Shown in pieces: positions 1 through 64,000 of a stretch of 64,000 nucleotides of DNA (position 1 is its first letter; the number at the start of each line of letters is the position of its first letter). Both the position numbers and the translations under genes were made by a program. The stretch is from Candidatus Micropelagos thuwalensis (GTDB taxonomy: Bacteria > Pseudomonadota > Alphaproteobacteria > RS24), in NCBI RefSeq assembly GCF_000469155.1, contig NZ_AWXE01000001.1, forward strand, positions 372,001-436,000, in the 5' to 3' direction. A model generated the notes under the pieces. The model saw only the letters and a program-made list of their open reading frames with translations, was not told where the DNA came from and did no database searches.

Positions 1-297
1 AGCACTCGCACCTTGTCGTTCAATAAGGTTAAGCTCTATTTTAGCGCCCAGATTTTGTTCTGCATCTATAGCAGCATCACTAAGCCGGGTTCCTGAAAGT
101 TTGGCCGGAATCACCCGTGTATCATTGACAACCAGTGCATCGCCCTTTGAAAAGTAGGATGGTAAGTTTCGGATAATTCTATCAGTGAGATGACCGTTAG
201 GTGCAACATGAAGGAGTTTTGCAGCGTCACGCGGTGAGGCAGGACGCAACGCAATCAGTTCGTCTGGCAGGTCAAAGTCAAATGCTTCAACCTGCAT
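1..297 (-). CDS. queA: tRNA preQ1(34) S-adenosylmethionine ribosyltransferase-isomerase, N-terminal part (cut by left edge)
   Basis: The 99 visible codons encode the N-terminus of QueA, which transfers and isomerises the ribosyl moiety of SAM onto 7-aminomethyl-7-deazaguanine at the wobble base of tRNA to give epoxyqueuosine. The visible start reads [16 protein letters not shown], followed by [13 protein letters not shown] and a [14 protein letters not shown] block, the characteristic QueA N-terminal signatures. The ATG lies five bases after the stop codon of the upstream cyclophilin gene, so the two are probably cotranscribed. The rest lies outside the window; nothing in the visible part is abnormal. 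Confidence 0.93.
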
Positions 298-302
298 ACG
301 TT

Positions 303-845
303 TTACTTTTCGTCATCAGTTTCCGCAAGACGCATGGTTACGATATAATCAGGTTCTTCCGGTGGCTCACCTTTGGCTATAGCATCAACATGCTCCATGC
401 CCTCAATGACTTCAGCAAAAACTGTATATTGCCGGTTCAAGAATTCTGCATCTTCCAGACAAATAAAGAACTGACTGTTCGCACTGTCAGGATGTTGGGC
501 GCGCGCCATACCAATCGTACCGCGTAAAAATGGTTCAGTCGAAAATTCCGCCCGTAAATCAGGATAGTCAGAACCACCCATACCAGTTCCCGTTGGATCT
601 CCGGTTTGAGCCATGAAACCGTCAATAACGCGATGAAAGATAATGTTATCGTAGAATTTTTGTTCAGCGAGTTGTTTAATTCTCTCGACATGTTTTGGCG
701 CCAAATCATCTCTGAGGCGTATTTTAACTACGCCTGTGCTAAGCTCCAATATCATAACAGACTCCTTTTCTGACGCGGAAGCAGGGGTTAGGGAAAGAGG
801 TAGGATGATACAGAAAAATGCAAATAAATATTTAATGTTACGCAT
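303..845 (-). CDS. exported cyclophilin-type peptidyl-prolyl cis-trans isomerase
   Basis: Cyclophilin that isomerises Xaa-Pro bonds, here in the periplasm. The 180-residue product begins with a Sec signal peptide (basic start, hydrophobic stretch, PASA-S cleavage region near residue 25). A compact cyclophilin domain follows: the [19 protein letters not shown] block around residues 70-90 carries the catalytic Arg, and SANSQFFI and [11 protein letters not shown] follow. The length matches the short bacterial PpiA/PpiB type with little extra sequence. It sits between coaD (20 bases upstream) and queA (5 bases downstream) on the same strand, an order seen in other Alphaproteobacteria. The symbol is left blank because ppiA and ppiB cannot be separated by eye. 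Confidence 0.93.
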
Positions 846-865
846 TGAATAACACTCCTAACACA

Positions 866-1357
866 TTAATTTAGTTTAGCTTTTAGTTTTTCACAAATTG
901 ATGTTGGGCAAAACATGCTTACATCACCTTTTAGCTGAGCAATTTGACGAACTTGAGTTGACGAAATATGAGAAATTTCCGGCGAGGCCGCCAGGAAAAC
1001 TGTTTCAACTGGTGATGATGTCTGACGATTAATATTTGCCATTTGAGTTTCGTAATTAAAATCACCAGTATTACGAAGACCTCGCAAGATCACATTGGCG
1101 CCATATTGCTCTGCAGCATGAACCATAAGTCCTTCAAAAGCTACAACTTGAACCTTGTCTACTTGGTCAGGAAGGCAATTTGAGATTTCCAGACTTATCA
1201 TTTCAAGACGTTCTTCAATTGTGAAAATCGGTTTTTTGGTTGCGCTTACACCCACACCAATTACCAGACTGTTCACAAGGCTTAAGCCGCGCGTGATGAT
1301 ATCGAGATGACCGAAAGTTAATGGATCAAAACTTCCCGGATAAAAACCTTTTAGCAT
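866..1357 (-). CDS. coaD: phosphopantetheine adenylyltransferase
   Basis: Transfers AMP from ATP to 4'-phosphopantetheine, giving dephospho-CoA, the penultimate step of CoA synthesis in the cytoplasm. The 163-residue protein has the nucleotidyltransferase signature GSFDPLTFGH (T/HxGH motif at about residues 14-17), ILRGLRNTGDFNYE in the middle and ISSTQVR near residue 135, all typical of CoaD; the length is normal. Its ATG shares one base with the gyrA stop codon (TAATG), which implies translational coupling to gyrA. Confidence 0.96.
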   Translation of the reverse strand: MLKGFYPGSFDPLTFGHLDIITRGLSLVNSLVIGVGVSATKKPIFTIEERLEMISLEISNCLPDQVDKVQVVAFEGLMVHAAEQYGANVILRGLRNTGDFNYETQMANINRQTSSPVETVFLAASPEISHISSTQVRQIAQLKGDVSMFCPTSICEKLKAKLN

Positions 1358-4257
1358 TATGCATCCCCTGCATCTGATGTGTCATCAGATGACGCACTTG
1401 AAGTCGTGGAAGTTTCATCATTTCCCAAACCATCATCAGGTATGGCCTCATCAGAAGTTTCGTTAAGACAAATTACGGAAACAACATGAGCATCCTCATC
1501 AGTCTTAAAGATGGTAACACCCTGCGTATTCCGCCCAGCAACACGAACATCATTGACGGGACATCTTATCAAAGTCCCGCTATCGGTCACCAACATAATC
1601 TGATCGGTTTCTTTGATAGGGAATGAAGCAACCAAAGGCCCGTTCCGGTCGGTCACAGTCATGGCAATAATACCCTTCCCGCCACGACCTGAAACGCGGT
1701 ATTCATATGCTGAGGATCGTTTGCCATAGCCGTTTTCACTTACAGTCAACAGGAATTGTTCTTGTGCCCCCATTGCGGCATAGCGCTCAGGGCTTAGCAC
1801 AGCTTCTTCACTTGTCTCCTCAAGTTCAGTGTCGTTCACATCTTCATCAGTTTCATCGGTAGCACGCCGGAGCATCGCAGCTTGTTTCAGATAGCTGTTG
1901 CGCTCTGCCGGTGAGGCATCACTATGCATCAAAATGGAAAGAGAAATAACCTTTTCATCCTTACCCAGCTTGATACCTCTCACACCTGTAGAGTTACGAC
2001 TTCGGAAGACCCGAACATCGGTAACAGGAAAGCGAATACAGCGACCAGCATTATTGGTGAGCAGCACATCATCATTCTCTGTGCACAATTCAACACCGAC
2101 AATAACCTCCCCTTCTTCCGGTTTCATTGCGATTTTGCCGCTTTTGTTAATATTTACAAAAGCTGATAAATCATTCCGCCGGACATTACCGAAGCCTGTT
2201 GCGAACATGACGTGATAATTACTCCAGCTATCCTCATCCTGAGGAAGCGCCATAATTGCAGCGATGGTCTCGTCTTCTTTTAAGGGCAATAAATTAACAA
2301 GCGCCTTGCCACGCGATTGCGGATTACCAACTGGCAAACGCCAAACTTTCATTTTGTAAACCATTCCTGTTGTTGAGAAGAACAACACAGGTTGATGGGT
2401 ATTTGCCGCAAAAATACGGGTAACAAAATCTTCGTCCTTTGTGGACATGCCGGAGCGACCTTTACCACCCCGCTTTTGCGCCCGGTAAGTAGATAACGGA
2501 ACACGTTTGATGTAACCAGAATGACTTACCGTCACAACCATTTCCTCTGAGGGAATAAGGTCTTCATCATCAACTTCGAACTCATCTTCAATAATTTCAG
2601 TACGTCGCGGCGTTGAAAATTCATCCCTTACAGTGGTCAACTCATCGCTGATAATTGAGAGAACACGCTCACGGCTGCCGAGGATATCAAGATAATCAGT
2701 AATTTTCCCACCCAACTCGCTCAGTTCACCACCAATTTCATCTCGGCCCATAGCTGTGAGGCGTTGAAGGCGCAGTTCAAGAATGGCACGGGCCTGCGCT
2801 TCACTGAGGACATATTTACCCTTGTCATCAATGCGGTGGCGTGGGTCATCAATCAGGCGAATAAGGTCTGCAACATCTGCGGCATCCCAGGCGCGAGTCA
2901 TAAGTTCTTCGCGTGCGATTTGCGGTGAAGCCGCTTTACGGATAACTGCAATCACCTCATCAATATTCGCTACGGCTATCGCCAAACCGACCAACACATG
3001 AGCTCTGTCGCGGGCTTTATCAAGTTCAAACTTAGTACGACGCGTAACAACAACTTCACGAAAAGCAATGAAAGCTTTTAAAATGGAACGTAGATTGAGT
3101 AATTCTGGTTTGCCACTATTCAGCGCCAGCATATTAGCCCCAAAGCTGGTTTGGAGACTGGAGAAACGATAAAGCTGGTTCAGCACAACCTCCGGTACAG
3201 CTTCCCGCTTTAATTCAACGACAATTCTCATCCCATCGCGATCCGACTCATCCCGAATATCAGCAATGCCTTCCAGTGTTTTCTCCCGCACCAATTCGGC
3301 GATCTTTTCAATCATGGAAGTTTTATTAACTTGATATGGAATTTCCGTTACAACAATCGCCAGTCGCCCTTTACGAATTTCCTCGACCTCAGCCTTACCC
3401 CGCATAACGATAGAGCCACGCCCAGTCAAAATGGCAGACAGAGCGCCTCTGCGGCCTAAAATCTGCCCACCTGTCGGGAAGTCAGGGCCAGGGACAATTG
3501 TATTTAATTCATTATCCTCTAACTCAGGATTTTCTATCAACGCCAGGGTGGCATTAATCACTTCCCCAAGGTTATGCGGTGGAATATTGGTCGCCATACC
3601 AACAGCGATACCGTTTGCCCCATTAACGAGTAGATTTGGAAAACGAGCAGGTAAAACAACCGGCTCACGCTCCGAGTTGTCATAGTTATCCTGAAAATCG
3701 ACTGTGTTGCGGTCAATATCCTCAAGCAACGAATGTGCCGACTTGGCCATTCTCACCTCAGTATATCTCATAGCCGCTGCTGGATCACCGTCAATCGAAC
3801 CAAAATTACCCTGCCCGTCTAAAAGGGGTAAACGCATTGAGAAATCTTGCGCCATCCGAACCAAAGCGTCATAGATCGATTGATCACCATGCGGGTGATA
3901 TTTACCGATAACATCACCGACAACGCGCGCAGACTTACGATAAGGTTTGTTATAGTCATACCCATTTTCATTCATCGAAAACAGTATACGGCGATGAACA
4001 GGCTTTAAGCCGTCCCTGACATCCGGCAAAGCACGACTCACGATCACGCTCATAGCGTAATCGAGATAAGATGTTCTCATCTCATCTTCGATATTAATAG
4101 GACTGACATCAAAATCGGGGGGCACATCCCCACCACCGGCAGCTATTGGCGGATCGTCACCATTACCATTACCCATATCATCAGATATTATTTCATCTTC
4201 AGGCAGGGTATCGGTTTCGACCTCGTCGTCAGGGGCATCGTTAGAATCGTCGTTCAA
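1357..4257 (-). CDS. gyrA: DNA gyrase subunit A
   Basis: Breakage-reunion subunit of DNA gyrase, which introduces negative supercoils using ATP bound by GyrB. Visible are the core [19 protein letters not shown] near residue 55, the HPHGD segment near 121, the catalytic Tyr165 in [11 protein letters not shown], and the GyrA box QKRGGKG that starts the C-terminal beta-pinwheel. The longest frame starts at a TTG preceded by AGGAAAAG and gives 966 residues. The first ATG (around 4176) has no Shine-Dalgarno sequence but would shorten an unusually acidic N-terminal extension of about 50 residues. The C-terminus is also a Ser/Thr/Asp-rich acidic tail. The residue equivalent to E. coli Ser83 is Gln126, and Asp87 is conserved as Asp130. 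It overlaps coaD by one base. Confidence 0.97.
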
Positions 4258-4382
4258 TTTTTTGGCTTTTCCTGCATTAAATTTTTTGGAAAATTTCCAT
4301 GTTTATTTATAGCATTTTAGAGCTATGAGTCGCAATAAATCCTTGCACTAGAAACAGGAAAATTTATCTTTAAATCAATAGG

Positions 4383-4850
4383 TTAAAATGGAATGTCACC
4401 ATCCATATCACCACCCGGAGATGACGGGGGCAAACTATCGCCACCACCACCTGAGCCTATACTTCCAGTTGAACTTCCTGCAAAATCACCACCACCTTGA
4501 CGACTATCAAGCATGGTTAGATTACCGTTGTACCCCTGCAAAACAACTTCGGTTGTATATTTATCTTGACCGTTTTGATCCTGCCATTTGCGGGTTTGGA
4601 GTTGCCCCTCCAGATAGACTTTGGAGCCCTTTCGAAGGTATTGCTCGGCGATTTTTGCAAGGCCTTCATTGAAAATCACCACGCGATGCCATTCTGTTTT
4701 CTCTCTTCTCTCACCGGTATTTTTGTCTTTCCAGCTTTCACCTGTTGCAACACTTAGATTGGCAATAGGTCTGCCGTCTTTTGTTTGACGAATTTCTGGG
4801 TCTGCCCCCAGATTCCCGACGAGAATAACTTTATTGATACTACCAGCCAT
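4383..4850 (-). CDS. ssb: single-stranded DNA-binding protein
   Basis: Binds and protects single-stranded DNA during replication, recombination and repair. The 155-residue product has the OB fold in residues 1-110 ([19 protein letters not shown], then [10 protein letters not shown] and [19 protein letters not shown]). A Gly/Ser-rich linker follows, and the C-terminal tip is MDGDIPF, the acidic partner-binding tail ending in the family's Ile-Pro-Phe. It lies divergently from uvrA, an arrangement common in Proteobacteria. I looked for a GAAC-N7-GAAC-type alphaproteobacterial LexA site between the two genes and found only a poor match. Confidence 0.97.
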
Positions 4851-5052
4851 TTTTTCTCCAATCTTTATTACGTTATAAATTTAGTGATGACTCGGCTCTA
4901 AGTATCAACCATAGCACGGCATTCTTGTGGAAAACTTATTTAAATTGTCATTCATAATCGTTAAACAATAGTCATTGACAGCATAATAAATATTGCTCGT
5001 GTTAGGATGCGAACTAACTCCTGACATGTATAAAGATAGGTCAAACACGCAG

Positions 5053-8001
5053 ATGCCCGCAAAACGCAAAACAGACAATATTCCGGCTCCATTACAAGCT
5101 AAAAATATGAGCATTGTCGGTGCGCGCGAACATAACCTCAAAGATATTTCTATCGTTCTGCCCCGCGATAAAATGATTGTTATTACGGGTCTTTCAGGCT
5201 CCGGTAAAAGTTCTCTGGCATTTGATACTATTTATGCTGAAGGTCAACGGCGTTACGTTGAAAGCCTCTCAGCCTATGCCCGACAGTTTCTGGAAATGAT
5301 GCAAAAACCGGATGTAGACCAGATTGACGGCTTATCTCCGGCAATTTCAATTGAACAAAAAACCACATCCAAAAATCCACGCTCAACAGTTGGAACAGTC
5401 ACAGAGATTTATGATTATCTGCGCCTGTTGTTTGCGCGTGTTGGTATCCCATATTCACCTGCAACAGGCCTGCCGATAGAAAGCCAAACCGTTAGCCAGA
5501 TGGTTGACCGTATTATGGCACTTCCCGAAGGTACAAGACTTTATCTGCTTGCACCCATTGTGCGCGGACGCAAAGGCGAATACCGCAAAGATTTTGCAGA
5601 ATTACAAAAACGCGGCTTTCAGCGTGTGAAGGTTGACGGCAATTATTATGAAATCTCAGATGTGCCGACACTCGACAAGAAATTCAAACACGACATTGAT
5701 GTGGTTGTAGATCGCATTGTCGTTAAACCTGACCTCGGCAATCGGCTTGCTGATAGTATGGAAATTGCTCTGCAACTCACAGACGGCATTGCTGTTGCTG
5801 AGATGGCAGATAGCAAGGAAGAGGAACCAGAGAAAATTGTGTTCTCCTCGCGTTTTGCATGCCCTGTCTCGGGTTTTACAATTGACGAAATCGAACCTCG
5901 GTTATTTTCCTTTAATAATCCGTTTGGCGCCTGCCCTGACTGTGACGGCCTGGGGACACAATTTTTTATAGATCCTGAAGCGATTGTGCCTGACCAAACC
6001 TTATCCTTAAGAGAGGGCGCGATCGTCCCATGGGCCAAGTCCGGCACATCCTCGCCTTATTATACGCAAACACTCGAAAGCCTCGCTGAACATTACGGTT
6101 TTTCTCTAAATGACCCGTGGCATGATCTCGACGCTAAAGCACAGAAAGTCATTCTTTATGGAAGCAATAAAGAACCCGTCAAATTCACTTATGATGACGG
6201 AACACGAAGCTTTAAAACAACAAAACCATTTGAGGGGGTTGTTGGCAATCTGGAGAGACGATACCGCGAGACAGACAGTTCATGGATGCGTGAAGAAATA
6301 GAAAAATTCCAATCCAAGACCCACTGTGAAACATGTGGTGGTTATCGACTCAAACCGGAAGCTCTGGCAGTTAAAATTGCAAACCTGCATATTGGTGAAG
6401 TGGTTGAGATGTCGATTCTTGACGCGGATAGATGGTTTGCAGATTTAGACAAACATCTCAATTCAAAACAGGCTGAAATTGCTTCACGGATTCTTAAAGA
6501 AATCCGTGAGAGGCTAAAATTCCTGAATGATGTCGGACTTGATTACCTTACCCTTTCTCGCAATTCAGGCACACTATCTGGCGGGGAAAGTCAACGTATT
6601 CGCTTGGCCTCCCAAATCGGATCGGGTCTGACAGGCGTTCTTTACGTGCTGGATGAGCCATCTATTGGCTTACATCAGCGCGACAATGCACGACTTTTAG
6701 AAACCCTGACGCGACTTCGCGATCTCGGTAACACGGTGATTATTGTTGAACATGATGAGGATGCTATTCTTGCTGCAGACCATGTGGTTGATATTGGCCC
6801 TGGTGCAGGTGTTCATGGCGGCGAGATTATCGCTGAAGGTACACCCGCAAAAATCAAAAGTGCAAAGAAAAGCCTAACCGGACAATATCTCTCAGGCACT
6901 AAGTCTATTCCTGTACCCCCCAAAAGGCGCGAGGCTTATCTTGGGCGGCATCTTAGAGTTGTCGAAGCAAGCGGTAATAACCTTAAAAACGTAACAACTG
7001 ATATTCCTCTCGGCACATTCACCTGCGTAACAGGTGTGTCGGGGGGTGGTAAGTCAACACTCTTGCTTGATACACTTTACAAAGCAACTGCGCGGAAACT
7101 TCATAATGCGCGGGATTTGCCCTCCCCGCATAAAGCTATTGAAGGCTTAGAACATCTCGACAAGGTGATTGATATTGACCAGTCGCCCATTGGCAGAACG
7201 CCGCGCTCTAATCCTGCGACCTATACAGGTGCTTTCACACCTATTCGTGAATGGTTCTCAGGTCTGCCGGAGGCGAAGGTGCGTGGCTACAAGCCGGGCC
7301 GATTTTCATTCAATGTGAAAGGTGGCCGCTGTGAAGCCTGTCAGGGAGATGGTGTTATCAAAATCGAAATGCACTTCCTCCCTGATGTTTATGTTGAATG
7401 TGATGTTTGTAACGGTAAGCGCTATAACCGAGAAACGCTGGAAGTTAAGTTCAAAGATAAAAATATCGCTGATATCCTCGATATGACAGTCGATGAAGCG
7501 GCAGATTTTTTTAAGGCCGTGCCTGTTATCCGAGATAAGATGGTAACGCTTCAACGTGTTGGATTGGGCTATATCAAAGTTGGGCAACAGGCGACAACGC
7601 TTTCAGGTGGTGAGGCTCAACGCGTCAAACTTGCCAAAGAACTTTCCAGACGTGCCACAGGCCGAACACTCTATATTCTGGATGAACCAACCACAGGCCT
7701 TCACTTCCATGATGTCGCAAAACTTCTGGATGTTTTACATGAACTGGTTGATGCCGGTAACACAGTAGCTGTTATTGAACACAATCTCGAAGTGATTAAA
7801 ACTGCTGATAAAGTAATCGATTTAGGGCCAAATGGTGGTCATGGTGGCGGAGAAATTGTTGCCGCTGGTACACCTGAAGAAGTCGCTTCTGTCAAAGAAA
7901 GTTATACGGGTCAGTTTTTGTCTAAACTTTTAAAAAAACCTAAACTAACTTCCAAGCCTTCTGCTAAACCACAAAGAACTACAGCAAAAGCTGCTGAATA
8001 A
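5053..8001 (+). CDS. uvrA: excinuclease ABC subunit A
   Basis: Damage-recognition ATPase of nucleotide-excision repair; it dimerises and loads UvrB. Two ABC ATPase halves are visible. The first has Walker A GLSGSGKS near residue 46, a zinc module with CPDCDG and CETCGG pairs, and the [12 protein letters not shown] signature. The second has Walker A GVSGGGKS, the CEACQGDG and CDVCNG zinc cysteines, and [15 protein letters not shown] with [11 protein letters not shown] chose the ATG at 5053 (982 residues) because the family normally begins 15-20 residues before the [10 protein letters not shown] block. ATG 5026 and TTG 4993 are in-frame alternatives, and none has a strong Shine-Dalgarno sequence. 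A Lys-rich C-terminal tail of about 25 residues follows the last ABC motif. Confidence 0.96.
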
Positions 8002-8054
8002 AGCTTCCATCCAGCGTCTGCTTAATTTATGAGTAACCATGGAGCATGTCGATT

Positions 8055-9470
8055 ATGAGCAGTGATAGAGTTCACATTGTAGGTGGTGGTCTTGCCGGAT
8101 CTGAAGCCGCATGGCAATTAGCGCAATCTGGAATTGCTGTGACACTTTACGAAATGCGCCCTCATCGTAAAACCGAAGCACACGTCACAGACGGGCTTGC
8201 AGAACTTGTTTGTTCAAACTCGTTTCGATCCGATGATGCAGAAACGAATGCTGTGGGTCTCTTACATGCTGAACTTCGGGACGCGAATAGCCTAATTATG
8301 AGATGTGCTGACACGCATCAATTACCCGCAGGAGGTGCGCTTGCCGTTGACCGTGAAGGTTTCTCGCAATCCGTTACGAAAGAGCTTGAAAATCATCCAC
8401 TCGTGACACTTAAACGCGAAGAGGTGACACATATTGACCCTGATTGGGCGCATGTGATTATTGCCTCAGGCCCGTTAACCTCCCCCGCTTTATCAGAAGT
8501 AATCTCAAAAATGACAGGCAGCGATAAGCTTGCTTTTTTTGATGCGATTGCGCCGATTGTCTACCGTGACAGTATTAATATGGATATTTGTTGGGAACAG
8601 TCCCGTTATGACAAATCCGGGCCTGGTGGGGATGGAAAAGACTACATTAACTGTCCCATGAATGAAGCGCAATATCATGAATTTATAGATGCCCTCATTG
8701 ATGGTGAAACCGCAGACTTCAAGCAATGGGAAGAAGATACACCTTATTTTAATGGGTGTTTGCCAATTGAGGTCATGGCCGCACGCGGGCGTGAAACTTT
8801 ACGTCATGGCCCCATGAAACCACGCGGGTTGACAAATGCCCATAATTCAGACGTAAAACCTTATGCAGTAGTCCAACTTCGTCAAGATAATGCATTGAAA
8901 ACACTTTATAATATTGTCGGATTTCAGACTAAGATGAAATACGGCGCTCAGGCAGATATCTTGCGCCTTATACCCGGACTTGAAGACGCAAGGTTCGCCA
9001 GATTAGGGGGGCTGCATCGTAATACATTTCTGAACAGCCCAAGCCTGCTCACTGAAGATTTAACACTGAGAACAGTCCAAAATATCCGTTTTGCCGGACA
9101 AATAACAGGTGTTGAAGGATATGTAGAAAGCACAGCAATTGGCCTTCTCGCGGGATTATTTACAGCTGCTCAAATTCAAAACCGGCAATTGTCACCACCA
9201 CCCATGACGACTGCATTGGGAGCCTTGCTGGCACATATTACCAAAAACGCCAATAAGGATACGTTCCAACCCATGAATATTAATTTCGGCTTGATGCCAG
9301 AGATTTTACAAACCGAAGCGACATTTATCCATGCTGAAACTGGTGAAAAATTACGTGGAAAAGCTCGTGCATTTGCCAAAAAACGTGCACGGCAAATAGG
9401 GTTTACTAGCCGTGCCAGACAGGATTTTGAAATATGGCGCCTCTCAGAATCAGCCTGTGTCTCGTTATAG
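8055..9470 (+). CDS. trmFO: methylenetetrahydrofolate--tRNA-(uracil-5-)-methyltransferase
   Basis: FAD- and folate-dependent enzyme that makes 5-methyluridine at position 54 of tRNA using 5,10-methylene-THF. The N-terminus carries the dinucleotide fold [13 protein letters not shown] (residues 5-17), followed by YEMRP and the cysteine block [10 protein letters not shown]. The second characteristic cysteine is in [14 protein letters not shown], and [20 protein letters not shown] is also present. ATG 8046 is only one base from the GGAG at 8041-8044, whereas ATG 8055 lies ten bases after it, so I prefer 8055 (471 residues). The gene ends convergently with the squalene-synthase-like gene: the two stop codons (TAG and the reverse-strand TAA) are adjacent, a six-base overlap. 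Confidence 0.95.
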
Positions 9471-10166
9471 TTTTCCCCAAAATGCCATTTTTAGTAAATG
9501 AAGCTGATAGAAGAACAATGATCTTGATTTATTAATATTTTGGGCATGTTTTTTTGAGAGTCCGATAATTAAAAAGGCGGGAAGAATAAGTTTTCGGTAC
9601 TTTCGCGGCATGCCATTAAATAAAACTGTCGCTGTCTGAAGTTTTGCCTTAGCTGCTGAAACGATATCTGCCTGTATGTCACCAGGATAGGCCGTGGATA
9701 ATCTTAACAATTCAAATCCGCTTCCGGCAGCCTTTAACATCCCTTCCGGTAAAATATCTTCGTTATCTTGCCCTAACACCCGCAATGCCGATTGCATGAA
9801 TGGTACGCCTATTTCATGAGCTGAGTGTTCAATATCAGATAAATTCGGCTCTTCTTTATCAAATAACCCTTCGCGTCCATTTATGAGCTTATGCAATAAG
9901 TCACGCGGCAGGCTGGAAGCATTTAGAAAACAGCTAATGGGCGCAGTATCAAGATGTTTGCCGTCAATTACCTCACGCCACCATTGATAACGTATCGTTC
10001 CCAGCATGGGTTCGCTGACAATAAAAGGAATACGCGCACTATCTGCATAAATACTATAGAGAGTAAGCATATCAGTGCGACGTTCATCAGGCGTAAAGAG
10101 ATGGCATAAGAATAAATCTCCATCAAGGCTTCGTAATTCATCTCTAAAGATTGCAATATCCTGCAT
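9465..10166 (-). CDS. squalene/phytoene synthase-family protein (NDUFAF6-like)
   Basis: A 233-residue member of the trans-isoprenyl diphosphate synthase fold family. The visible family block is [20 protein letters not shown] followed by [14 protein letters not shown], matching the region where true squalene and phytoene synthases carry their first DxxxD motif. That Asp-rich motif is absent here, as in the alphaproteobacterial and mitochondrial NDUFAF6 (complex I assembly factor) branch, so a synthase reaction is unlikely. The C-terminal half is weakly conserved. Its place beside trmFO, at the end of the secDF block, is usual in Alphaproteobacteria. A complex I assembly role is inferred from family membership only. 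Confidence 0.8.
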
Positions 10167-10181
10167 ATTTCATTCGCCCAT

Positions 10182-10220
10182 AAAAAAGGCTACACGCATC
10201 ATTAAGATCCGTGCAGCCTT
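10182..10220 (-). terminator. Rho-independent terminator
   Basis: On the minus strand an 11-base stem AAGGCTGCACG pairs with CGTGTAGCCTT (one G-T pair) around a 13-base loop and is followed by TTTT. It lies just after the urate-oxidase-N-type membrane gene and before the squalene-synthase-like gene, so it should end transcription of the former. Confidence 0.8.
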
Positions 10221-10235
10221 AATCATTTGATATTC

Positions 10236-10841
10236 CTAGTACAGGTTTTGCGCTGCAACCATTGAGAAAAGCATAGGAACAGAGAGCATTGTGTTCGTGC
10301 GTGAGAACAACATCGCGGTTCTAGCAGATGCAGCCTTTGTGTCCGCATCGGCTTCCACAATACCTAACGCTCTTTTCTGATTAGGCCAGATGACAAACCA
10401 AACATTGAACCACATTATTGTACCAAGCCACATGCCAATGCCAATCATTGTATGCTTTTCAACGGCAAAGCCTTCTGATGCCCCAAGGGTAATCGCCTCA
10501 ACAAAATAGCCATTAGCAGCCGCCAAAAGAAGACCGGAAATGATTGTAATCATTGCGCCCCAGCGAAACCACCATAGGGCGGCAGGCGCAATCACCTTGC
10601 CAATTGCTGGTTTTTGCTCATCGGGAATATTCGGCATGTTTGGAATTTGTACAAAGTTAAAATAGTACAGAATACCAATCCACATAATCCCGGCCAGAAC
10701 ATGGAGATAACGAAGAACGAACGCCCCAAAATTATGATCGAACACACCCATATGTATCTGCGCGTAGATAATAAGTAGAACAGTTGCCAGGACAAAACCG
10801 GCAATAACTGTGTTTCGAAGTGAAGTTAAAATTGACGCCAT
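10236..10841 (-). CDS. Urate_ox_N / PuuD-type integral membrane protein without cytochrome domain
   Basis: A 201-residue integral membrane protein with four to five hydrophobic segments (about residues 11-32, 42-65, 88-110, 130-152 and 183-200). The motifs LHVLAGIMWIGILYYFNF and FNVWFVIWPNQKRALG are characteristic of the Urate_ox_N (PuuD-like) family. Full-length PuuD urate hydroxylases carry extra membrane segments and a C-terminal cytochrome c domain; this protein has neither, so urate oxidation is doubtful and the function is unknown. I chose ATG 10841 because GGAGGG lies four bases upstream; the longer frame to 10856 starts within that Shine-Dalgarno sequence. A clear terminator follows. 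Confidence 0.75.
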   Translation of the reverse strand: MASILTSLRNTVIAGFVLATVLLIIYAQIHMGVFDHNFGAFVLRYLHVLAGIMWIGILYYFNFVQIPNMPNIPDEQKPAIGKVIAPAALWWFRWGAMITIISGLLLAAANGYFVEAITLGASEGFAVEKHTMIGIGMWLGTIMWFNVWFVIWPNQKRALGIVEADADTKAASARTAMLFSRTNTMLSVPMLFSMVAAQNLY

Positions 10842-10924
10842 AAAACCCTCCATCAAATAAATTTATTAAACAAACCTAAAGCTGCCTTGGTGTTGAAACA
10901 AGCGAAAAAACCTTACTTCACGCC

Positions 10925-11851
10925 CTAAATCTGGTCTTTTGCGGCCTCAGACCAATCACGCTTAACACCAAGATACATTAAAACTGGCGCAGCGATAAAG
11001 ATTGATGAATAAGTCCCAACAAAAACACCCCAAATCATCGCTAAAGTAAAGCCGCGTATCACCTCACCGCCTAATATATAAAGCGAAAAAAGAGCCAGAA
11101 GCGTTGTGACCGAAGTCATAACGGTACGCGACAAGGTGCTATTAATCGACAGATTGGCTAATTCAGACAAAGGCATTTTCTTGAACCGGCGTAAATTTTC
11201 ACGCACACGGTCATACACAACAACCGTATCATTCATTGAATAACCAACAATCGTCAAAATTGCCGCGATAATTGATAAGTTAAATTCCAACTGAATGAGG
11301 CAAAAAACACCAATGGTCAAGATAATATCATGTATCAGTGCCAGAACCGCACCAACAGAAAACTGCCATTCAAAACGTAACCAGATGTAAAAGAGCATAA
11401 GACCAATCGCAACCGTTACCGCTAAAAAACCCGCACGGACAAGCTCACCGCTTATCTGAGGGCCAACGACCTCAACCCTTCGGAATGTCACATCTTGCGG
11501 GAGTGCATTGCGGATTTGATCAACTGCAGAGAGGTTTTCTGCATTATCAGTCGCATCAGCTTTTTCACCAACGCGTATCAACACATCTTCAGGACTACCA
11601 AATTCTTGAATTTGCACCTCACCCAAGTCAAGACTGCCAATAATATCGCGCAAATCGGCAATATCAGCTGGACCATTTGTGCCGATTTCAATAAGCGTAC
11701 CGCCTTTAAAATCTATGCCAAAATTCAGCCCTTGAGTAAAAAACAACCCCAATGAAGCGATAACTAAACTGGCCGAGACAATAAAACTCGCAATATGAAG
11801 GCGGATAAAATCAATTTTTGTTTCGGCTGGAACGAGCTTTAATGTCCACAT
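10925..11851 (-). CDS. secF: protein translocase subunit SecF
   Basis: Membrane partner of SecD in the Sec translocase; uses the proton-motive force to help pull proteins across the inner membrane. The 308-residue protein has a first membrane segment (about 17-38), the periplasmic GIDFKGGTLIEI motif at about residue 48, and five C-terminal membrane segments with LIHDIILTIGVF, IAAILTIVGYSMNDTVVVYDR and ALFSLYILGGEVIRGF. It lies 12 bases after secD on the same strand, the standard order yajC-secD-secF. Confidence 0.96.
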   Translation of the reverse strand: MWTLKLVPAETKIDFIRLHIASFIVSASLVIASLGLFFTQGLNFGIDFKGGTLIEIGTNGPADIADLRDIIGSLDLGEVQIQEFGSPEDVLIRVGEKADATDNAENLSAVDQIRNALPQDVTFRRVEVVGPQISGELVRAGFLAVTVAIGLMLFYIWLRFEWQFSVGAVLALIHDIILTIGVFCLIQLEFNLSIIAAILTIVGYSMNDTVVVYDRVRENLRRFKKMPLSELANLSINSTLSRTVMTSVTTLLALFSLYILGGEVIRGFTLAMIWGVFVGTYSSIFIAAPVLMYLGVKRDWSEAAKDQI

Positions 11852-11863
11852 GATAAATCCATT

Positions 11864-13477
11864 TTATATTGTCAGTTTTTCGATGCGATTTTTGGAACCG
11901 TAATTAAGAGCCACCATTAAGCGCGTGACCGTAAAAGCGGTAAATACCGACGTGATAATTCCGATGCCAAGTGTGACAGCAAAACCGCGCACTGGGCCGG
12001 AACCCAGATAGAACAAAATCATTGCTGAAATCAATGTGGTAATATTGGCATCCAAGATAGTGCCGAGTGCTCTGCTATAACCGGAGTCAATCGCCATCAG
12101 TGCCGATTTACCGTTCCTGATTTCCTCACGAATCCGTTCAAAAATAAGAACATTAGCATCAACCGCCATACCTATCGTCAAAACAATACCCGCAATGCCG
12201 GGTAATGTCAGGGTAGCCTGTAAGAGTGACAACACGCCAACAATAAGCACCATATTTAAAATCAGAGCGATATTGGCAAAAAGTCCGAACATGGCATAGC
12301 TGATGAGAATAAAAATCATCACCGCAACAAAGCCGATAATGGACGCCCGCGTGCCCGCCTCAACAGAGTCAGCGCCCAGACCAGGCCCAACCGTGCGCTC
12401 CTCAAGAATATTCAAAGGCGCAGGAAGCGCACCCGCACGAAGCAAAATAGCTAAATCATTTGCCGTCTCTACAGTAAAACTTCCGGTAATACGACCCGAC
12501 CCTCCCATTATAGGTGAACGGATTACCGGTGCAGAAATCACTTTATCATCCAGGACGATAGCAAACGGGTTACCAACATTCGCCTTGGTTACCTCGCCAA
12601 ACTTTCTGCCACCAACCGAGTCAAATCTAAAATCAACTTCCGGCTCGCCGGTTTGCGGATCAAAGCCGACACTGGCATCTACCAAGCGTTCACCACTAAC
12701 CATAACGCGCTTGCGGATGACATAAGGCTCTGCGGGAGATGTTTCAGAAAACACCAACTTAGAGCCTGACGGTATACGCGCCCCAGCAACTGCATCATAA
12801 CCGGAAACATTACGATCTAAGAGATGGAAGTTCATTTTCGCAGTTTGCCCAAGCAATGCTTTTAATCTCTCTGGATCATCTAGACCCGGCACCTGAACAA
12901 GAATACGCGAAGTACCTTGGCGCTGAATAGAAGGTTCGGTTGTGCCAAGTTCATCAATTCTACGGCGTACAATCTCTATGGATTGCTCAACGGATTTTAA
13001 CACGCGATTTTGAAGGGCTGCCTCAGTTAGCTTTATATTAAAGCGACCATTGCCAACATCCTCAACCTCAAGCTCTTCAGTTGATGCACCAGAAAAAAGA
13101 TTTGTTGTAATGGGCATGGATAGCTCATTTAGAACATCACGCGCCGCATCCAGTTGCGCCGCATCCCGAATAAAAACGGTGGCATAATCTTCTTTTATAG
13201 CAATCTGGCTATAACCAATCCGCGCTTCACGTAAATTCAAACGCATGTCGGATAGCAGATTTTCAAGTCTCTCCTTAACAATCGCTTCTACCTCAACCTC
13301 AAGCAGCAAGTGAGAGCCGCCCTGCAGATCAAGACCGAGATTAAGTTGATTTTTCGGAAAGAAATCCGGCAGGTCATTTACCGACTCTTCATTATAAAGG
13401 TTAGGAACAGAGAAGATTATACCGGCAAAAAGGCATGCCAGTATCAAAAAGATTTTCGGTTTGGAGAAATAAAGCAT
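11864..13477 (-). CDS. secD: protein translocase subunit SecD
   Basis: Large SecDF subunit. The 537-residue protein has an N-terminal membrane segment (about 8-25), the periplasmic P1 head (LGLDLQGGSHLLLEV near residue 47), and a C-terminal RND-type bundle of five membrane segments with GMAVDANVLIFERIREE, the conserved D1-D4 region that conducts protons. Length and domain order are normal for alphaproteobacterial SecD, separate from SecF. Six bases separate it from yajC. Confidence 0.96.
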   Translation of the reverse strand: MLYFSKPKIFLILACLFAGIIFSVPNLYNEESVNDLPDFFPKNQLNLGLDLQGGSHLLLEVEVEAIVKERLENLLSDMRLNLREARIGYSQIAIKEDYATVFIRDAAQLDAARDVLNELSMPITTNLFSGASTEELEVEDVGNGRFNIKLTEAALQNRVLKSVEQSIEIVRRRIDELGTTEPSIQRQGTSRILVQVPGLDDPERLKALLGQTAKMNFHLLDRNVSGYDAVAGARIPSGSKLVFSETSPAEPYVIRKRVMVSGERLVDASVGFDPQTGEPEVDFRFDSVGGRKFGEVTKANVGNPFAIVLDDKVISAPVIRSPIMGGSGRITGSFTVETANDLAILLRAGALPAPLNILEERTVGPGLGADSVEAGTRASIIGFVAVMIFILISYAMFGLFANIALILNMVLIVGVLSLLQATLTLPGIAGIVLTIGMAVDANVLIFERIREEIRNGKSALMAIDSGYSRALGTILDANITTLISAMILFYLGSGPVRGFAVTLGIGIITSVFTAFTVTRLMVALNYGSKNRIEKLTI

Positions 13478-13483
13478 TTAAAG

Positions 13484-13810
13484 TTATTTTTTTTCTGCTG
13501 GTTCAGTTTTCGATCTCACTGTCAAAATCATTGAGCGTACAATTGTAATACGGACATCTTTTGCGACGTCAATTTGAAGCTCATTTTCTTCAACTTTGGC
13601 AATTTTGCCAATTAATCCTCCTTGTGTAACCACCGTATCACCGCGTCTTAAACCATCAATCAGATTTTGGTGTTCTTTCTGACGCTTATTCTGTGGTCGG
13701 ATAATCATGAAGTAGACAATCAGAAATACCATCGCCAGCGGAAAGAACAGATCAAACAATGATCCGGTGGAGGCAGGAGCAGATTGTGCAAAGGCTTGTG
13801 TAATAAACAT
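13484..13810 (-). CDS. yajC: preprotein translocase subunit YajC
   Basis: Small single-span membrane protein that associates with SecDF. The 108-residue product has one hydrophobic segment (about 20-42, LFDLFFPLAMVFLIVYFMII), then RPQNKRQKEHQ and the conserved RGDTVVTQGGLIGKIAKVE strand motif. The short tail is Lys/Glu-rich. It heads the yajC-secD-secF operon. Confidence 0.95.
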   Translation of the reverse strand: MFITQAFAQSAPASTGSLFDLFFPLAMVFLIVYFMIIRPQNKRQKEHQNLIDGLRRGDTVVTQGGLIGKIAKVEENELQIDVAKDVRITIVRSMILTVRSKTEPAEKK

Positions 13811-13828
13811 TAAACTCTCATTTTTTGA

Positions 13829-13849
13829 ACGGATAGGAACTATATCCGT
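13829..13849. repeat. perfect inverted repeat upstream of yajC
   Basis: ACGGATA and TATCCGT flank a seven-base spacer, in the 57-base gap between the NlpD-like gene and yajC. No T-run follows on the minus strand, so it is not a typical intrinsic terminator. It could be an operator, an RNA stem near the yajC start, or chance. Confidence 0.35.
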
Positions 13850-13867
13850 ATAATTTGTTTTTGAAAA

Positions 13868-14770
13868 CTATGTAAGCAGTTTTTGCGGGTTTATTGCCCG
13901 ACTTCCTTGTCTTATTTCAAAATGTAGTTGAGGTTCAACAACATTTCCCGATTTTCCAGATTTTGCAATAACCTGCCCGCGCTTTACGCGACTCCCCTGT
14001 TTGACAAGAAATGACTGGGTATGTGCGTAAGCTGTTACATAGCCATTGGCGTGTTTAACCAACAACAGATTGCCAAAACCCGGTAAATCATTCCCAGCAT
14101 AGACGACAACGCCATTTTCAGCCGCTTTCACTGGCGTCCCTAGTGGTACAGAGTAATTAATACCGTCATTATGAAGGCCATTCTTTTTGGCACCAAAGCC
14201 TGAAATGACACGACCTGAAACCGGTTGTAAAAAACTCCCCGATAAAATGGGTGGCGGCGGGGATGCTTTACTGCGCTTGGTAACCTGTCGTTTGGTGCTG
14301 CCCTGAGCCACAACAAGCTTTTGATCAATATTAAGATGATAAGGTGGACTTAAGTTATTTTGTCTAGCCAGTAAGTTCACATCCACACCGTAAGTACGAG
14401 ATATGCTATAGAGCGTATCACCTTTTTTAATGGTAATTTCCCGTTGTGAAGGCAAGGTAATGACCTGCCCCTTATTAAGACGATAAGGTGGAGCCGCATT
14501 GTTAACGGCAATAAGATCCTGCACAGAAATACGGTTTCTTTTGGCTATGGTATAATAACTGTCACCGTCTCTTACACGTATCTGATTTGGTGATAAGCCT
14601 TGTGATGTTGCCACTGAAGAAGAACTGGCTTGAGCCGCTTGACGGGATTTAAAAAAAACATCCCCCGGGCGATCTGATCGTTCGCTGTCATACCATCTCT
14701 CACTACTTACTGGCGCGCAAGCAAGCACCGTCAGTAAAAGTAAAGCAGTTACGGCAAAAAAGGGTTTCAT
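13868..14770 (-). CDS. NlpD-like LysM/M23 lipoprotein, probable amidase activator
   Basis: Outer-membrane lipoprotein of the NlpD/EnvC type. Starting at ATG 14770 (300 residues) gives a lipoprotein signal with VLAC (Cys18). Two LysM peptidoglycan-binding domains follow (about 63-107 and 112-155), then a Lys/Pro-rich linker and an M23 (LytM) domain at about 180-297. The zinc-ligand motifs are degenerate: the HxxxD position reads HNDGIN (residues 200-205) and HxH reads QLH (281-283), although H250 is kept. Degenerate LytM domains activate cell-wall amidases rather than cut peptidoglycan themselves, so a division role is inferred. The frame extends to 14917, but that N-terminus lies within serS and lacks a signal peptide. 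Confidence 0.85.
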   Translation of the reverse strand: MKPFFAVTALLLLTVLACAPVSSERWYDSERSDRPGDVFFKSRQAAQASSSSVATSQGLSPNQIRVRDGDSYYTIAKRNRISVQDLIAVNNAAPPYRLNKGQVITLPSQREITIKKGDTLYSISRTYGVDVNLLARQNNLSPPYHLNIDQKLVVAQGSTKRQVTKRSKASPPPPILSGSFLQPVSGRVISGFGAKKNGLHNDGINYSVPLGTPVKAAENGVVVYAGNDLPGFGNLLLVKHANGYVTAYAHTQSFLVKQGSRVKRGQVIAKSGKSGNVVEPQLHFEIRQGSRAINPQKLLT

Positions 14771-14813
14771 GAAGGAATTTTTAACGTGATTCCTGCCCCG
14801 ATTGTTATGCCTA

Positions 14814-16094
14814 TTAGCCGTAAATCTCGATGTGTGTTTTCCCACCCATATAAGGTTGCAAAGGTTCAGGAATAAAGACACGCCCTTGTGTATCCTGATA
14901 GTTTTCAAGCAAGGCAACTATGGTTCTGCCAACCGCAAGACCCGAGCCATTTAATGTATTGGCGAAATGCGTCTGTTTATCGCCTTTATGTCTGTATCTG
15001 GTTTTCATGCGCCGTGATTGAAAGTCTCCACATAGCGAGCACGAAGATATTTCTCGATAGCTATCCTGACCGGGCAACCAAACCTCAAGATCATAGGTTT
15101 TACGTGCAGAAAATCCCATATCTCCTGTGCACAGCAGCATCACACGATATGGCAAATCCAGTTTTTGCAGAATTGTTTCTGCACAATTCGTCATGCGTTC
15201 CAATTCGTCCTCACCATCTTCGGGCATGACAATAGAAACCAATTCTACCTTAGAAAACTGGTGCTGACGTATCATGCCACGCGTATCGCGACCTGCTGAT
15301 CCGGCCTCAGAACGAAAGCAAGGGGTGTAGGCCGTGTATCGTAACGGCAAATCCTCGGCATCTAGAATCTGTTCCCGCACGAGATTGCTCAACGGCACTT
15401 CTGCGGTAGGAATAAGCCAAAAGCCCTCTTCGGTTCGGAATAAGTCTTCTTTGAATTTAGGTAATTGCCCCGTCCCAAATACTGCATCATCGCGAACAAG
15501 AGCTGGCGGCACGACTTCGGTATAACCAAACTCTTCTGTATGTGTATCAAGCATAAAATTAGCTAATGCGCGCTCAAGTCTGGCAAGCTGGCCTTGCAAA
15601 ACAACAAATCTGGCACCGGAGATTTTAGCGGCGATCTCAAAGTCCATTTGCCCAAGTTCTTCACCAATATCGAAATGTTGTTTTGGATTTTCTATCTGCG
15701 GTGGCGTCCCAACTTTTTTGATTTCAACATTGGCATCCTCATCCGTTCCGATGGGGACATCTTCAAGGGGTATATTTGGAATCGCCGCGAGTGCATTTTC
15801 GAGTGCTTGAGAGGCCTCACGTTCCGACTCTTCTGCTGTTTGTAGTTGCTCTTTCATCGTGGCAACGTCATCCATTAATTTTTTTGCAAGGTCTTCATCC
15901 TTGGCGGCCTTGGCCTGCCCTATTTGTTTTGATGTTTCGTTTCTTTTAGTTTGTAACTCTTGCGCTTGACTCACCGCCCCCCGACGCGCCTCATCAAGAG
16001 TAAGAAGCTGTTGTGACATCGCTTCAGCCCCTCTGGATAAAAGCGCTTTATCAAACTTTTCCGGATTGTCACGAATGATAGAAATGTCGAGCAT
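14814..16094 (-). CDS. serS: serine--tRNA ligase
   Basis: Class II aminoacyl-tRNA synthetase that charges tRNA-Ser. The 426-residue protein begins [22 protein letters not shown], followed by the two-stranded coiled coil of about residues 30-105 that binds the long tRNA arm. The catalytic core has [10 protein letters not shown], motif 2 [44 protein letters not shown] and motif 3 [19 protein letters not shown]. Downstream of serS most Alphaproteobacteria carry surE and pcm; here the NlpD-like gene follows directly. Confidence 0.97.
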
Positions 16095-16103
16095 ATCTAA
16101 ACC

Positions 16104-16901
16104 TTATTCATCTGAAGCTTTGTCCATTGAGGCGCTTTGCTTAGCCTCCGTCATGGCTACCAACCATATTGAGATTTCGTATAAAAACAAGGTAGGCACG
16201 CCCAGCCCAATTTGACTGATAAGGTCTGGCGGTGTCAGGAGAGCAGCAACAGTGAACGTAATGACGATGGCATATTTTCTTTTACGCCTAAGACCATCAG
16301 CCGTAACAAGTCCGACACGGCCTAAAAGCGACAATATAATCGGCAATTGGAAGCAAAATCCAAAAGCCAGCATGAGTGTCATCACAAATCCAAGATATTC
16401 ACTCACGCGATTCATCATGACGATGTCTGCCCCGTCGCGAGAGATTTGTTCCATCCCAATGAAGAATTGAAGCGCAAGCGGCATAATCAAGAAGAAAACC
16501 AAGGCCGCACCAGCAGAAAATAATAAGGGCGCCGACACCAGATAAGGAAGAAACGCACCGCGTTCATTTTTATAAAGTCCAGGCGCAAGAAAGCTATAAA
16601 GCTGAAAAGCAATATAAGGGAATGCTAAAAAAATTCCGCCAAACAAACCCAATTTTATCTGAGAAAACAAAAATTCGTGGGGCGCAGTGTAGATGAGTTG
16701 GAGGTCGGCATTCGGAGATACTGCCAACGCCGCCGCTTCATATGGGCTTAGTAAATAAGCAAATATAAAATCAGCAAAATAAAAACAAAAAGCAAAAGTA
16801 ATCACCAGCGCAAAGAGAGATTTTAATAAGCGCGTTCGAAGCTCAACCAGATGATCCATTAACGGCGCCTCGCTCGCCTTCATGAGTGGATCATCAGTCA
16901 T
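16104..16901 (-). CDS. tatC: Sec-independent protein translocase TatC
   Basis: Receptor component of the twin-arginine translocase, which exports folded proteins. The 265-residue product has APLMDHLVELRTRLLKSL at the start, the TatC signature region, and six hydrophobic segments, with FLAPGLYKNERGAFLPYL in the periplasmic loop. I chose ATG 16901, which has GAGGAT seven bases upstream and overlaps the tatB stop by eight bases; the longer frame to 16937 has no such support. The tatA-tatB-tatC order is complete. Confidence 0.95.
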   Translation of the reverse strand: MTDDPLMKASEAPLMDHLVELRTRLLKSLFALVITFAFCFYFADFIFAYLLSPYEAAALAVSPNADLQLIYTAPHEFLFSQIKLGLFGGIFLAFPYIAFQLYSFLAPGLYKNERGAFLPYLVSAPLLFSAGAALVFFLIMPLALQFFIGMEQISRDGADIVMMNRVSEYLGFVMTLMLAFGFCFQLPIILSLLGRVGLVTADGLRRKRKYAIVITFTVAALLTPPDLISQIGLGVPTLFLYEISIWLVAMTEAKQSASMDKASDE

Positions 16902-17250
16902 CTTTTTTATCCTCACCACTTGAAGAGGAGGTTTCATCTGGTTCTGCTAGTATTTGCACAGACTCTATCGGCTCAACAATTTCAGGAGGGGCCATGGCAT
17001 CCGAGATATCATCCTCAATCTGACTCAACATGTTTTTAGGTGACACATTATCAGCAAATTTTTTCAGCTCTGATATTTCGGTTTCGCGGTCAAGCGCCTT
17101 GAGATTCAGTTGAAACTGCAAAGCTGCGTTTCTTAATGCAGATGTCATTTGACCAAGACGACGCATGAGACCGGGCAGTTCCTGTGGGCCGACAACAATC
17201 AGCACCAACACGGCCAGAAATAAAAACTCAGACCACCCAATATCAAACAT
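16894..17250 (-). CDS. tatB: Sec-independent protein translocase TatB
   Basis: Single-span component that, with TatC, forms the twin-arginine signal receptor. The 118-residue protein starts MFDIGWSEFLFLAVLVLIVVGPQELP: a short membrane helix followed by the Gly-Pro hinge, then the amphipathic helix (LMRRLGQMTSALRNAALQF) and an acidic, Ser-rich tail. Glu8 in the helix is typical of TatB. Confidence 0.93.
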   Translation of the reverse strand: MFDIGWSEFLFLAVLVLIVVGPQELPGLMRRLGQMTSALRNAALQFQLNLKALDRETEISELKKFADNVSPKNMLSQIEDDISDAMAPPEIVEPIESVQILAEPDETSSSSGEDKKDD

Positions 17251-17266
17251 GAATTAAATTTTTCCG

Positions 17267-17488
17267 TTAACTATTTGTATTATCTTCGGATTTATTCACA
17301 TCAATCACATCTGCTTTGCCGGATGAGCTGTCATCATCAAGTTTATCCTTCGGGTCTTCACGAAGACCGGACTGGAAGCTTTTAATACCACGGGCCAGTT
17401 CACCCATGAGTGATGAAATACGACCCCTCCCGAATAACAAAATCACGAGCAGAATAATAAGAAGTATTTGCGGCGCACCAAGAGACAT
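17267..17488 (-). CDS. tatA: Sec-independent protein translocase TatA
   Basis: Pore-forming subunit of the twin-arginine translocase. In 73 residues there is a membrane helix (MSLGAPQILLIILLVILLFG), the FGRGRISSLMGELARGIKSF amphipathic helix and a charged tail rich in Asp and Ser. Sixteen bases separate it from tatB. It normally follows scpB directly in Alphaproteobacteria, but here an ABC ATPase gene intervenes. Confidence 0.93.
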   Translation of the reverse strand: MSLGAPQILLIILLVILLFGRGRISSLMGELARGIKSFQSGLREDPKDKLDDDSSSGKADVIDVNKSEDNTNS

Positions 17489-17518
17489 TAATCGACCTTT
17501 TCTATGTCTGGTTATAAT

Positions 17519-18565
17519 CTAATCTGTAAATAGCATAACATCTTCGGGATTTATTTGAAATTTAACTTCATCACCTATTTGAAGTCCGTTTTCAATGAAA
17601 TCATTTCCCACAACCTCCCAAATTGTACCATCAGATAATAAAACATCTAAGGCTTGGGTGTTACCGTGGTTACGAAGTGATGACAGACGCGCTGTAAAAC
17701 TATTCTCTCCCCCACCTGGCTTTAAATGATAGGGACGTATCATCAAACGCGCTGAAGCAACAGAATTATCCAGTTGAAAATCTCCAATAGGTGTCGAGAA
17801 AACGCCATTATTGACAGCACCGGCCCACTCATTTGAGGCCCCCAATAATTTAACAACGAGGGGAGAAGCTGGATTTTCATAAATCTGATCAGGTTTATCA
17901 AATTGAACAATCTGACCTCCTGACATGACAGCAATCTTGTCTGCCATATACATCGCATCGACAGCATCATGGGTCACGATAATCCCGGTTGCAGGTGAAA
18001 TATCACTATGCTCACCGCGCAACAGAGAAACAGTTAGTCGCCTCATATCTGCGCGTAGAGGGGGGTCTAGATTTGAAAATGGTTCATCCATCAACACCAA
18101 TCCCGGCGCAGGCGCAATTGCGCGCGCTAAGGCAACGCGCTGTTGCTCCCCCCCGGAAAGTGTATCTGGATACCGCTCAGCTAAATGACTAACACCGGTT
18201 AAGGCAAGCATCCGGCCTGCCCTTGCATCTGCATCTTCATGTTTTTGAATGTTCAAACCGAACAACACATTTTGCATCACCGATAAATGAGGAAATAATG
18301 CAAAATCTTGGAACAAAAAACCGATATGTCGGTCTTCCGGTGGAACTTGGAACGAAGCGCTAGAAACTATCTCATCGTCAATAGATATCTCTCCATTATT
18401 CGGCGTAACGATGCCACCAATCAAACGAAGGCTTGTTGTTTTTCCGCAACCCGAAGGGCCAAGAAAACAAATTATCTCACCCGGTTTGATGTTTAGGGAA
18501 ATGCCATTAACCGCATTTTTACCCTGGATTGTGCACACGACATCCGAGAGAGATACTGATCTCAT
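17519..18565 (-). CDS. orphan ABC transporter ATP-binding protein (FbpC/PotA-like with TOBE domain)
   Basis: ATPase of an importer of the Fe3+/spermidine/sulfate family. The 348-residue protein has Walker A GPSGCGKTTSLRLIGG (about residue 34), a Q-loop FLFQDFALFPHLSV, the signature LSGGEQQRVALARAIA, Walker B LVLMDEPFSNLDPPLR and the H-loop IVTHD. A C-terminal TOBE-like region (about 245-348) has RPYHLKPGG and ends in NPEDVMLF. The FbpC-like branch (Fe3+ import) is the closest by eye. No permease or binding-protein gene is nearby, so the substrate cannot be told. Its ATG overlaps the scpB stop (ATGA). Confidence 0.88.
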   Translation of the reverse strand: MRSVSLSDVVCTIQGKNAVNGISLNIKPGEIICFLGPSGCGKTTSLRLIGGIVTPNNGEISIDDEIVSSASFQVPPEDRHIGFLFQDFALFPHLSVMQNVLFGLNIQKHEDADARAGRMLALTGVSHLAERYPDTLSGGEQQRVALARAIAPAPGLVLMDEPFSNLDPPLRADMRRLTVSLLRGEHSDISPATGIIVTHDAVDAMYMADKIAVMSGGQIVQFDKPDQIYENPASPLVVKLLGASNEWAGAVNNGVFSTPIGDFQLDNSVASARLMIRPYHLKPGGGENSFTARLSSLRNHGNTQALDVLLSDGTIWEVVGNDFIENGLQIGDEVKFQINPEDVMLFTD

Positions 18566-19317
18566 TCATTTCCCTCATCAGGCAAATCCATCTCTAGTGG
18601 TTCATCATCCAGAAATTCAGCACCAGTGTCATCCGCGTCCAACGGGTCTTCATCAGGGTTAAGGTCAGCATTCGGCTCAGGAATAGAGAATCCGGGAGGT
18701 AATCTATTATCAAGTAGCCCTGCCGCTTTGAGCTCATCAATACCCGGCAAATCAGATAATGCTTCGAGGCCGAATTGCGATAAAAACCCATCAGAAGTGC
18801 CATAGGTTACCGGACGACCAGGCACTTTACGACGACCACGCAATTTCACCCAGCCCGTCTCCAACAAAACATCAAGCGTCCCTTTGGAAACACTCACACC
18901 CCGTATATCTTCAATCTCTGCGCGTGTCACTGGCTGATGATAGGCAATAATCGCCAATGTCTCCAGCCCAGCCCGCGACAACTTTCTTTGAGATACAATA
19001 TGTTTTTGAAGCGCATCCGATAAATCATCTGCTGTACGGAACGCATATTTGCGCCCAATTTTTTTGAGTTGAACGCCACGCGCCTCATAATCACTTTCAA
19101 GCTTAGCCAGAAGGTCGCTAATAGGATAGCCTGAAGGCAAATGTGGCGATATACTGTTCACATCCAGCGGTTCTTCAGCGGCAAACAAAACAGCCTCAAC
19201 AATCCGTATGGACTTAGCAATATCTTGCTCAGACAGATCATCAATTAAAATTTCAAGAGTCTTTTCGTCAATGTCCGGGGTCATTTCAGAAGTTCTTTCA
19301 GCGCTGTCACTCACCAT
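18562..19317 (-). CDS. scpB: segregation and condensation protein B
   Basis: Winged-helix partner of ScpA in the SMC condensin complex, needed for chromosome compaction and segregation. The 251-residue protein contains RIVEAVLFAAEEPLDVNSI (about residue 38), the KLSRAGLETLAIIAYHQPVTRAEIEDIRGV block and GRRKVPGRPVTYGTSDGFL. A roughly 60-residue C-terminal extension, rich in Asp and Glu (NPDEDPLDADDTGAEFLDDE), is longer than in most homologues. It overlaps scpA by 11 bases. Confidence 0.95.
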   Translation of the reverse strand: MVSDSAERTSEMTPDIDEKTLEILIDDLSEQDIAKSIRIVEAVLFAAEEPLDVNSISPHLPSGYPISDLLAKLESDYEARGVQLKKIGRKYAFRTADDLSDALQKHIVSQRKLSRAGLETLAIIAYHQPVTRAEIEDIRGVSVSKGTLDVLLETGWVKLRGRRKVPGRPVTYGTSDGFLSQFGLEALSDLPGIDELKAAGLLDNRLPPGFSIPEPNADLNPDEDPLDADDTGAEFLDDEPLEMDLPDEGNE

Positions 19318-20176
19318 TCTCTCCTGTTAGCATATTATCTGGTGCAGATTTTGGACGCGCACGGCGCATCAAAATTTTTCCGAAATTTTTATTTTGCTGA
19401 ATTTCTAATTTACCATCTCGCGCAAATTCCAGCATAGCTGAAAAACTACTTGCTGCAGTTGTTCGCCGCTTAACCGGGTCCTTCAGCTCCTTCATGACAA
19501 TCATGTCAAACTCTTCCCAATCATCCATTTTTCCAAGCATGCGCTCCAGCCGCATTCTTGCGCGCTCAATGCTGAGAATAGGAAGCTCAGTTGGCTTCCA
19601 ACTGGCATAATAATTTCTAAGACGTTGTGTCGAATAAGATGTCAGCAATTCATAAAGTGACGCATCATAATGGCTTTCTCGCTTAACTCTAATCCCCTCC
19701 GGCATACCGCGAGAAAAGAAATCTCTTCCAAGTTGATTTCGGGTCATAAGTTTTGCAGAGGCATCGCGCATGGCTTCAAGTCTTTGCAGTTGAAACACCA
19801 GACGCGCCGCCATTTCTTCCGCTGAAACATTCTCATCATCATTTTCTTTTGGTAGGAGTAGCCGCGACTTCAAATAGGCTAACCATGAAGCCATGACAAG
19901 ATAATCTGCGGCAATTTCAATCTTGAGAGATTGCACCTTGCCGATGAATTCCAGATATTGTTCAGCAAGTTGCAAAATAGATATTTGCTTGAGGTCAACT
20001 TTTTGTACGCGCGCAAGGTTCAGCAGAATATCAAGCGGCCCTTCAAAGCCATCAACATCGACTTCCAAAACGTTTTCCGCGTTCGTTGCTCCTCTCATTG
20101 AGGAAGGAATCTGATAAGCAGGCCCCTCAACAAACCCGTCCGCTGGGGTACCCGAATTATTCATGTCTTCAGTCAT
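19307..20176 (-). CDS. scpA: segregation and condensation protein A
   Basis: Kleisin subunit that bridges the SMC heads. The 289-residue protein has the N-terminal FEGPLDILLNLARVQKVDLKQI motif (about residues 44-65), ADYLVMASWLAYLKSRLLLP (about 90-108), and a C-terminal winged-helix region with TTAASSFSAMLEFARDGKLE. Length is normal. ATG 20176 is used; a second ATG four codons in is possible. Only six bases separate it from nagZ. Confidence 0.95.
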   Translation of the reverse strand: MTEDMNNSGTPADGFVEGPAYQIPSSMRGATNAENVLEVDVDGFEGPLDILLNLARVQKVDLKQISILQLAEQYLEFIGKVQSLKIEIAADYLVMASWLAYLKSRLLLPKENDDENVSAEEMAARLVFQLQRLEAMRDASAKLMTRNQLGRDFFSRGMPEGIRVKRESHYDASLYELLTSYSTQRLRNYYASWKPTELPILSIERARMRLERMLGKMDDWEEFDMIVMKELKDPVKRRTTAASSFSAMLEFARDGKLEIQQNKNFGKILMRRARPKSAPDNMLTGENGE

Positions 20177-20182
20177 ATTTCT

Positions 20183-21229
20183 TTATACATTTTTCGGAGA
20201 TTCGGGAAAATGGGCAGATATTAATTCCTTCCATTCCTCCTCGGCAGTGGCCGCATCAATTTTTGAGGTTTTGCTAGACAATAACTTCATAGCCTTATCA
20301 GCTCTCTCTAGCGCCCTACCCGTCAATCGCGGCAGAGTCTCCATGAGAGGAAACATTTCACTTGCGTCACCATTACAATGCAAAATCACATCACATCCAG
20401 CCCTAAGCGCATTCTCAGCATGCAATGTAATGCCTTTATCCGGTGAAAGCGCTTTCATGGATATATCATCCGTCATCAGTAGACCATCAAAACCAATATG
20501 CCCACGAATGACTTTTTTAATCAATTTTGCAGACTGTGTAGACACATTTTCTGCATCAATCGCGTTAAACACAAGATGGCCCGTCATCGCCAATGGTAAG
20601 TAATTACATTTACGAAAAGGTGCAAAATCATTCACCAGTTCGTCTAACGAAGCCTCAACAATTGGTAACGATTCATGGCTATCCACAGTGCCATGACCGT
20701 GACCGGGAATGTGTTTAATCACCGGTAACGCGCATTCATCAAGAAACCCTTGCGCAACAGATTGTCCCAAAGCGCCCACCACTTCCGGATGTTTAGAAAA
20801 AGCCCTGTCACCAATAACATCTGAAGTTTGCGGCAAAGATAAATCCAAACAAGGCGTACAATCTACATTTATGCCCAGACTCAGAAGGTCTTTCGCCATT
20901 AAAACAGCACCGAGATAAGCTGCACGCATGGCATTTACGGGATTTAATTCGTAAATTTTGCCATAAATTTCAGCCTGAGGGTATTCCCGAACAAGCGGAG
21001 GGCGTAAACGCGCAACGCGTCCACCTTCTTGATCAATTAAAACCAAAGTTTCATCATCTTTTGCAAAAGATTTAAGATGAGAAACCAGATTAGAAACCTG
21101 CTCTAGAGATTTAATATTCCTACTAAAAATAATAAAACCTAAAGGCTTTGCTTCACTTATAAAATCAATTTCATCCGAGGAAAGTTCAGGCCCTGAAACG
21201 CCATAAATAGCCGCCTGACGTGATGTCAT
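20183..21229 (-). CDS. nagZ: beta-N-acetylhexosaminidase (glycoside hydrolase family 3)
   Basis: Removes N-acetylglucosamine from muropeptides during peptidoglycan recycling in the cytoplasm. The 348-residue protein has LVLIDQEGGRVARLRPP, the GH3 family signature VIKHIPGHGHGTVDSHESLP (about residue 168) whose flexible loop supplies the His general acid, and MTDDISMKALS with the nucleophile Asp. No signal peptide is seen. Its start overlaps the stop of the SPOR gene (ATGA), the usual alphaproteobacterial neighbour. Confidence 0.94.
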   Translation of the reverse strand: MTSRQAAIYGVSGPELSSDEIDFISEAKPLGFIIFSRNIKSLEQVSNLVSHLKSFAKDDETLVLIDQEGGRVARLRPPLVREYPQAEIYGKIYELNPVNAMRAAYLGAVLMAKDLLSLGINVDCTPCLDLSLPQTSDVIGDRAFSKHPEVVGALGQSVAQGFLDECALPVIKHIPGHGHGTVDSHESLPIVEASLDELVNDFAPFRKCNYLPLAMTGHLVFNAIDAENVSTQSAKLIKKVIRGHIGFDGLLMTDDISMKALSPDKGITLHAENALRAGCDVILHCNGDASEMFPLMETLPRLTGRALERADKAMKLLSSKTSKIDAATAEEEWKELISAHFPESPKNV

Positions 21230-22242
21230 TGCGGAACCTTAACAACAAGGCAGTCCTGACCATTCTCCTTTAACGCGCTACAAAATTCATTTGCAGCATC
21301 TAATGATACAAATCCATGTATATTTACCCTGTAAAACTTGCCACGCTCCCCTAAATCCACCTCTTTAACTAATGGTTCACGATTTCCAATTATTGATTTG
21401 TTTTTATTAGATATTCTTGTAAACTCTTTAGATGCCTCTGCAGGTGTTCTCACCGAAATAAGCTGCACCATATAGTTATTTTCAATGACTAGAGGCGCAA
21501 TATTTGTTGATACCTCTGATACGATTTCCGGTGTAATTTCTGTCTTATTTTTAGATTTTGGTGATGCTAGAGGTATCAAATTTTCTTCAGATTGCGACTC
21601 TTCTATCGATGTTTTTTCAAGTGTCTCACCTTCTAATGCTTCAGGATTTTCAGCTGCCGCGTTATCAAAAGTTTGTGTTTCAACCTCCATAACCTCTGCC
21701 ATCAAGCTTTCAATCCCGCCATTACCTTCCATGCTATCTTCTTTTATAGCAGGGATGTCATCAATAGGTTCGGACAAAGCTTCAGACGGGATATTCTCTT
21801 GAGTTGAGGCATCCACATCCTCAACCTCAAGCTGACGGTAAATATTTAATCCCCCCTCTTCAGGACGCCGTGCTGTAATCTCATCGGGTGGAGGTGTTTT
21901 AACGGGAGCTTCTTCTGCCAGTATAAGTGGCGGCATGCTACTCTGACCGTCTTCCAGACCTTTCATGTAAGCCAAATACACAAGCCCGGCGATCATGGCA
22001 GTTATCAAAACAGCGCCAATACCCATAAGAATAATAGGAAGATTACTTCCTCCATCATTGTAATCGTAATAAGACGCATCCGGCGGGGGCTTACCTATAC
22101 CGATATCAGCATTCTGGTTTGTCATTTGGCTTGAAAGAGGTGTGAAGTTATCCCCTGCAGACAATGTTTCAGTTCCAGAGCCGGAGAGCGGATCTGTAAA
22201 CGGGTCATTTGGCGGACCTGATGGTGGCTTAGTTGGCGACAT
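21226..22242 (-). CDS. SPOR domain membrane protein
   Basis: Inner-membrane protein with a periplasmic septum-binding SPOR domain. The 338-residue protein has a Pro/Gly/Ser-rich cytoplasmic start, one membrane helix at about residues 69-91 (LPIILMGIGAVLITAMIAGLV), a long acidic low-complexity periplasmic linker, and a C-terminal SPOR domain (about 255-338) with YMVQLISVRTPAEASKEF and GKFYRVNIHGFVS. SPOR domains bind denuded glycan strands at division sites. Its ATG directly follows the argS stop codon (TAAATG). Confidence 0.88.
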   Translation of the reverse strand: MSPTKPPSGPPNDPFTDPLSGSGTETLSAGDNFTPLSSQMTNQNADIGIGKPPPDASYYDYNDGGSNLPIILMGIGAVLITAMIAGLVYLAYMKGLEDGQSSMPPLILAEEAPVKTPPPDEITARRPEEGGLNIYRQLEVEDVDASTQENIPSEALSEPIDDIPAIKEDSMEGNGGIESLMAEVMEVETQTFDNAAAENPEALEGETLEKTSIEESQSEENLIPLASPKSKNKTEITPEIVSEVSTNIAPLVIENNYMVQLISVRTPAEASKEFTRISNKNKSIIGNREPLVKEVDLGERGKFYRVNIHGFVSLDAANEFCSALKENGQDCLVVKVPQ

Positions 22243-23994
22243 TTATCGCATTTCCTCCTCTGGGCGTACTCCTATAATGTCTAAACCGGAAGCAATCACA
22301 AACGCACAACAACGAATCATGGAAACACGAGCCATTGTAACATTTTTTTTATCCTCAATAATAAATTTCAAATCCGGACGCTCTTTACCTAGATTCCATA
22401 AACTATGGAATGTTGATGCTAAATCCTGAAGATAAAAAGCAATACGGTGCGGCTCATGGTTTACTGCTGCACTTTCAAGAACTCGCGGAAACGCAGATAT
22501 CATTTTCAAAAGTGCAATCTCTGCCGGGTCACCAATTAAGTGTGCATCAGCATCAGCCAAGTCGTCATCATTTATGGCACCAAATATCTCCTCGGCGTTT
22601 CGAATGACAGAGCAAATACGAGCATGAGCATACTGAACATAAAAGACAGGATTATCACGACTTTGCTCTTGAACTTTAACGAAATCAAATTCTAGCGGTG
22701 CATCATTTTTACGCGTGAGCATCATAAATCTCACAACGTCTTTACCAACTTCATCCACAACTTCTCTTAGGGTGATAAACTGCCCTGCCCGTTTTGACAT
22801 TTTGACCGGCTCACCATCTCTCATGAGCTTGACCATCTGACAAATTTTGACATCCAGATTTCCCGCGCCTGCCGTCACAGCTGTCACGGCAGATTTCATC
22901 CTTTTTATATAGCCCGCATGGTCAGCACCCCAGACATCAATCATCTGCTTATAGCCACGCTCAAATTTATCTAAGTGACACGCAATATCTGGCGCAAAAT
23001 ATGTCCAGCTACCGTCTGATTTTTTTAAGGCTCTATCGCTGTCATCTCCAAATTCAGAAGATTTAAAAAGCGTTTGCGGGGAAGGCTCCCAGTCTGGAGG
23101 CGGCGTTTTGCCTTTCGGTGGCTCAAGCACACCCTCATAAATAAGTCCCATCTCATCAAGGCGGCTGATACTGTTATCCACAGCACCACTATCATGTAAG
23201 GATTGCTCCGACAAAAATACATCATGATTCACACCCAAGACATCCAGATCATCTTTAATCATCTCCATCATCATGGGCAAAGCCATGGACTTGGCGGCAG
23301 CAATCTGCTCCACCTCGGGATTCTCAAATAAGGCCGCGCCATATTCTGTGGCAAGAGCCTGACCAACACCTATTAGATAATCACCAGGATATAAGCCTTC
23401 AGGAATGTCTCCAATATCTTCACCAAGTGCTTCGCGCATTCTGATTAATGCTGATCGCGCCAGTGTATCTGTCTGACTACCCGCATCATTGATGTAATAC
23501 TCTCGTGTGACTTGATAATTTGCACGTTCTAGCAAACGCGCCAATGCATCACCAACTACAGCTCCACGCGCATGACCAACATGCATAGGGCCGGTTGGAT
23601 TGGCTGATACATATTCAATATTGACCTTATCCTCTGCACCAATGTCGCTGTTTCCATAAGCCGTACCGGCTCTCAAAACATTTGCAACTTGGCCCTGCCA
23701 AACGGACGGCGCTAAAGACAAGTTGATAAACCCCGGCCCTGCAATATCAATGGCGACAATATCTTTATCTTCGGATAGTAAATCAGCAATTTTACCAGCG
23801 AGATCAAGCGGTTGTAGTTCCGAAAACTTGCTAAGAACCATGGCGGCATTCGTCGCCATATCGCCATGCGACGCCTCACGAGGTGGTTCAACTGAAATGC
23901 GGGAGAGGTCGGCACTATCGTTAACAACGCCTTGCTGGATAAGCTCGCGGATGCTTTCGTCAATTCGTGCTCTGAAGGCGGCAAAAATATTCAT
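22243..23994 (-). CDS. argS: arginine--tRNA ligase
   Basis: Class I synthetase that charges tRNA-Arg. From ATG 23994 (583 residues) it begins with the ArgS additional domain ([19 protein letters not shown]). The HIGH-type motif [20 protein letters not shown] follows at about residue 125, then [12 protein letters not shown], the KMSKRAGQF loop and an anticodon-binding C-terminal helical domain. This start has AGG seven bases upstream; the longer frame to 24054 runs into dgt and lacks a Shine-Dalgarno sequence. Confidence 0.96.
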
Positions 23995-23998
23995 CAAC

Positions 23999-25177
23999 TT
24001 ACCTGTAGTTATGTTCTGACAGATTAAAAAGTGTTTTGTGTTCTTCAACAGCAAACCTGTCCGTCATGCCTGCAATATAATCACAGATGATACGCGCAGT
24101 TGTTTCACTACCGGGTTTGTCGCAAAGCTCTTGCCATTCCTCAGGTAACAAATGAGGCTCATCATAAAACAGGTTGAAAAGATCCTTAACAATACGGCGC
24201 GCCTTACTCATAGATCTATTCACCTCTGAATGACGATACATCTTGGCACGAAGAAATTCTTTTAAAGCAAGATGGCTTTCTTGCATTTGAGATGAAAACT
24301 CGGCTACCGAATATGACAATGCGCGTACGTCTTCAGCTCTCTGAATATTATTTTCATTAACGCGTTTTTCTGTTTCGGCAACAACATCGCTTACCATTTG
24401 AGAAATTAAACGACGAATAGCCTCATGGCGTAACCTTCGCGGTTCCAGAGACGGATAAGTCGACATAACTTGGGTAAATATGTCGCCAACAAGTGGCAGA
24501 GGCAACAAGTCATCTATTGTAAACAAACCCGCCCGTAATCCATCATCAATATCATGATTATTATAGGCAATATCATCTGAGATAGCGGCAATTTGAGCTT
24601 CGATACCCGCGTGACCAGATAATTCTAAATCATGCTTCTCGGAATATTTTCGGATAGCGTAAGGCGCTGTTTCAATCGGATTTTCAGCGCCTACTACCGG
24701 GCCGTTATGCTTGACCAATCCTTCAAGCGTTTCCCATGTCAGATTCAGCCCATCAAAATCAGCATAGCGCTGCTCTAAATGTGTAACAATTCTTAAAGAT
24801 TGGGCGTTATGATCAAAACCGCCATGATTTTGCATCGCTGCATCAAGAGCTTCCTCACCAGCATGGCCGAATGGCGTATGCCCCAAATCGTGACACAGAG
24901 CAAGCGTTTCGGCTAAATCTTCATTAACTTTCAATTCGCGTGAAATTGACCTTGCAATTTGTGCCACCTCAAGGGAATGAGTAAGACGGGTACGGTAATA
25001 ATCTCCAACATGAGCGATAAATACTTGTGTCTTATGAATCAGCCTTCGGAAGGCACCAGAATGAAGCACACGATCTCGATCACGCTGAAACGGAGACCGT
25101 GTGGAACTTTCGGGCTCTGCATAAAGACGCCCACGCGTTTTGTCTGGTTGTGAGGCAAAATTAGCCAGCTGATACAT
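23999..25177 (-). CDS. dgt: deoxyguanosinetriphosphate triphosphohydrolase-like HD protein
   Basis: HD-domain enzyme that hydrolyses dNTPs to deoxynucleoside and triphosphate. The 392-residue protein has [22 protein letters not shown] near residue 34, [17 protein letters not shown] with the first metal His, and [19 protein letters not shown] with the His-Asp pair. [19 protein letters not shown] supplies the last Asp. The length fits the shorter dGTPase-like branch. It lies divergently from erpA, with a possible promoter at 25240-25211 (TTGTGA-N18-TAGATT). Confidence 0.92.
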
Positions 25178-25261
25178 CTTTTTCGTACCTAAATATTATT
25201 CTGTTTTCTTAATCTAGTTCGAAGAAAGAGTCACTCACAAGTGTCATTGTAGGATGATGTC

Positions 25262-25290
25262 TTGAAAAACAATGTAAACCTGCCTATCTA
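25262..25290 (+). promoter_or_regulatory. sigma-70-type promoter of erpA, probably leaderless
   Basis: TTGAAA at 25262-25267 and TATCTA at 25285-25290 are separated by exactly 17 bases. The erpA ATG follows the -10 element after only six bases (AGACTT), so transcription would start at or within a base or two of the ATG. No Shine-Dalgarno sequence precedes it. Confidence 0.65.
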
Positions 25291-25296
25291 AGACTT

Positions 25297-25623
25297 ATGG
25301 AAAATTTTTCTGTCACTGAAAACGCTGCCAACCAAATCAAAAAGATTTTGGAACAAGAAGCACCAGGCTCGATGCTCAGGATATCCGTACAAGGTGGCGG
25401 TTGCTCAGGCTTTTCTTATTCATTCTCAATTGATGATACTGCTACTGTTGATGACAAGCAGTTCACGCGTAACGATATTATTGTCTTAGTCGATGAATTA
25501 TCCCTTCAATATATGGATGGGGCGGAAATCGACTGGGTCGACGATTTGATTGGTGCCAGCTTTAAAATCAACAATCCCGTTGCCACGTCTTCGTGTGGCT
25601 GCGGCACTTCATTTTCAGTTTAA
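25297..25623 (+). CDS. erpA: iron-sulfur cluster insertion protein (A-type carrier)
   Basis: A-type carrier that delivers Fe-S clusters to target proteins. The 108-residue product has LRISVQGGGCSGFSYSF with the first ligand Cys (about residue 36) and the C-terminal SSCGCGTSF with the other two, an intact C-x(n)-C-G-C set. Length and the FKINNPVATSSCGCG ending fit ErpA, though IscA-like naming is also possible. It opens a plus-strand run with xthA, three bases downstream. Confidence 0.9.
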   Translation: MENFSVTENAANQIKKILEQEAPGSMLRISVQGGGCSGFSYSFSIDDTATVDDKQFTRNDIIVLVDELSLQYMDGAEIDWVDDLIGASFKINNPVATSSCGCGTSFSV

Positions 25624-25626
25624 AAT

Positions 25627-26412
25627 ATGCTGATTGCCAGTTGGAACGTTAATTCGGTTAAAGCACGGTTACAAAACCTGCTGACTTGGCTTGAAGAAGC
25701 CAAACCCGATATTGTTGCCTTACAAGAACTTAAATGCGTTGACGAGGCATTTCCAAGGTCTGAGATTGAAGCCCTTGGCTATAATATCGAAACGTTCGGT
25801 CAAAAGACTTATAATGGTGTTGCGTTGTTATCTCGTTATCGACTGGAAGATATCATACGCGGCATTCCTGGTTTCGATGATGAGCATAGCCGTTATATTG
25901 AAGCTGTTGTCTCAACGTCCTCAGGCGCCTTAAGAGTTGCCTCACTTTATCTGCCCAACGGCAACCCTGTCGACTCCCCGAAATACCCCTATAAACTTGC
26001 ATGGATGGCAGCATTCGAAAAACATGCTGAAATTTTAATGCAAAATGAAGAGGCATTTGTTTTGGCAGGTGACTATAACGCAATTCCGTCCCCGCAAGAT
26101 GTGCATGCGCCAGATGCCTGGGAAGGCGATGCGCTTTACCGCCCTGAAACACGCGAAGCGTTCCGGCGTTTAGTTAATCTGGGACTCACCGAAGCGGTGG
26201 GCACACTCACAACAACCGGTCCTGACACATACACATTCTGGGATTATCAAGGCGGTGCTTGGCCGAAAAATAAGGGCATCCGTATCGACCACCACTTACT
26301 ATCTCCTCTTGCGGCTGACAAACTCGTCAATGTTCGCATAGACAAGCATACACGCGATTGGGAAAAGCCAAGTGATCATGTGCCTGTTTTAATTGAATTG
26401 GATATGGCATGA
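25627..26412 (+). CDS. xthA: exodeoxyribonuclease III
   Basis: AP endonuclease and 3'-5' exonuclease of base-excision repair. The 261-residue protein has MLIASWNVNSVKARL at the start, the metal-binding Glu in LQELKCVDEAFP (about residue 35), TYNGVALLS, the GDYNAIPSPQDVHAPD block (about residue 150) and the C-terminal IRIDHHLLS and SDHVPVL with the catalytic Asp-His. Length is normal. It is adjacent to erpA, a common alphaproteobacterial order. Confidence 0.95.
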   Translation: MLIASWNVNSVKARLQNLLTWLEEAKPDIVALQELKCVDEAFPRSEIEALGYNIETFGQKTYNGVALLSRYRLEDIIRGIPGFDDEHSRYIEAVVSTSSGALRVASLYLPNGNPVDSPKYPYKLAWMAAFEKHAEILMQNEEAFVLAGDYNAIPSPQDVHAPDAWEGDALYRPETREAFRRLVNLGLTEAVGTLTTTGPDTYTFWDYQGGAWPKNKGIRIDHHLLSPLAADKLVNVRIDKHTRDWEKPSDHVPVLIELDMA

Positions 26413-26777
26413 AACAGAACATATTATCCGCTTTTATCATATTGCCCCTCTTATTCGGTTGCGCCTCGTTCCCTAGTGACATCGATCCTTATCCTCATTC
26501 AGCCGCTCAATATGAAACAGCCAGTTGCGCTCAAATAAAAACCGACCGCAATCGGCTCGTTACGCGGGTTGAAAAAATTTCGGGCGATATGAAAAATACG
26601 GCTCAAAATGACATCTGGCAGATCGGCGCGAGCATAATATTTTGGCCGTTTTTGTTATTTCTAGGCGATGAAGATAATTTTAAAAAACGAGAACTTGCAG
26701 ATTTAACAGGCAGAATTAATGCTCTTGAAGAGGCCGCAAACCTCAAAGAATGTGATTTATCTAGCGCATCTGGTTAA
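26409..26777 (+). CDS. small lipoprotein of unknown function
   Basis: The 122-residue product has a lipoprotein signal (MKQNILSAFIILPLLFGC, lipobox LFGC with Cys18). A polar region and a second hydrophobic segment at about residues 75-94 (DIWQIGASIIFWPFLLFLG) follow, then a charged, possibly helical C-terminus (KKRELADLTGRINALEEAA). The pattern resembles small metal- or quorum-linked lipoproteins with a central hydrophobic patch, but I recognise no named family. The start overlaps the xthA stop (ATGA), so translation is probably coupled. It ends two bases from the convergent SDR gene. Confidence 0.75.
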   Translation: MKQNILSAFIILPLLFGCASFPSDIDPYPHSAAQYETASCAQIKTDRNRLVTRVEKISGDMKNTAQNDIWQIGASIIFWPFLLFLGDEDNFKKRELADLTGRINALEEAANLKECDLSSASG

Positions 26778-26779
26778 TT

Positions 26780-27559
26780 TTAAAATTTAACGCTTACTGC
26801 ATGGTTCCACCAAGCTTCGTCAGAAAAACTTCTCAAATCAAGTTCATGCGTCCAAACGGAACGGTGTTGGTGCGCAATATGAAAGTAAGTATCTGCTATG
26901 TGCTCCGGGAGCATAAGACCATCTTCACGGCCTATTTCTTGCCTTAGCCTCTCAAAGGCTTCAGTCCCTAACATTTTACCAAGCGTGTCTGGAGCATCCA
27001 CTGCCCCGTCAATAATAATATGCGCCACATGAACATTCTGTGATGCGAATTCTGCATTGAGAGATTGGCAGAGCATTCGCCGTCCGCCCATAGCGGCTGC
27101 ATGTGAATGCTGTCCGGCATTGCCGCGCCGAGATGCTGTTGAGGAGGTTACCAGGAGTGTTCCCTTCCCGCGTTCCGCCATAATTGGCAATACGGCGTAA
27201 GCCAGTCTGAAAAGTGAAAAACATGACAAACGCCAACCAAGTTCGAAGGTTTTCAAAGGCGTATCGGTTAGACGACGATTACCGATTTGCGCGCCAATAT
27301 TATGAACAACAACCTCAATGGGGCCGGTATTTTTCTCAATATCCAGGACAAGACCTTCAATCGCATTCTCATCAACAATATTTAAAAGCCGCCCTTCCAC
27401 ACTACCGCCATCGCCTTCAATCTCTTTAACAAGAGTTTCCAGCCCATCCGCATCACTACGACGGCACAGAACTACATGATATCCTTCACGTGCAAAACGT
27501 TTACCTACATGACCGCCTATCCCGGCACCAGCACCAATAATTAAACAAATGGATTTCAT
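26780..27559 (-). CDS. SDR-fold protein lacking the catalytic Tyr and Lys
   Basis: Short-chain dehydrogenase/reductase fold of 259 residues from ATG 27559. The Rossmann motif GAGAGIGG (residues 9-16) and HNIGAQIG in place of NNAG are present. The catalytic Ser140 is kept, but the Tyr expected 13 residues later is His153 and the Lys four residues after that is Met157 (HSHAAAMGGRR). Ordinary SDR chemistry therefore looks lost; the protein may bind a dinucleotide without being a classical oxidoreductase. It lies 46 bases downstream of ilvD on the same strand. The longer frame to 27583 has no extra support. Confidence 0.8.
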   Translation of the reverse strand: MKSICLIIGAGAGIGGHVGKRFAREGYHVVLCRRSDADGLETLVKEIEGDGGSVEGRLLNIVDENAIEGLVLDIEKNTGPIEVVVHNIGAQIGNRRLTDTPLKTFELGWRLSCFSLFRLAYAVLPIMAERGKGTLLVTSSTASRRGNAGQHSHAAAMGGRRMLCQSLNAEFASQNVHVAHIIIDGAVDAPDTLGKMLGTEAFERLRQEIGREDGLMLPEHIADTYFHIAHQHRSVWTHELDLRSFSDEAWWNHAVSVKF

Positions 27560-27605
27560 ATCAGTCACAATATTAAATACCAAAAATTTTTAAAATGTGA
27601 GTCAG

Positions 27606-29324
27606 TTAAACATCAGCAAATTGGCGTTTTTCCTTTGCACCACCTGGATGCGTGACAGCCCCTTTACGGGCAGGCCCAACACTTTGTGCATATTTCCATA
27701 TTGTTCCGGAAGTGAAATCAGTTTCTTTGCCCTGCCATTTTTTATGTCTATCAGCCATTACGCTGTCTTCCACAAGCAAATCTAGCGTTCCCTTTTCAGC
27801 ATCAATGCGGATGATGTCGCCATCTTCAATCAAGGCAATAGGGCCACCGTCAGCCGCTTCAGGCCCGACATGACCGATACAGAAACCTCGTGTTGCACCG
27901 GAAAATCTACCATCCGTGATAAGCGCAACTTTATCGCCATTGCCCTGCCCGTAAATAGCTGCAGTCGTCGATAGCATCTCGCGCATGCCAGGGCCACCTT
28001 TGGGCCCTTCATAGCGAATAATAATTACATCCCCAGCTTTATAGTCACCAGCTTCAACGGCTTTAAAAGCGTCTTCCTCGCAATCGAAGCAACGCGCCGC
28101 GCCTTCAAATTGAAGCAACTCCATACCCGCAACCTTAACAATCGCCCCTTCTGGTGCGAGTGAACCGGTCAATCCAACAACACCCCCAGTTGGCGAAAGT
28201 GGATTTGATACCGGATAAATAACTTTTTGATTTGGATTAAATGTAATTTCTTCAAGATTATCACCGAGAGATTTACCGGTAACCGTTTTGCAATCACCAT
28301 GAAGATATCCGCCTTCAAGTAAAGTTTTCAGAAGCATCGGCACACCGCCAGCTTCATACATATCTTTTGCAACATACTGCCCGCCCGGTTTCAGATCTGC
28401 AACATAGGGTGTTTTCTTAAAAATCTCAGCAACCTCAAGCAGATCAAAATCAATGCCTGCTTCATGCGCCATGGCAGGTAAATGAAGCCCTGCATTAGTT
28501 GACCCACCTGTTGCGGCAACAACCGTCGCCGCATTTTCAAATGCTTTACGTGTCACAATATCGCGTGGTCGGAGGTTATGCTCAATCAGCGACATCACTG
28601 CTCTGCCTGAAGCTTCAGCATAGGCATCACGGCTTTCATAAGGCGCGGGTGCACCGGCAGAATTTGGAAGAGCCAACCCAATAGCTTCAGAGACACAAGC
28701 CATGGTATTAGCTGTAAATTGTCCCCCGCATGCTCCGGCGCTAGGACAAGCTACGCACTCCAATGCATGCAATTCATCATCCGGCATGTTTCCAGCCGCA
28801 TTTTGACCAACAGCCTCAAACACATCAAGGACTGTTACATCCTTACCTTTAAATTCACCAGGCATGATTGAACCACCATACATAAACACGCTTGGCACAT
28901 TCAAACGTAACATAGCCATCATAAGACCCGGCAGAGATTTATCACAGCCAGCCAAGCCAACCATTGCATCATAACAATGCCCACGCATGGTAAGTTCAAC
29001 ACTATCGGCAATAACCTCTCGTGAAATGAGTGAGGACTTCATTCCCTCATGTCCCATGGCGATACCATCAGTAACACTAATGGTGCAGAACTCTCGCGGC
29101 GTTCCATCTGCGGCTTTTACCCCTGCTTTTGCAGCCTGTGCCTGACGCATTAGGGCGATGTTACAGGGCGCAGCTTCATTCCAACATGACACAACACCGA
29201 CAAATGGTTGTGCAATTTCTTCTTCAGTCATGCCCATAGCATAATAATATGATCGATGAGGCGCGCGCTCGGGGCCAACAGATACATGGCGACTTGGAAG
29301 TTTTGATTTATCAAATTTTGTCAT
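27606..29324 (-). CDS. ilvD: dihydroxy-acid dehydratase
   Basis: Fe-S dehydratase that forms the 2-keto acid precursors of valine and isoleucine. The 572-residue protein shows [14 protein letters not shown] with the first cluster Cys region (about residue 47), [16 protein letters not shown] with the second (about 123), and [20 protein letters not shown] with the third (about 195). C-terminal blocks [20 protein letters not shown] and [15 protein letters not shown] are typical. Thirteen bases separate it from valS, which suggests a shared transcript. Confidence 0.97.
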
Positions 29325-29337
29325 TTGGTGCTCCGTA

Positions 29338-32001
29338 TCAACTCAACCGGTCTAGGGCAGTTTCGAGTTTTTCTAGCTTGCTTTGTTCATCTTGCAAACG
29401 GGATTTATTTTCTTGAATAACCGCGTCAGGGGCTTTTTCAAGAAAGCCTTGATTGTTCAACTTACCTGATATTTTTGAAATTTCTTTTTCCACTTTGGTG
29501 ATTTCTTTTTTTAATCTATCGGTTTCCGCAGTAACATCAATCACCTCGTTAAGATGAATAGCAAACACCGCTTCCTCAACGATAGATTGTATCGACCCCT
29601 CAGGAAAATCATTCTGCACCGTGATTGTATCAAGACGAGCAAGTCTTTTCAAAACATCATTATGCCTGACGATACGCTGTTGCGTTAGTTCATTACTGCC
29701 AGAAACAATAAGGGGAATTTTTGCACCAGCCGGCACATTCATTTCTGAACGGACGGAGCGGATGCCGGTGATGGCCTTAATGACCCAGTTAATTTCTGCA
29801 TCAGCGTCTTTGTTCATTAAGTTTTCTGGAATTTGTGGCCAATTTTCAAGCATCAGAAATTTAGTGCCCGTATCAGCAGGCTTTATTTCCTGCCATAATT
29901 CTTCTGTCACATAAGGCATGAATGGGTGCAGTAATTTAAGGGCATTTTGCAACCCCCATTGAGCGGCAGCCTGCGTTTCAATTTTAGTCGCTTCATCGTC
30001 ACCCTGCAAAATAGGCTTTGCAAGCTCGATAAACCAATCACAAAACCCATCCCAGATAAATTGGTAAACGGATGTTGAAGCATCATTAAATCTATAGGCT
30101 TCAAGAGAAGCAGTAATTGCCTCTGTTGCGCGATATGTTTCACCAACAAGCCATTGTGTTAGAGGTAAGGTAGCCTCGGCAGGATTAAATGCGCCCGCAG
30201 TAAAACATTCGTTGATTTCACAAAAACGAGTTGCATTTCTCAACTTCGTCGCAAAATTTCTATAACCTTCCACGCGACTTTCAGAAAGTTTAATATCCCG
30301 TCCCATTGCTGCCATGGCTGACAAAGTAAATCTCAACGCATCGGCGGAATATTTATCCGCCAATTCAAGCGGGTCTATTACATTGCCCTTTGATTTGGAC
30401 ATTTTTGCGCCCTTCTCATCTCTGACGAGTGCATGAATATAAACCGTGTGAAAAGGAACTTCTTGTTTGAAATGAAGTCCCATCATCATCATGCGGGCTA
30501 CCCAAAAGAAAATAATATCAAAACCTGTGACCAGCACATCAGTTTTGTAATGTTTGTGGAGCTCAGATGTATCATCTGGCCACCCTAATGTTGAGAAAGG
30601 CCAAAGCGCAGAAGAAAACCAAGTATCGAGAACATCCTCATCGCGCGTCAATTCGGTATCATGACCATAATGCGTCTTTGCGGCTGCGTAAGCATCCTGT
30701 TCACTTTCAGCGACAAACACCTCGCCATCCGGCCCGTACCATGCCGGAATTTGATGTCCCCACCAAAGCTGGCGTGAAATGCACCAAGGCTGGATATTTT
30801 CCATCCAGTCAAAATAAGTTTTTTCCCAATTCGCTGGGACAAATTTTGTTTGGCCCGATTTAACCGCCTCGATGGCGGGTTTTGCGAGAGTTGCCGCATC
30901 TACATACCATTGGTCTGTCAACCATGGCTCGATAACAACATCTGAACGATCGCCAAACGGCACCATATGTGTGTTATCTTCAATCTTATCAAGCAAGCCT
31001 AGCTCGGTAATCTCATCAATAACGCGTTTACGCGCTTCAAACCGCTCAAGCCCTTGCCAGCTATCGAGGCTTTCCATGTCGGAAAAATCATCTTCATTCA
31101 ATTCAATACATGCTGTTTTATCAAGAATGTTAACCGAATTCAGATTGCATCGGCGTCCAACCTCAAAGTCATTAAAATCATGCGCTGGGGTAATTTTAAC
31201 TGCACCTGAACCTTGCTCAGGATCGGCGTAGCTATCCGCAACAATGGGAATTTTCCGCCCAACAATTGGAAGAATTACATTCTTACCGACCAAATCAGCA
31301 TATCTTTCATCGTCAGGATGAACCGCAACCCCGGTATCCCCAAGCATGGTTTCAGGACGTGTGGTTGCAACCGTAATATGACCTGCCCCATCTTCCAGCG
31401 GGTAATTGAAATGCCAGAGATGTGAATTCACCTCTTTTTGCACCACCTCAAGATCGGAAATTGCCGTCAGTAATTTTGGATCCCAATTTACCAGGCGCTT
31501 GTCTTTATAAATCAAACCCTGCTGATGTAAGGTCACAAAAACTTTAAGAACAGCTTTAGACAGCCCCTCATCCATCGTGAAACGTTCACGGCTCCAGTCG
31601 CACGAGGCTCCTAAGCGACGGAGTTGCTGCGTTATCGTTGAGCCACTTTCCTCTTTCCATTGCCAGACACGCTCAAGAAAAGCCTGTCGCCCCATATCAC
31701 GGCGCGAAGGCTCACCCGCTTCAGCTAGTTGACGCTCGACCACCATTTGAGTGGCAATGCCAGCATGGTCCGTACCGGGTTGCCATAAAACATCGCGACC
31801 GCGCATCCGTTCAAATCGGCAAAGAATATCCTGAAGCGTATTATTAAGGGCATGCCCCATATGCAAATTGCCAGTAACATTAGGCGGCGGAATTACAATC
31901 GTGTAAGGATCGCCATCCACACGGCCTGCTTCAAAGCAACCTTGCTCTTCCCATTCTGCATATAAACGCTTTTCTATATCAGCGGGTGAGGTATCAGACA
32001 T
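29338..32001 (-). CDS. valS: valine--tRNA ligase
   Basis: Class I synthetase for tRNA-Val with an editing domain. The 887-residue protein has [21 protein letters not shown] (HIGH motif, about residue 40), the CP1 editing-domain motif [17 protein letters not shown] (about residue 208), [14 protein letters not shown] (about residue 530) and a C-terminal coiled coil (about 810-885, [18 protein letters not shown]). Domain order and length are normal. It lies downstream of the PopZ-like gene, as in other Alphaproteobacteria. Confidence 0.97.
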
Positions 32002-32084
32002 TTACCGGACTCGTTATCGGTCAAAGAATAATCGTATTCCCGTGGGTACTACAATCTTTTATAGTCTTCAATGGCTTATAGAGC

Positions 32085-32189
32085 TTAAGTTGAATTTTTC
32101 ATTTTCTTCGACCAAACTTGTGCCACCGCATCATGCAAAGCGTCACGCCTGATCATCTCTGTGGCAATCGCTTCCATATTTTTATTCAT
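32085..32189 (-). other. out-of-frame-free continuation of the PopZ-like C-terminal domain after the amber codon
   Basis: Directly after the TAG, the same frame reads MNKNMEAIATEMIRRDALHD and continues through AVAQVW to a TAA at 32085-32087, 34 codons in all. The segment aligns with the last conserved helix of DUF2497 (Caulobacter LDQNLPRIVETKVEEEV). It begins with an ATG touching the stop (TAGATG), so it may be reached by readthrough or by re-initiation, or may be dead sequence. Confidence 0.6.
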
Positions 32190-32552
32190 CTAGTCTTGTA
32201 ACAAATCAGGCAAAGCTTCACGCATCATGACCTCAAGGACAGTCATTTTAGGCAGTTCAGATTCTTCATCTTGAAGAATTTGGTCAATAGCCCATGCCTC
32301 ATTTTGAAATGAGATATTATCCTCAACAGCCTGCATGACCTCGCTCGCCGCCGCCATATTATCACGCGCATATGTAAAGCGCTTATTTCTATCCCCAACC
32401 AGTATTTCAACAGCTCTAACAATATCCTCGGACTGCTGATCATCTCCCGGAATAGATGGTTTGGGTGAGGATACGCCTATTTTTGTATTTGCTGGAACAA
32501 AATCTGCGAGTTTTTGCGCCTCGTCTTCATAATTATTCATTTCGTCGTCCAT
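32190..32552 (-). CDS. PopZ-like (DUF2497) protein, C-terminal domain interrupted by amber codon
   Basis: The 120-codon frame has a clear start (AAGGAAC before ATG 32552). It encodes an acidic low-complexity N-terminus and ends VLEVMMREALPDLLQD, the first part of the conserved C-terminal DUF2497 helices by which PopZ oligomerises at the cell pole and binds partners. The usual N-terminal MEEILASIRRII-like motif of PopZ is not evident. The frame stops at a TAG (32190-32192) exactly where relatives have Trp (compare LLKEW in Caulobacter PopZ), and the same frame stays open for 34 more codons with matching sequence. Position between tolC and valS supports the PopZ identity. Confidence 0.75.
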   Translation of the reverse strand: MDDEMNNYEDEAQKLADFVPANTKIGVSSPKPSIPGDDQQSEDIVRAVEILVGDRNKRFTYARDNMAAASEVMQAVEDNISFQNEAWAIDQILQDEESELPKMTVLEVMMREALPDLLQD

Positions 32553-32636
32553 TGTTCCTTTATGAAATACGACATTGAACGCAACATAAATTTATTAAAG
32601 TTTAATCAAATTAGCCGGACAGGCAAACTAAATTGA

Positions 32637-33992
32637 TCAGTCACTTAGGGAAGCGGGGATAAGCTCAAGGTTATCGCCCGTCAATCTGCCAATAGCCGAT
32701 AGTAATCTATAGGCTGAAAGAATCTGATCGCGCTCGGCCTTTACCTGCGCGACCCGGGCATCTAAAAGCTCTTGCTCTGCATTTAACACATCTAATGTTG
32801 TCCGCGTACCAAGTTCGCGCTCCTGCTGGACACCCTCAAGCGCTATTTTGGACGCTAATATTTGACCGTTTGATGCTTCAACGCGTCCGCCTGCGGCACT
32901 AAAATCAAACCAAGCAATTGTCACCAATTTTTGCACCTGATTGGCCGCCGCATGAACATTATATTTTGAATTGTTAGAAACATGCCGCGATGCATTAATT
33001 GTCGCTAAAGATCTCCCGCCTGTAAAAACAGGCATCTTAACTTCCACACCGAAATTCGTGACCTCATCTTGCAACCCAACTTTCATGCGCGTTGGATCGT
33101 CCATGACGGAATAATTACCAAATAGTCGCACTTGTGGCAAAGACGCCGCAACCGTGCTGTATGTGGCGTATTTAGCCCCTCGCGCAATTTCTTGTGCAGA
33201 CCGTAAAATCGGGCTGTTTGACCGTGCAATGGTCAAAGCTTGCTCAAGCAATTCTGGTAATTCAGGCAGTTTTTCAGGTGGAATAAGTCTGCCCGGTGGC
33301 TGTCCGATAACTTCCTGATAAGTCGCCCTAGAAGCAGAAAGCGAAGCATTTTGTAAAAGCAAATTTGACTGCGCAAGCTTAAGTCGGGACTCGGATTGGG
33401 CCACATCCGTTCGTGTGACAATACCAACCTCAAATTGGTCTTTAACAGCTTGGAATTGTCTTTCCAAAACTTCTACATTTTTTTGGCGTAAGCTTGTTAG
33501 AGCCTGGTCGCGCAGCACATCAAGGAAAGCTTGCGCTGCATTCAACAAAACTGTTTGTTCTGTATTCTGGAGGCTGATTTTCTGAGTGACAATATCAGCG
33601 CGTGCTTTACGAAAATCATTAAAATTCTTACCGCTGGTAAAAATACTCAAACTGGCATTTAGTCCCCACCCTTCAGTATCATGTTCTTCCAGAAATGGGG
33701 GAACTTGCTGATCCACAGCCACACCATTGCAAACACCATCTAAGTCAACCAAGCAATTCGTTTTTGTGTCGTTGGTCGAACTCCGTGCATAGGCTTCAAT
33801 TTGCGGAAGGCTTGCGCTTATAGCAATATATTGAGATTGGCGGATGGCTTTATACTCGGAGATCGCCGCCAATAATTGGGGGTTGTTGCCAAGAGCAAGC
33901 GACATAGCTTCCTCAAAAGATTGGGCAAGTGCATCTCCGACCATGATAAAAGTCAGAATAAATATTGTAAGAAATCGGTTCATAAATGACAT
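32637..33992 (-). CDS. tolC: TolC-family outer membrane efflux channel
   Basis: Outer-membrane channel for type I secretion and multidrug efflux. The 451-residue protein has a Sec signal peptide cut near DALA-QSF (about residue 23), the repeat start SFEEAMSLALGNNPQLLAA, and the second-half repeat near residue 245 (LEQALTIARSNSPILRSAQ). Long alpha-helical stretches and the motif GTRTTLDVLNAEQELLDARV (about residue 395) are typical. Its position after a PCMT-like gene and before the PopZ-like gene is the usual alphaproteobacterial order. Confidence 0.92.
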   Translation of the reverse strand: MSFMNRFLTIFILTFIMVGDALAQSFEEAMSLALGNNPQLLAAISEYKAIRQSQYIAISASLPQIEAYARSSTNDTKTNCLVDLDGVCNGVAVDQQVPPFLEEHDTEGWGLNASLSIFTSGKNFNDFRKARADIVTQKISLQNTEQTVLLNAAQAFLDVLRDQALTSLRQKNVEVLERQFQAVKDQFEVGIVTRTDVAQSESRLKLAQSNLLLQNASLSASRATYQEVIGQPPGRLIPPEKLPELPELLEQALTIARSNSPILRSAQEIARGAKYATYSTVAASLPQVRLFGNYSVMDDPTRMKVGLQDEVTNFGVEVKMPVFTGGRSLATINASRHVSNNSKYNVHAAANQVQKLVTIAWFDFSAAGGRVEASNGQILASKIALEGVQQERELGTRTTLDVLNAEQELLDARVAQVKAERDQILSAYRLLSAIGRLTGDNLELIPASLSD

Positions 33993-34023
33993 ATGTAAAT
34001 CTTTTTGAGTTCTTTACGAATAT

Positions 34024-34689
34024 TCAAAAAGAAAACTGCTCTTCTTTCTCAAAACCTAGCATTTTTGGTGCAGTTACATCTAACGCAGCATTAATAGAAA
34101 AACTGTCGCCATGACGCGAAATAATAACGCCGCGACTGGCATTCTCATAAGTAGATACACAAACAAGACGACCGTTTTTATCAAGTTGGTCAAGCAGTGT
34201 ATGTGGAACTTCATCAACCAAACCGCCGATGAAAATCACATTAAATGGCCCTTGTTTTGGCTGACCAACTGCGTGATCGCCCTCTACAACAACTGCATTA
34301 TCAATATTTTGATTCTGTAAAACTGTATTGGCGCTTTCTACAAAAACAGGATTATTTTCAAGCGCAACAACCGTCCCGGCAAGCGCTGCTAATACCGCTG
34401 TTGAATATCCAAGACCACACCCAATATCCAAAACCAAATCATCTGGTTGTATATCCGCAAGCTCAACCAGCATAGACAAGACAAGAGGATTTAAGACTTC
34501 ACGCTCACCTATGAGGGGAATGTTTTTGTCCATATAAGCAAGGTTCTTATATTTCTCCGGAACATAGGCTTCACGAGGAATATTCTTAAGAACGCGGCAA
34601 AGTTTGGTATCACGCACGCCACCGGGTAAAACCTGACACTCCACCATTGCTTCTCTAGCAACTTCAAAATCTACAATCTGTTCGACCAT
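34024..34689 (-). CDS. protein-L-isoaspartate O-methyltransferase-family protein
   Basis: SAM-dependent methyltransferase of the PCMT family, 221 residues. The N-terminus (AREAMVECQVLPGGVRDTKL) and IPREAYVPEKY fit PCMT, and the SAM motif is LVLDIGCGLGYSTAVLA (about residues 84-100), followed by VVALENNP. The family repairs isoaspartyl residues, but this tolC-linked branch is often annotated only as PCMT-like; the usual pcm beside surE and serS is absent from this window. It is about 30 bases upstream of tolC on the same strand. Confidence 0.85.
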   Translation of the reverse strand: MVEQIVDFEVAREAMVECQVLPGGVRDTKLCRVLKNIPREAYVPEKYKNLAYMDKNIPLIGEREVLNPLVLSMLVELADIQPDDLVLDIGCGLGYSTAVLAALAGTVVALENNPVFVESANTVLQNQNIDNAVVVEGDHAVGQPKQGPFNVIFIGGLVDEVPHTLLDQLDKNGRLVCVSTYENASRGVIISRHGDSFSINAALDVTAPKMLGFEKEEQFSF

Positions 34690-34771
34690 TTTAACCTCTG
34701 GATGGAATTATTTGCTTATACGATTGTGTGCAATGGAAAACAAGAAATTAGCATTGAAAAGAATGAAAAGA

Positions 34772-34800
34772 TTGTTTTGTTTTTCTTGCTTTGATATAGC
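34772..34800 (+). promoter_or_regulatory. promoter of tRNA-Cys
   Basis: TTGTTT at 34772-34777 and TATAGC at 34795-34800 with a 17-base spacer, 20 bases upstream of the mature tRNA 5' end. The -10 region shares the 12-mer TGCTTTGATATA with the tRNA-Asn promoter. Confidence 0.6.
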
Positions 34801-34820
34801 ATGCCTCATCTTTGTGTAAT

Positions 34821-34894
34821 GGCCACGTGGCGGAGTGGTTACGCAGCGGCCTGCAAAGCCGTGTACCCCGGTTCGAGTCCGGGCGTGGCCTCCA
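34821..34894 (+). tRNA. tRNA-Cys (anticodon GCA)
   Basis: Cloverleaf drawn by eye: acceptor GGCCACG pairs with CGTGGCC, the anticodon loop is CTGCAAA giving GCA, and the T arm contains GGTTCGAGTCC. CCA is encoded in the gene (34892-34894). Confidence 0.95.
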
Positions 34895-34916
34895 AAGAAA
34901 AAAAGATAAATTTAGC

Positions 34917-34945
34917 TTGGCGCAGGTGCCATGCTTTGATATATC
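34917..34945 (+). promoter_or_regulatory. promoter of tRNA-Asn
   Basis: TTGGCG at 34917-34922 and TATATC at 34940-34945, spacer 17 bases, about 19 bases upstream of the tRNA. It lies in the 70-base gap after tRNA-Cys, so the two tRNAs can be transcribed separately. Confidence 0.6.
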
Positions 34946-34964
34946 GACCTATCCGGTAGGCTGA

Positions 34965-35040
34965 TCCGCCTTAGCTCAGTTGGTAGAGCAAATGACTGTT
35001 AATCATTGGGTCGCTGGTTCGAGCCCAGCAGGCGGAGCCA
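34965..35040 (+). tRNA. tRNA-Asn (anticodon GTT)
   Basis: Acceptor TCCGCCT pairs with AGGCGGA, D arm TTAGCTCAGTTGGTAGAGCA, anticodon loop CTGTTAA giving GTT, and T arm GGTTCGAGCCC. The discriminator is G and CCA is encoded. Confidence 0.95.
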
Positions 35041-35100
35041 CCGGAATTTTTCTATAGATATTGAATACCCTCTCTTTCATCCAATCTGCCTGCTTAAGCG

Positions 35101-35117
35101 TATGTTTCATAAACATA
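35101..35117. promoter_or_regulatory. 17-base palindrome in front of the photolyase gene, possible operator
   Basis: TATGTTT and AAACATA are perfect inverted arms around a CAT centre. They end one base before the phrB Shine-Dalgarno sequence (GGAG at 35119-35122) and 13 bases before its ATG. A binding site for a light- or redox-responsive repressor, or an RNA stem that controls initiation, would fit the position; neither is shown. Confidence 0.4.
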
Positions 35118-35130
35118 TGGAGACTTTTAG

Positions 35131-36546
35131 ATGTCCAAATCAATTATTTATTGGTTTCGTCAAGATCTACGCCTAGCGGATAATCCGGCTCTTTTGCACG
35201 CCTCACAAACAGGTAAACGCATTATCCCCATTTACATTTTTGATCCAAATGACAGACCTATAGGCATGGCAGCATCATGGTGGCGCGAGCAAAGCCTCAT
35301 CAATCTTGGCGCCGAGCTTAAAAAAATTGGGGCTAATTTGAACTTTTATGAAGGTCGTCCGCTTGAGATTTTGCAAAAACTGGCAAGTTTTTATGATGCC
35401 GACGAATTTGTCTGGAGTCGTCAATATGACGGCTACAGTGTTGCGCGGGATAAAGAAATAAAACAGACGTTCAGTGATAAAGGAATTCAATGCGCAAGTT
35501 TCAACGCATCTTTGTTATTTGAGCCATGGTTAATTAAAAACAAATCTGGATCACATTTTAAGGTTTTCTCACCCTTCTGGCGACAATGTATGGCTGAAAA
35601 CCAACCTGACTCTCCATGCCCAAGACCAGCCGAACTACGAGGGCACCCAGACATTGACCCGTTTCAAATTCCTTTGCCAGCGACGCCTTTAGATGAAGAT
35701 GCGGATTTAGTCACGGAGGAATGGACACCCGGAGAATCAGGCGCATATCAGCAATTAGAGAAATTTGTAGAAGAAGGTTTGGCAATTTATGCTGAGTTTC
35801 GAGATTTTCCTGACCGCCTGGCAACGTCTCGATTATCACCTTATTTGCGCTGGGGAGAAATCAGCCCACGCCAAATATGGTCAAAAATTCAATTTGTTAA
35901 ATCACATGAAAGTTTTTCAGAGAAAACAGTTACAAAATTTTTGGCGGAAATTGGATGGCGTGAATTTTCTTATCATCTGATTTTTCACGTCCCTGAAATG
36001 GCGACACAAAACCTGCAACCCTCCTTCAATGATTTTCCTTGGGAGGAAAATGAAAAAGCACTGCAACTATGGAAAGAAGGCAATACAGGCTATCCACTGG
36101 TTGATGCCGGGATGCGGGAACTGCGCCGAACGGGATATATGCACAATCGCGTTCGTATGATTACTGCCAGTTTTTTGATAAAACATTTGATGATTGACTG
36201 GCGTGCTGGGGAAAAATATTTCTGGGATCGCCTCTTGGATGCCTGCCCTGCCAACAATATTGCTGGTTGGCAATGGGTTGCCGGCAGTGGCGCGGATGCT
36301 GCGCCATTCTTCAGAATTTTCAACCCAATTATTCAGGGTGAAAAATTTGATCCAAACGGGAGTTATACAAAGCGTTTCATACCAGAACTCGCCCATTTGG
36401 AGCAGAAACATTTATTTTCCCCATGGAAATCAAAATCGGATAGAGTAGAGTTGGATTTTCAGGAAGGGCAATATCCCGACCCGATTGTCGAACACGAATA
36501 TGCTCGTAATCGCGCTTTGGAAGCCTTTCAGCAAATTCGGCGTTAG
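35131..36546 (+). CDS. phrB: deoxyribodipyrimidine photolyase (class I type)
   Basis: Blue-light-driven FAD enzyme that splits cyclobutane pyrimidine dimers. The 471-residue protein starts YWFRQDLRLADNPALLHAS (antenna-domain signature). The catalytic FAD domain has RLSPYLRWGEISPRQIW, FLAEIGWREFSYHLIF, GYPLVDAGMRELRRTGYMHN, RVRMITASFLIKHL, NNIAGWQWVAGSGADAAPFFRIFNP and the Trp residues expected for electron transfer. A GGAG precedes ATG 35131. It is the first gene of the photo-oxidative cassette, which supports a shared light-stress role. Confidence 0.95.
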   Translation: MSKSIIYWFRQDLRLADNPALLHASQTGKRIIPIYIFDPNDRPIGMAASWWREQSLINLGAELKKIGANLNFYEGRPLEILQKLASFYDADEFVWSRQYDGYSVARDKEIKQTFSDKGIQCASFNASLLFEPWLIKNKSGSHFKVFSPFWRQCMAENQPDSPCPRPAELRGHPDIDPFQIPLPATPLDEDADLVTEEWTPGESGAYQQLEKFVEEGLAIYAEFRDFPDRLATSRLSPYLRWGEISPRQIWSKIQFVKSHESFSEKTVTKFLAEIGWREFSYHLIFHVPEMATQNLQPSFNDFPWEENEKALQLWKEGNTGYPLVDAGMRELRRTGYMHNRVRMITASFLIKHLMIDWRAGEKYFWDRLLDACPANNIAGWQWVAGSGADAAPFFRIFNPIIQGEKFDPNGSYTKRFIPELAHLEQKHLFSPWKSKSDRVELDFQEGQYPDPIVEHEYARNRALEAFQQIRR

Positions 36547-36619
36547 GTTCAGTCTCGTATCAGTAAACAAAACCACTGGTACAATTCTGTTCCATGAATT
36601 TGATTGAGGGGGAGGCAAA

Positions 36620-37909
36620 GTGAAAATTGCAGTCATAGGTGCTGGCATATCAGGAAATTATGCCGCTTATAAACTTTCTAAAAATCATGAAGTTACCGTT
36701 TTTGAAAAACGCGAACGACTTGGCGGACATAGTGCAACGATAGATGTTGACTATGATGGACAACAAATTGCCGTTGATACAGGCTTTATTGTCTATAATG
36801 AATTAAATTACCCTGGTCTCACGCGTCTGTTTGCTGAATTAGACGTAGAAACAAACCAAAGCAATATGAGCTTTGCCTTCAGTTCAGCATACAACATCAA
36901 GAGTGGCGGACTGGAGTGGTCAGGCGATTCTATGGACACCATATTCGCCCAACGAATGAATTTATTTCGCCCATCTTTTTGGATGATGCTGAAAGAAATT
37001 TTACGATTTAATAAAATTGCCAACAACGGCGATTTAAATACAGACGCACCCGAAAGCCTTGGAAATTGGTTAAAACGCCACAAATTTTCAGAGAGTTTCA
37101 AAAATAACTACCTCATCCCTATGGGGGCTGCAATCTGGTCGACCCCTAGCAGAGCAATGAATGATTTTCCTGCAAAAAGTTTTTTGAATTTTTTCATAAA
37201 CCACAAGCTAACTTATCAAGACCGCCCTGTATGGCGCACTGTTAAAGGCGGTAGCAGAGAATATGTAAAAAAACTTGTTGCTAAGACCTCTGCTGATTTC
37301 AAAGTCAATTCTGAAGTAACCAAAGTAACGCGCCAAGACTCAAAAGTGCAGGTTTACATAAATAATGAGAATGTTTTTGAAACATTTGATGCTGTCATTT
37401 TTGCCGCTCACACTAATCAAACCCTCTCGCTTTTGAATGATGCGGATGCCCAAGAACAAAAAATCTTGTCAGATATTAAATATTTACCAAATCAGGTTTA
37501 TTTGCATCGTGACCGCCGCCTGATGCCAAAACGTGAAAAAGTATGGTCTGCATGGAATTATCTACATGATAAAGATGAGAAAAATAACATAATAGTAACA
37601 GTTAGTTACTGGATGAACCGACTGCAAAACATCAATAAAAAATATCCACTTTTTGTGACCCTAAATCCCCCCGAGCCCCCTGCTTCAGAACTGACATTCG
37701 GATATTTTGAGTATGACCATCCCCAGTTTGACCGCAAAGCCTTTGCAGCTCAATCCAACCTTTCCTCAATTCAAGGAAATCGAAATTCATGGTTTTGTGG
37801 TGCTTGGGCTGGTTTCGGTTTTCACGAAGATGGCTTACAATCTGCACAAAGAATTGTCATAGATATTGAAAGTCGTAACTATGTTGAAACGATAGCAAAT
37901 GCCTCATAA
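36620..37909 (+). CDS. FAD-dependent amine-oxidase-like oxidoreductase of the lipid-modification cassette
   Basis: The 429-residue flavoprotein starts at GTG, with a strong GGAGG five bases upstream. The N-terminal dinucleotide fold is IAVIGAGISGNYAA (residues 3-16), followed by VTVFEKRERLGGHSAT and VDTGFIVYNELNYPGL, and the C-terminal FAD contact WFCGAWAGFGFHEDGLQSA is near residue 390. This branch of the flavin amine oxidases is consistently linked to DUF1365 and cyclopropane-fatty-acid-synthase-like genes. In Rhodobacter, relatives have been tied to desaturation of methylated fatty acids (from memory, ufaD). The 11-base overlap with the next gene points to one operon. Confidence 0.88.
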   Translation: MKIAVIGAGISGNYAAYKLSKNHEVTVFEKRERLGGHSATIDVDYDGQQIAVDTGFIVYNELNYPGLTRLFAELDVETNQSNMSFAFSSAYNIKSGGLEWSGDSMDTIFAQRMNLFRPSFWMMLKEILRFNKIANNGDLNTDAPESLGNWLKRHKFSESFKNNYLIPMGAAIWSTPSRAMNDFPAKSFLNFFINHKLTYQDRPVWRTVKGGSREYVKKLVAKTSADFKVNSEVTKVTRQDSKVQVYINNENVFETFDAVIFAAHTNQTLSLLNDADAQEQKILSDIKYLPNQVYLHRDRRLMPKREKVWSAWNYLHDKDEKNNIIVTVSYWMNRLQNINKKYPLFVTLNPPEPPASELTFGYFEYDHPQFDRKAFAAQSNLSSIQGNRNSWFCGAWAGFGFHEDGLQSAQRIVIDIESRNYVETIANAS

Positions 37910-38678
37910 TGACGTGACAGCCCATTCTTATTCTGCCATTTATCATGGCACGGTCAGACACGCCCGTTACATGCCCAAAAAGCACCGTTTTGCCTATAAG
38001 GTTTTCTCATTACTGCTTGACATTGATCAACTGGAAACTTTATCGAAAAATTTAAAACTATTCTCATTTAACCGTTTTAACATTTTTAGTTTCAGAACAT
38101 CTGACCATGGCGCCAAAGACGGCTCGCCATTGCGCCCCTTTATTGAAAAAATTCTAGATAAAGAAAAAATCAAAGCACCGGATAATATATTGGTGATGTG
38201 CTACCCACGCATCTTTGGATATGTGTTCAACCCGATTACGGTTTATTATTGCCTCGAAAATAATAAAATTTCTGCCATGATTTATGAGGTCAACAATACA
38301 TTCGGTGAGGATCATATTTATGTTGTCCCTCAAACTGATGCCGACCGTCCCGCAAAACATAATCGCAGGAAAAAACTTCATGTTTCGCCGTTTATAGCAA
38401 TGGATGCGGAATATTCGTTTACGACAGATATCCCTGGTGATGAACTTAAAGTAATCATCAGAGAAAAAAGCAATAACGCACCTCTTTTACTCGCAAGCTT
38501 TATCGGTCACCGCGCGGCTTTAAACGACAAAGAACTCCTCAAGGCGTTTTTCCGATATCCATTAATGACGATGAAAATCGTATTTGGTATACATTATGAA
38601 GCCTTGAGACTCATCCTAAAAGGTGTAATCTACATAAAACGTCCATCCAAAGAGACATCTAGAATTACGTATTCATAA
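37899..38678 (+). CDS. DUF1365 family protein
   Basis: A 259-residue DUF1365 protein of unknown biochemistry. Diagnostic segments are YHGTVRHARYMPKKHRFAYK at the start, the MCYPRIFGYVFNPITVYYC block (about residue 105), IYEVNNTFGEDHIYVVP and KKLHVSPFIAMDAEYSF. It is soluble or only peripherally membrane-bound, with no signal peptide. Its ATG lies inside the end of the flavoprotein gene and the CFA-type gene follows 11 bases later, so these three are translationally linked. Family members almost always sit between these two partners, which suggests a shared fatty-acid modification step. Confidence 0.92.
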   Translation: MPHNDVTAHSYSAIYHGTVRHARYMPKKHRFAYKVFSLLLDIDQLETLSKNLKLFSFNRFNIFSFRTSDHGAKDGSPLRPFIEKILDKEKIKAPDNILVMCYPRIFGYVFNPITVYYCLENNKISAMIYEVNNTFGEDHIYVVPQTDADRPAKHNRRKKLHVSPFIAMDAEYSFTTDIPGDELKVIIREKSNNAPLLLASFIGHRAALNDKELLKAFFRYPLMTMKIVFGIHYEALRLILKGVIYIKRPSKETSRITYS

Positions 38679-38689
38679 TAGCTAAACTA

Positions 38690-39922
38690 ATGAATTCCTT
38701 ATCAGATAATATTAATTTAATGCCTTCCAAACGCACTAAAGTCATTGCAAATTTAATGGTTTATCTCCTGAAAAATATTCGCCATGGGACGATAGAAATG
38801 CATTGGCCTGACGGTAAAGTCGAGACCTATCAGGGCAAAGAAAGCATGCACCTTAAAGGCGTCCTGATTGTCCATGATTGGGATCTTTTTAAACAAATTG
38901 TGAGAACCGGTGCGATAGGCTTTGCTGAGGGTTATTTAGCCAATTATTGGTCAACCCCAGATATTTCAGACTTATTAGAAGTCTTAAATTTAAATCTTGA
39001 TGAAATGCAAAGCCATATTGGTAAAAATAAAATTATCAAATTTATGACGCGCCTATCACATATTTTGCGGCCAAATTCCCGATCTGGTTCTAAAAAAAAT
39101 ATCTACGAACATTATGATTTAGGGAATAGTTTCTACGAAAAATGGCTTGATCCGAGCATGACCTATTCATCTGCCATATTTAAAAATAAAAAAAACTCCT
39201 TGGAGACTGCCCAGCACGAAAAATATAAGTCGCTGGCGCAATCGATAGACTTGAAAAAAGAACATCATATCCTTGAGATTGGCTGCGGTTGGGGCGGGTT
39301 TGCGGAATATGCAGCAACTCACATTGGATGCCGCGTGACCGGCTTAACAATCAGTCAAGCGCAATATGACTATGCTTGTGACCGCATACGCAAAAAAGGG
39401 CTGTCAGATAGGGTCAATATCAAATTACAAGATTACAGAGATATACAAGGTGATTTTGATAGGATTGCTTCTATTGAGATGTTTGAAGCCGTAGGAGAAA
39501 AGTATTGGCCTACTTTTTTTACCAAAGTCTCCAGTATCTTAAAACCAGGTGGTAAAGCTGGCCTACAAATCATCACAATTGATGACAAAAAATTCAAAAC
39601 CTACCGAAAAAATGCTGATTTTATTCAAAAATACATATTTCCGGGTGGCATGCTCCCTTCAAAAGATGCTTTGAATGACGAATTCAATAAGGTACATCTC
39701 AAACTTCAAGAAACAGTCGATTTTCGTTTGGATTATGCCGAGACCTTAGCGAGATGGAGGGCCAGGTTTAATGAACAGTGGCATGAAATCAAACTTATGG
39801 GCTTTGACGAACGCTTTAAGCACATGTGGGAATATTATCTTGCTTATTGTGAAGCAGGTTTCAAAACTGGAACAATTGACGTATCACAATTTTATTTGCA
39901 TAAAGCCAAATCTAATCCATAA
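38690..39922 (+). CDS. cyclopropane-fatty-acyl-phospholipid synthase-family methyltransferase
   Basis: SAM-dependent enzyme that adds a methyl or methylene group to an unsaturated acyl chain in membrane phospholipid. The 410-residue protein has the IYEHYDLGNSFYEKWLD block (about residues 138-154) that binds lipid, the SAM motif LEIGCGWGGFAEYAA (195-209) and SIEMFEAVGEKYWPTFF (about 265), then GGMLPSK and RLDYAETLARWRARF. The cassette context favours the CfaA/UfaM-type methylase branch over a plain cyclopropane synthase, but the two cannot be separated by eye. Confidence 0.9.
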   Translation: MNSLSDNINLMPSKRTKVIANLMVYLLKNIRHGTIEMHWPDGKVETYQGKESMHLKGVLIVHDWDLFKQIVRTGAIGFAEGYLANYWSTPDISDLLEVLNLNLDEMQSHIGKNKIIKFMTRLSHILRPNSRSGSKKNIYEHYDLGNSFYEKWLDPSMTYSSAIFKNKKNSLETAQHEKYKSLAQSIDLKKEHHILEIGCGWGGFAEYAATHIGCRVTGLTISQAQYDYACDRIRKKGLSDRVNIKLQDYRDIQGDFDRIASIEMFEAVGEKYWPTFFTKVSSILKPGGKAGLQIITIDDKKFKTYRKNADFIQKYIFPGGMLPSKDALNDEFNKVHLKLQETVDFRLDYAETLARWRARFNEQWHEIKLMGFDERFKHMWEYYLAYCEAGFKTGTIDVSQFYLHKAKSNP

Positions 39923-39991
39923 CGCTCTAAACGGCGTATAACAGTCATACATATAAACCGGCATAGTCAATCTGCGGTTCAGGAGGTCTAA

Positions 39992-40453
39992 ATGTCTACC
40001 GCAGAAACATTAAATAACGATTTTCGTCTGGAAAACTTTTTTGTCGGAGATTTCGTATCAGACGGCATAATTGTAAAGCCCAATGGGAAATTAATCAGGC
40101 GCTTTAAAGTCGAGGGGCAATCAAATTTTAAAAAAGGAACGCTAACCCTCAACGAAAAATTCACTTATGACGATGGCGAAGTTGATAAGCGTGTATGGCA
40201 AATCTTATGTTTGCCGGATGGGTCATACGAAGGTTATACAACCGACCTTGTTGGGCCACCGCCCCGTAACCACCCGACTGAAAACCTTTTTAGTTGGTCT
40301 TACCGCCTGAAATTGCCAGTTAAAAATATCCCCGTAACGTTGCGATTCACGGATATGATGCATTTTCATAATAATGCAATCAGCAATGTGGCAACCATCA
40401 GCAAATTCAGCTTGCCGGTACTAAAAATATTCCAGACATTCAATAAAGTATAA
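39992..40453 (+). CDS. DUF3833 family protein
   Basis: A 153-residue protein with an excellent Shine-Dalgarno sequence (AGGAGGT). The motifs LENFFVGDFVSDGIIVKPNG, RRFKVEG and LTLNEKFTYDDGEVDKRVWQI are the DUF3833 core. Most DUF3833 proteins are lipoproteins; this one has no signal peptide, so it may act in the cytoplasm or its export signal may have been lost. It ends with a TAA directly followed by the reverse-strand stop of the SDR gene. Function is unknown, but it belongs to the photo-oxidative lipid cassette. Confidence 0.85.
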   Translation: MSTAETLNNDFRLENFFVGDFVSDGIIVKPNGKLIRRFKVEGQSNFKKGTLTLNEKFTYDDGEVDKRVWQILCLPDGSYEGYTTDLVGPPPRNHPTENLFSWSYRLKLPVKNIPVTLRFTDMMHFHNNAISNVATISKFSLPVLKIFQTFNKV

Positions 40454-41218
40454 TTAGCGAGAGAGTAACCGCACAAATAATTGGCGTGGTAAAAAGGTCA
40501 GAAGCCTTAGCCAGAACGTAAATCGTTTTGGGAATGTGATGCGCGTATGATTTTTTTCAAGCCCATCTACCATAGCCTTAGCAGCCTTAGTGACATCCAT
40601 TAAAGCAGGCATATGAAAGGTGTTTTTTTGTGTCGCTGGCGTATCAATAAAGCCTGGAGCGACCATATTCACGCTTAAACCATACTTCGCAAGGTCAACA
40701 GCCATGGCCTCCCCCATATTAAGAAGAGCCGCTTTTGTAGAACCATAAGCAGCAGAGGTTGGCAAACCGTTATAGCCCGCCACAGAAGATACCAGCACGA
40801 TTTGACCTTTCTTACGAGCAATCATGAAAGGATATGCTGCGGCAATCATATTGACTGTGCCAGTTAAATTCACATCAAAACTTTCATCAAAAACAGACAC
40901 GTCAAATTCAGGAAAATGCGTCGGTAAATAGATACCCGCATTCGCAATAATCATCGCCAATGAACCAATTTCAGTTTCAATTTTCTGCGCTGTTTGTGAC
41001 ATTCCCTCACGGTCAGTCACATCGCATTCAAAGGCATTAATGTTTTGGTGCAAGGCGGCAATCTTATCGAGTTTTTTACTGCTACGCGCTGATATTGCGA
41101 CCTTCCAGCCCCGTTCAGCCATTTCCATAGCCACAGCCGCACCAATACCCGAACTTGCACCTGATATCCAAACAACCCCGTCAGAAGGCTGCATGGCTGA
41201 TAATTTTCGATTATTCAA
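40454..41218 (-). CDS. short-chain dehydrogenase/reductase
   Basis: NAD(P)-dependent oxidoreductase with a complete active site: GASSGIGAAVA near residue 20, IANAGIY, the catalytic Ser in VSSVAGYNGLP, and Tyr and Lys in AAYGSTKAALL 13 and 17 residues later. The C-terminal 30 residues are hydrophobic and basic (FWLRLLTFLPRQLFVRLLSR), suggesting membrane association. The frame starts at TTG 41218 with AAGGA upstream; ATG 41194 is an alternative without a Shine-Dalgarno sequence. It overlaps the DUF6134-like gene by eight bases. SDRs of this type are regular members of the cassette. Confidence 0.85.
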   Translation of the reverse strand: MNNRKLSAMQPSDGVVWISGASSGIGAAVAMEMAERGWKVAISARSSKKLDKIAALHQNINAFECDVTDREGMSQTAQKIETEIGSLAMIIANAGIYLPTHFPEFDVSVFDESFDVNLTGTVNMIAAAYPFMIARKKGQIVLVSSVAGYNGLPTSAAYGSTKAALLNMGEAMAVDLAKYGLSVNMVAPGFIDTPATQKNTFHMPALMDVTKAAKAMVDGLEKNHTRITFPKRFTFWLRLLTFLPRQLFVRLLSR

Positions 41219-41972
41219 ATGGGTTTTCCTTCAACAAAATATCAGAGGCATAGTGCCATTTCTTTTTTGGAGGGATTTTTTCACTGCTGCATATTTCGTA
41301 TATGGCATCGCGCTTCTTTCTGAAAGCACCACCGACCCATGCTCCTTGGCGAGTGTAATAGGCATCCCCCTTAGCAAAACTATATGTGAGGACATCCTTC
41401 ATCTCACCTAAAACATTAAGCTGTTTAAGCCCTAAAAATGTAGTTTCAACCTCAATAGGGTCGCCATTCTGATGATTGACCAGTTCCTTCTTCGTGAGTG
41501 ACTCGGGGTTCCAAAAAGTTGCAGGCATTAAGGCTTTATCAATGACACCACTAAATTTACTGCCTTCAACAACGAGCCCCTCTTTACGCAAAACACCTTT
41601 TGCAAAGCGCTTTTTATCCTGTTCTTTGGTCTCCGTTATAAAAGCCACCAGCCGCCCATCTTCCCAGTATTCAACTGCATCATGACGGAAATCAGCAACC
41701 TTAATAAAGCCTAGCTTCACAATAATTTCAAAATGGGTTTTAACGACGAGATTATTTCCACCTGGAAAAAACTCCATGTGATGAAAGCCGACGGCATTAC
41801 CTTTATATTTAATAAGAAAAGATTTAGTGCCTTCTGGTGGGACAGCCGCCCGCCAATCCTGTGCAGGATACTCAAAAGCTATTGAGCTACTCTCTGCGTA
41901 AGAAGGAGGTATTAATGATAGCTGAATAAAAGCTAGAGCAAGGATGCTAAGATATAAAATCCTTGAGAACAC
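41211..41972 (-). CDS. exported DUF6134-like protein
   Basis: A 253-residue protein with a Sec signal peptide (hydrophobic LYLSILALAFIQLSLIPPSYA, cleavage near residue 28). The mature part is a single predominantly beta domain resembling the DUF6134 and DUF3108 families, which begin with SFLIKYKGNAVGFHHMEF. I place the start at GTG 41972, which has ACAGG seven bases upstream; TTG 41978 is possible. Either start lies inside the chrR-like gene, giving an overlap of about 26 bases and tight coupling. Members are found beside ChrR and SDR genes in photo-oxidative-stress clusters; the molecular role is unknown. Confidence 0.75.
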   Translation of the reverse strand: MFSRILYLSILALAFIQLSLIPPSYAESSSIAFEYPAQDWRAAVPPEGTKSFLIKYKGNAVGFHHMEFFPGGNNLVVKTHFEIIVKLGFIKVADFRHDAVEYWEDGRLVAFITETKEQDKKRFAKGVLRKEGLVVEGSKFSGVIDKALMPATFWNPESLTKKELVNHQNGDPIEVETTFLGLKQLNVLGEMKDVLTYSFAKGDAYYTRQGAWVGGAFRKKRDAIYEICSSEKIPPKKKWHYASDILLKENPFE

Positions 41973-42609
41973 GCCCAAACCTGTCTTTAAATTTTAATGA
42001 GCCAGACGTGACGGCTAAACATAAGCATACTTCGTCACCTACGGCCTTTGGACGGTGTTCTACCTTACCATCAGCGATTGCGAGATCACCTCGGCTGTAA
42101 ATTTCGCCACCATCAATAAATGCACCTCTCAGCACAAGCGTGGCCTCAATGCCTTCATGCGCGTGACGCGGTGCAGATTTACCAGGCTGTATTCTTAAGA
42201 GACGAATATCGCTGGAAGACTCTGCGGCTTTAATTTTTGATGATTTAACACCAGGATAAGAGAAAGACCATTTTAGATCATCGACATCTGAAGACAAAGC
42301 GCGACGAAGAGGTAATGGCAAATCTATATCTGAACAAGAAACGATTTCATCAACTGGTTCTGGTTCTTCGGCAACCAACTCAACGATAGTGTCATTGTCA
42401 AGCATATCCATAAGTGAATGAACACTATCTTCAGACATTCCCACTGGATCTTCACTATCAATAAATGAAGCATTGAGGTTATCAGCGAAATCAAGTTTTT
42501 TGCGTGCTTCAGGCTCCAGTGTCAGATAACTGGCGACAAGAATACTCATCGGCGCATCAAGAGTGCCTGCCGAATATTGTAGTAATAATGTGTCTATGTC
42601 TGCTGACAT
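41947..42609 (-). CDS. ChrR-like cupin protein with degenerate anti-sigma zinc site
   Basis: The 220-residue protein matches ChrR along its length. The N-terminal helical part (LLLQYSAGTLDAPMSILVAS) aligns with the zinc-binding anti-sigma domain, and the C-terminal cupin (about 115-215) has RHAHEGIEATLVLRG. All four zinc ligands of the anti-sigma domain are replaced: the HxxxCxxC motif reads Y28-xxx-E32-xx-A35, and the early His is gone. The cupin metal ligands H149, H151, E155 and H185 are intact. No ECF sigma gene is adjacent; the upstream neighbour is divergent cysK. It could be a cupin sensor without sigma-factor control, or a diverged anti-sigma factor acting on a distant sigma factor. 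Confidence 0.82.
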   Translation of the reverse strand: MSADIDTLLLQYSAGTLDAPMSILVASYLTLEPEARKKLDFADNLNASFIDSEDPVGMSEDSVHSLMDMLDNDTIVELVAEEPEPVDEIVSCSDIDLPLPLRRALSSDVDDLKWSFSYPGVKSSKIKAAESSSDIRLLRIQPGKSAPRHAHEGIEATLVLRGAFIDGGEIYSRGDLAIADGKVEHRPKAVGDEVCLCLAVTSGSLKFKDRFGRVLKDFIS

Positions 42610-42755
42610 TTAAAAATCCGAGTTAAGTACACGTTTCAAATAATAACTTTAATACGATATATATTTCATTTTGGTTCACAGACAAACTTAAAAGATGAGC
42701 TCTTGCGTGTTTATTCCAGTCCCATTAAGTAAAAAAGGATGAAGGAGACCCAAAA

Positions 42756-43754
42756 ATGACCATCCATCACAATATGATTGATGCTATTGGCAATACACCG
42801 TTAATAAAACTAAAAAAAGCGTCAGAACTCACAGGATGCAACATCCTTGGAAAAGCCGAATTTATGAATCCTGGTCAGTCCGTAAAAGATCGCGCTGCCC
42901 TGCAAATTATCCGCGATGCAGAAGCTAAAGGTCAATTAAAGCCAGGCGGAACAATTGTAGAGGGTACTGCTGGAAATACAGGCATTGGTATAGCTCTCGT
43001 CGCCAACGCGCTGGGATATAACTCCGTCATAGTTATCCCTGAAACCCAAAGTCAGGAAAAGAAAGATATGCTGTGTTTATGTGGGGCAGAACTGATTGAA
43101 GTCCCCGCTGTCCCTTATAAAGACGATAATAATTACGTTAAATATTCTGGTCGTCTGGCAGAGAAACTCGCTTCTGAAAGCGAAAATGGAGCCATATGGG
43201 CCAACCAATTCGATAATACAGCCAACCGAGATGCCCATATCATGACAACCGGCCCGGAAGTCTGGTCTCAGACCGAAGGAAAAGTTGATGGCTTTACCTG
43301 CGCCATCGGAACCGGCGGCACATTGGCCGGAACCGGCATGTTTCTGAAGGAAAAAAATAACGATATTCAAATCGCAGCAGCAGACCCGATGGGTGCAGCC
43401 ATGTATCATTGGTACAAACATGGTGAATTAAAATCTGAAGGCACTTCTATCACCGAAGGTATTGGACAGGGCCGCGTCACGGCAAATCTTGTGGATGCGC
43501 CAATTGATGATGCCTACCAAATTTCAGATGAAGAAGCTTTGCCAATTGTATTTGATTTATTGAAGCATGAAGGCTTATGCCTTGGCGGATCAAGCGGTAT
43601 TAATATCGCCGGTGCTATGCGCATGGCTGAAAATTTAGGGCCAGGCCACACAATTGTAACCATTCTTTGCGATTACGGCACACGTTATCAAAGCAAATTG
43701 TTCAATGCTGCGTTTTTAAAAGAGAAAAACCTCCCCTGCCCTGAATGGTTGTAA
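42756..43754 (+). CDS. cysK: cysteine synthase
   Basis: PLP enzyme that makes cysteine from O-acetylserine and sulfide. The 332-residue protein has the PLP lysine K44 in NPGQSVKDRAA, the substrate loop EGTAGNTGIGIAL (about 69-81), and the phosphate-binding GTGGTLAGTG (about 189-198). A GAAGGAGA precedes the ATG. It is slightly longer at the C-terminus than E. coli CysK, like the CysK-type proteins of Alphaproteobacteria; cystathionine beta-synthase-like activity cannot be ruled out. Confidence 0.93.
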   Translation: MTIHHNMIDAIGNTPLIKLKKASELTGCNILGKAEFMNPGQSVKDRAALQIIRDAEAKGQLKPGGTIVEGTAGNTGIGIALVANALGYNSVIVIPETQSQEKKDMLCLCGAELIEVPAVPYKDDNNYVKYSGRLAEKLASESENGAIWANQFDNTANRDAHIMTTGPEVWSQTEGKVDGFTCAIGTGGTLAGTGMFLKEKNNDIQIAAADPMGAAMYHWYKHGELKSEGTSITEGIGQGRVTANLVDAPIDDAYQISDEEALPIVFDLLKHEGLCLGGSSGINIAGAMRMAENLGPGHTIVTILCDYGTRYQSKLFNAAFLKEKNLPCPEWL

Positions 43755-43784
43755 GTGAGTAAGTTTAAGAAAGTGACTTTGTGA

Positions 43785-44321
43785 ATGGCGCGTGAAGATA
43801 GAATTACTGCAGATGTAACCATGTTGGAGATGCTTTCACCGCCAAAGCTTAATCTTACATGGCCTATCAGTGGGCTCGCCTTCATTGAAACCCCAGAACC
43901 CGAAATCAAACAATACCGCGCCATATACCATGCCGTCGGGGATAATCATTTTTGGGTAAACAGAAAGCGATTGACGGATGGGCAATTGGGCGCGCTTCTT
44001 TACCATCCGGAAAATTATGTTACCCAGCTTTGGAAAGATAACGAATGTATCGGTTTTACCGAATATCACGCACGGCATTTCCCTCAAATGGAAATTGTTT
44101 TTGTCGGGCTTGTAGCGTCTGAAACGGGGAAGGGCCTCGGGCGGGCTATGCTATCTCACACCTTACAAAAAATATGGAACCGCAACCCCACACGTGTGAT
44201 TATCGAAACAAATACATTAGATCACCCGTCAGCCCTGCCATTATACCAAAAAATCGGTTTTAAGCCTTATAAACGCAAAAGAGTGTCGATTAAAACACGC
44301 AATAAATTTGAGATAATTTAA
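43785..44321 (+). CDS. GNAT-family N-acetyltransferase
   Basis: Acetyl-CoA-dependent transferase, 178 residues. The GNAT core includes [23 protein letters not shown], the acetyl-CoA loop [12 protein letters not shown] (about residue 115) and [18 protein letters not shown] near the end. The substrate is unknown. It starts 31 bases after cysK and may be cotranscribed. Later in-frame ATGs at 43821 and 43830 could also be used. Its TAA overlaps the reverse-strand stop of aapP within TTAA. Confidence 0.85.
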
Positions 44322-45061
44322 TCACCGATAATCTGACTTAGAAACATTTTAGTACGATCATTTTGTGGGTTATCAAAAAATGCAGTTGGGGTATTTTCTT
44401 CAATAATTTCACCCTCATCCATAAAAATCACACGGTCAGCAACGCGTCGTGCAAATCCCATTTCATGCGTGACACAAAGCATTGTCATGCCCTGCTTAGC
44501 CAAATCAACCATAACCTCCAGCACCTCCTTTATCATTTCAGGATCAAGCGCTGATGTCGGCTCATCAAACAACATGATACGCGGCTGCATGCAAAGTGAC
44601 CTCGCAATAGCTACCCGTTGTTGCTGACCACCAGAGAGCTGCCCGGGATATTTGTCGGCCTGATCGGGAATACGGACACGCTCCAAATATGTCAAAGCAA
44701 GCGCTTCAGCTTCGGCGCGCGGTTCGCCCTTCACCCAAACAGGCGCAACAATGCAATTCTCCAGAACAGTCATGTGTGGAAACAAGTTAAATTGCTGGAA
44801 CACCATGCCAACTTCAGAACGGATGTGGTCAATATTTTTAATCTTGTCATCAAGAGGTATACCGTCAACGATAATTTCTCCACCGTCATGTCTCTCCAGG
44901 TGGTTTATACACCTAATTAATGTTGATTTACCTGAGCCAGAGGGGCCGCAAATAACAATCTTTTCACCAGCCACAACAGATAGATTAATGTTTTTGAGAA
45001 CATGGAATTCTCCAAAATACTTATCCAAATGATTAATCTCGATTATGCGTTTTTCACTCAT
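44318..45061 (-). CDS. aapP: general L-amino acid ABC transporter ATP-binding protein
   Basis: ATPase of the AapJQMP importer. The 247-residue protein has Walker [20 protein letters not shown] (about residues 34-52), the Q-loop [17 protein letters not shown], the signature [16 protein letters not shown], Walker [16 protein letters not shown] and the H-loop [10 protein letters not shown], all typical of polar amino-acid (PAAT) ATPases. Its ATG overlaps the aapM stop (ATGA). It is the last gene of the four-gene operon. Confidence 0.95.
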
Positions 45062-46125
45062 TTATCTTCTCCTTTGACTGAAAAACGCCGTTCAACCGAT
45101 TTAGAATAATGTGACATGGCAAAACAAAATACCCAAAAGACAAGCCCCGCAAACACAAATCCAGTAATGGGTACTTGTGGTGATGTCCAATTTGGATCTG
45201 TGAAATGAAAACTTATAATACCAAGTAAGTCAAAAATGCCTACAATCATCACCAATGTTGTATCCTTAAACAACCCGATAAATGTATTAACGATACCCGG
45301 AATTGATATCACCAAAGCCTGCGGCAAGATAATCAACCGCATAGATTTCCAGTAAGACAGACCGATAGACTTAGCCGCCTCATATTGGCCTTTGGGTATC
45401 GCCTGAAGTCCGCCCCTTATGACCTCTGCCATATAGGCAGAAGCAAACAAGGATACCCCTATCAGACATCTTAGCAGAGCATCGAAATTCATCCCTTCTG
45501 GCAAAAATAGAGGCAACATGACACTCGCCATAAACAAAACAGTAATAAGCGGAACACCGCGCCAAAACTCAATAAATGCAATGGACATAATTCGAATAAT
45601 GGGAAGTTCTGAGCGTCGTCCAAGTGCCAGCAAAATGCCTAATGGTAAGGAAACAACAATGCCTGTAACCGCAATCACCAATGTCACCAATAAGCCGCCC
45701 CATTGATTTGTTTCGACATAACCCAGCCCCAAAACCCTACCAGATAAAAGAATAAAGGTCAGAACCGGATAAACAGTCAGCATCACTATAGCGAGCTGTT
45801 TTTTGAAACCTACGCGTTCAACCATCAAGAAACCTAAGCCCAACGCGCCAAGTACAAATACAATATTAACCCGCCACTGCTCAGCTTCAGGATAATTGCC
45901 GTAAATGAATTGGTTGAATTTTGCAGTAATAAATGGCCAACAAGCGCCATAAGGATTCGACATACAACTGGCTTTATCTGCTCCAAAGAAACTGGCATTA
46001 ATAAATGCCCACGACACCACGCCGTCTATCGTCACATAAACCAACCAAAAACTAATCAAGCTAAGGAAAGTGTTCATTCGTGTCGCAAAAAGATTTTCGC
46101 GCGACCATTTTATAAATTGCTGCAT
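45058..46125 (-). CDS. aapM: general L-amino acid ABC transporter permease AapM
   Basis: Inner-membrane permease of 355 residues. It has an N-terminal anchor (about 17-40), a periplasmic segment and a C-terminal transmembrane domain with the PAAT EAA-type loop [20 protein letters not shown] then [23 protein letters not shown] (about residues 250-290). Its ATG directly follows the aapQ stop. AapM and AapQ form the heterodimeric pore. Confidence 0.93.
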
Positions 46126-47289
46126 CTACTTCTCCACCAAAGCGACACGCGCATTGTAAATGTTCATCACAAATGAGGTGAACAAGCTTAAGAAGAGATA
46201 AATACTCATCGTGACGAAAATAATCTCAACTGCCTGACCGGTTTGGTTCAACGCAGTTCCGGCAAAAACTGATACCAGATCGGGATAAGCAATTGCCGCA
46301 GCTAAAGAAGAGTTTTTAGCCAGATTTAGATACTGGCTCGTCAGTGGCGGAATAATAACCCGCATGGCTTGTGGAATGATGACCTTATTCATGGTCACAG
46401 AAGTTGGTAGGCCTAAAGCTTTAGCAGCTTCGAACTGCCCTTTTGAAACTGATAAAATCCCAGCCCTAACAATCTCGGCAATAAAAGATGCCGTATAAAG
46501 GGAAAGCGCGATGAGTAAGGCTACAAATTCGGGCGTGAAGCTCAAGCCTCCCCGGAAGTTAAACCCCCTCAATGCAGGGAGGTTAGCCTCAAAGGGGACA
46601 CCCCATAAGCTGAGATACCCGCCAAGACACACCCCACCAATAATGAAATAATTCCGAACATAGGCCCTGTTCCGCCCAGTCAATTCACGCATTTTTCGTG
46701 CTTCACGAGCAACTAAAAACCACCCTCCAAAAAACAAGCCAATCGCCCAAAGCAAAAACCCACCGCCCGGTAATGTTGTGAACCAAGGGAGATAAAGCCC
46801 GCGATTATTGAGAAAAAAGACTTCCCATAAAGCTAAGCTTTTTCTGGGATGGGGAAGAATTTCAATCAACAACACATACCAGAAAAGAATTTGTATTAAT
46901 AAAGGCAGGTTTCTGAATATCTCAACATAAAGAAATGCCAGCTTTGACACCAACCAGTTATCTGATAAGCGCGCAAGCCCCACCATAAATCCGATTACGG
47001 TGGCGAAAAAAATCCCTAATACTGACACTATCGCTGTGTTTAAAAGCCCGACAAGCAAAAGACGCTGATAGCTGGATGTTTCATCATAGGCAATGAGCTT
47101 TTGATTGATATCAAAGCCAGTATTGTTATCAAGAAAGCCAAAACCTGTGGCCACATTCTGACGCGCTAGATTGGCAATCGTGTTGTCTACAAGCCACCAG
47201 ACAAGCCCCAAAAAGGCGGCAACCATGAGTATCTGGACAGTAAGATTACGACCATTCTGGCTAGACCATAATGAAGAGATTATTTTCAT
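46126..47289 (-). CDS. aapQ: general L-amino acid ABC transporter permease AapQ
   Basis: Inner-membrane permease of 387 residues from ATG 47289, which lies one base after the aapJ stop codon. The longer frame to 47340 would overlap aapJ and adds no recognised sequence. The C-terminal domain has YTASFIAEIVRAGILSVSKG then QFEAAKALGLPTSVTMNKVIIPQAMR, the EAA loop that docks on AapP. A long periplasmic region (about 38-65) after the first membrane helix is characteristic of this subunit. Confidence 0.93.
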   Translation of the reverse strand: MKIISSLWSSQNGRNLTVQILMVAAFLGLVWWLVDNTIANLARQNVATGFGFLDNNTGFDINQKLIAYDETSSYQRLLLVGLLNTAIVSVLGIFFATVIGFMVGLARLSDNWLVSKLAFLYVEIFRNLPLLIQILFWYVLLIEILPHPRKSLALWEVFFLNNRGLYLPWFTTLPGGGFLLWAIGLFFGGWFLVAREARKMRELTGRNRAYVRNYFIIGGVCLGGYLSLWGVPFEANLPALRGFNFRGGLSFTPEFVALLIALSLYTASFIAEIVRAGILSVSKGQFEAAKALGLPTSVTMNKVIIPQAMRVIIPPLTSQYLNLAKNSSLAAAIAYPDLVSVFAGTALNQTGQAVEIIFVTMSIYLFLSLFTSFVMNIYNARVALVEK

Positions 47290-47290
47290 A

Positions 47291-48343
47291 CTATCTGATG
47301 GGTGGAGCAAATTGGAGACCGCCATCGGTCCATAAAGCATTTAAACCGCGTTTAATTTTGAGTTCGGAGCCAGCACCAAGATTGCGGTTAAAACTTTCAC
47401 CATAATTACCTACTTTACGGATAATGCGTGTCGCCCAGTCGTTATCAAGACCGAGGCTTTCCCCAAATGACCCTTCTACACCCAGCAAGCGCCGAATTGA
47501 CGGATTGGGACTCTCCTTCATTTGATTAACATTTTGCGAATTAACGCCGAACTCTTCTGCATTCAACATGGCATAATGCACCCAGCGCACAACATCCGCC
47601 CATACTTCATCCCCCTGTCGGACAGCAGGAGATAACGGCTCTTTTGAAATCACTTCATTCAAAACAATATGCGCATCGGGTTCAATTAAACGTTGACGTT
47701 GAGCATAAAGACCCGATTGATCCGTCGTATAGGCATCACAACGCCCAGCATCATAAGCGGCGACGGCTTCTTCAGATTTTTCAAACGAGCTAATATCATA
47801 TTCCATCCCATTACTTCTGAAATAATCAGCAACATTTAGCTCTGTTGTCGTTCCGGCATTTGCACAGATAGATGCACCATCAAGCTCACTTAATCTGGTA
47901 ACGCCAATATCCTTCCGGACAATAAAACCTTGCCCGTCATAATAATTTGCGCCGATAAACTGAATTCCCAGCGCTGTATCCCGGTGCATTGTCCAGGTCG
48001 TGTTACGTGCCAGCAAATCAATTTCACCTGATTGCAGTGCTGTAAATCTCACTTTTGCAGAAAGGGGAACGAATTTAATGGCCTCGGCATCCCCTAAAAC
48101 CGCAACAGCCACAGCTCTACAAAAATCTGCATCAAGACCATGCCATCTACCTTTATCGTCAGGCGCAGAAAACCCAGGCAACCCTTGTGTAACGCCGCAT
48201 ATAAGCACATTGCGTTTTTTGACGAGATCGAGCGTTCCCTCTGCTTTTGCAGGTGTAAAGATTGCCAATACAGGCAATAATAAAAACGTTAAAAACACGC
48301 CTGCTTTCGGATATCCGATATGTGGCCACTTTAAAAAATTCAT
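47291..48343 (-). CDS. aapJ: general L-amino acid ABC transporter substrate-binding protein
   Basis: Periplasmic binding protein of 350 residues. From ATG 48343 it has a Sec signal peptide ending near PAKA-EG (about residue 34), then the mature start GTLDLVKKRNVLICGVTQGLPGF and WHGLDADFCRAVAVAVLGD, a type II PAAT binding-protein signature. The frame reaches 48424, but that start would place charged residues ahead of the signal. It is the first gene of aapJQMP and lies divergently from metC, an arrangement known from Rhizobium. Confidence 0.94.
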   Translation of the reverse strand: MNFLKWPHIGYPKAGVFLTFLLLPVLAIFTPAKAEGTLDLVKKRNVLICGVTQGLPGFSAPDDKGRWHGLDADFCRAVAVAVLGDAEAIKFVPLSAKVRFTALQSGEIDLLARNTTWTMHRDTALGIQFIGANYYDGQGFIVRKDIGVTRLSELDGASICANAGTTTELNVADYFRSNGMEYDISSFEKSEEAVAAYDAGRCDAYTTDQSGLYAQRQRLIEPDAHIVLNEVISKEPLSPAVRQGDEVWADVVRWVHYAMLNAEEFGVNSQNVNQMKESPNPSIRRLLGVEGSFGESLGLDNDWATRIIRKVGNYGESFNRNLGAGSELKIKRGLNALWTDGGLQFAPPIR

Positions 48344-48480
48344 GATCTTCTTCTTTCTCAAAATCAAAGGTAATTGTAGAGTAATAAATTCTAACATTAA
48401 TAAACAGGCAAAACCTAGCCACAAAGCCCAGTATTTGAGGTTTCAAATGAGATTTATAAAAATTTTACGGGGATTTTAAA

Positions 48481-49641
48481 TTGAAAGACAAAAGCGAAAA
48501 GAAACCCTCTACTCTTCTGACGCATAGTGGACGCGCCGGAGCCGCACATTTTGGCGCCGTAAACCCACCTGTCTATCATGCCTCTACAATTTTATTCGAC
48601 AGCTATGCAGATATTATCAATAACCGGGGGGATTACACCTATGGCAGGCGTGGTACCCCCACCACAAGAGCACTTGAAGATGTTATCTCCGGCCTCGAGA
48701 ATGCTGATGGCACGCTTCTCCTTCCAAGTGGATTAGCAGCATGTACGTTGACACTTCTAGCCTTATGCAAACAGGGCGATCATGTTCTTGTGCCGGATAA
48801 TGCCTATGAGTCTACCCGATCTTTTAGCCAGAAAATCCTCCCTGACTTTGGTATTGATACAGAGATTTATGACCCGACGGTTAGTGACATATCTCCTCTA
48901 ATACGCGACAATACAGCGCTTATTTTTCTCGAAAGCCCCGGATCACAGACTTTTGAAGTCATGGATCTGCAGATGATAATAAAAATTGCACGGGAAAAAA
49001 ATATTCTAACAGCGATGGATAACACTTGGGCGTCGCCTCTATTTTGTAAGCCGCTAGACATGGGTATTGATGTCTCCATCCAGTCGGCTACCAAATATGT
49101 GTCCGGTCATGCTGACTGCCTGCTTGGCTATGTGTCGGCACGCAAAGAAATTTATAACCGCCTTAAAAGAACGTATGGCCTTATGGGACTATGCGTCGGG
49201 CCGGATGATGTCGCCATGACGCTCCGCGGTGTAAGGACATTAGATGTCAGATTAAAAAGGCATCAAGAAAGCGCCCTAACGATTGCGCGATGGCTTGAAC
49301 AAAAAGAACAAGTTAAGTATGTGCATCACCCCGCACTGGAAAGCCATCCGCAACATGATTTATGGAAACGCGACTTCATAGGCTCTGGCGGACTTTTTGC
49401 GATTGAACTTCACCCATGTAGTGAAACACAAATCGCCGCTATGCTGGATGACATGTCTTTATTTGGTATGGGCTATAGTTGGGGCGGCTATGAAAGCCTC
49501 ATGATACCTGTCGTCTTATTGCGTCAATTAGGGCCAGAAAGAGGCCCCCTCCTCCGCCTTCATATTGGCCTTGAGGATGTTGAAGATTTACTTGAAGATT
49601 TAGCTGAAGGTTTTAAAAGATTTGATAATGCCAGTGCATAG
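48481..49641 (+). CDS. metC: cystathionine beta-lyase
   Basis: PLP enzyme that cleaves cystathionine to homocysteine, pyruvate and ammonia. The 386-residue protein has NPPVYHASTILFDSYADI, YGRRGTPTTRALEDVI (about residue 54), LPSGLAACTLTLLAL and the PLP lysine in QSATKYVSGHADCLLGY (about residue 202). It starts at TTG, the only available start codon after an in-frame stop, with GGGGA seven bases upstream. It is divergent from aapJ. Confidence 0.93.
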   Translation: MKDKSEKKPSTLLTHSGRAGAAHFGAVNPPVYHASTILFDSYADIINNRGDYTYGRRGTPTTRALEDVISGLENADGTLLLPSGLAACTLTLLALCKQGDHVLVPDNAYESTRSFSQKILPDFGIDTEIYDPTVSDISPLIRDNTALIFLESPGSQTFEVMDLQMIIKIAREKNILTAMDNTWASPLFCKPLDMGIDVSIQSATKYVSGHADCLLGYVSARKEIYNRLKRTYGLMGLCVGPDDVAMTLRGVRTLDVRLKRHQESALTIARWLEQKEQVKYVHHPALESHPQHDLWKRDFIGSGGLFAIELHPCSETQIAAMLDDMSLFGMGYSWGGYESLMIPVVLLRQLGPERGPLLRLHIGLEDVEDLLEDLAEGFKRFDNASA

Positions 49642-49663
49642 TTAAATAACCGGATAGATTCAA

Positions 49664-50392
49664 ATGAGCAAGATTGTCGGAATTATTGCAGATACGGGAA
49701 AACTTTACGGCAATCGGGTCTTCTTTTCCGGAGAACGATATCTGCAAGCCTTAACAGAATTAACGGATCTCCAACCAATTCTCATTCCCCCATTAGGGGT
49801 TAATATTATGCCCCTCCTCGATAAGCTTGATGGGGTGATGCTTACCGGTAATGTGTCGAATGTTCACCCTTCCCAATACGGTCAGGCTGAGACGGAAAAA
49901 CATCCACCCTATGATGAAGACCGCGATAGCACCGCCATACCCTATCTTGAAAAAATCATTGAACATGAAATTCCTTTGATTGCGATATGTCGCGGTTTTC
50001 AAGAATTGAATGTTGCCTATGGGGGAACACTTCATCCTGCTATTCACGAAATTGACGGCAGGCTGGATCATAGACGCATCAAAACCGATGATGAGGCTAT
50101 ACGTTATGCACCACGTCATAGTGTTAAACTCACCGAAGGGGGGCTGTTTAAAAGCTGGGTCGGGACAGATGAAATAATGGTGAACAGTCTGCACTTTCAA
50201 GGTGTCGAGAAGCTTGGTGACGGATTAACCATTGAAGCGGTTGCAGCAGACGGTACTGTGGAGGGCTTCACGGTTAAAAATGCTAAAGGCTTTACCGCAG
50301 CAGTCCAATGGCACCCAGAATATGAGCCGGCGACCAATGCGTTTTCCAAGTGTTTTTACGAGGCTTTTGCGGAAGCAGTCTTTGCGCGATAA
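49664..50392 (+). CDS. gamma-glutamyl-gamma-aminobutyrate hydrolase-like (peptidase C26) amidotransferase
   Basis: Class I glutamine-amidotransferase-fold hydrolase of 242 residues. The nucleophile Cys lies in PLIAICRGFQELNVAYGGTL (about residue 107) and the partner His-x-Glu in AAVQWHPEYE (about residue 215); LDGVMLTGNVSNVHPSQYG is the family's substrate loop. Relatives such as PuuD hydrolyse gamma-glutamyl-GABA in putrescine breakdown, but no other puu gene is here, so the substrate is open. It starts 22 bases after metC. Its TAA touches the encoded CCA end of the opposite-strand tRNA-Arg. Confidence 0.88.
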   Translation: MSKIVGIIADTGKLYGNRVFFSGERYLQALTELTDLQPILIPPLGVNIMPLLDKLDGVMLTGNVSNVHPSQYGQAETEKHPPYDEDRDSTAIPYLEKIIEHEIPLIAICRGFQELNVAYGGTLHPAIHEIDGRLDHRRIKTDDEAIRYAPRHSVKLTEGGLFKSWVGTDEIMVNSLHFQGVEKLGDGLTIEAVAADGTVEGFTVKNAKGFTAAVQWHPEYEPATNAFSKCFYEAFAEAVFAR

Positions 50393-50469
50393 TGGTGACC
50401 CCGGCAGGACTTGAACCTGCAACCTACGGATTAGAAGTCCGTCGCTCTATCCAGTTGAGCTACGGGGCC
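50393..50469 (-). tRNA. tRNA-Arg (anticodon TCT)
   Basis: Read on the minus strand: acceptor GGCCCCG pairs with CGGGGTC (one G-U pair), the anticodon loop CTTCTAA gives TCT, the T arm contains GGTTCAAGTCC, and CCA is encoded. It lies 13 bases downstream of the complex I subunit gene on the same strand and may be cotranscribed with it. Confidence 0.95.
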
Positions 50470-50482
50470 AAAATATTAATCG

Positions 50483-50788
50483 TCAATGCGTCCAGGAAAT
50501 TTGCCGGTCATAGCTGAAATTTTCAGCGTATGATTTGCTGACTTTCTTCCTTGAATGTGGTTTCAACACTCGGTAGGCAATGCCATTATTTTCAGCATAT
50601 GCTTTGGCTTCATCAAGCGTTTCAAAACGGAGTTTAACTTGAGTTTTAGTCTCAGACACACTGTTCCAACCCATTAGCGGGTCTTTAGATCGCGCGGTTT
50701 CGGCATCAAATTCAAGCATCCAGCTTTTGGTCTTCGCCATACCGGACTGCATTGCTGTTTTGCCGGGTTGATAAATTTTTGCAGACAT
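50483..50788 (-). CDS. ETC complex I subunit (NDUFS4-like)
   Basis: A 101-residue protein of the NDUFS4 (18 kDa) accessory-subunit family of NADH:ubiquinone oxidoreductase, which occurs in Alphaproteobacteria and mitochondria. Diagnostic segments are AKIYQPGKTAMQSGMAKT near the start, WMLEFDAETARSKDPLMGW and TQVKLRFETLDEAKAYAENN. I chose ATG 50788 with AGAGGTG just upstream; a GTG two codons earlier is less likely. Together with the NDUFAF6-like gene it marks complex I accessory functions in this genome. Confidence 0.92.
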   Translation of the reverse strand: MSAKIYQPGKTAMQSGMAKTKSWMLEFDAETARSKDPLMGWNSVSETKTQVKLRFETLDEAKAYAENNGIAYRVLKPHSRKKVSKSYAENFSYDRQISWTH

Positions 50789-50842
50789 AATCACCTCTTG
50801 GGCAATATATCGCCAAAGTCACAAGAATTATCAACTGAAATT

Positions 50843-50938
50843 TTAAATGCTGGGCACAATGGGCACATCAACGAAGGCCACACCGCATGACACCATGGAT
50901 AGAACCAGTATTAAAAGTATAAAAACATGACGTATCAT
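50843..50938 (-). CDS. very small putative lipoprotein (31 residues)
   Basis: The frame MIRHVFILLILVLSMVSCGV then AFVDVPIVPSI is a textbook short lipoprotein signal: a basic start, a hydrophobic core and lipobox MVSC, leaving a mature peptide of about 14 residues. AAGGG lies about nine bases before the ATG. It lies in the 246-base gap between the NDUFS4-like and DUF962 genes on the same strand. The architecture resembles entericidin-type or other tiny alphaproteobacterial lipoproteins, though no named family is recognised. Confidence 0.55.
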   Translation of the reverse strand: MIRHVFILLILVLSMVSCGVAFVDVPIVPSI

Positions 50939-51034
50939 AGCATTGCCCTTCACAATATAGCGAAGCGCACAAGACGCGATTCCTGTGACAGAATAATGAA
51001 AATTATTAGAACCCAAGGATATTAAAAAGGTTTA

Positions 51035-51379
51035 TTAAGAAACGCTTTCTTCAAGGACGCCCGCTTTTTTTAACTCATCATCAATTTGTCTCGTCACCCA
51101 GCAATAGAACATGCGGAAGTCACTAATGAGCGACCAGAAAGGATAATCGAAAGTAGCAGGTTTATTTTTCTCAATAGTGAGATGACTGAACCAAGCAAAA
51201 CCATAACCAACAACAGGCACGAACCAGAGATAAAAATAATTACCGGTCATCATCGCTGTGAAAATAATTCCTACCAAGCAGATAACACCAAAATAATGGT
51301 AACCACGTGTGGCCGGTTGTGCATGCTCCTGCAGATAATATGGCCAAAATTCAGAATAAGTTTTAATTGGCTTAGACAT
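51035..51379 (-). CDS. DUF962 / Mpo1-like membrane protein
   Basis: A 114-residue protein with two to three hydrophobic segments (about 30-48, 52-66 and 83-98). The conserved motifs are YYLQEHAQPATRGYHYFG and FAWFSHLTIEKNKPATFDYP, whose His residues match the metal ligands of the yeast 2-hydroxy-fatty-acid dioxygenase Mpo1 (DUF962). An oxygenase role on lipids is inferred from the family. ATG 51379 is preferred over an earlier TTG. It lies six bases from sodC on the same strand. Confidence 0.82.
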   Translation of the reverse strand: MSKPIKTYSEFWPYYLQEHAQPATRGYHYFGVICLVGIIFTAMMTGNYFYLWFVPVVGYGFAWFSHLTIEKNKPATFDYPFWSLISDFRMFYCWVTRQIDDELKKAGVLEESVS

Positions 51380-51391
51380 AACCAAAACCTA

Positions 51392-51886
51392 TCATTCAAT
51401 AACCCCGCACGCAATGCGTTTACCCGCTGCACCGGAAGGTTGGCTGATATAATCATCGCCGCCTGCGTGAATAATAAGCGTACCTGGAGGCGGGGTATTT
51501 GGCGACAAAATCAACCCGTGAATGAAGTTCTCAATTTTAAGCTTGCCTGTTTTACCGACATGTATGTTCGGCATGTCACCAAGGTGGTATTCAGTCCCAC
51601 TGAAAAAACCATGTGGTTTATCCTTTGGATTGTAATGCCCCCCTGCCGCATTAAAACTGTCAGCACAACTCGGATTCGCGTGAAGATGAAAAGCATGTTG
51701 TCCGACCGGCATGTTCTCTAATGTGGCAGACACAAGCAGGCCACCCGGCGCGGGGGTCAGTTTAAAACCACCTCTTAGCTCCCCCTCGGGCGATAATAAA
51801 GTACCGCTGAGAGTTGACTCATTGGCAAACGTACCTGAACTAAAAATGACAAAAATAAAGGTAGCGTAGGTAAATATTCGGAGCAT
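51392..51886 (-). CDS. sodC: periplasmic Cu/Zn superoxide dismutase
   Basis: Removes superoxide in the periplasm. The 164-residue protein has a signal peptide (cleavage near GTFA-NE, about residue 22), copper ligands in GQHAFHLHANPSC and GGHYNP, zinc-region residues, and the C-terminal IIHAGGDDYISQPSGAAGKRIACGVI with the active-site Arg and the disulfide Cys. I chose ATG 51886 with GGGAG eight bases upstream; the longer frame uses a GTG that overlaps the preceding small gene's stop codon. Confidence 0.95.
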   Translation of the reverse strand: MLRIFTYATFIFVIFSSGTFANESTLSGTLLSPEGELRGGFKLTPAPGGLLVSATLENMPVGQHAFHLHANPSCADSFNAAGGHYNPKDKPHGFFSGTEYHLGDMPNIHVGKTGKLKIENFIHGLILSPNTPPPGTLIIHAGGDDYISQPSGAAGKRIACGVIE

Positions 51887-51891
51887 AATTT

Positions 51892-52008
51892 TCACTCCCT
51901 ATTCTCAAGATCCTTCAAACGTTTACTTAAATCTGAAATCTTCATAATCATCCAGACTTGAGTGGCGATGAACAAGACGACAAAAAACAAAGCAATAATC
52001 AATCCCAT
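51892..52008 (-). CDS. 38-residue single-span membrane peptide upstream of sodC
   Basis: MGLIIALFFVVLFIATQVWM is a strong membrane helix, followed by a charged helical tail IMKISDLSKRLKDLENRE with leucines in heptad-like spacing. GGAG and GAGAG precede the ATG, and the TGA ends five bases before the sodC ATG, so it is placed to be cotranslated with sodC. It is too short for ordinary gene callers; no family is recognised. Confidence 0.5.
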   Translation of the reverse strand: MGLIIALFFVVLFIATQVWMIMKISDLSKRLKDLENRE

Positions 52009-52112
52009 TATTTCTCTCACTCCAGATTACTGATAGTAAATTTAATCTAGACTAATATCATAGCAAGCTAAAATAGAATTTGCTGGGAGTTTGCTTTATT
52101 TGAAATGAAGTA

Positions 52113-53135
52113 TCAAAAATTTTTAAAACGTTTTTTATTTCGACGACGATGGCTCGTTTTATCAAACGCATATCTCATAAAAGTCGGAATATCGCGGCGC
52201 ATCATAGCGTGACGGCTTAAAATTTTACCATTCCCTCGTATCAGGTCAGGCTTAGGCTTATCCAAAATATAAGATGCCAAAATAGAGTGGATGTTATGAT
52301 CTTCAATAACGCGCCGCCTGGCTTCTATAATAGCATCCAGTCTTTTTTCATATTCATTATTTGCGATGGCTTGCCGGATTATATCTACCGAAACCTCAAC
52401 ATCATTAATATCCAATTCAATAAAACTTTCTGGAGGAAAGTACTCGGACACATTCGGACAACCAAAATAAAATGGGAGGCAATACCCCAGATAAGCATCC
52501 GAAAGTTTTTCTGTCCAATGGTGGGGGGCGACATGATTTTCAATCGCTATTTGATAGCGATAGCCATCTGTTCCTTCAGCCTTATGTTCAACAAATTTCA
52601 AATTGCGTCCAAATAAATCCACCTGATTACCGAGCCTATCAGCCAGAGCCTGCATAAAACTGGCGCGCAGGTGATGCATCGTATGCTTTTGCGCCTTAAA
52701 AGACATAAACATGGAAAGATCGGCTGTTTTATCTGGCGGGGTTAAATGTGCCCTAACATGTTCCATGGTGCCGTAATACCAGACACCTACCGGCGGAACA
52801 AAATGTCTATTTGGATGTTTAAGGATTTCAGGCTCATGACTCGTCAGCACAGAACCAAACTGGTTAACATAATCCCAACCGTAAAACTTCACGGATGATG
52901 GCTCATAGGTCAGTAATATTGTCTGGCTTTGTGGACACGCTAACTCCTCGACACGTAAACTGAAACGTTCTCCATCATGTCCTGGCAAATCATCGCAAAC
53001 AACGAACCAGTCATAATCCCTCGCATCCCAATCCAGAATCCATTCAATATCATCATGACTAAATTCAGGTTCTGCCAGAAGTTTAAAGGCTCTGGGATAT
53101 TTGGAAACCAGCTTAATGCGAATCTTATTTGGCAT
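52113..53135 (-). CDS. glycosyltransferase family 10 (fucosyltransferase-like) protein
   Basis: A 340-residue protein whose C-terminal half has the GT10 alpha-1,3-fucosyltransferase motif: YQIAIENHVAPHHWTEKLSD then AYLGYCLPFYFGCPN (about residues 195-230), matching the FENS...TEK...P.YxG donor-binding pattern. The N-terminal half (about 1-170) would form the acceptor domain, and the last 20 residues are strongly basic. No signal peptide is seen, so it should act in the cytoplasm on a lipid-linked glycan. No other surface-polysaccharide gene is near. It may be a late acquisition, since its neighbours are unrelated. Confidence 0.82.
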   Translation of the reverse strand: MPNKIRIKLVSKYPRAFKLLAEPEFSHDDIEWILDWDARDYDWFVVCDDLPGHDGERFSLRVEELACPQSQTILLTYEPSSVKFYGWDYVNQFGSVLTSHEPEILKHPNRHFVPPVGVWYYGTMEHVRAHLTPPDKTADLSMFMSFKAQKHTMHHLRASFMQALADRLGNQVDLFGRNLKFVEHKAEGTDGYRYQIAIENHVAPHHWTEKLSDAYLGYCLPFYFGCPNVSEYFPPESFIELDINDVEVSVDIIRQAIANNEYEKRLDAIIEARRRVIEDHNIHSILASYILDKPKPDLIRGNGKILSRHAMMRRDIPTFMRYAFDKTSHRRRNKKRFKNF

Positions 53136-53180
53136 AGCAAAGCAGTAAAAACTTTAAGCATTGAATTTGTGAAATTTAAA

Positions 53181-53257
53181 TGGTCGGGGCTGCAGGATTC
53201 GAACCTGCGACCCCCTGGTCCCAAACCAGGTGCGCTACCAGACTGCGCCAAGCCCCG
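53181..53257 (-). tRNA. tRNA-Pro (anticodon TGG)
   Basis: Minus-strand cloverleaf: acceptor CGGGGCT pairs with AGCCCCG, D arm GGCGCAGTCTGGTAGCGC, anticodon loop TTTGGGA giving TGG, T arm GGTTCGAATCC; the discriminator is A and CCA is encoded. Confidence 0.95.
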
Positions 53258-53270
53258 ACAACTTCTGGTT

Positions 53271-53299
53271 CAAATACCTTTTCAACAATGAATTATCAA
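53271..53299 (-). promoter_or_regulatory. promoter of tRNA-Pro
   Basis: On the minus strand TTGATA (53299-53294) and TATTTG (53276-53271) are 17 bases apart, and the tRNA begins 13 bases after the -10 box. Confidence 0.5.
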
Positions 53300-53363
53300 G
53301 TAAATTAAAAAAAACATTAAAAAATTTTTCATTTAATAGGCTATTTGTTAATTTAACGGCCAC

Positions 53364-53401
53364 AAAAAACCGCTGAAGGAATGAATATTTCTCTTCAGCG
53401 G
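53364..53401 (-). terminator. Rho-independent terminator of nhaD
   Basis: On the minus strand CCGCTGAAG pairs with CTTCAGCGG around a 14-base loop and is followed by TTTTTT. It lies 24 bases after the nhaD stop codon. Confidence 0.85.
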
Positions 53402-53424
53402 CAAAAAAGTTAAAGTGTTTTTTC

Positions 53425-54834
53425 TTAATTTAATGTTAATGGAACATTATCAAAAAGGTGCTTATTGACATAAAGATGTACGACTATACTTGCAGCGTAA
53501 CCAAGTGCAATCGCCCATGTCCACTTCAAATGACCAAAGAATGTGTATATGCCTCGCGCTTGGCCCATAAGTGCAACACCCGCCGCTGAACCAATAGAAA
53601 GCATTGAGCCCCCAACACCTGCTGTCAGCGTTGCAAGCAACCATTGGCCCTCATCCATAGCTGGAAACATTGTAAGAACTGCGAACATTACCGGTATGTT
53701 ATCTACAATAGCTGATAATATACCAACAAGTACGTTAGCCGTAGTTGCACCTAAATCACCATACATATATTCAGAGGCTAAATTTAAATAACCAAATGTT
53801 GCTAGACCTCCAACACAAAGTAGAACCCCGTAGAAGAATAGAAGAGTATCCCATTCAGCTTTCCCTATTATCTCGAAAAAATCGAATTTTTTTCCGTCAC
53901 TAAATTTTTCACCCGAAGATTTCAAATAGAAACTGAAAAATCCGAGAACTCCAAGACCAGTCATCATACCAAAAGTTGGCGGGATATGGAAAAATTGATG
54001 ACCAGAAACCGTGAAAGCTATTGTGCCAAGAAATAAAAATACTACAGGAATGCCACCCTTTTTAATTACAACATTATCTGACACAGCAGCAGGCTGTTGG
54101 TCAGGAACGGCGAAATACATAATTGCTGCTGGTACAATGTAATTTACAACTGAAGGAATAAAAATCTGGAAGAAACCAAAGAAATCAATAACTCCTTTCT
54201 GCCATACCATGAGAGTAGTAATATCACCGAAAGGACTAAATGCACCACCTGCATTTGCAGCAACAACTATGTTGATACATGCAAGTGCAACGAACTTTGT
54301 ATGCCCAACTCCCACAGCCATAACAACCGCACACATTAGCAATGCTGTTGTCAAATTGTCTGCAATCGGAGAGATGAAAAAGGAAAGAACACCTGTAATC
54401 AGGAAAACTTTTTTGAAGCTGAAATTACGTGCCACCAGCCAAGCTCGAAGATACTCAAACACATTCCGTTCTGTCATAGTATTTATAAAAGTCATCGCAA
54501 CCAGTAGGAACATGAAAAGTTCTGCAAATTCTAAAAATACGTGTCTAAATGCTCCTTGGGTTTCGTGGGTATCATAACCACTTTGGTTAACCGCTAAACC
54601 TACAAGAAGCCAAATAATACCTGCTGCTAACATTACAGGCTTAGATTTACGAAGGTGGGTTACCTCCTCTAGCATTACAAGCACGTAAGCAACCGTAAAT
54701 ACACAAATTGATGAAATCGCAAAAGTAGATGTAGTCATTTTTAGATTAAGCACACCACCATCAGCTGCGTGAACTGGAAATGACATAAAAGCCATAAGAA
54801 GAATGGCCGGAAGTCCATAGAAGAATTTTGGCAT
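53425..54834 (-). CDS. nhaD: Na+/H+ antiporter NhaD-family protein
   Basis: Inner-membrane antiporter that expels Na+ in exchange for protons, used at high pH or salinity. The 469-residue protein (ATG 54834, with GAGGG upstream) has an N-terminal signal-like helix and about 11 further hydrophobic segments. NhaD family motifs include FFISPIADNLTTALLMCAVV (about residue 150), ANAGGAFSPFGDITTLMVW (about 190) and ILSAIVDNIPVMFAVL (about 370), whose Asp, Asn and Thr residues line the ion path. The longer frame to 54906 has no start-site support. Confidence 0.93.
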   Translation of the reverse strand: MPKFFYGLPAILLMAFMSFPVHAADGGVLNLKMTTSTFAISSICVFTVAYVLVMLEEVTHLRKSKPVMLAAGIIWLLVGLAVNQSGYDTHETQGAFRHVFLEFAELFMFLLVAMTFINTMTERNVFEYLRAWLVARNFSFKKVFLITGVLSFFISPIADNLTTALLMCAVVMAVGVGHTKFVALACINIVVAANAGGAFSPFGDITTLMVWQKGVIDFFGFFQIFIPSVVNYIVPAAIMYFAVPDQQPAAVSDNVVIKKGGIPVVFLFLGTIAFTVSGHQFFHIPPTFGMMTGLGVLGFFSFYLKSSGEKFSDGKKFDFFEIIGKAEWDTLLFFYGVLLCVGGLATFGYLNLASEYMYGDLGATTANVLVGILSAIVDNIPVMFAVLTMFPAMDEGQWLLATLTAGVGGSMLSIGSAAGVALMGQARGIYTFFGHLKWTWAIALGYAASIVVHLYVNKHLFDNVPLTLN

Positions 54835-54924
54835 TATACCCTCAGATAATTGGAAGAATTCAAAAGCAAACCAACAATACCAACACCACGCACACAAATA
54901 CAGCAAAATCGGGAGTAAAAAATG

Positions 54925-55659
54925 TTAATTATTTTCAATTAATGAATCGAAAATTTCATTAATTTCGATATTCAAAACCAAATCTGCAAAACCATCAAGA
55001 TCGGTTGGCTCACGATTGATAATGACAAATCTTGCGCCGTTTTCCTTAGCAAGAAGTGGGAATCCAGCGGCTGGAAAAACTTTTAAAGAAGATCCGACAG
55101 CAATAAACAGGTCACAGGCGAGACTTGCTTCTTCAGCGGCCTGCATCGCCTCGGGTGGCATAGATTGACCGAAGGAAACTGTCGCAGATTTAATATACCC
55201 ACCGCATTCACAAACAGGCGCCAGATTATCCTTTTTAAACTGCTCTTTGATGAGATTTATCTGGTATTTTTTTTCGCAATTTAAGCATTTCGCAAAAGTT
55301 CCATTACCATGTAGTTCAATGACTTGGTCATCTGAAAGGCCAGAATTTTGGTGAAGATTATCAATATTTTGAGTTATGACTTTGCTCACCTTGCCTACAT
55401 CCATCAATTCAGAGATTGCATAATGGGCTTTGTTAGGCTCGGGTTTACCAATTTCTTGATCCAGAAGAACTTTGCGTCGCCAAGTTTCTACACGCATCTC
55501 ATCGGACGCCATGAAATCACGAAAATCTATTGGCGCTAATCTGCTCCATAAGCCGCCTGGGCTTCGAAAATCCGGAATACCCGAGTCTGTGCTGATACCA
55601 GCACCCGTAAAAACGACCGTATATGCAGAGTCATTTATCCAATTTTTCAGCTCTTCCAT
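54925..55659 (-). CDS. cobB: NAD-dependent protein deacylase (sirtuin)
   Basis: Sir2-family enzyme that removes acyl groups from lysines using NAD. The 244-residue protein has VVFTGAGISTDSGIPDFRSP (about residues 16-35), ITQNIDNLHQNSG, the catalytic His in ELHGNGTFAKC, the zinc pairs CLNC and CECG, and VGSSLKVFPAAGF with INREPTDLD. ATG 55659 is preceded by GAGGAG; a GTG two codons earlier is possible. It lies upstream of nhaD on the same strand and may be cotranscribed with it. Confidence 0.93.
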   Translation of the reverse strand: MEELKNWINDSAYTVVFTGAGISTDSGIPDFRSPGGLWSRLAPIDFRDFMASDEMRVETWRRKVLLDQEIGKPEPNKAHYAISELMDVGKVSKVITQNIDNLHQNSGLSDDQVIELHGNGTFAKCLNCEKKYQINLIKEQFKKDNLAPVCECGGYIKSATVSFGQSMPPEAMQAAEEASLACDLFIAVGSSLKVFPAAGFPLLAKENGARFVIINREPTDLDGFADLVLNIEINEIFDSLIENN

Positions 55660-55752
55660 TAACACTCCTCAGCCCATACTATATTTGACATGATGCATTA
55701 TTCTGCAAAGATTTAATTATTAAGGTAGTTCATATTATTTGGTCTGGAATAC

Positions 55753-56436
55753 ATGAAAAAATTAAAAGAAATTATATTCTCGGTTTTATCGTTACGAGTC
55801 GCTTTCTTGTTTGGCTTAGTGAGCCTCATTCATGTTTATTCAGCGTATGCTCAAATGCAACAATCAACAAATATCAAAACCAAAAAACCCAGCATTTATA
55901 ACAGCCCTTATTGGGAGGGCTTTAAATTAAAGCATGCAGATAAATGCGAAGAAGCATTGGAAAAATTAATCCCCCTCGCCCATCAAGGTTATGGCTTTGA
56001 GGATGCCCAGCATGCGACCGGTCTCTGTAAGCTCCGCCTCGCGGGTCTAACGGCCTCGCCTGTTACAAAAAAAGAACGACAGGATTTGATACAAGACATC
56101 AATTTTAGACAAGGTATCGAATGGATTTTAAGAGCTGCCAATGCTGGCCACTTTAAGGCGCAGGCAAGTTTAGTGTCTCTACATGCGGACAACCTCATAC
56201 CGCCTAGCGATGGAGCCAGTAACCCGCAAGAGAAGGTGAATGAAAAAACACATGACATGCATGTCAATGGTGCCATGTGGGCACATTTATATCTTACCAA
56301 TCCCTTAAGGCTTCAAATCGGCGCCCCGATAGTTGAAGAAAAAAAGCTAAAAAAGCTGGAAAATAACATGACAAAAAATCAATGGTTATTAGGAAAAGAA
56401 TTAGCAAGAAACTGGTTTCCAGTTTATATAAAATAA
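55753..56436 (+). CDS. exported Sel1-repeat-like protein
   Basis: A 227-residue protein with a probable signal peptide (hydrophobic VAFLFGLVSLIHVYSAYA, cleavage near residue 33). The mature part is helical, with Sel1/TPR-like units EEALEKLIPLAHQGYGFEDA and GIEWILRAANAGHFKAQASL. Sel1 proteins usually mediate protein contacts in the periplasm; the partner here is unknown. It has no same-strand neighbour within 70 bases except msrA downstream, from which it is separated by an A+T-rich gap. Confidence 0.65.
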   Translation: MKKLKEIIFSVLSLRVAFLFGLVSLIHVYSAYAQMQQSTNIKTKKPSIYNSPYWEGFKLKHADKCEEALEKLIPLAHQGYGFEDAQHATGLCKLRLAGLTASPVTKKERQDLIQDINFRQGIEWILRAANAGHFKAQASLVSLHADNLIPPSDGASNPQEKVNEKTHDMHVNGAMWAHLYLTNPLRLQIGAPIVEEKKLKKLENNMTKNQWLLGKELARNWFPVYIK

Positions 56437-56506
56437 TAGTTTTATTATATAAGCGTAAAGCATTAATAATTCAGAATAATTATCTATAATTAATTTAGAG
56501 AAAAAC

Positions 56507-57115
56507 ATGAAAAATTATTTCCTTCATACTTTATTGTATGCCCTTATTGTATTTCTTCCTCAACTAACATTAGCTTCTGAAAGAATTGCCTATTTTGGTG
56601 GCGGCTGTTTTTGGTGCACCGAAGCAGATTTTGCAAAAATTGCGGGCGTTCAGGATGTCGTTTCAGGATATATGGGCGGGCATGTTGTTAATCCTGCCTA
56701 CACGGATGTTAGTAAAGGAACGACTGGCCACTATGAAATCGTAAAAGTTGTTTATGATGACAAAAAAGTTAGTTTCGAAAACCTTGTACAGGCATTTTGG
56801 CGCATGATTGACCCTACTGATGGCGACGGTTCATTCTGTGATAGAGGTCAACAATATAGCAGTGTAATTTTTTATAATTCAGATCGTCAGAAGTTGGTGT
56901 CTACCAAAGCGCTAAAGGCTTTAGATGCGTCAGGGAAATTTTTAAAACCTGTCGCCACAAAGGTTTTGGCGGCTGAAGCCTTTTATCCTGCTGAGGAACA
57001 TCACCAAAATTACGCTAAAAAAAATCCAATACGTTATAAATTTTATCGGTCAAGATGTGGACGTGACGATTTTATAAATCAACACTGGAAAGGTGATGAT
57101 AAGGTTTATAGATAG
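56507..57115 (+). CDS. msrA: exported peptide methionine-S-sulfoxide reductase MsrA
   Basis: Reduces (S)-methionine sulfoxide in damaged proteins. The 202-residue product has a signal peptide (MKNYFLHTLLYALIVFLPQLTLA, cleavage near residue 23), so it works in the periplasm, unlike the usual cytoplasmic MsrA. The catalytic motif FGGGCFWCTEADF (Cys about residue 35) is intact, with YMGGHVVNPAYTDVSKGTTGH, GDGSFCDRGQQYSS and AEEHHQNY. No MsrB gene is nearby. The envelope location fits the sodC and lipid-repair theme of the window. Confidence 0.93.
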   Translation: MKNYFLHTLLYALIVFLPQLTLASERIAYFGGGCFWCTEADFAKIAGVQDVVSGYMGGHVVNPAYTDVSKGTTGHYEIVKVVYDDKKVSFENLVQAFWRMIDPTDGDGSFCDRGQQYSSVIFYNSDRQKLVSTKALKALDASGKFLKPVATKVLAAEAFYPAEEHHQNYAKKNPIRYKFYRSRCGRDDFINQHWKGDDKVYR

Positions 57116-57135
57116 ATAAAGGGAAAGGCTGAATT

Positions 57136-57163
57136 ATACCAAGTTAAATAAAATGCTTGGTAT
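57136..57163. repeat. inverted repeat between msrA and tRNA-Glu
   Basis: ATACCAAG and CTTGGTAT are perfect eight-base arms around a 12-base loop, placed after the msrA stop. No T-run follows on either strand, so it is a weak or Rho-linked terminator at most. Confidence 0.4.
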
Positions 57164-57175
57164 GTAAAAAAGTGA

Positions 57176-57250
57176 TGGCACGCCCTAGGGGAATCGAACC
57201 CCTCTTTCCAGGTTGAAAACCTGGCGTCCTAACCGATAGACGAAGGGCGC
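57176..57250 (-). tRNA. tRNA-Glu (anticodon TTC)
   Basis: Minus-strand cloverleaf: acceptor GCGCCCT pairs with AGGGCGT (one G-U pair), anticodon loop TTTTCAA giving TTC, T arm GGTTCGATTCC; the discriminator is G and CCA is encoded. Confidence 0.95.
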
Positions 57251-57268
57251 ATTACACTGAGTGAGAGG

Positions 57269-57297
57269 GATATAACTCAGTCAATGCATGATTTCAA
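57269..57297 (-). promoter_or_regulatory. promoter of tRNA-Glu
   Basis: On the minus strand TTGAAA (57297-57292) and TATATC (57274-57269) are 17 bases apart, 18 bases upstream of the tRNA and just after the end of recJ. Confidence 0.6.
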
Positions 57298-57308
57298 GGC
57301 ATGAATCT

Positions 57309-59093
57309 CTAAATTGATGCGACGTCTTGAACCATGAACTGCACACCATTTCTCCCGCGCCAATTGTCCGCTTTTAACGTACCCGCCACATGGAGGACAC
57401 GCGCACCTGATAAAATCATATTTCTCACTGGTTCGTCGACTGAAGCGAAGGCCATCGCAGATAATTTGCCGCCTTGGTCATCACCAAAACGGCAACGCAC
57501 ATGCCCCGCACCAATGATTTCAGCGTGAAGAACATGAACGGCAGGCAACACCATGCGCGGCTCAGGATTGCCGGCACCAAATGGCCCGATTTGAGATATA
57601 AGATTATGAAAATCCCTCACAGCGCCGGAAGGACTGACTGCACAGTCAAACATCATTTCTCGTGGGCCGGAAAAGCTCATTTCGCCAAGCTCCTTTGAGA
57701 GATAGTTTTCAAAATCTGCCAGTTGATCAATGTGAGTTGTCACCCCTGCAGCCATTGCATGACCGCCGCCAGCGTTAAGGACTTCCGCCAGCACAGCAGC
57801 AGATACCAACCGCCCAATATCAACCGTCTTAATAGAGCGCGCGGATCCCTTGCCCGTCCCATCTGCTTCAAGCGCTATCACAAAGGTCGGACGGTTATAT
57901 TTGTCTTTCAATCTTCCGGCGACAATGCCAATAACACCGGCATGAAACTCACGATGAGACAAAAGAATATATGGCGGCAGACCATTTCGATGGCTGATAA
58001 TATCTTCGATCATTTTTTCAGCAAGAGACAGATTTTCATCACCAAGACTGCGGCGGTGCGTGTTCAACTCATCCATACGTAAAGCCAAACCTGCAGCCTC
58101 ATCAGGATTATCTGAAATCAGCAGACGCGTGCCAAGATCACTTTCACCAACCCGACCACCTGCATTAATTCGCGGCCCAAGTTTAAACCCGCAGTCCGAC
58201 GCTTCAGGCGCGCTTTCCAGATTACACAAATCAATCAAAGCCTTTATGCCGGTATTTTCTCTTCTTGCCATGACACGCAAACCCTGGCTTACCAGCGCCC
58301 TATTTAGCCCTTCCAATGGCACAACGTCACACACAGTTCCCAACGCGACCAGATCTGTTAATGCCATTAAATTCGGTTCTTCTTTTAAAGAAAAATATCC
58401 CCGATTACGAAGCTCCCGACGCAATCCGACGAGCAGCATGAATGTCACGCCGACTGCTGCCAGATTACCCAGTCCACTTAAATCATCACCACGCCTTGGA
58501 TTAACCAGTGCAAAGCAATCCGGCAAAGATGTTCCTGTCTGATGGTGATCAGCGACAATCACGTCAACAGAGTGCTCCTTTGCAAAGGTAAGTGCCTCAT
58601 GCGCCATTGTTCCACAATCAACGGTAACAATCACACCAACCCCATCATCTATGAGAGATTTAAAAGCTGGTACAGTTGGTCCATACCCCTCTGTCATGCG
58701 GTTCGGCACATAAAGCATAGGGGTTATGCCAAGCTGACGCATAAATCTGATAAGACAAGCTGCAGAGGTTGCGCCATCAACATCATAATCACCAAATACA
58801 ACGATTTTTTCGTCATGGATAATTGCATCAGCGAGACGGGAGGCAGCTTTTTCAAGATCCATTAGGACAAAAGGGTCGGGCAAAACGTCGGCAAGATTTG
58901 GGTTTAGATAATCGGCAACAATTTCCGATGTTATCCCCCGCTGAGACAGTATCCGGCTAACTGCATCTGGCAAACCGTGCCTTTGAGCAATCGTTAGAGC
59001 TAGACGCTCATCGTAAGGCCGCATGACCCATCGTCGTCCGGCTGCAGATTGTTCAACCCCTAGCAGGGTTTCACGCACCGGCTCAGATGTCAT
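57309..59093 (-). CDS. recJ: single-stranded-DNA-specific exonuclease RecJ
   Basis: 5'-3' exonuclease on single-stranded DNA, used in recombination and repair. The 594-residue protein has the DHH metal motifs VVFGDYDVDGATSAACLIR (about residues 96-114) and VDVIVADHHQTG (about 178), the DHHA1 domain with GVIGIVAGRLKDKYNRPTFV and NAGGGHAMAAG (about 440), and a C-terminal OB fold. Its ATG overlaps the glpX stop codon (ATGA), and the order hom-glpX-recJ is conserved in Alphaproteobacteria. Confidence 0.95.
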   Translation of the reverse strand: MTSEPVRETLLGVEQSAAGRRWVMRPYDERLALTIAQRHGLPDAVSRILSQRGITSEIVADYLNPNLADVLPDPFVLMDLEKAASRLADAIIHDEKIVVFGDYDVDGATSAACLIRFMRQLGITPMLYVPNRMTEGYGPTVPAFKSLIDDGVGVIVTVDCGTMAHEALTFAKEHSVDVIVADHHQTGTSLPDCFALVNPRRGDDLSGLGNLAAVGVTFMLLVGLRRELRNRGYFSLKEEPNLMALTDLVALGTVCDVVPLEGLNRALVSQGLRVMARRENTGIKALIDLCNLESAPEASDCGFKLGPRINAGGRVGESDLGTRLLISDNPDEAAGLALRMDELNTHRRSLGDENLSLAEKMIEDIISHRNGLPPYILLSHREFHAGVIGIVAGRLKDKYNRPTFVIALEADGTGKGSARSIKTVDIGRLVSAAVLAEVLNAGGGHAMAAGVTTHIDQLADFENYLSKELGEMSFSGPREMMFDCAVSPSGAVRDFHNLISQIGPFGAGNPEPRMVLPAVHVLHAEIIGAGHVRCRFGDDQGGKLSAMAFASVDEPVRNMILSGARVLHVAGTLKADNWRGRNGVQFMVQDVASI

Positions 59094-60082
59094 TTTCCGT
59101 CCTGCGAAAATTTGTCAGTAATGTGATGACGAGCGCGTATCCAGCGTGTTGTTGAAGTTGGTGTTTCACCGAGTGACCGCCTCATGACAAGGCTATCTGT
59201 GGTAATCGCACTCTGCTGATAAGAAACACCCTTGACCAGCGACCCGCTTGTGACACCTGTTAGGGAGAGAATAATATCCCCCTTTGCCATGTCATCAACT
59301 GAGTATTTTTTATCAAAGTCAGACACACCCATTTGCGCCGCGCGCTCTTTTTGATGCTCACTGTCCGTCACAAGACGGCCTTGCATTTGACCGCCCGTAC
59401 AGGCCAACGCCGCTGCCGCCAAAACACCTTCCGGTGCTCCACCTGTCCCAATATAGAGGTCAATTCCTGTAGCGGGGTCTGTTGTGTGAATGATGCCCGC
59501 CACATCTCCGTCAGAGATGAGGCTTACTTTTGCCCCAGCACTTCGGATACCCTCGAGAATATCCTGATGACGCGGACGGTCTAACACACAAACAGTTATA
59601 TATTCCGGGCCGACGCCCTTAGCTTTAGCAAGTTCTTTGATGTTTTCTTGCGGCGAAGCATCAAGGTCAATCACACCATCAGGCAACCCACCCCCTACGG
59701 CGATTTTCTGCATATATGTATCAGGCGCGTTTAACAGATTATTATGCTCTGCAAGAGCAATAACCGCCAACGCATTGGGCATACCATTGGCCGTAAGGGT
59801 TGTGCCCTCAAGAGGGTCAAGAGCAATATCAATTTTTGGCCCCTGCCCTGTGCCGACCTCCTCACCAATATACAACATGGGTGCTTCGTCACGTTCGCCT
59901 TCGCCGATAACAATCCTTCCGTCTATGTTCAGACGGTTTAACTCTGTCCGAGTGGCATTTACGGCGGCTTGGTCAGCAGCTTTTTCATCACCACGTCCGA
60001 TGAGAGGTGCGCAGGCGACAGCGGCGGCCTCAGTTACCCTGACAAGCTCAAGCGAAAGGCTACGATTAATTCCAGAGGTCAT
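59090..60082 (-). CDS. glpX: fructose-1,6-bisphosphatase, class II
   Basis: Gluconeogenic phosphatase that makes fructose 6-phosphate. The 330-residue protein has the metal- and phosphate-binding DIALDPLEGTTLTANGM (about residues 84-100), the N-terminal AAVACAPLIGRGDEKAAD, GRIVIGEGERDEAPML, and the C-terminal SLTGVTSGSLVKGVSY. The class II (GlpX) type is typical of Alphaproteobacteria. It lies between hom and recJ on the same strand. Confidence 0.95.
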   Translation of the reverse strand: MTSGINRSLSLELVRVTEAAAVACAPLIGRGDEKAADQAAVNATRTELNRLNIDGRIVIGEGERDEAPMLYIGEEVGTGQGPKIDIALDPLEGTTLTANGMPNALAVIALAEHNNLLNAPDTYMQKIAVGGGLPDGVIDLDASPQENIKELAKAKGVGPEYITVCVLDRPRHQDILEGIRSAGAKVSLISDGDVAGIIHTTDPATGIDLYIGTGGAPEGVLAAAALACTGGQMQGRLVTDSEHQKERAAQMGVSDFDKKYSVDDMAKGDIILSLTGVTSGSLVKGVSYQQSAITTDSLVMRRSLGETPTSTTRWIRARHHITDKFSQDGK

Positions 60083-60132
60083 ACTATATCCTTTTATGTT
60101 GGGGTCTCAGACGGATTTATTGAACTACAAAC

Positions 60133-61449
60133 CTAAATTACAGGCATATAATTTACATCTTTGGCTATAACATCAATAGCCTCAAGAGCTACTAACGCAT
60201 TTTTAATAGCTGATTTTTCACATTTATGGGTGATAAACACAACTGGTCTGTGGTCTTCACCATTTTGCGGCCCTCTTTGCACCGCCTCCTCAATTGATAC
60301 GTCATGTTCAGCAAGAATTGAGGTGACTTTAGCCATGCTTCCGGGCGCATCTTTAAGATTCAACCTTATATACCATTGCGACGGCATAACCTCTGTCTCG
60401 CTTTGTGAAGCAACAAGTTCCGATACTGAGCGTCCGAAAACATGAGGGGTTACGCGCATACCTGATTTCATAAATTGGCTCAGATCGGCAATATCTGCCA
60501 GCACTGCTGAGGCCGTCGCTTCACCGCCCGCACCCGGCCCTTGAAGTATGACATCCACCATATCCGTTTCAAACTGCACAGCATTTGTCACACCACTAAT
60601 TCCAGAGAGAACAGAAGTCTTTCGTACCAGACACGGTTCAACCACCTGAACAACCTCACCAGAAGTGCCTGATATGGATGCGCTGGATGACTCGCTTTTT
60701 ATCTTTTTTTCAGCCCGTGCTATCAGCCTGATAACCGCCTCAAAACCTTTTGCAAATTCGAAATCTATAGCGGCGACGTCACTTATACCGCGCGTGAGGA
60801 CATCATTTTCATTTGGTTTCTGACCAAAGGCGATAGCAGACAACAAACTTAGCTTCTGAGCAGCATCAATACCTTCTACATCGAAAGTCGGATCATCTTC
60901 TGCATAGCCGAGTTCCTGAGCAATACTCAGTGTCTCTTCATAGCCCGCGCCTTTTGTTTCCATTTCAGTAAGGATGAAATTACATGTTCCATTCAAAATA
61001 CCGTTAATACGGAAAATATTATTTGCCGCAAGTCCTTCAGATAAAGCCTTGATCACTGGAATACCGCCGGCAACTGCAGCTTCGTATTTCAAAATACAAT
61101 TATTCTTTTCCGCCAATTCAGCCAGCTCGACACCATGCTTTGCCAAAAGCGCTTTATTCGCCGTTACAATATGTTTTTTGTTTGCCAATGCAGCACGCAC
61201 CAAATCCAATGCAGTACCATCAGCACCACCAATAAGCTCAACAAGAACATCAACATCATCCTCATCAGCCAAATCAAGCGCGTTTTGAGTCCATTGTGAC
61301 TCAGGCATCTTAAATCCACGGTCTTTATTGATATCACGCGCTGCAAGACGTGTAATGGTTGTATCCTTAACCGCACCACCAAGCAGTTTGACAACCACAC
61401 AGGTGCCTACAGTTCCGACACCGGCAATCCCAATCTTCAAAGAGTCCAT
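60133..61449 (-). CDS. hom: homoserine dehydrogenase
   Basis: Reduces aspartate semialdehyde to homoserine, on the path to threonine and methionine. The 438-residue protein has the Rossmann motif GIAGVGTVGTCVV (about residues 7-19), the catalytic block TANKALLAKHG, ILKYEAAVAGGIPVIKAL, GILNGTCNFILTEME and DPTFDVEGIDAAQKLSLL, and a C-terminal ACT domain (about 350-430) for feedback control. It supplies the substrate family for the metC and cysK genes elsewhere in the window. Confidence 0.96.
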   Translation of the reverse strand: MDSLKIGIAGVGTVGTCVVVKLLGGAVKDTTITRLAARDINKDRGFKMPESQWTQNALDLADEDDVDVLVELIGGADGTALDLVRAALANKKHIVTANKALLAKHGVELAELAEKNNCILKYEAAVAGGIPVIKALSEGLAANNIFRINGILNGTCNFILTEMETKGAGYEETLSIAQELGYAEDDPTFDVEGIDAAQKLSLLSAIAFGQKPNENDVLTRGISDVAAIDFEFAKGFEAVIRLIARAEKKIKSESSSASISGTSGEVVQVVEPCLVRKTSVLSGISGVTNAVQFETDMVDVILQGPGAGGEATASAVLADIADLSQFMKSGMRVTPHVFGRSVSELVASQSETEVMPSQWYIRLNLKDAPGSMAKVTSILAEHDVSIEEAVQRGPQNGEDHRPVVFITHKCEKSAIKNALVALEAIDVIAKDVNYMPVI

Positions 61450-61464
61450 TTTCTTCTCCAGGGA

Positions 61465-62676
61465 TCAGGCAGCTGAAATCTGATGTTTATCGAGAAACTT
61501 TTTCAAGTTTCGTGCGGCCTGACGAATACGTTGCTCGTTTTCAACCAGCGCAATTCTGACGTGCGTATCACCATATTCGCCAAAACCAATGCCGGGCGAC
61601 ACAGCTATATCGGCTTCCTGCAATAAAAGCTTTGAAAACTCAAGCGACCCAAGCTTTTTTAATGGCTCTGGGATTGGTGCCCAAGCAAACATGGTTGCCT
61701 CAGGCGCAGGAACATGCCACCCCACCCTGTCAAAGGCGTCAATAAGGACATCACGACGATGCTTGTAAACATCCCGAATTTCCTGAATGACGCTATCAGG
61801 GCTATCGAGCGCTGCCGAGGCCGCAACCTGAATGGGTGTAAATGCACCATAATCAAGATATGATTTGATGCGTGTTAGCGCGCCAATTAGGCGTTCATTA
61901 CCAACAGCAAAGCCCATACGCCAGCCTGGCATGGAATAAGTTTTTGACAGGGATGTAAATTCAACAGCGATATCTTTCGCACCATCAACCTGCAAAATAG
62001 ACGGCGGCGGGTTATCGGAGTGGTAATATATCTCGGCATAAGCAAGGTCTGAAAGAATTAAAATATCATTTTTTTTACAATAGCTTACGACTTCTTTATA
62101 AAAATCCAGATCAACCACTTCAGCAGTTGGATTGCCTGGAAAATTCAAAACCAGAGCCTTGGGGAGCGGCACGGAATTACGAACATTCTGATCCAAAACT
62201 TCAAAGAAACCGTCAGGTGTGGACATAGTATCTGGGAGAATTGGCAAATGCTGAATGGTCGCACCAGAAATGATAAAGCCAAAAGCGTGGATTGGATAAG
62301 TCGGATTTGGAACCAGAATAACATCGCCTGGGTTAACCATAGCTTGAGCCATATTAGCGAAGCCTTCTTTAGATCCAAGTGTGGCAATAATCTCGGTGTC
62401 GGGGTTTAGTTTGACCCCAAAACGACGTTCATAATATCTCGCTTGAGACTGGCGCAAACCCGGAATACCCTTTGAGGCAGAATATCTGTGAGTTTTAGGG
62501 TTATTAACAGTCTCCACCAATTTATCGACTATGTGCTTAGGGGTCGGCAAATCCGGGTTTCCCATACCAAAGTCAATAATATCTGCCCCATCTGAACGTG
62601 CCTGATATTTGAGCTTGTTTACCTGCTCAAACACATAGGGGGGAAGTCTTTGTATTCTTTGAAAATCTTGAACCAT
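61465..62676 (-). CDS. class I/II PLP aminotransferase (AlaC / LL-diaminopimelate aminotransferase-like)
   Basis: PLP aminotransferase of 403 residues. Key blocks are IDFGMGNPDLPTPKHIVDKL at about residue 35, ATLGSKEGFANMAQAM, NPTYPIHAFGF, NFPGNPTAEVVDL, ILSDLAYAEIYYH and the PLP lysine in FTSLSKTYSMPGWRMGFAVG (about residue 240). The alphaproteobacterial copy beside hom is annotated either as alanine aminotransferase AlaC or as a DapL-like enzyme; sequence inspection cannot decide. It lies 15 bases upstream of hom, so it is probably cotranscribed. Confidence 0.9.
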   Translation of the reverse strand: MVQDFQRIQRLPPYVFEQVNKLKYQARSDGADIIDFGMGNPDLPTPKHIVDKLVETVNNPKTHRYSASKGIPGLRQSQARYYERRFGVKLNPDTEIIATLGSKEGFANMAQAMVNPGDVILVPNPTYPIHAFGFIISGATIQHLPILPDTMSTPDGFFEVLDQNVRNSVPLPKALVLNFPGNPTAEVVDLDFYKEVVSYCKKNDILILSDLAYAEIYYHSDNPPPSILQVDGAKDIAVEFTSLSKTYSMPGWRMGFAVGNERLIGALTRIKSYLDYGAFTPIQVAASAALDSPDSVIQEIRDVYKHRRDVLIDAFDRVGWHVPAPEATMFAWAPIPEPLKKLGSLEFSKLLLQEADIAVSPGIGFGEYGDTHVRIALVENEQRIRQAARNLKKFLDKHQISAA

Positions 62677-62744
62677 GTGAATTTCTTAATCATCGATAAT
62701 AATAAGTTTATTATACCTTTAATTGCGGCAAGCTTATGGCAAGT

Positions 62745-63140
62745 CTACTGCACCACACCAGATAAACCAGGAAAGGCGGGGGTTTTCTTCTGCTGTTGAG
62801 TTTGATTTTCCGCCGATGGCTCCTCTTCGTTATTAAGAGGAGGTTCTGAAAGAGGTTTTGTCTCAACCGGCTGAGACGGCTGAGGGGTAATCCCTTCATC
62901 TGTTTGCAATGACGGCAATCTGGATAGTGAACCACCCCGCAGGATGAAATCTGAGTGAGCGCGATTTTCAACATCAGCTTTCAAAACATCTGAACGCGCC
63001 GCCTTGCTTTGGAAAATATCACTATAAATATCTAGAGGATTCAAGGCACTCGAACACCCCGCAAGCCCGAATGAAATCACAAGCGTTAAAATCAAAAGCT
63101 TGGGAAAAAGAAAAAAACCATAGGTTGAAAATATCTTCAT
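62745..63140 (-). CDS. small Pro/Glu-rich lipoprotein, unknown function
   Basis: From ATG 63140 the 131-residue product has a lipoprotein signal with lipobox GLAGC (Cys about residue 29), a short ordered part (ALNPLDIYSDIFQSKAARSD) and a low-complexity tail rich in Pro, Glu and Gln that is presumably disordered. The frame can be extended to a TTG at 63155. No family is recognised. It lies 22 bases downstream of argC on the same strand. Confidence 0.65.
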   Translation of the reverse strand: MKIFSTYGFFLFPKLLILTLVISFGLAGCSSALNPLDIYSDIFQSKAARSDVLKADVENRAHSDFILRGGSLSRLPSLQTDEGITPQPSQPVETKPLSEPPLNNEEEPSAENQTQQQKKTPAFPGLSGVVQ

Positions 63141-63162
63141 TGAGTATTTGTCCAATTCTAAA

Positions 63163-64000
63163 TCATGGGTAAAGCGGTAATTGTGTTAAACCGCTGGTTT
63201 CTTCAAATCCGCACATGAGATTCATGTTCTGTATGGCCTGACCGCTAGACCCCTTAACCAAATTATCCAGCGTCGCGACCAATATAACCCTATTCGGTAA
63301 CCGGTCATCATAAACCCCTACATGACAATAATTTGACCCCCGCACATGACGTGTCGCTGGTGTTTCATCTGCACCGACAATCCTCACAAAAGGTTTATCG
63401 TCATAAAATGCGTTCAACAAAGCCCTTACATCATCTGCCTTTGCGCCATTAGTTTTTGCGTAAATAGTAACCAACTCACCCCGATTCATTGGCACCAGAT
63501 GTGGCGTAAAATTAATCGTCACATTATCTGAACCTGCTGCAAATCCTATTTCTTGTTCAATTTCTGGTGCATGGCGATGATGCGCAATACTGTAAGGTGC
63601 AAGCCCTTCAGCAATCTCGCAAAACAGATTGGTTTCCTTCAGGCTCCGTCCAGCTCCTGTTGCCCCTGATTTGGCATCAATTATCAAATCGTCACAGCTC
63701 ACCTGCCCTAACTTTATAACGGGCAGCAGAGCCGTTAAAACTGCTGTTGGATAGCATCCGGGACAAGCGACTAGGCGCGCTGACATAATGGAATCAGCAT
63801 AATGCTCACTCAGTCCATAAACAGCCTCAGATAATAAGTCAGGAAAATCATGAGATAGGCCATACCAGTCCTGATAGGTCGTCGCATTTTTAAGCCTGAA
63901 ATCTGCTGACATATCAATAATCTTTACCGTGTCGGGAATGGACGCAATAAGCTTTTGCGATGTGCCATGCGGCAAACCGCAAATCGCAACATCAACATTG
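63163..64000 (-). CDS. argC: N-acetyl-gamma-glutamyl-phosphate reductase, C-terminal part (cut by right edge)
   Basis: Arginine-pathway enzyme that reduces N-acetylglutamyl phosphate to the semialdehyde. The catalytic Cys lies in RLVACPGCYPTAVLTALLPV, with DAKSGATGAGRSLKET, YSIAHHRHAPEIEQEI and NFTPHLVPMNRGELVTIYA all typical of ArgC. The frame is open to the edge: upstream of the apparent start it continues as NVDVAICGLPHGTS, so the true N-terminus lies outside the window. Confidence 0.95.
   Translation of the reverse strand, partial: NVDVAICGLPHGTSQKLIASIPDTVKIIDMSADFRLKNATTYQDWYGLSHDFPDLLSEAVYGLSEHYADSIMSARLVACPGCYPTAVLTALLPVIKLGQVSCDDLIIDAKSGATGAGRSLKETNLFCEIAEGLAPYSIAHHRHAPEIEQEIGFAAGSDNVTINFTPHLVPMNRGELVTIYAKTNGAKADDVRALLNAFYDDKPFVRIVGADETPATRHVRGSNYCHVGVYDDRLPNRVILVATLDNLVKGSSGQAIQNMNLMCGFEETSGLTQLPLYP

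Follow-up and report, generated by a model that had tools for sequence, protein, structure and literature searches.

We found that the ChrR-family protein encoded in the window (the whole 64,000-nucleotide stretch of DNA that was analysed) lacks all four zinc ligands in its anti-sigma domain (ASD), and we consider that this protein is very probably a zinc-free ChrR anti-sigma factor for an RpoE encoded elsewhere in the genome, sensing through its cupin domain. The chrR gene and the neighbouring genes of the window are as follows:

35131..36546, + strand: photolyase/cryptochrome-like gene, first gene of the photo-oxidative cassette (named from sequence; synteny kept)
36620..37909, + strand: FAD-dependent amine-oxidase-like gene (named from sequence; synteny in the family)
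37899..38678, + strand: DUF1365-like gene (named from sequence; synteny in the family)
38690..39922, + strand: cyclopropane-fatty-acid-synthase-like methyltransferase gene (profile match)
39992..40453, + strand: DUF3833 gene (profile match)
40454..41218, − strand: short-chain dehydrogenase (SDR) gene, third gene of the chrR operon
41211..41978, − strand: DUF6134 protein gene, overlapping chrR at the end of the latter; the product has a signal-peptide-like N-terminus
41947..42609, − strand: chrR, encoding a ChrR-family putative anti-sigma factor without zinc ligands (open reading frame, 220 aa; TIGR02451); predicted domains: ASD, residues ~1-75; linker, ~73-95; cupin, ~96-208

The ChrR protein and its lost zinc site

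The chrR product matched the TIGR02451 anti_sig_ChrR profile over residues 6-218 with 158.5 bits (cut-off 124.5) and also matched the Pfam ChrR cupin domain, which places it in the ChrR family, as an earlier note on this DNA had proposed from the letters of the sequence. The cupin metal ligands H149, H151, E155 and H185, which the note had described as kept, were invariant across the window's family, as is usual for a ChrR cupin. An AlphaFold model of the protein (mean pLDDT 76.6, with the ASD blocks at 78-92) predicted four ASD helices (residues 3-14, 19-31, 33-52 and 60-72) followed by a cupin barrel, that is, the four-helix bundle and cupin domain of the ChrR family. Superposition of both domains on ChrR bound to sigma-E (2Q1Z chain B) gave a VIA-align Z of 23.0 and 3.1 Å over 181 residues, and Foldseek agreed.

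In order to locate the zinc site, the family profile was aligned to Rhodobacter sphaeroides ChrR (2Z2S chain B), and from residue 9 onward the alignment was ungapped near the motif (THLSLCDECR in R. sphaeroides ChrR, SYLTLEPEAR in the window's protein). The ligands His31, Cys35 and Cys38 correspond to Tyr28, Glu32 and Ala35, and the position of His6 falls on Ala3 or a neighbouring residue, which is not a His. Residues 1-80 of the window's ChrR contain no Cys and a single His (H64), distant from the motif. Since the ASD is free of Cys, has one distant His and aligns to 2Z2S without a gap, the zinc site was lost rather than shifted; the loss of all four ligands claimed in the earlier note therefore stands, and a shifted site, which the note had raised against its own reading, was rejected. 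The motif H-x24/25-H-x3-C-x2-C of the zinc-binding anti-sigma (ZAS) factors is thus absent (A3, Y28, E32, A35), and the protein falls outside that group.

The DUF6134 gene is likely to be in the same operon as chrR. Its overlap with the end of chrR was seen in most of the family, with identities between genera of just 23-29%, and it encodes a fast-evolving product of the chrR operon that is probably exported.

Zinc-less ChrRs within and beyond the PS1 clade

A scan of named genomes identified the window's family as the marine PS1 clade, which includes IMCC14465, and chrR was present in 24/28 species genomes of this family. The ligands were missing from 23/23 recovered family ASDs (the window and 22 relatives in several genera, IMCC14465 among them), with Y/F at the position of His31, S/E at Cys35 and A at Cys38. 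In a tree of 133 aligned alphaproteobacterial ChrRs, all ChrRs of the family fell together to the same side of a branch with an SH-aLRT support of 99, indicating that ligand loss defines a clade for the window's family, a check that the earlier note had suggested. The gene order was also kept, with photolyase, FAD protein, DUF1365 and cyclopropane-type synthase, then SDR, DUF6134 and chrR, and then a divergent cysK. Two genomes, 79% (G006) and 69% (G009) complete, were without chrR, the ECF11 sigma gene and rpoHII, a pattern that fits joint loss of the three, although both genomes are incomplete. True loss of chrR in two others (G002 and G013) was considered and set aside; an assembly gap is more likely, because the cysK orthologue next door was missing as well.

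Within the window's genus, the dN/dS of the ASD was ~0.06, a rough estimate given saturated dS (> 1), which indicates purifying selection, and at matched cupin divergence the family ASD diverged no faster than the ASDs of canonical sigma-linked ChrRs. These two results, together with the clade-wide loss and the conserved synteny, argue that the family ASD is not decaying. The lost ligands are all that speaks for the view that this chrR is a paralogue in decay or a product of misassembly. That view is refuted by the family comparison, in which the identical loss recurs across genera under the constraint just described, and by a single-copy gene with an intact frame in conserved synteny; we give it practically no credence. 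The earlier note had allowed that a canonical ChrR/RpoE pair elsewhere might expose this copy as such a paralogue, but no second ChrR was found in the window's genome (99.4% complete).

The similarity of the family ASD to canonical ASDs was 28.6%, and that of canonical ASDs to each other 38.2%, while the corresponding values for the cupin domain were 39.6% and 40.5%. That the ASD is further from the canonical form than the cupin is favours another explanation, in which ChrR has lost control of its sigma factor, the cupin works on its own as a sensor or an enzyme, and the ECF11 sigma is governed at the level of transcription or in some other way. Against this explanation, residues Y12, G15, L17, A26, L31 and R36 of the ASD are kept, its four-helix fold is confidently predicted, and the selection and divergence results above show a constrained domain.

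Zinc-less ChrRs outside the family bear on the same question. Among the 133 ChrRs, 82 had the full H-C-C motif, 6 had one Cys and 45 had neither Cys (20 of them in the PS1 family), proportions that do not equal population frequencies because the sample was enriched for weak profile scores. The tree needed at least 13 state changes in the zinc motif, four of them forced by strongly supported branches, and zinc-less ChrRs are recurrent in Alphaproteobacteria, in many lineages. Outside the PS1 family, 20/25 zinc-less ChrRs directly adjoin an ECF11 sigma gene, which indicates that zinc loss does not imply loss of the sigma partner or of sigma control and counts against the loss of control set out above. 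The ECF11 promoter motif preceded 11/20 of the sigma genes beside these zinc-less ChrRs, compared to 50/76 of the canonical pairs. An association between zinc loss and unlinking from the sigma gene received no support from the 5 usable independent pairs, in which there was almost no co-variation. Previous studies had already found ~5-8% of soluble ASD proteins to be without the zinc motif (PMC2893595, PMC6432622); a zinc-less ChrR clade with an intact regulon was not found in the literature that we searched, and an earlier mention in Campbell 2007 (PMC2390684) is possible. As a side observation, one sigma-linked zinc-less lineage (loci L157, L158, L165 and L204) has Lys-x3-Asp exactly at the place of the zinc-binding His-x3-Cys, and it is tempting to speculate that a salt bridge replaces the metal there.

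An orphan ECF11-type sigma factor and its predicted regulon

As the earlier note had stated for the window, no ECF sigma gene stands beside chrR, whose upstream gene is the divergent cysK, and the chrR loci across the family, which extend to as much as 17 kb, likewise contained no sigma gene. The genome of the window has two ECF-type sigma genes, on contigs C4 and C3, and a second RpoH-type sigma gene on contig C5:

C4:456686-457354: ECF11-type sigma gene (RpoE/sigma-E), standing alone
L082:3562-5187 (contig C3): second ECF sigma gene, with two small genes downstream
L085:4771-5670 (contig C5:62770-63669): rpoHII-like, second RpoH-type sigma gene

Compared to solved structures, the C4 sigma matched R. 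sphaeroides RpoE (2Q1Z) best, with 172 bits against 82 bits for the next sigma, and it nests among chrR-linked sigmas, so that an ECF11 sigma is encoded in this genome. It lies on a different contig from chrR, and the adjacent, co-transcribed arrangement of an ECF11 sigma/anti-sigma pair is absent. No anti-sigma candidate was found among the neighbours of the C4 sigma gene. The genome-wide check for ECF11-type sigmas and further ChrRs, proposed in the earlier note, thus returned one orphan ECF11 sigma and no other ChrR.

The presence of the C3 ECF sigma and of RpoHII in the same genome raises the question of whether ChrR is the anti-sigma factor for one of these instead. However, the C3 ECF sigma is 33% identical to the C4 sigma and not ECF11-like, and it has two downstream genes of its own, while an ECF11-like motif precedes chrR and the cassette. 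We know of no RpoH that is bound by a ChrR, and we regard a different sigma partner as very improbable. The two genes downstream of the C3 ECF sigma encode uncharacterised proteins of 156 and 181 aa, each with a hydrophobic segment; neither had an NCBIfam match, and they are possibly the regulators of that sigma, an unannotated anti-sigma/sensor pair.

To define the promoter motif, we examined adjacent sigma-chrR loci of other families, in which [AT]CC-N16-CGTA preceded the sigma gene in 63/102 distinct loci (66/106 with duplicates), while other spacers in these 106 loci gave 1-10. In the PS1 clade the same motif was found before chrR in 18/22 loci and before the photolyase operon in 10/16, with hardly any sites at a spacer other than 16; four loci of genus g3 showed no recognisable ECF11 motif before chrR. 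Within the window, NA[AT]CC-N16-CGTA occurs at three sites only:

35078..35102, + strand: predicted ECF11-type promoter of the photolyase operon (motif scan)
39914..39938, + strand: predicted ECF11-type promoter of the DUF3833 gene (spacer 16)
42653..42677, − strand: predicted ECF11-type promoter of chrR, (GT)GAACC-N16-CGTA (spacer 16)

The site before the DUF3833 gene was present in 4/4 loci of the genus with the gene, which suggests that DUF3833 is in the RpoE regulon. A whole-genome motif scan also brought up a site before rpoHII, where GTGA[AT]CC-N16-CGTA begins ~43-46 bases before the start in 23/24 family genomes, the exception being a truncated contig; rpoHII is a known target of RpoE (PMC6852236). 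The exact sequence GTGAACC-N16-CGTA has 4 sites in the 1.96 Mb genome, of which two are those of chrR and rpoHII. Since the loose ECF11 pattern was not enriched genome-wide (34 matches compared to 66 for the control), evidence was taken from conserved sites only. A genome scan with the R. sphaeroides-style TGATCC-N18-TA gave only background-like matches and was discarded, the family having TGAACC/NATCC instead.

The conserved predicted sites at chrR, the photolyase operon and rpoHII place chrR within a working-looking ECF11 regulon, of which it would be a feedback member. The motif was absent before the C4 sigma gene, so that this gene, in contrast to the classic rpoE-chrR operon, no longer appears to be autoregulated. 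The motif-less sigma gene, together with a chrR that is unlinked from the sigma gene throughout the family, again favours a ChrR that has lost sigma control, but chrR itself keeps an ECF11-type promoter. On balance we consider that loss of control unlikely.

Of the two readings offered in the earlier note, the zinc-free anti-sigma factor is accordingly the one that stands, supported by the orphan ECF11 sigma, the promoters at chrR, photolyase and rpoHII, and the usual linkage of zinc-less ChrRs to a sigma gene; the cupin sensor without sigma control is disfavoured by the predicted fold, the purifying selection and an ASD divergence like that of canonical linked ChrRs. Counting against the zinc-free anti-sigma factor are the lower similarity of its ASD to canonical ASDs, the motif-less g3 loci and the need for ASD zinc in R. 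sphaeroides. On this last point, a passage of PMC6852236, citing Newman 2001, reports that R. sphaeroides ChrR needs zinc binding by the ASD to inhibit sigma-E and that single alanine changes at its zinc ligands matter.

A candidate mechanism and known systems

For a zinc-free ChrR anti-sigma factor, we infer the following sequence of events. The four-helix bundle of the ASD would be held by protein packing alone, as in Escherichia coli RseA, whose bundle is described as held by protein contacts and not by zinc in a passage of PMC6852236 citing Campbell 2007, and the zinc-free ASD would still hold the unlinked C4 sigma. Under photo-oxidative stress, the metal-binding cupin would be the sole metal site left for sensing, and ChrR would be inactivated or degraded by regulated proteolysis. 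The freed RpoE would then transcribe the photolyase/fatty-acid cassette together with rpoHII, and also chrR, whose induction would lead to new anti-sigma synthesis and so close a negative feedback loop.

The closest known system is R. sphaeroides ChrR/sigma-E (RpoE) of the ECF11 group (2Q1Z, 2Z2S), with which the PS1 proteins share the two-domain architecture, the predicted whole-length fold, the cupin ligands, an ECF11 sigma, an ECF11-like promoter, and photolyase, cyclopropane-type fatty acid and rpoHII targets; in R. sphaeroides, rpoHII, a photolyase gene and fatty-acid genes are under the control of RpoE (PMC6852236, PMC7074977). The PS1 ChrR differs in lacking the ASD zinc ligands and in its unlinked gene, and the PS1 sigma gene in lacking the ECF11 motif. 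RseA shares a zinc-free ASD helical bundle (predicted for PS1) but sits in the membrane, lacks a cupin domain and has a different sigma as its partner. The ZAS factors RsrA, RslA and MseR resemble the PS1 ChrR in having an ASD that binds an ECF sigma, as the PS1 ASD would do, but they need or use an HxxxCxxC zinc site that the PS1 protein does not have.

One paper describes the function of the ASD zinc in the response to singlet oxygen as unknown (PMC6852236); oxidation of the ASD zinc site has been proposed as the sensing event (PMC6432622), and the cupin domain has been named as the sensor (PMC4960319). We see an even chance that zinc-free ChrRs are fully working and still sense singlet oxygen, and that the split of the PS1 operon turned an autoregulated system into one with negative feedback only. 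If so, the ASD zinc, a proposed singlet-oxygen sensor, would be dispensable both for holding the sigma and for sensing. Natural ChrRs without the zinc site, in a circuit apparently otherwise in place, offer a direct test of the role of the ASD zinc, and ChrR homologues should not be annotated as zinc-dependent by default.

In outgroups, the order FAD-DUF1365-(CFA) is common beside rpoE-chrR, so the simplest history would be that rpoE departed from the block and chrR remained.

A separate genome (G068) has two ChrR copies (L074 on contig C9 and L075 on contig C10), both with zinc ligands; one adjoins a sigma gene, and the other is unlinked, with photolyase and cysK genes close by, an arrangement like that of the PS1 clade.
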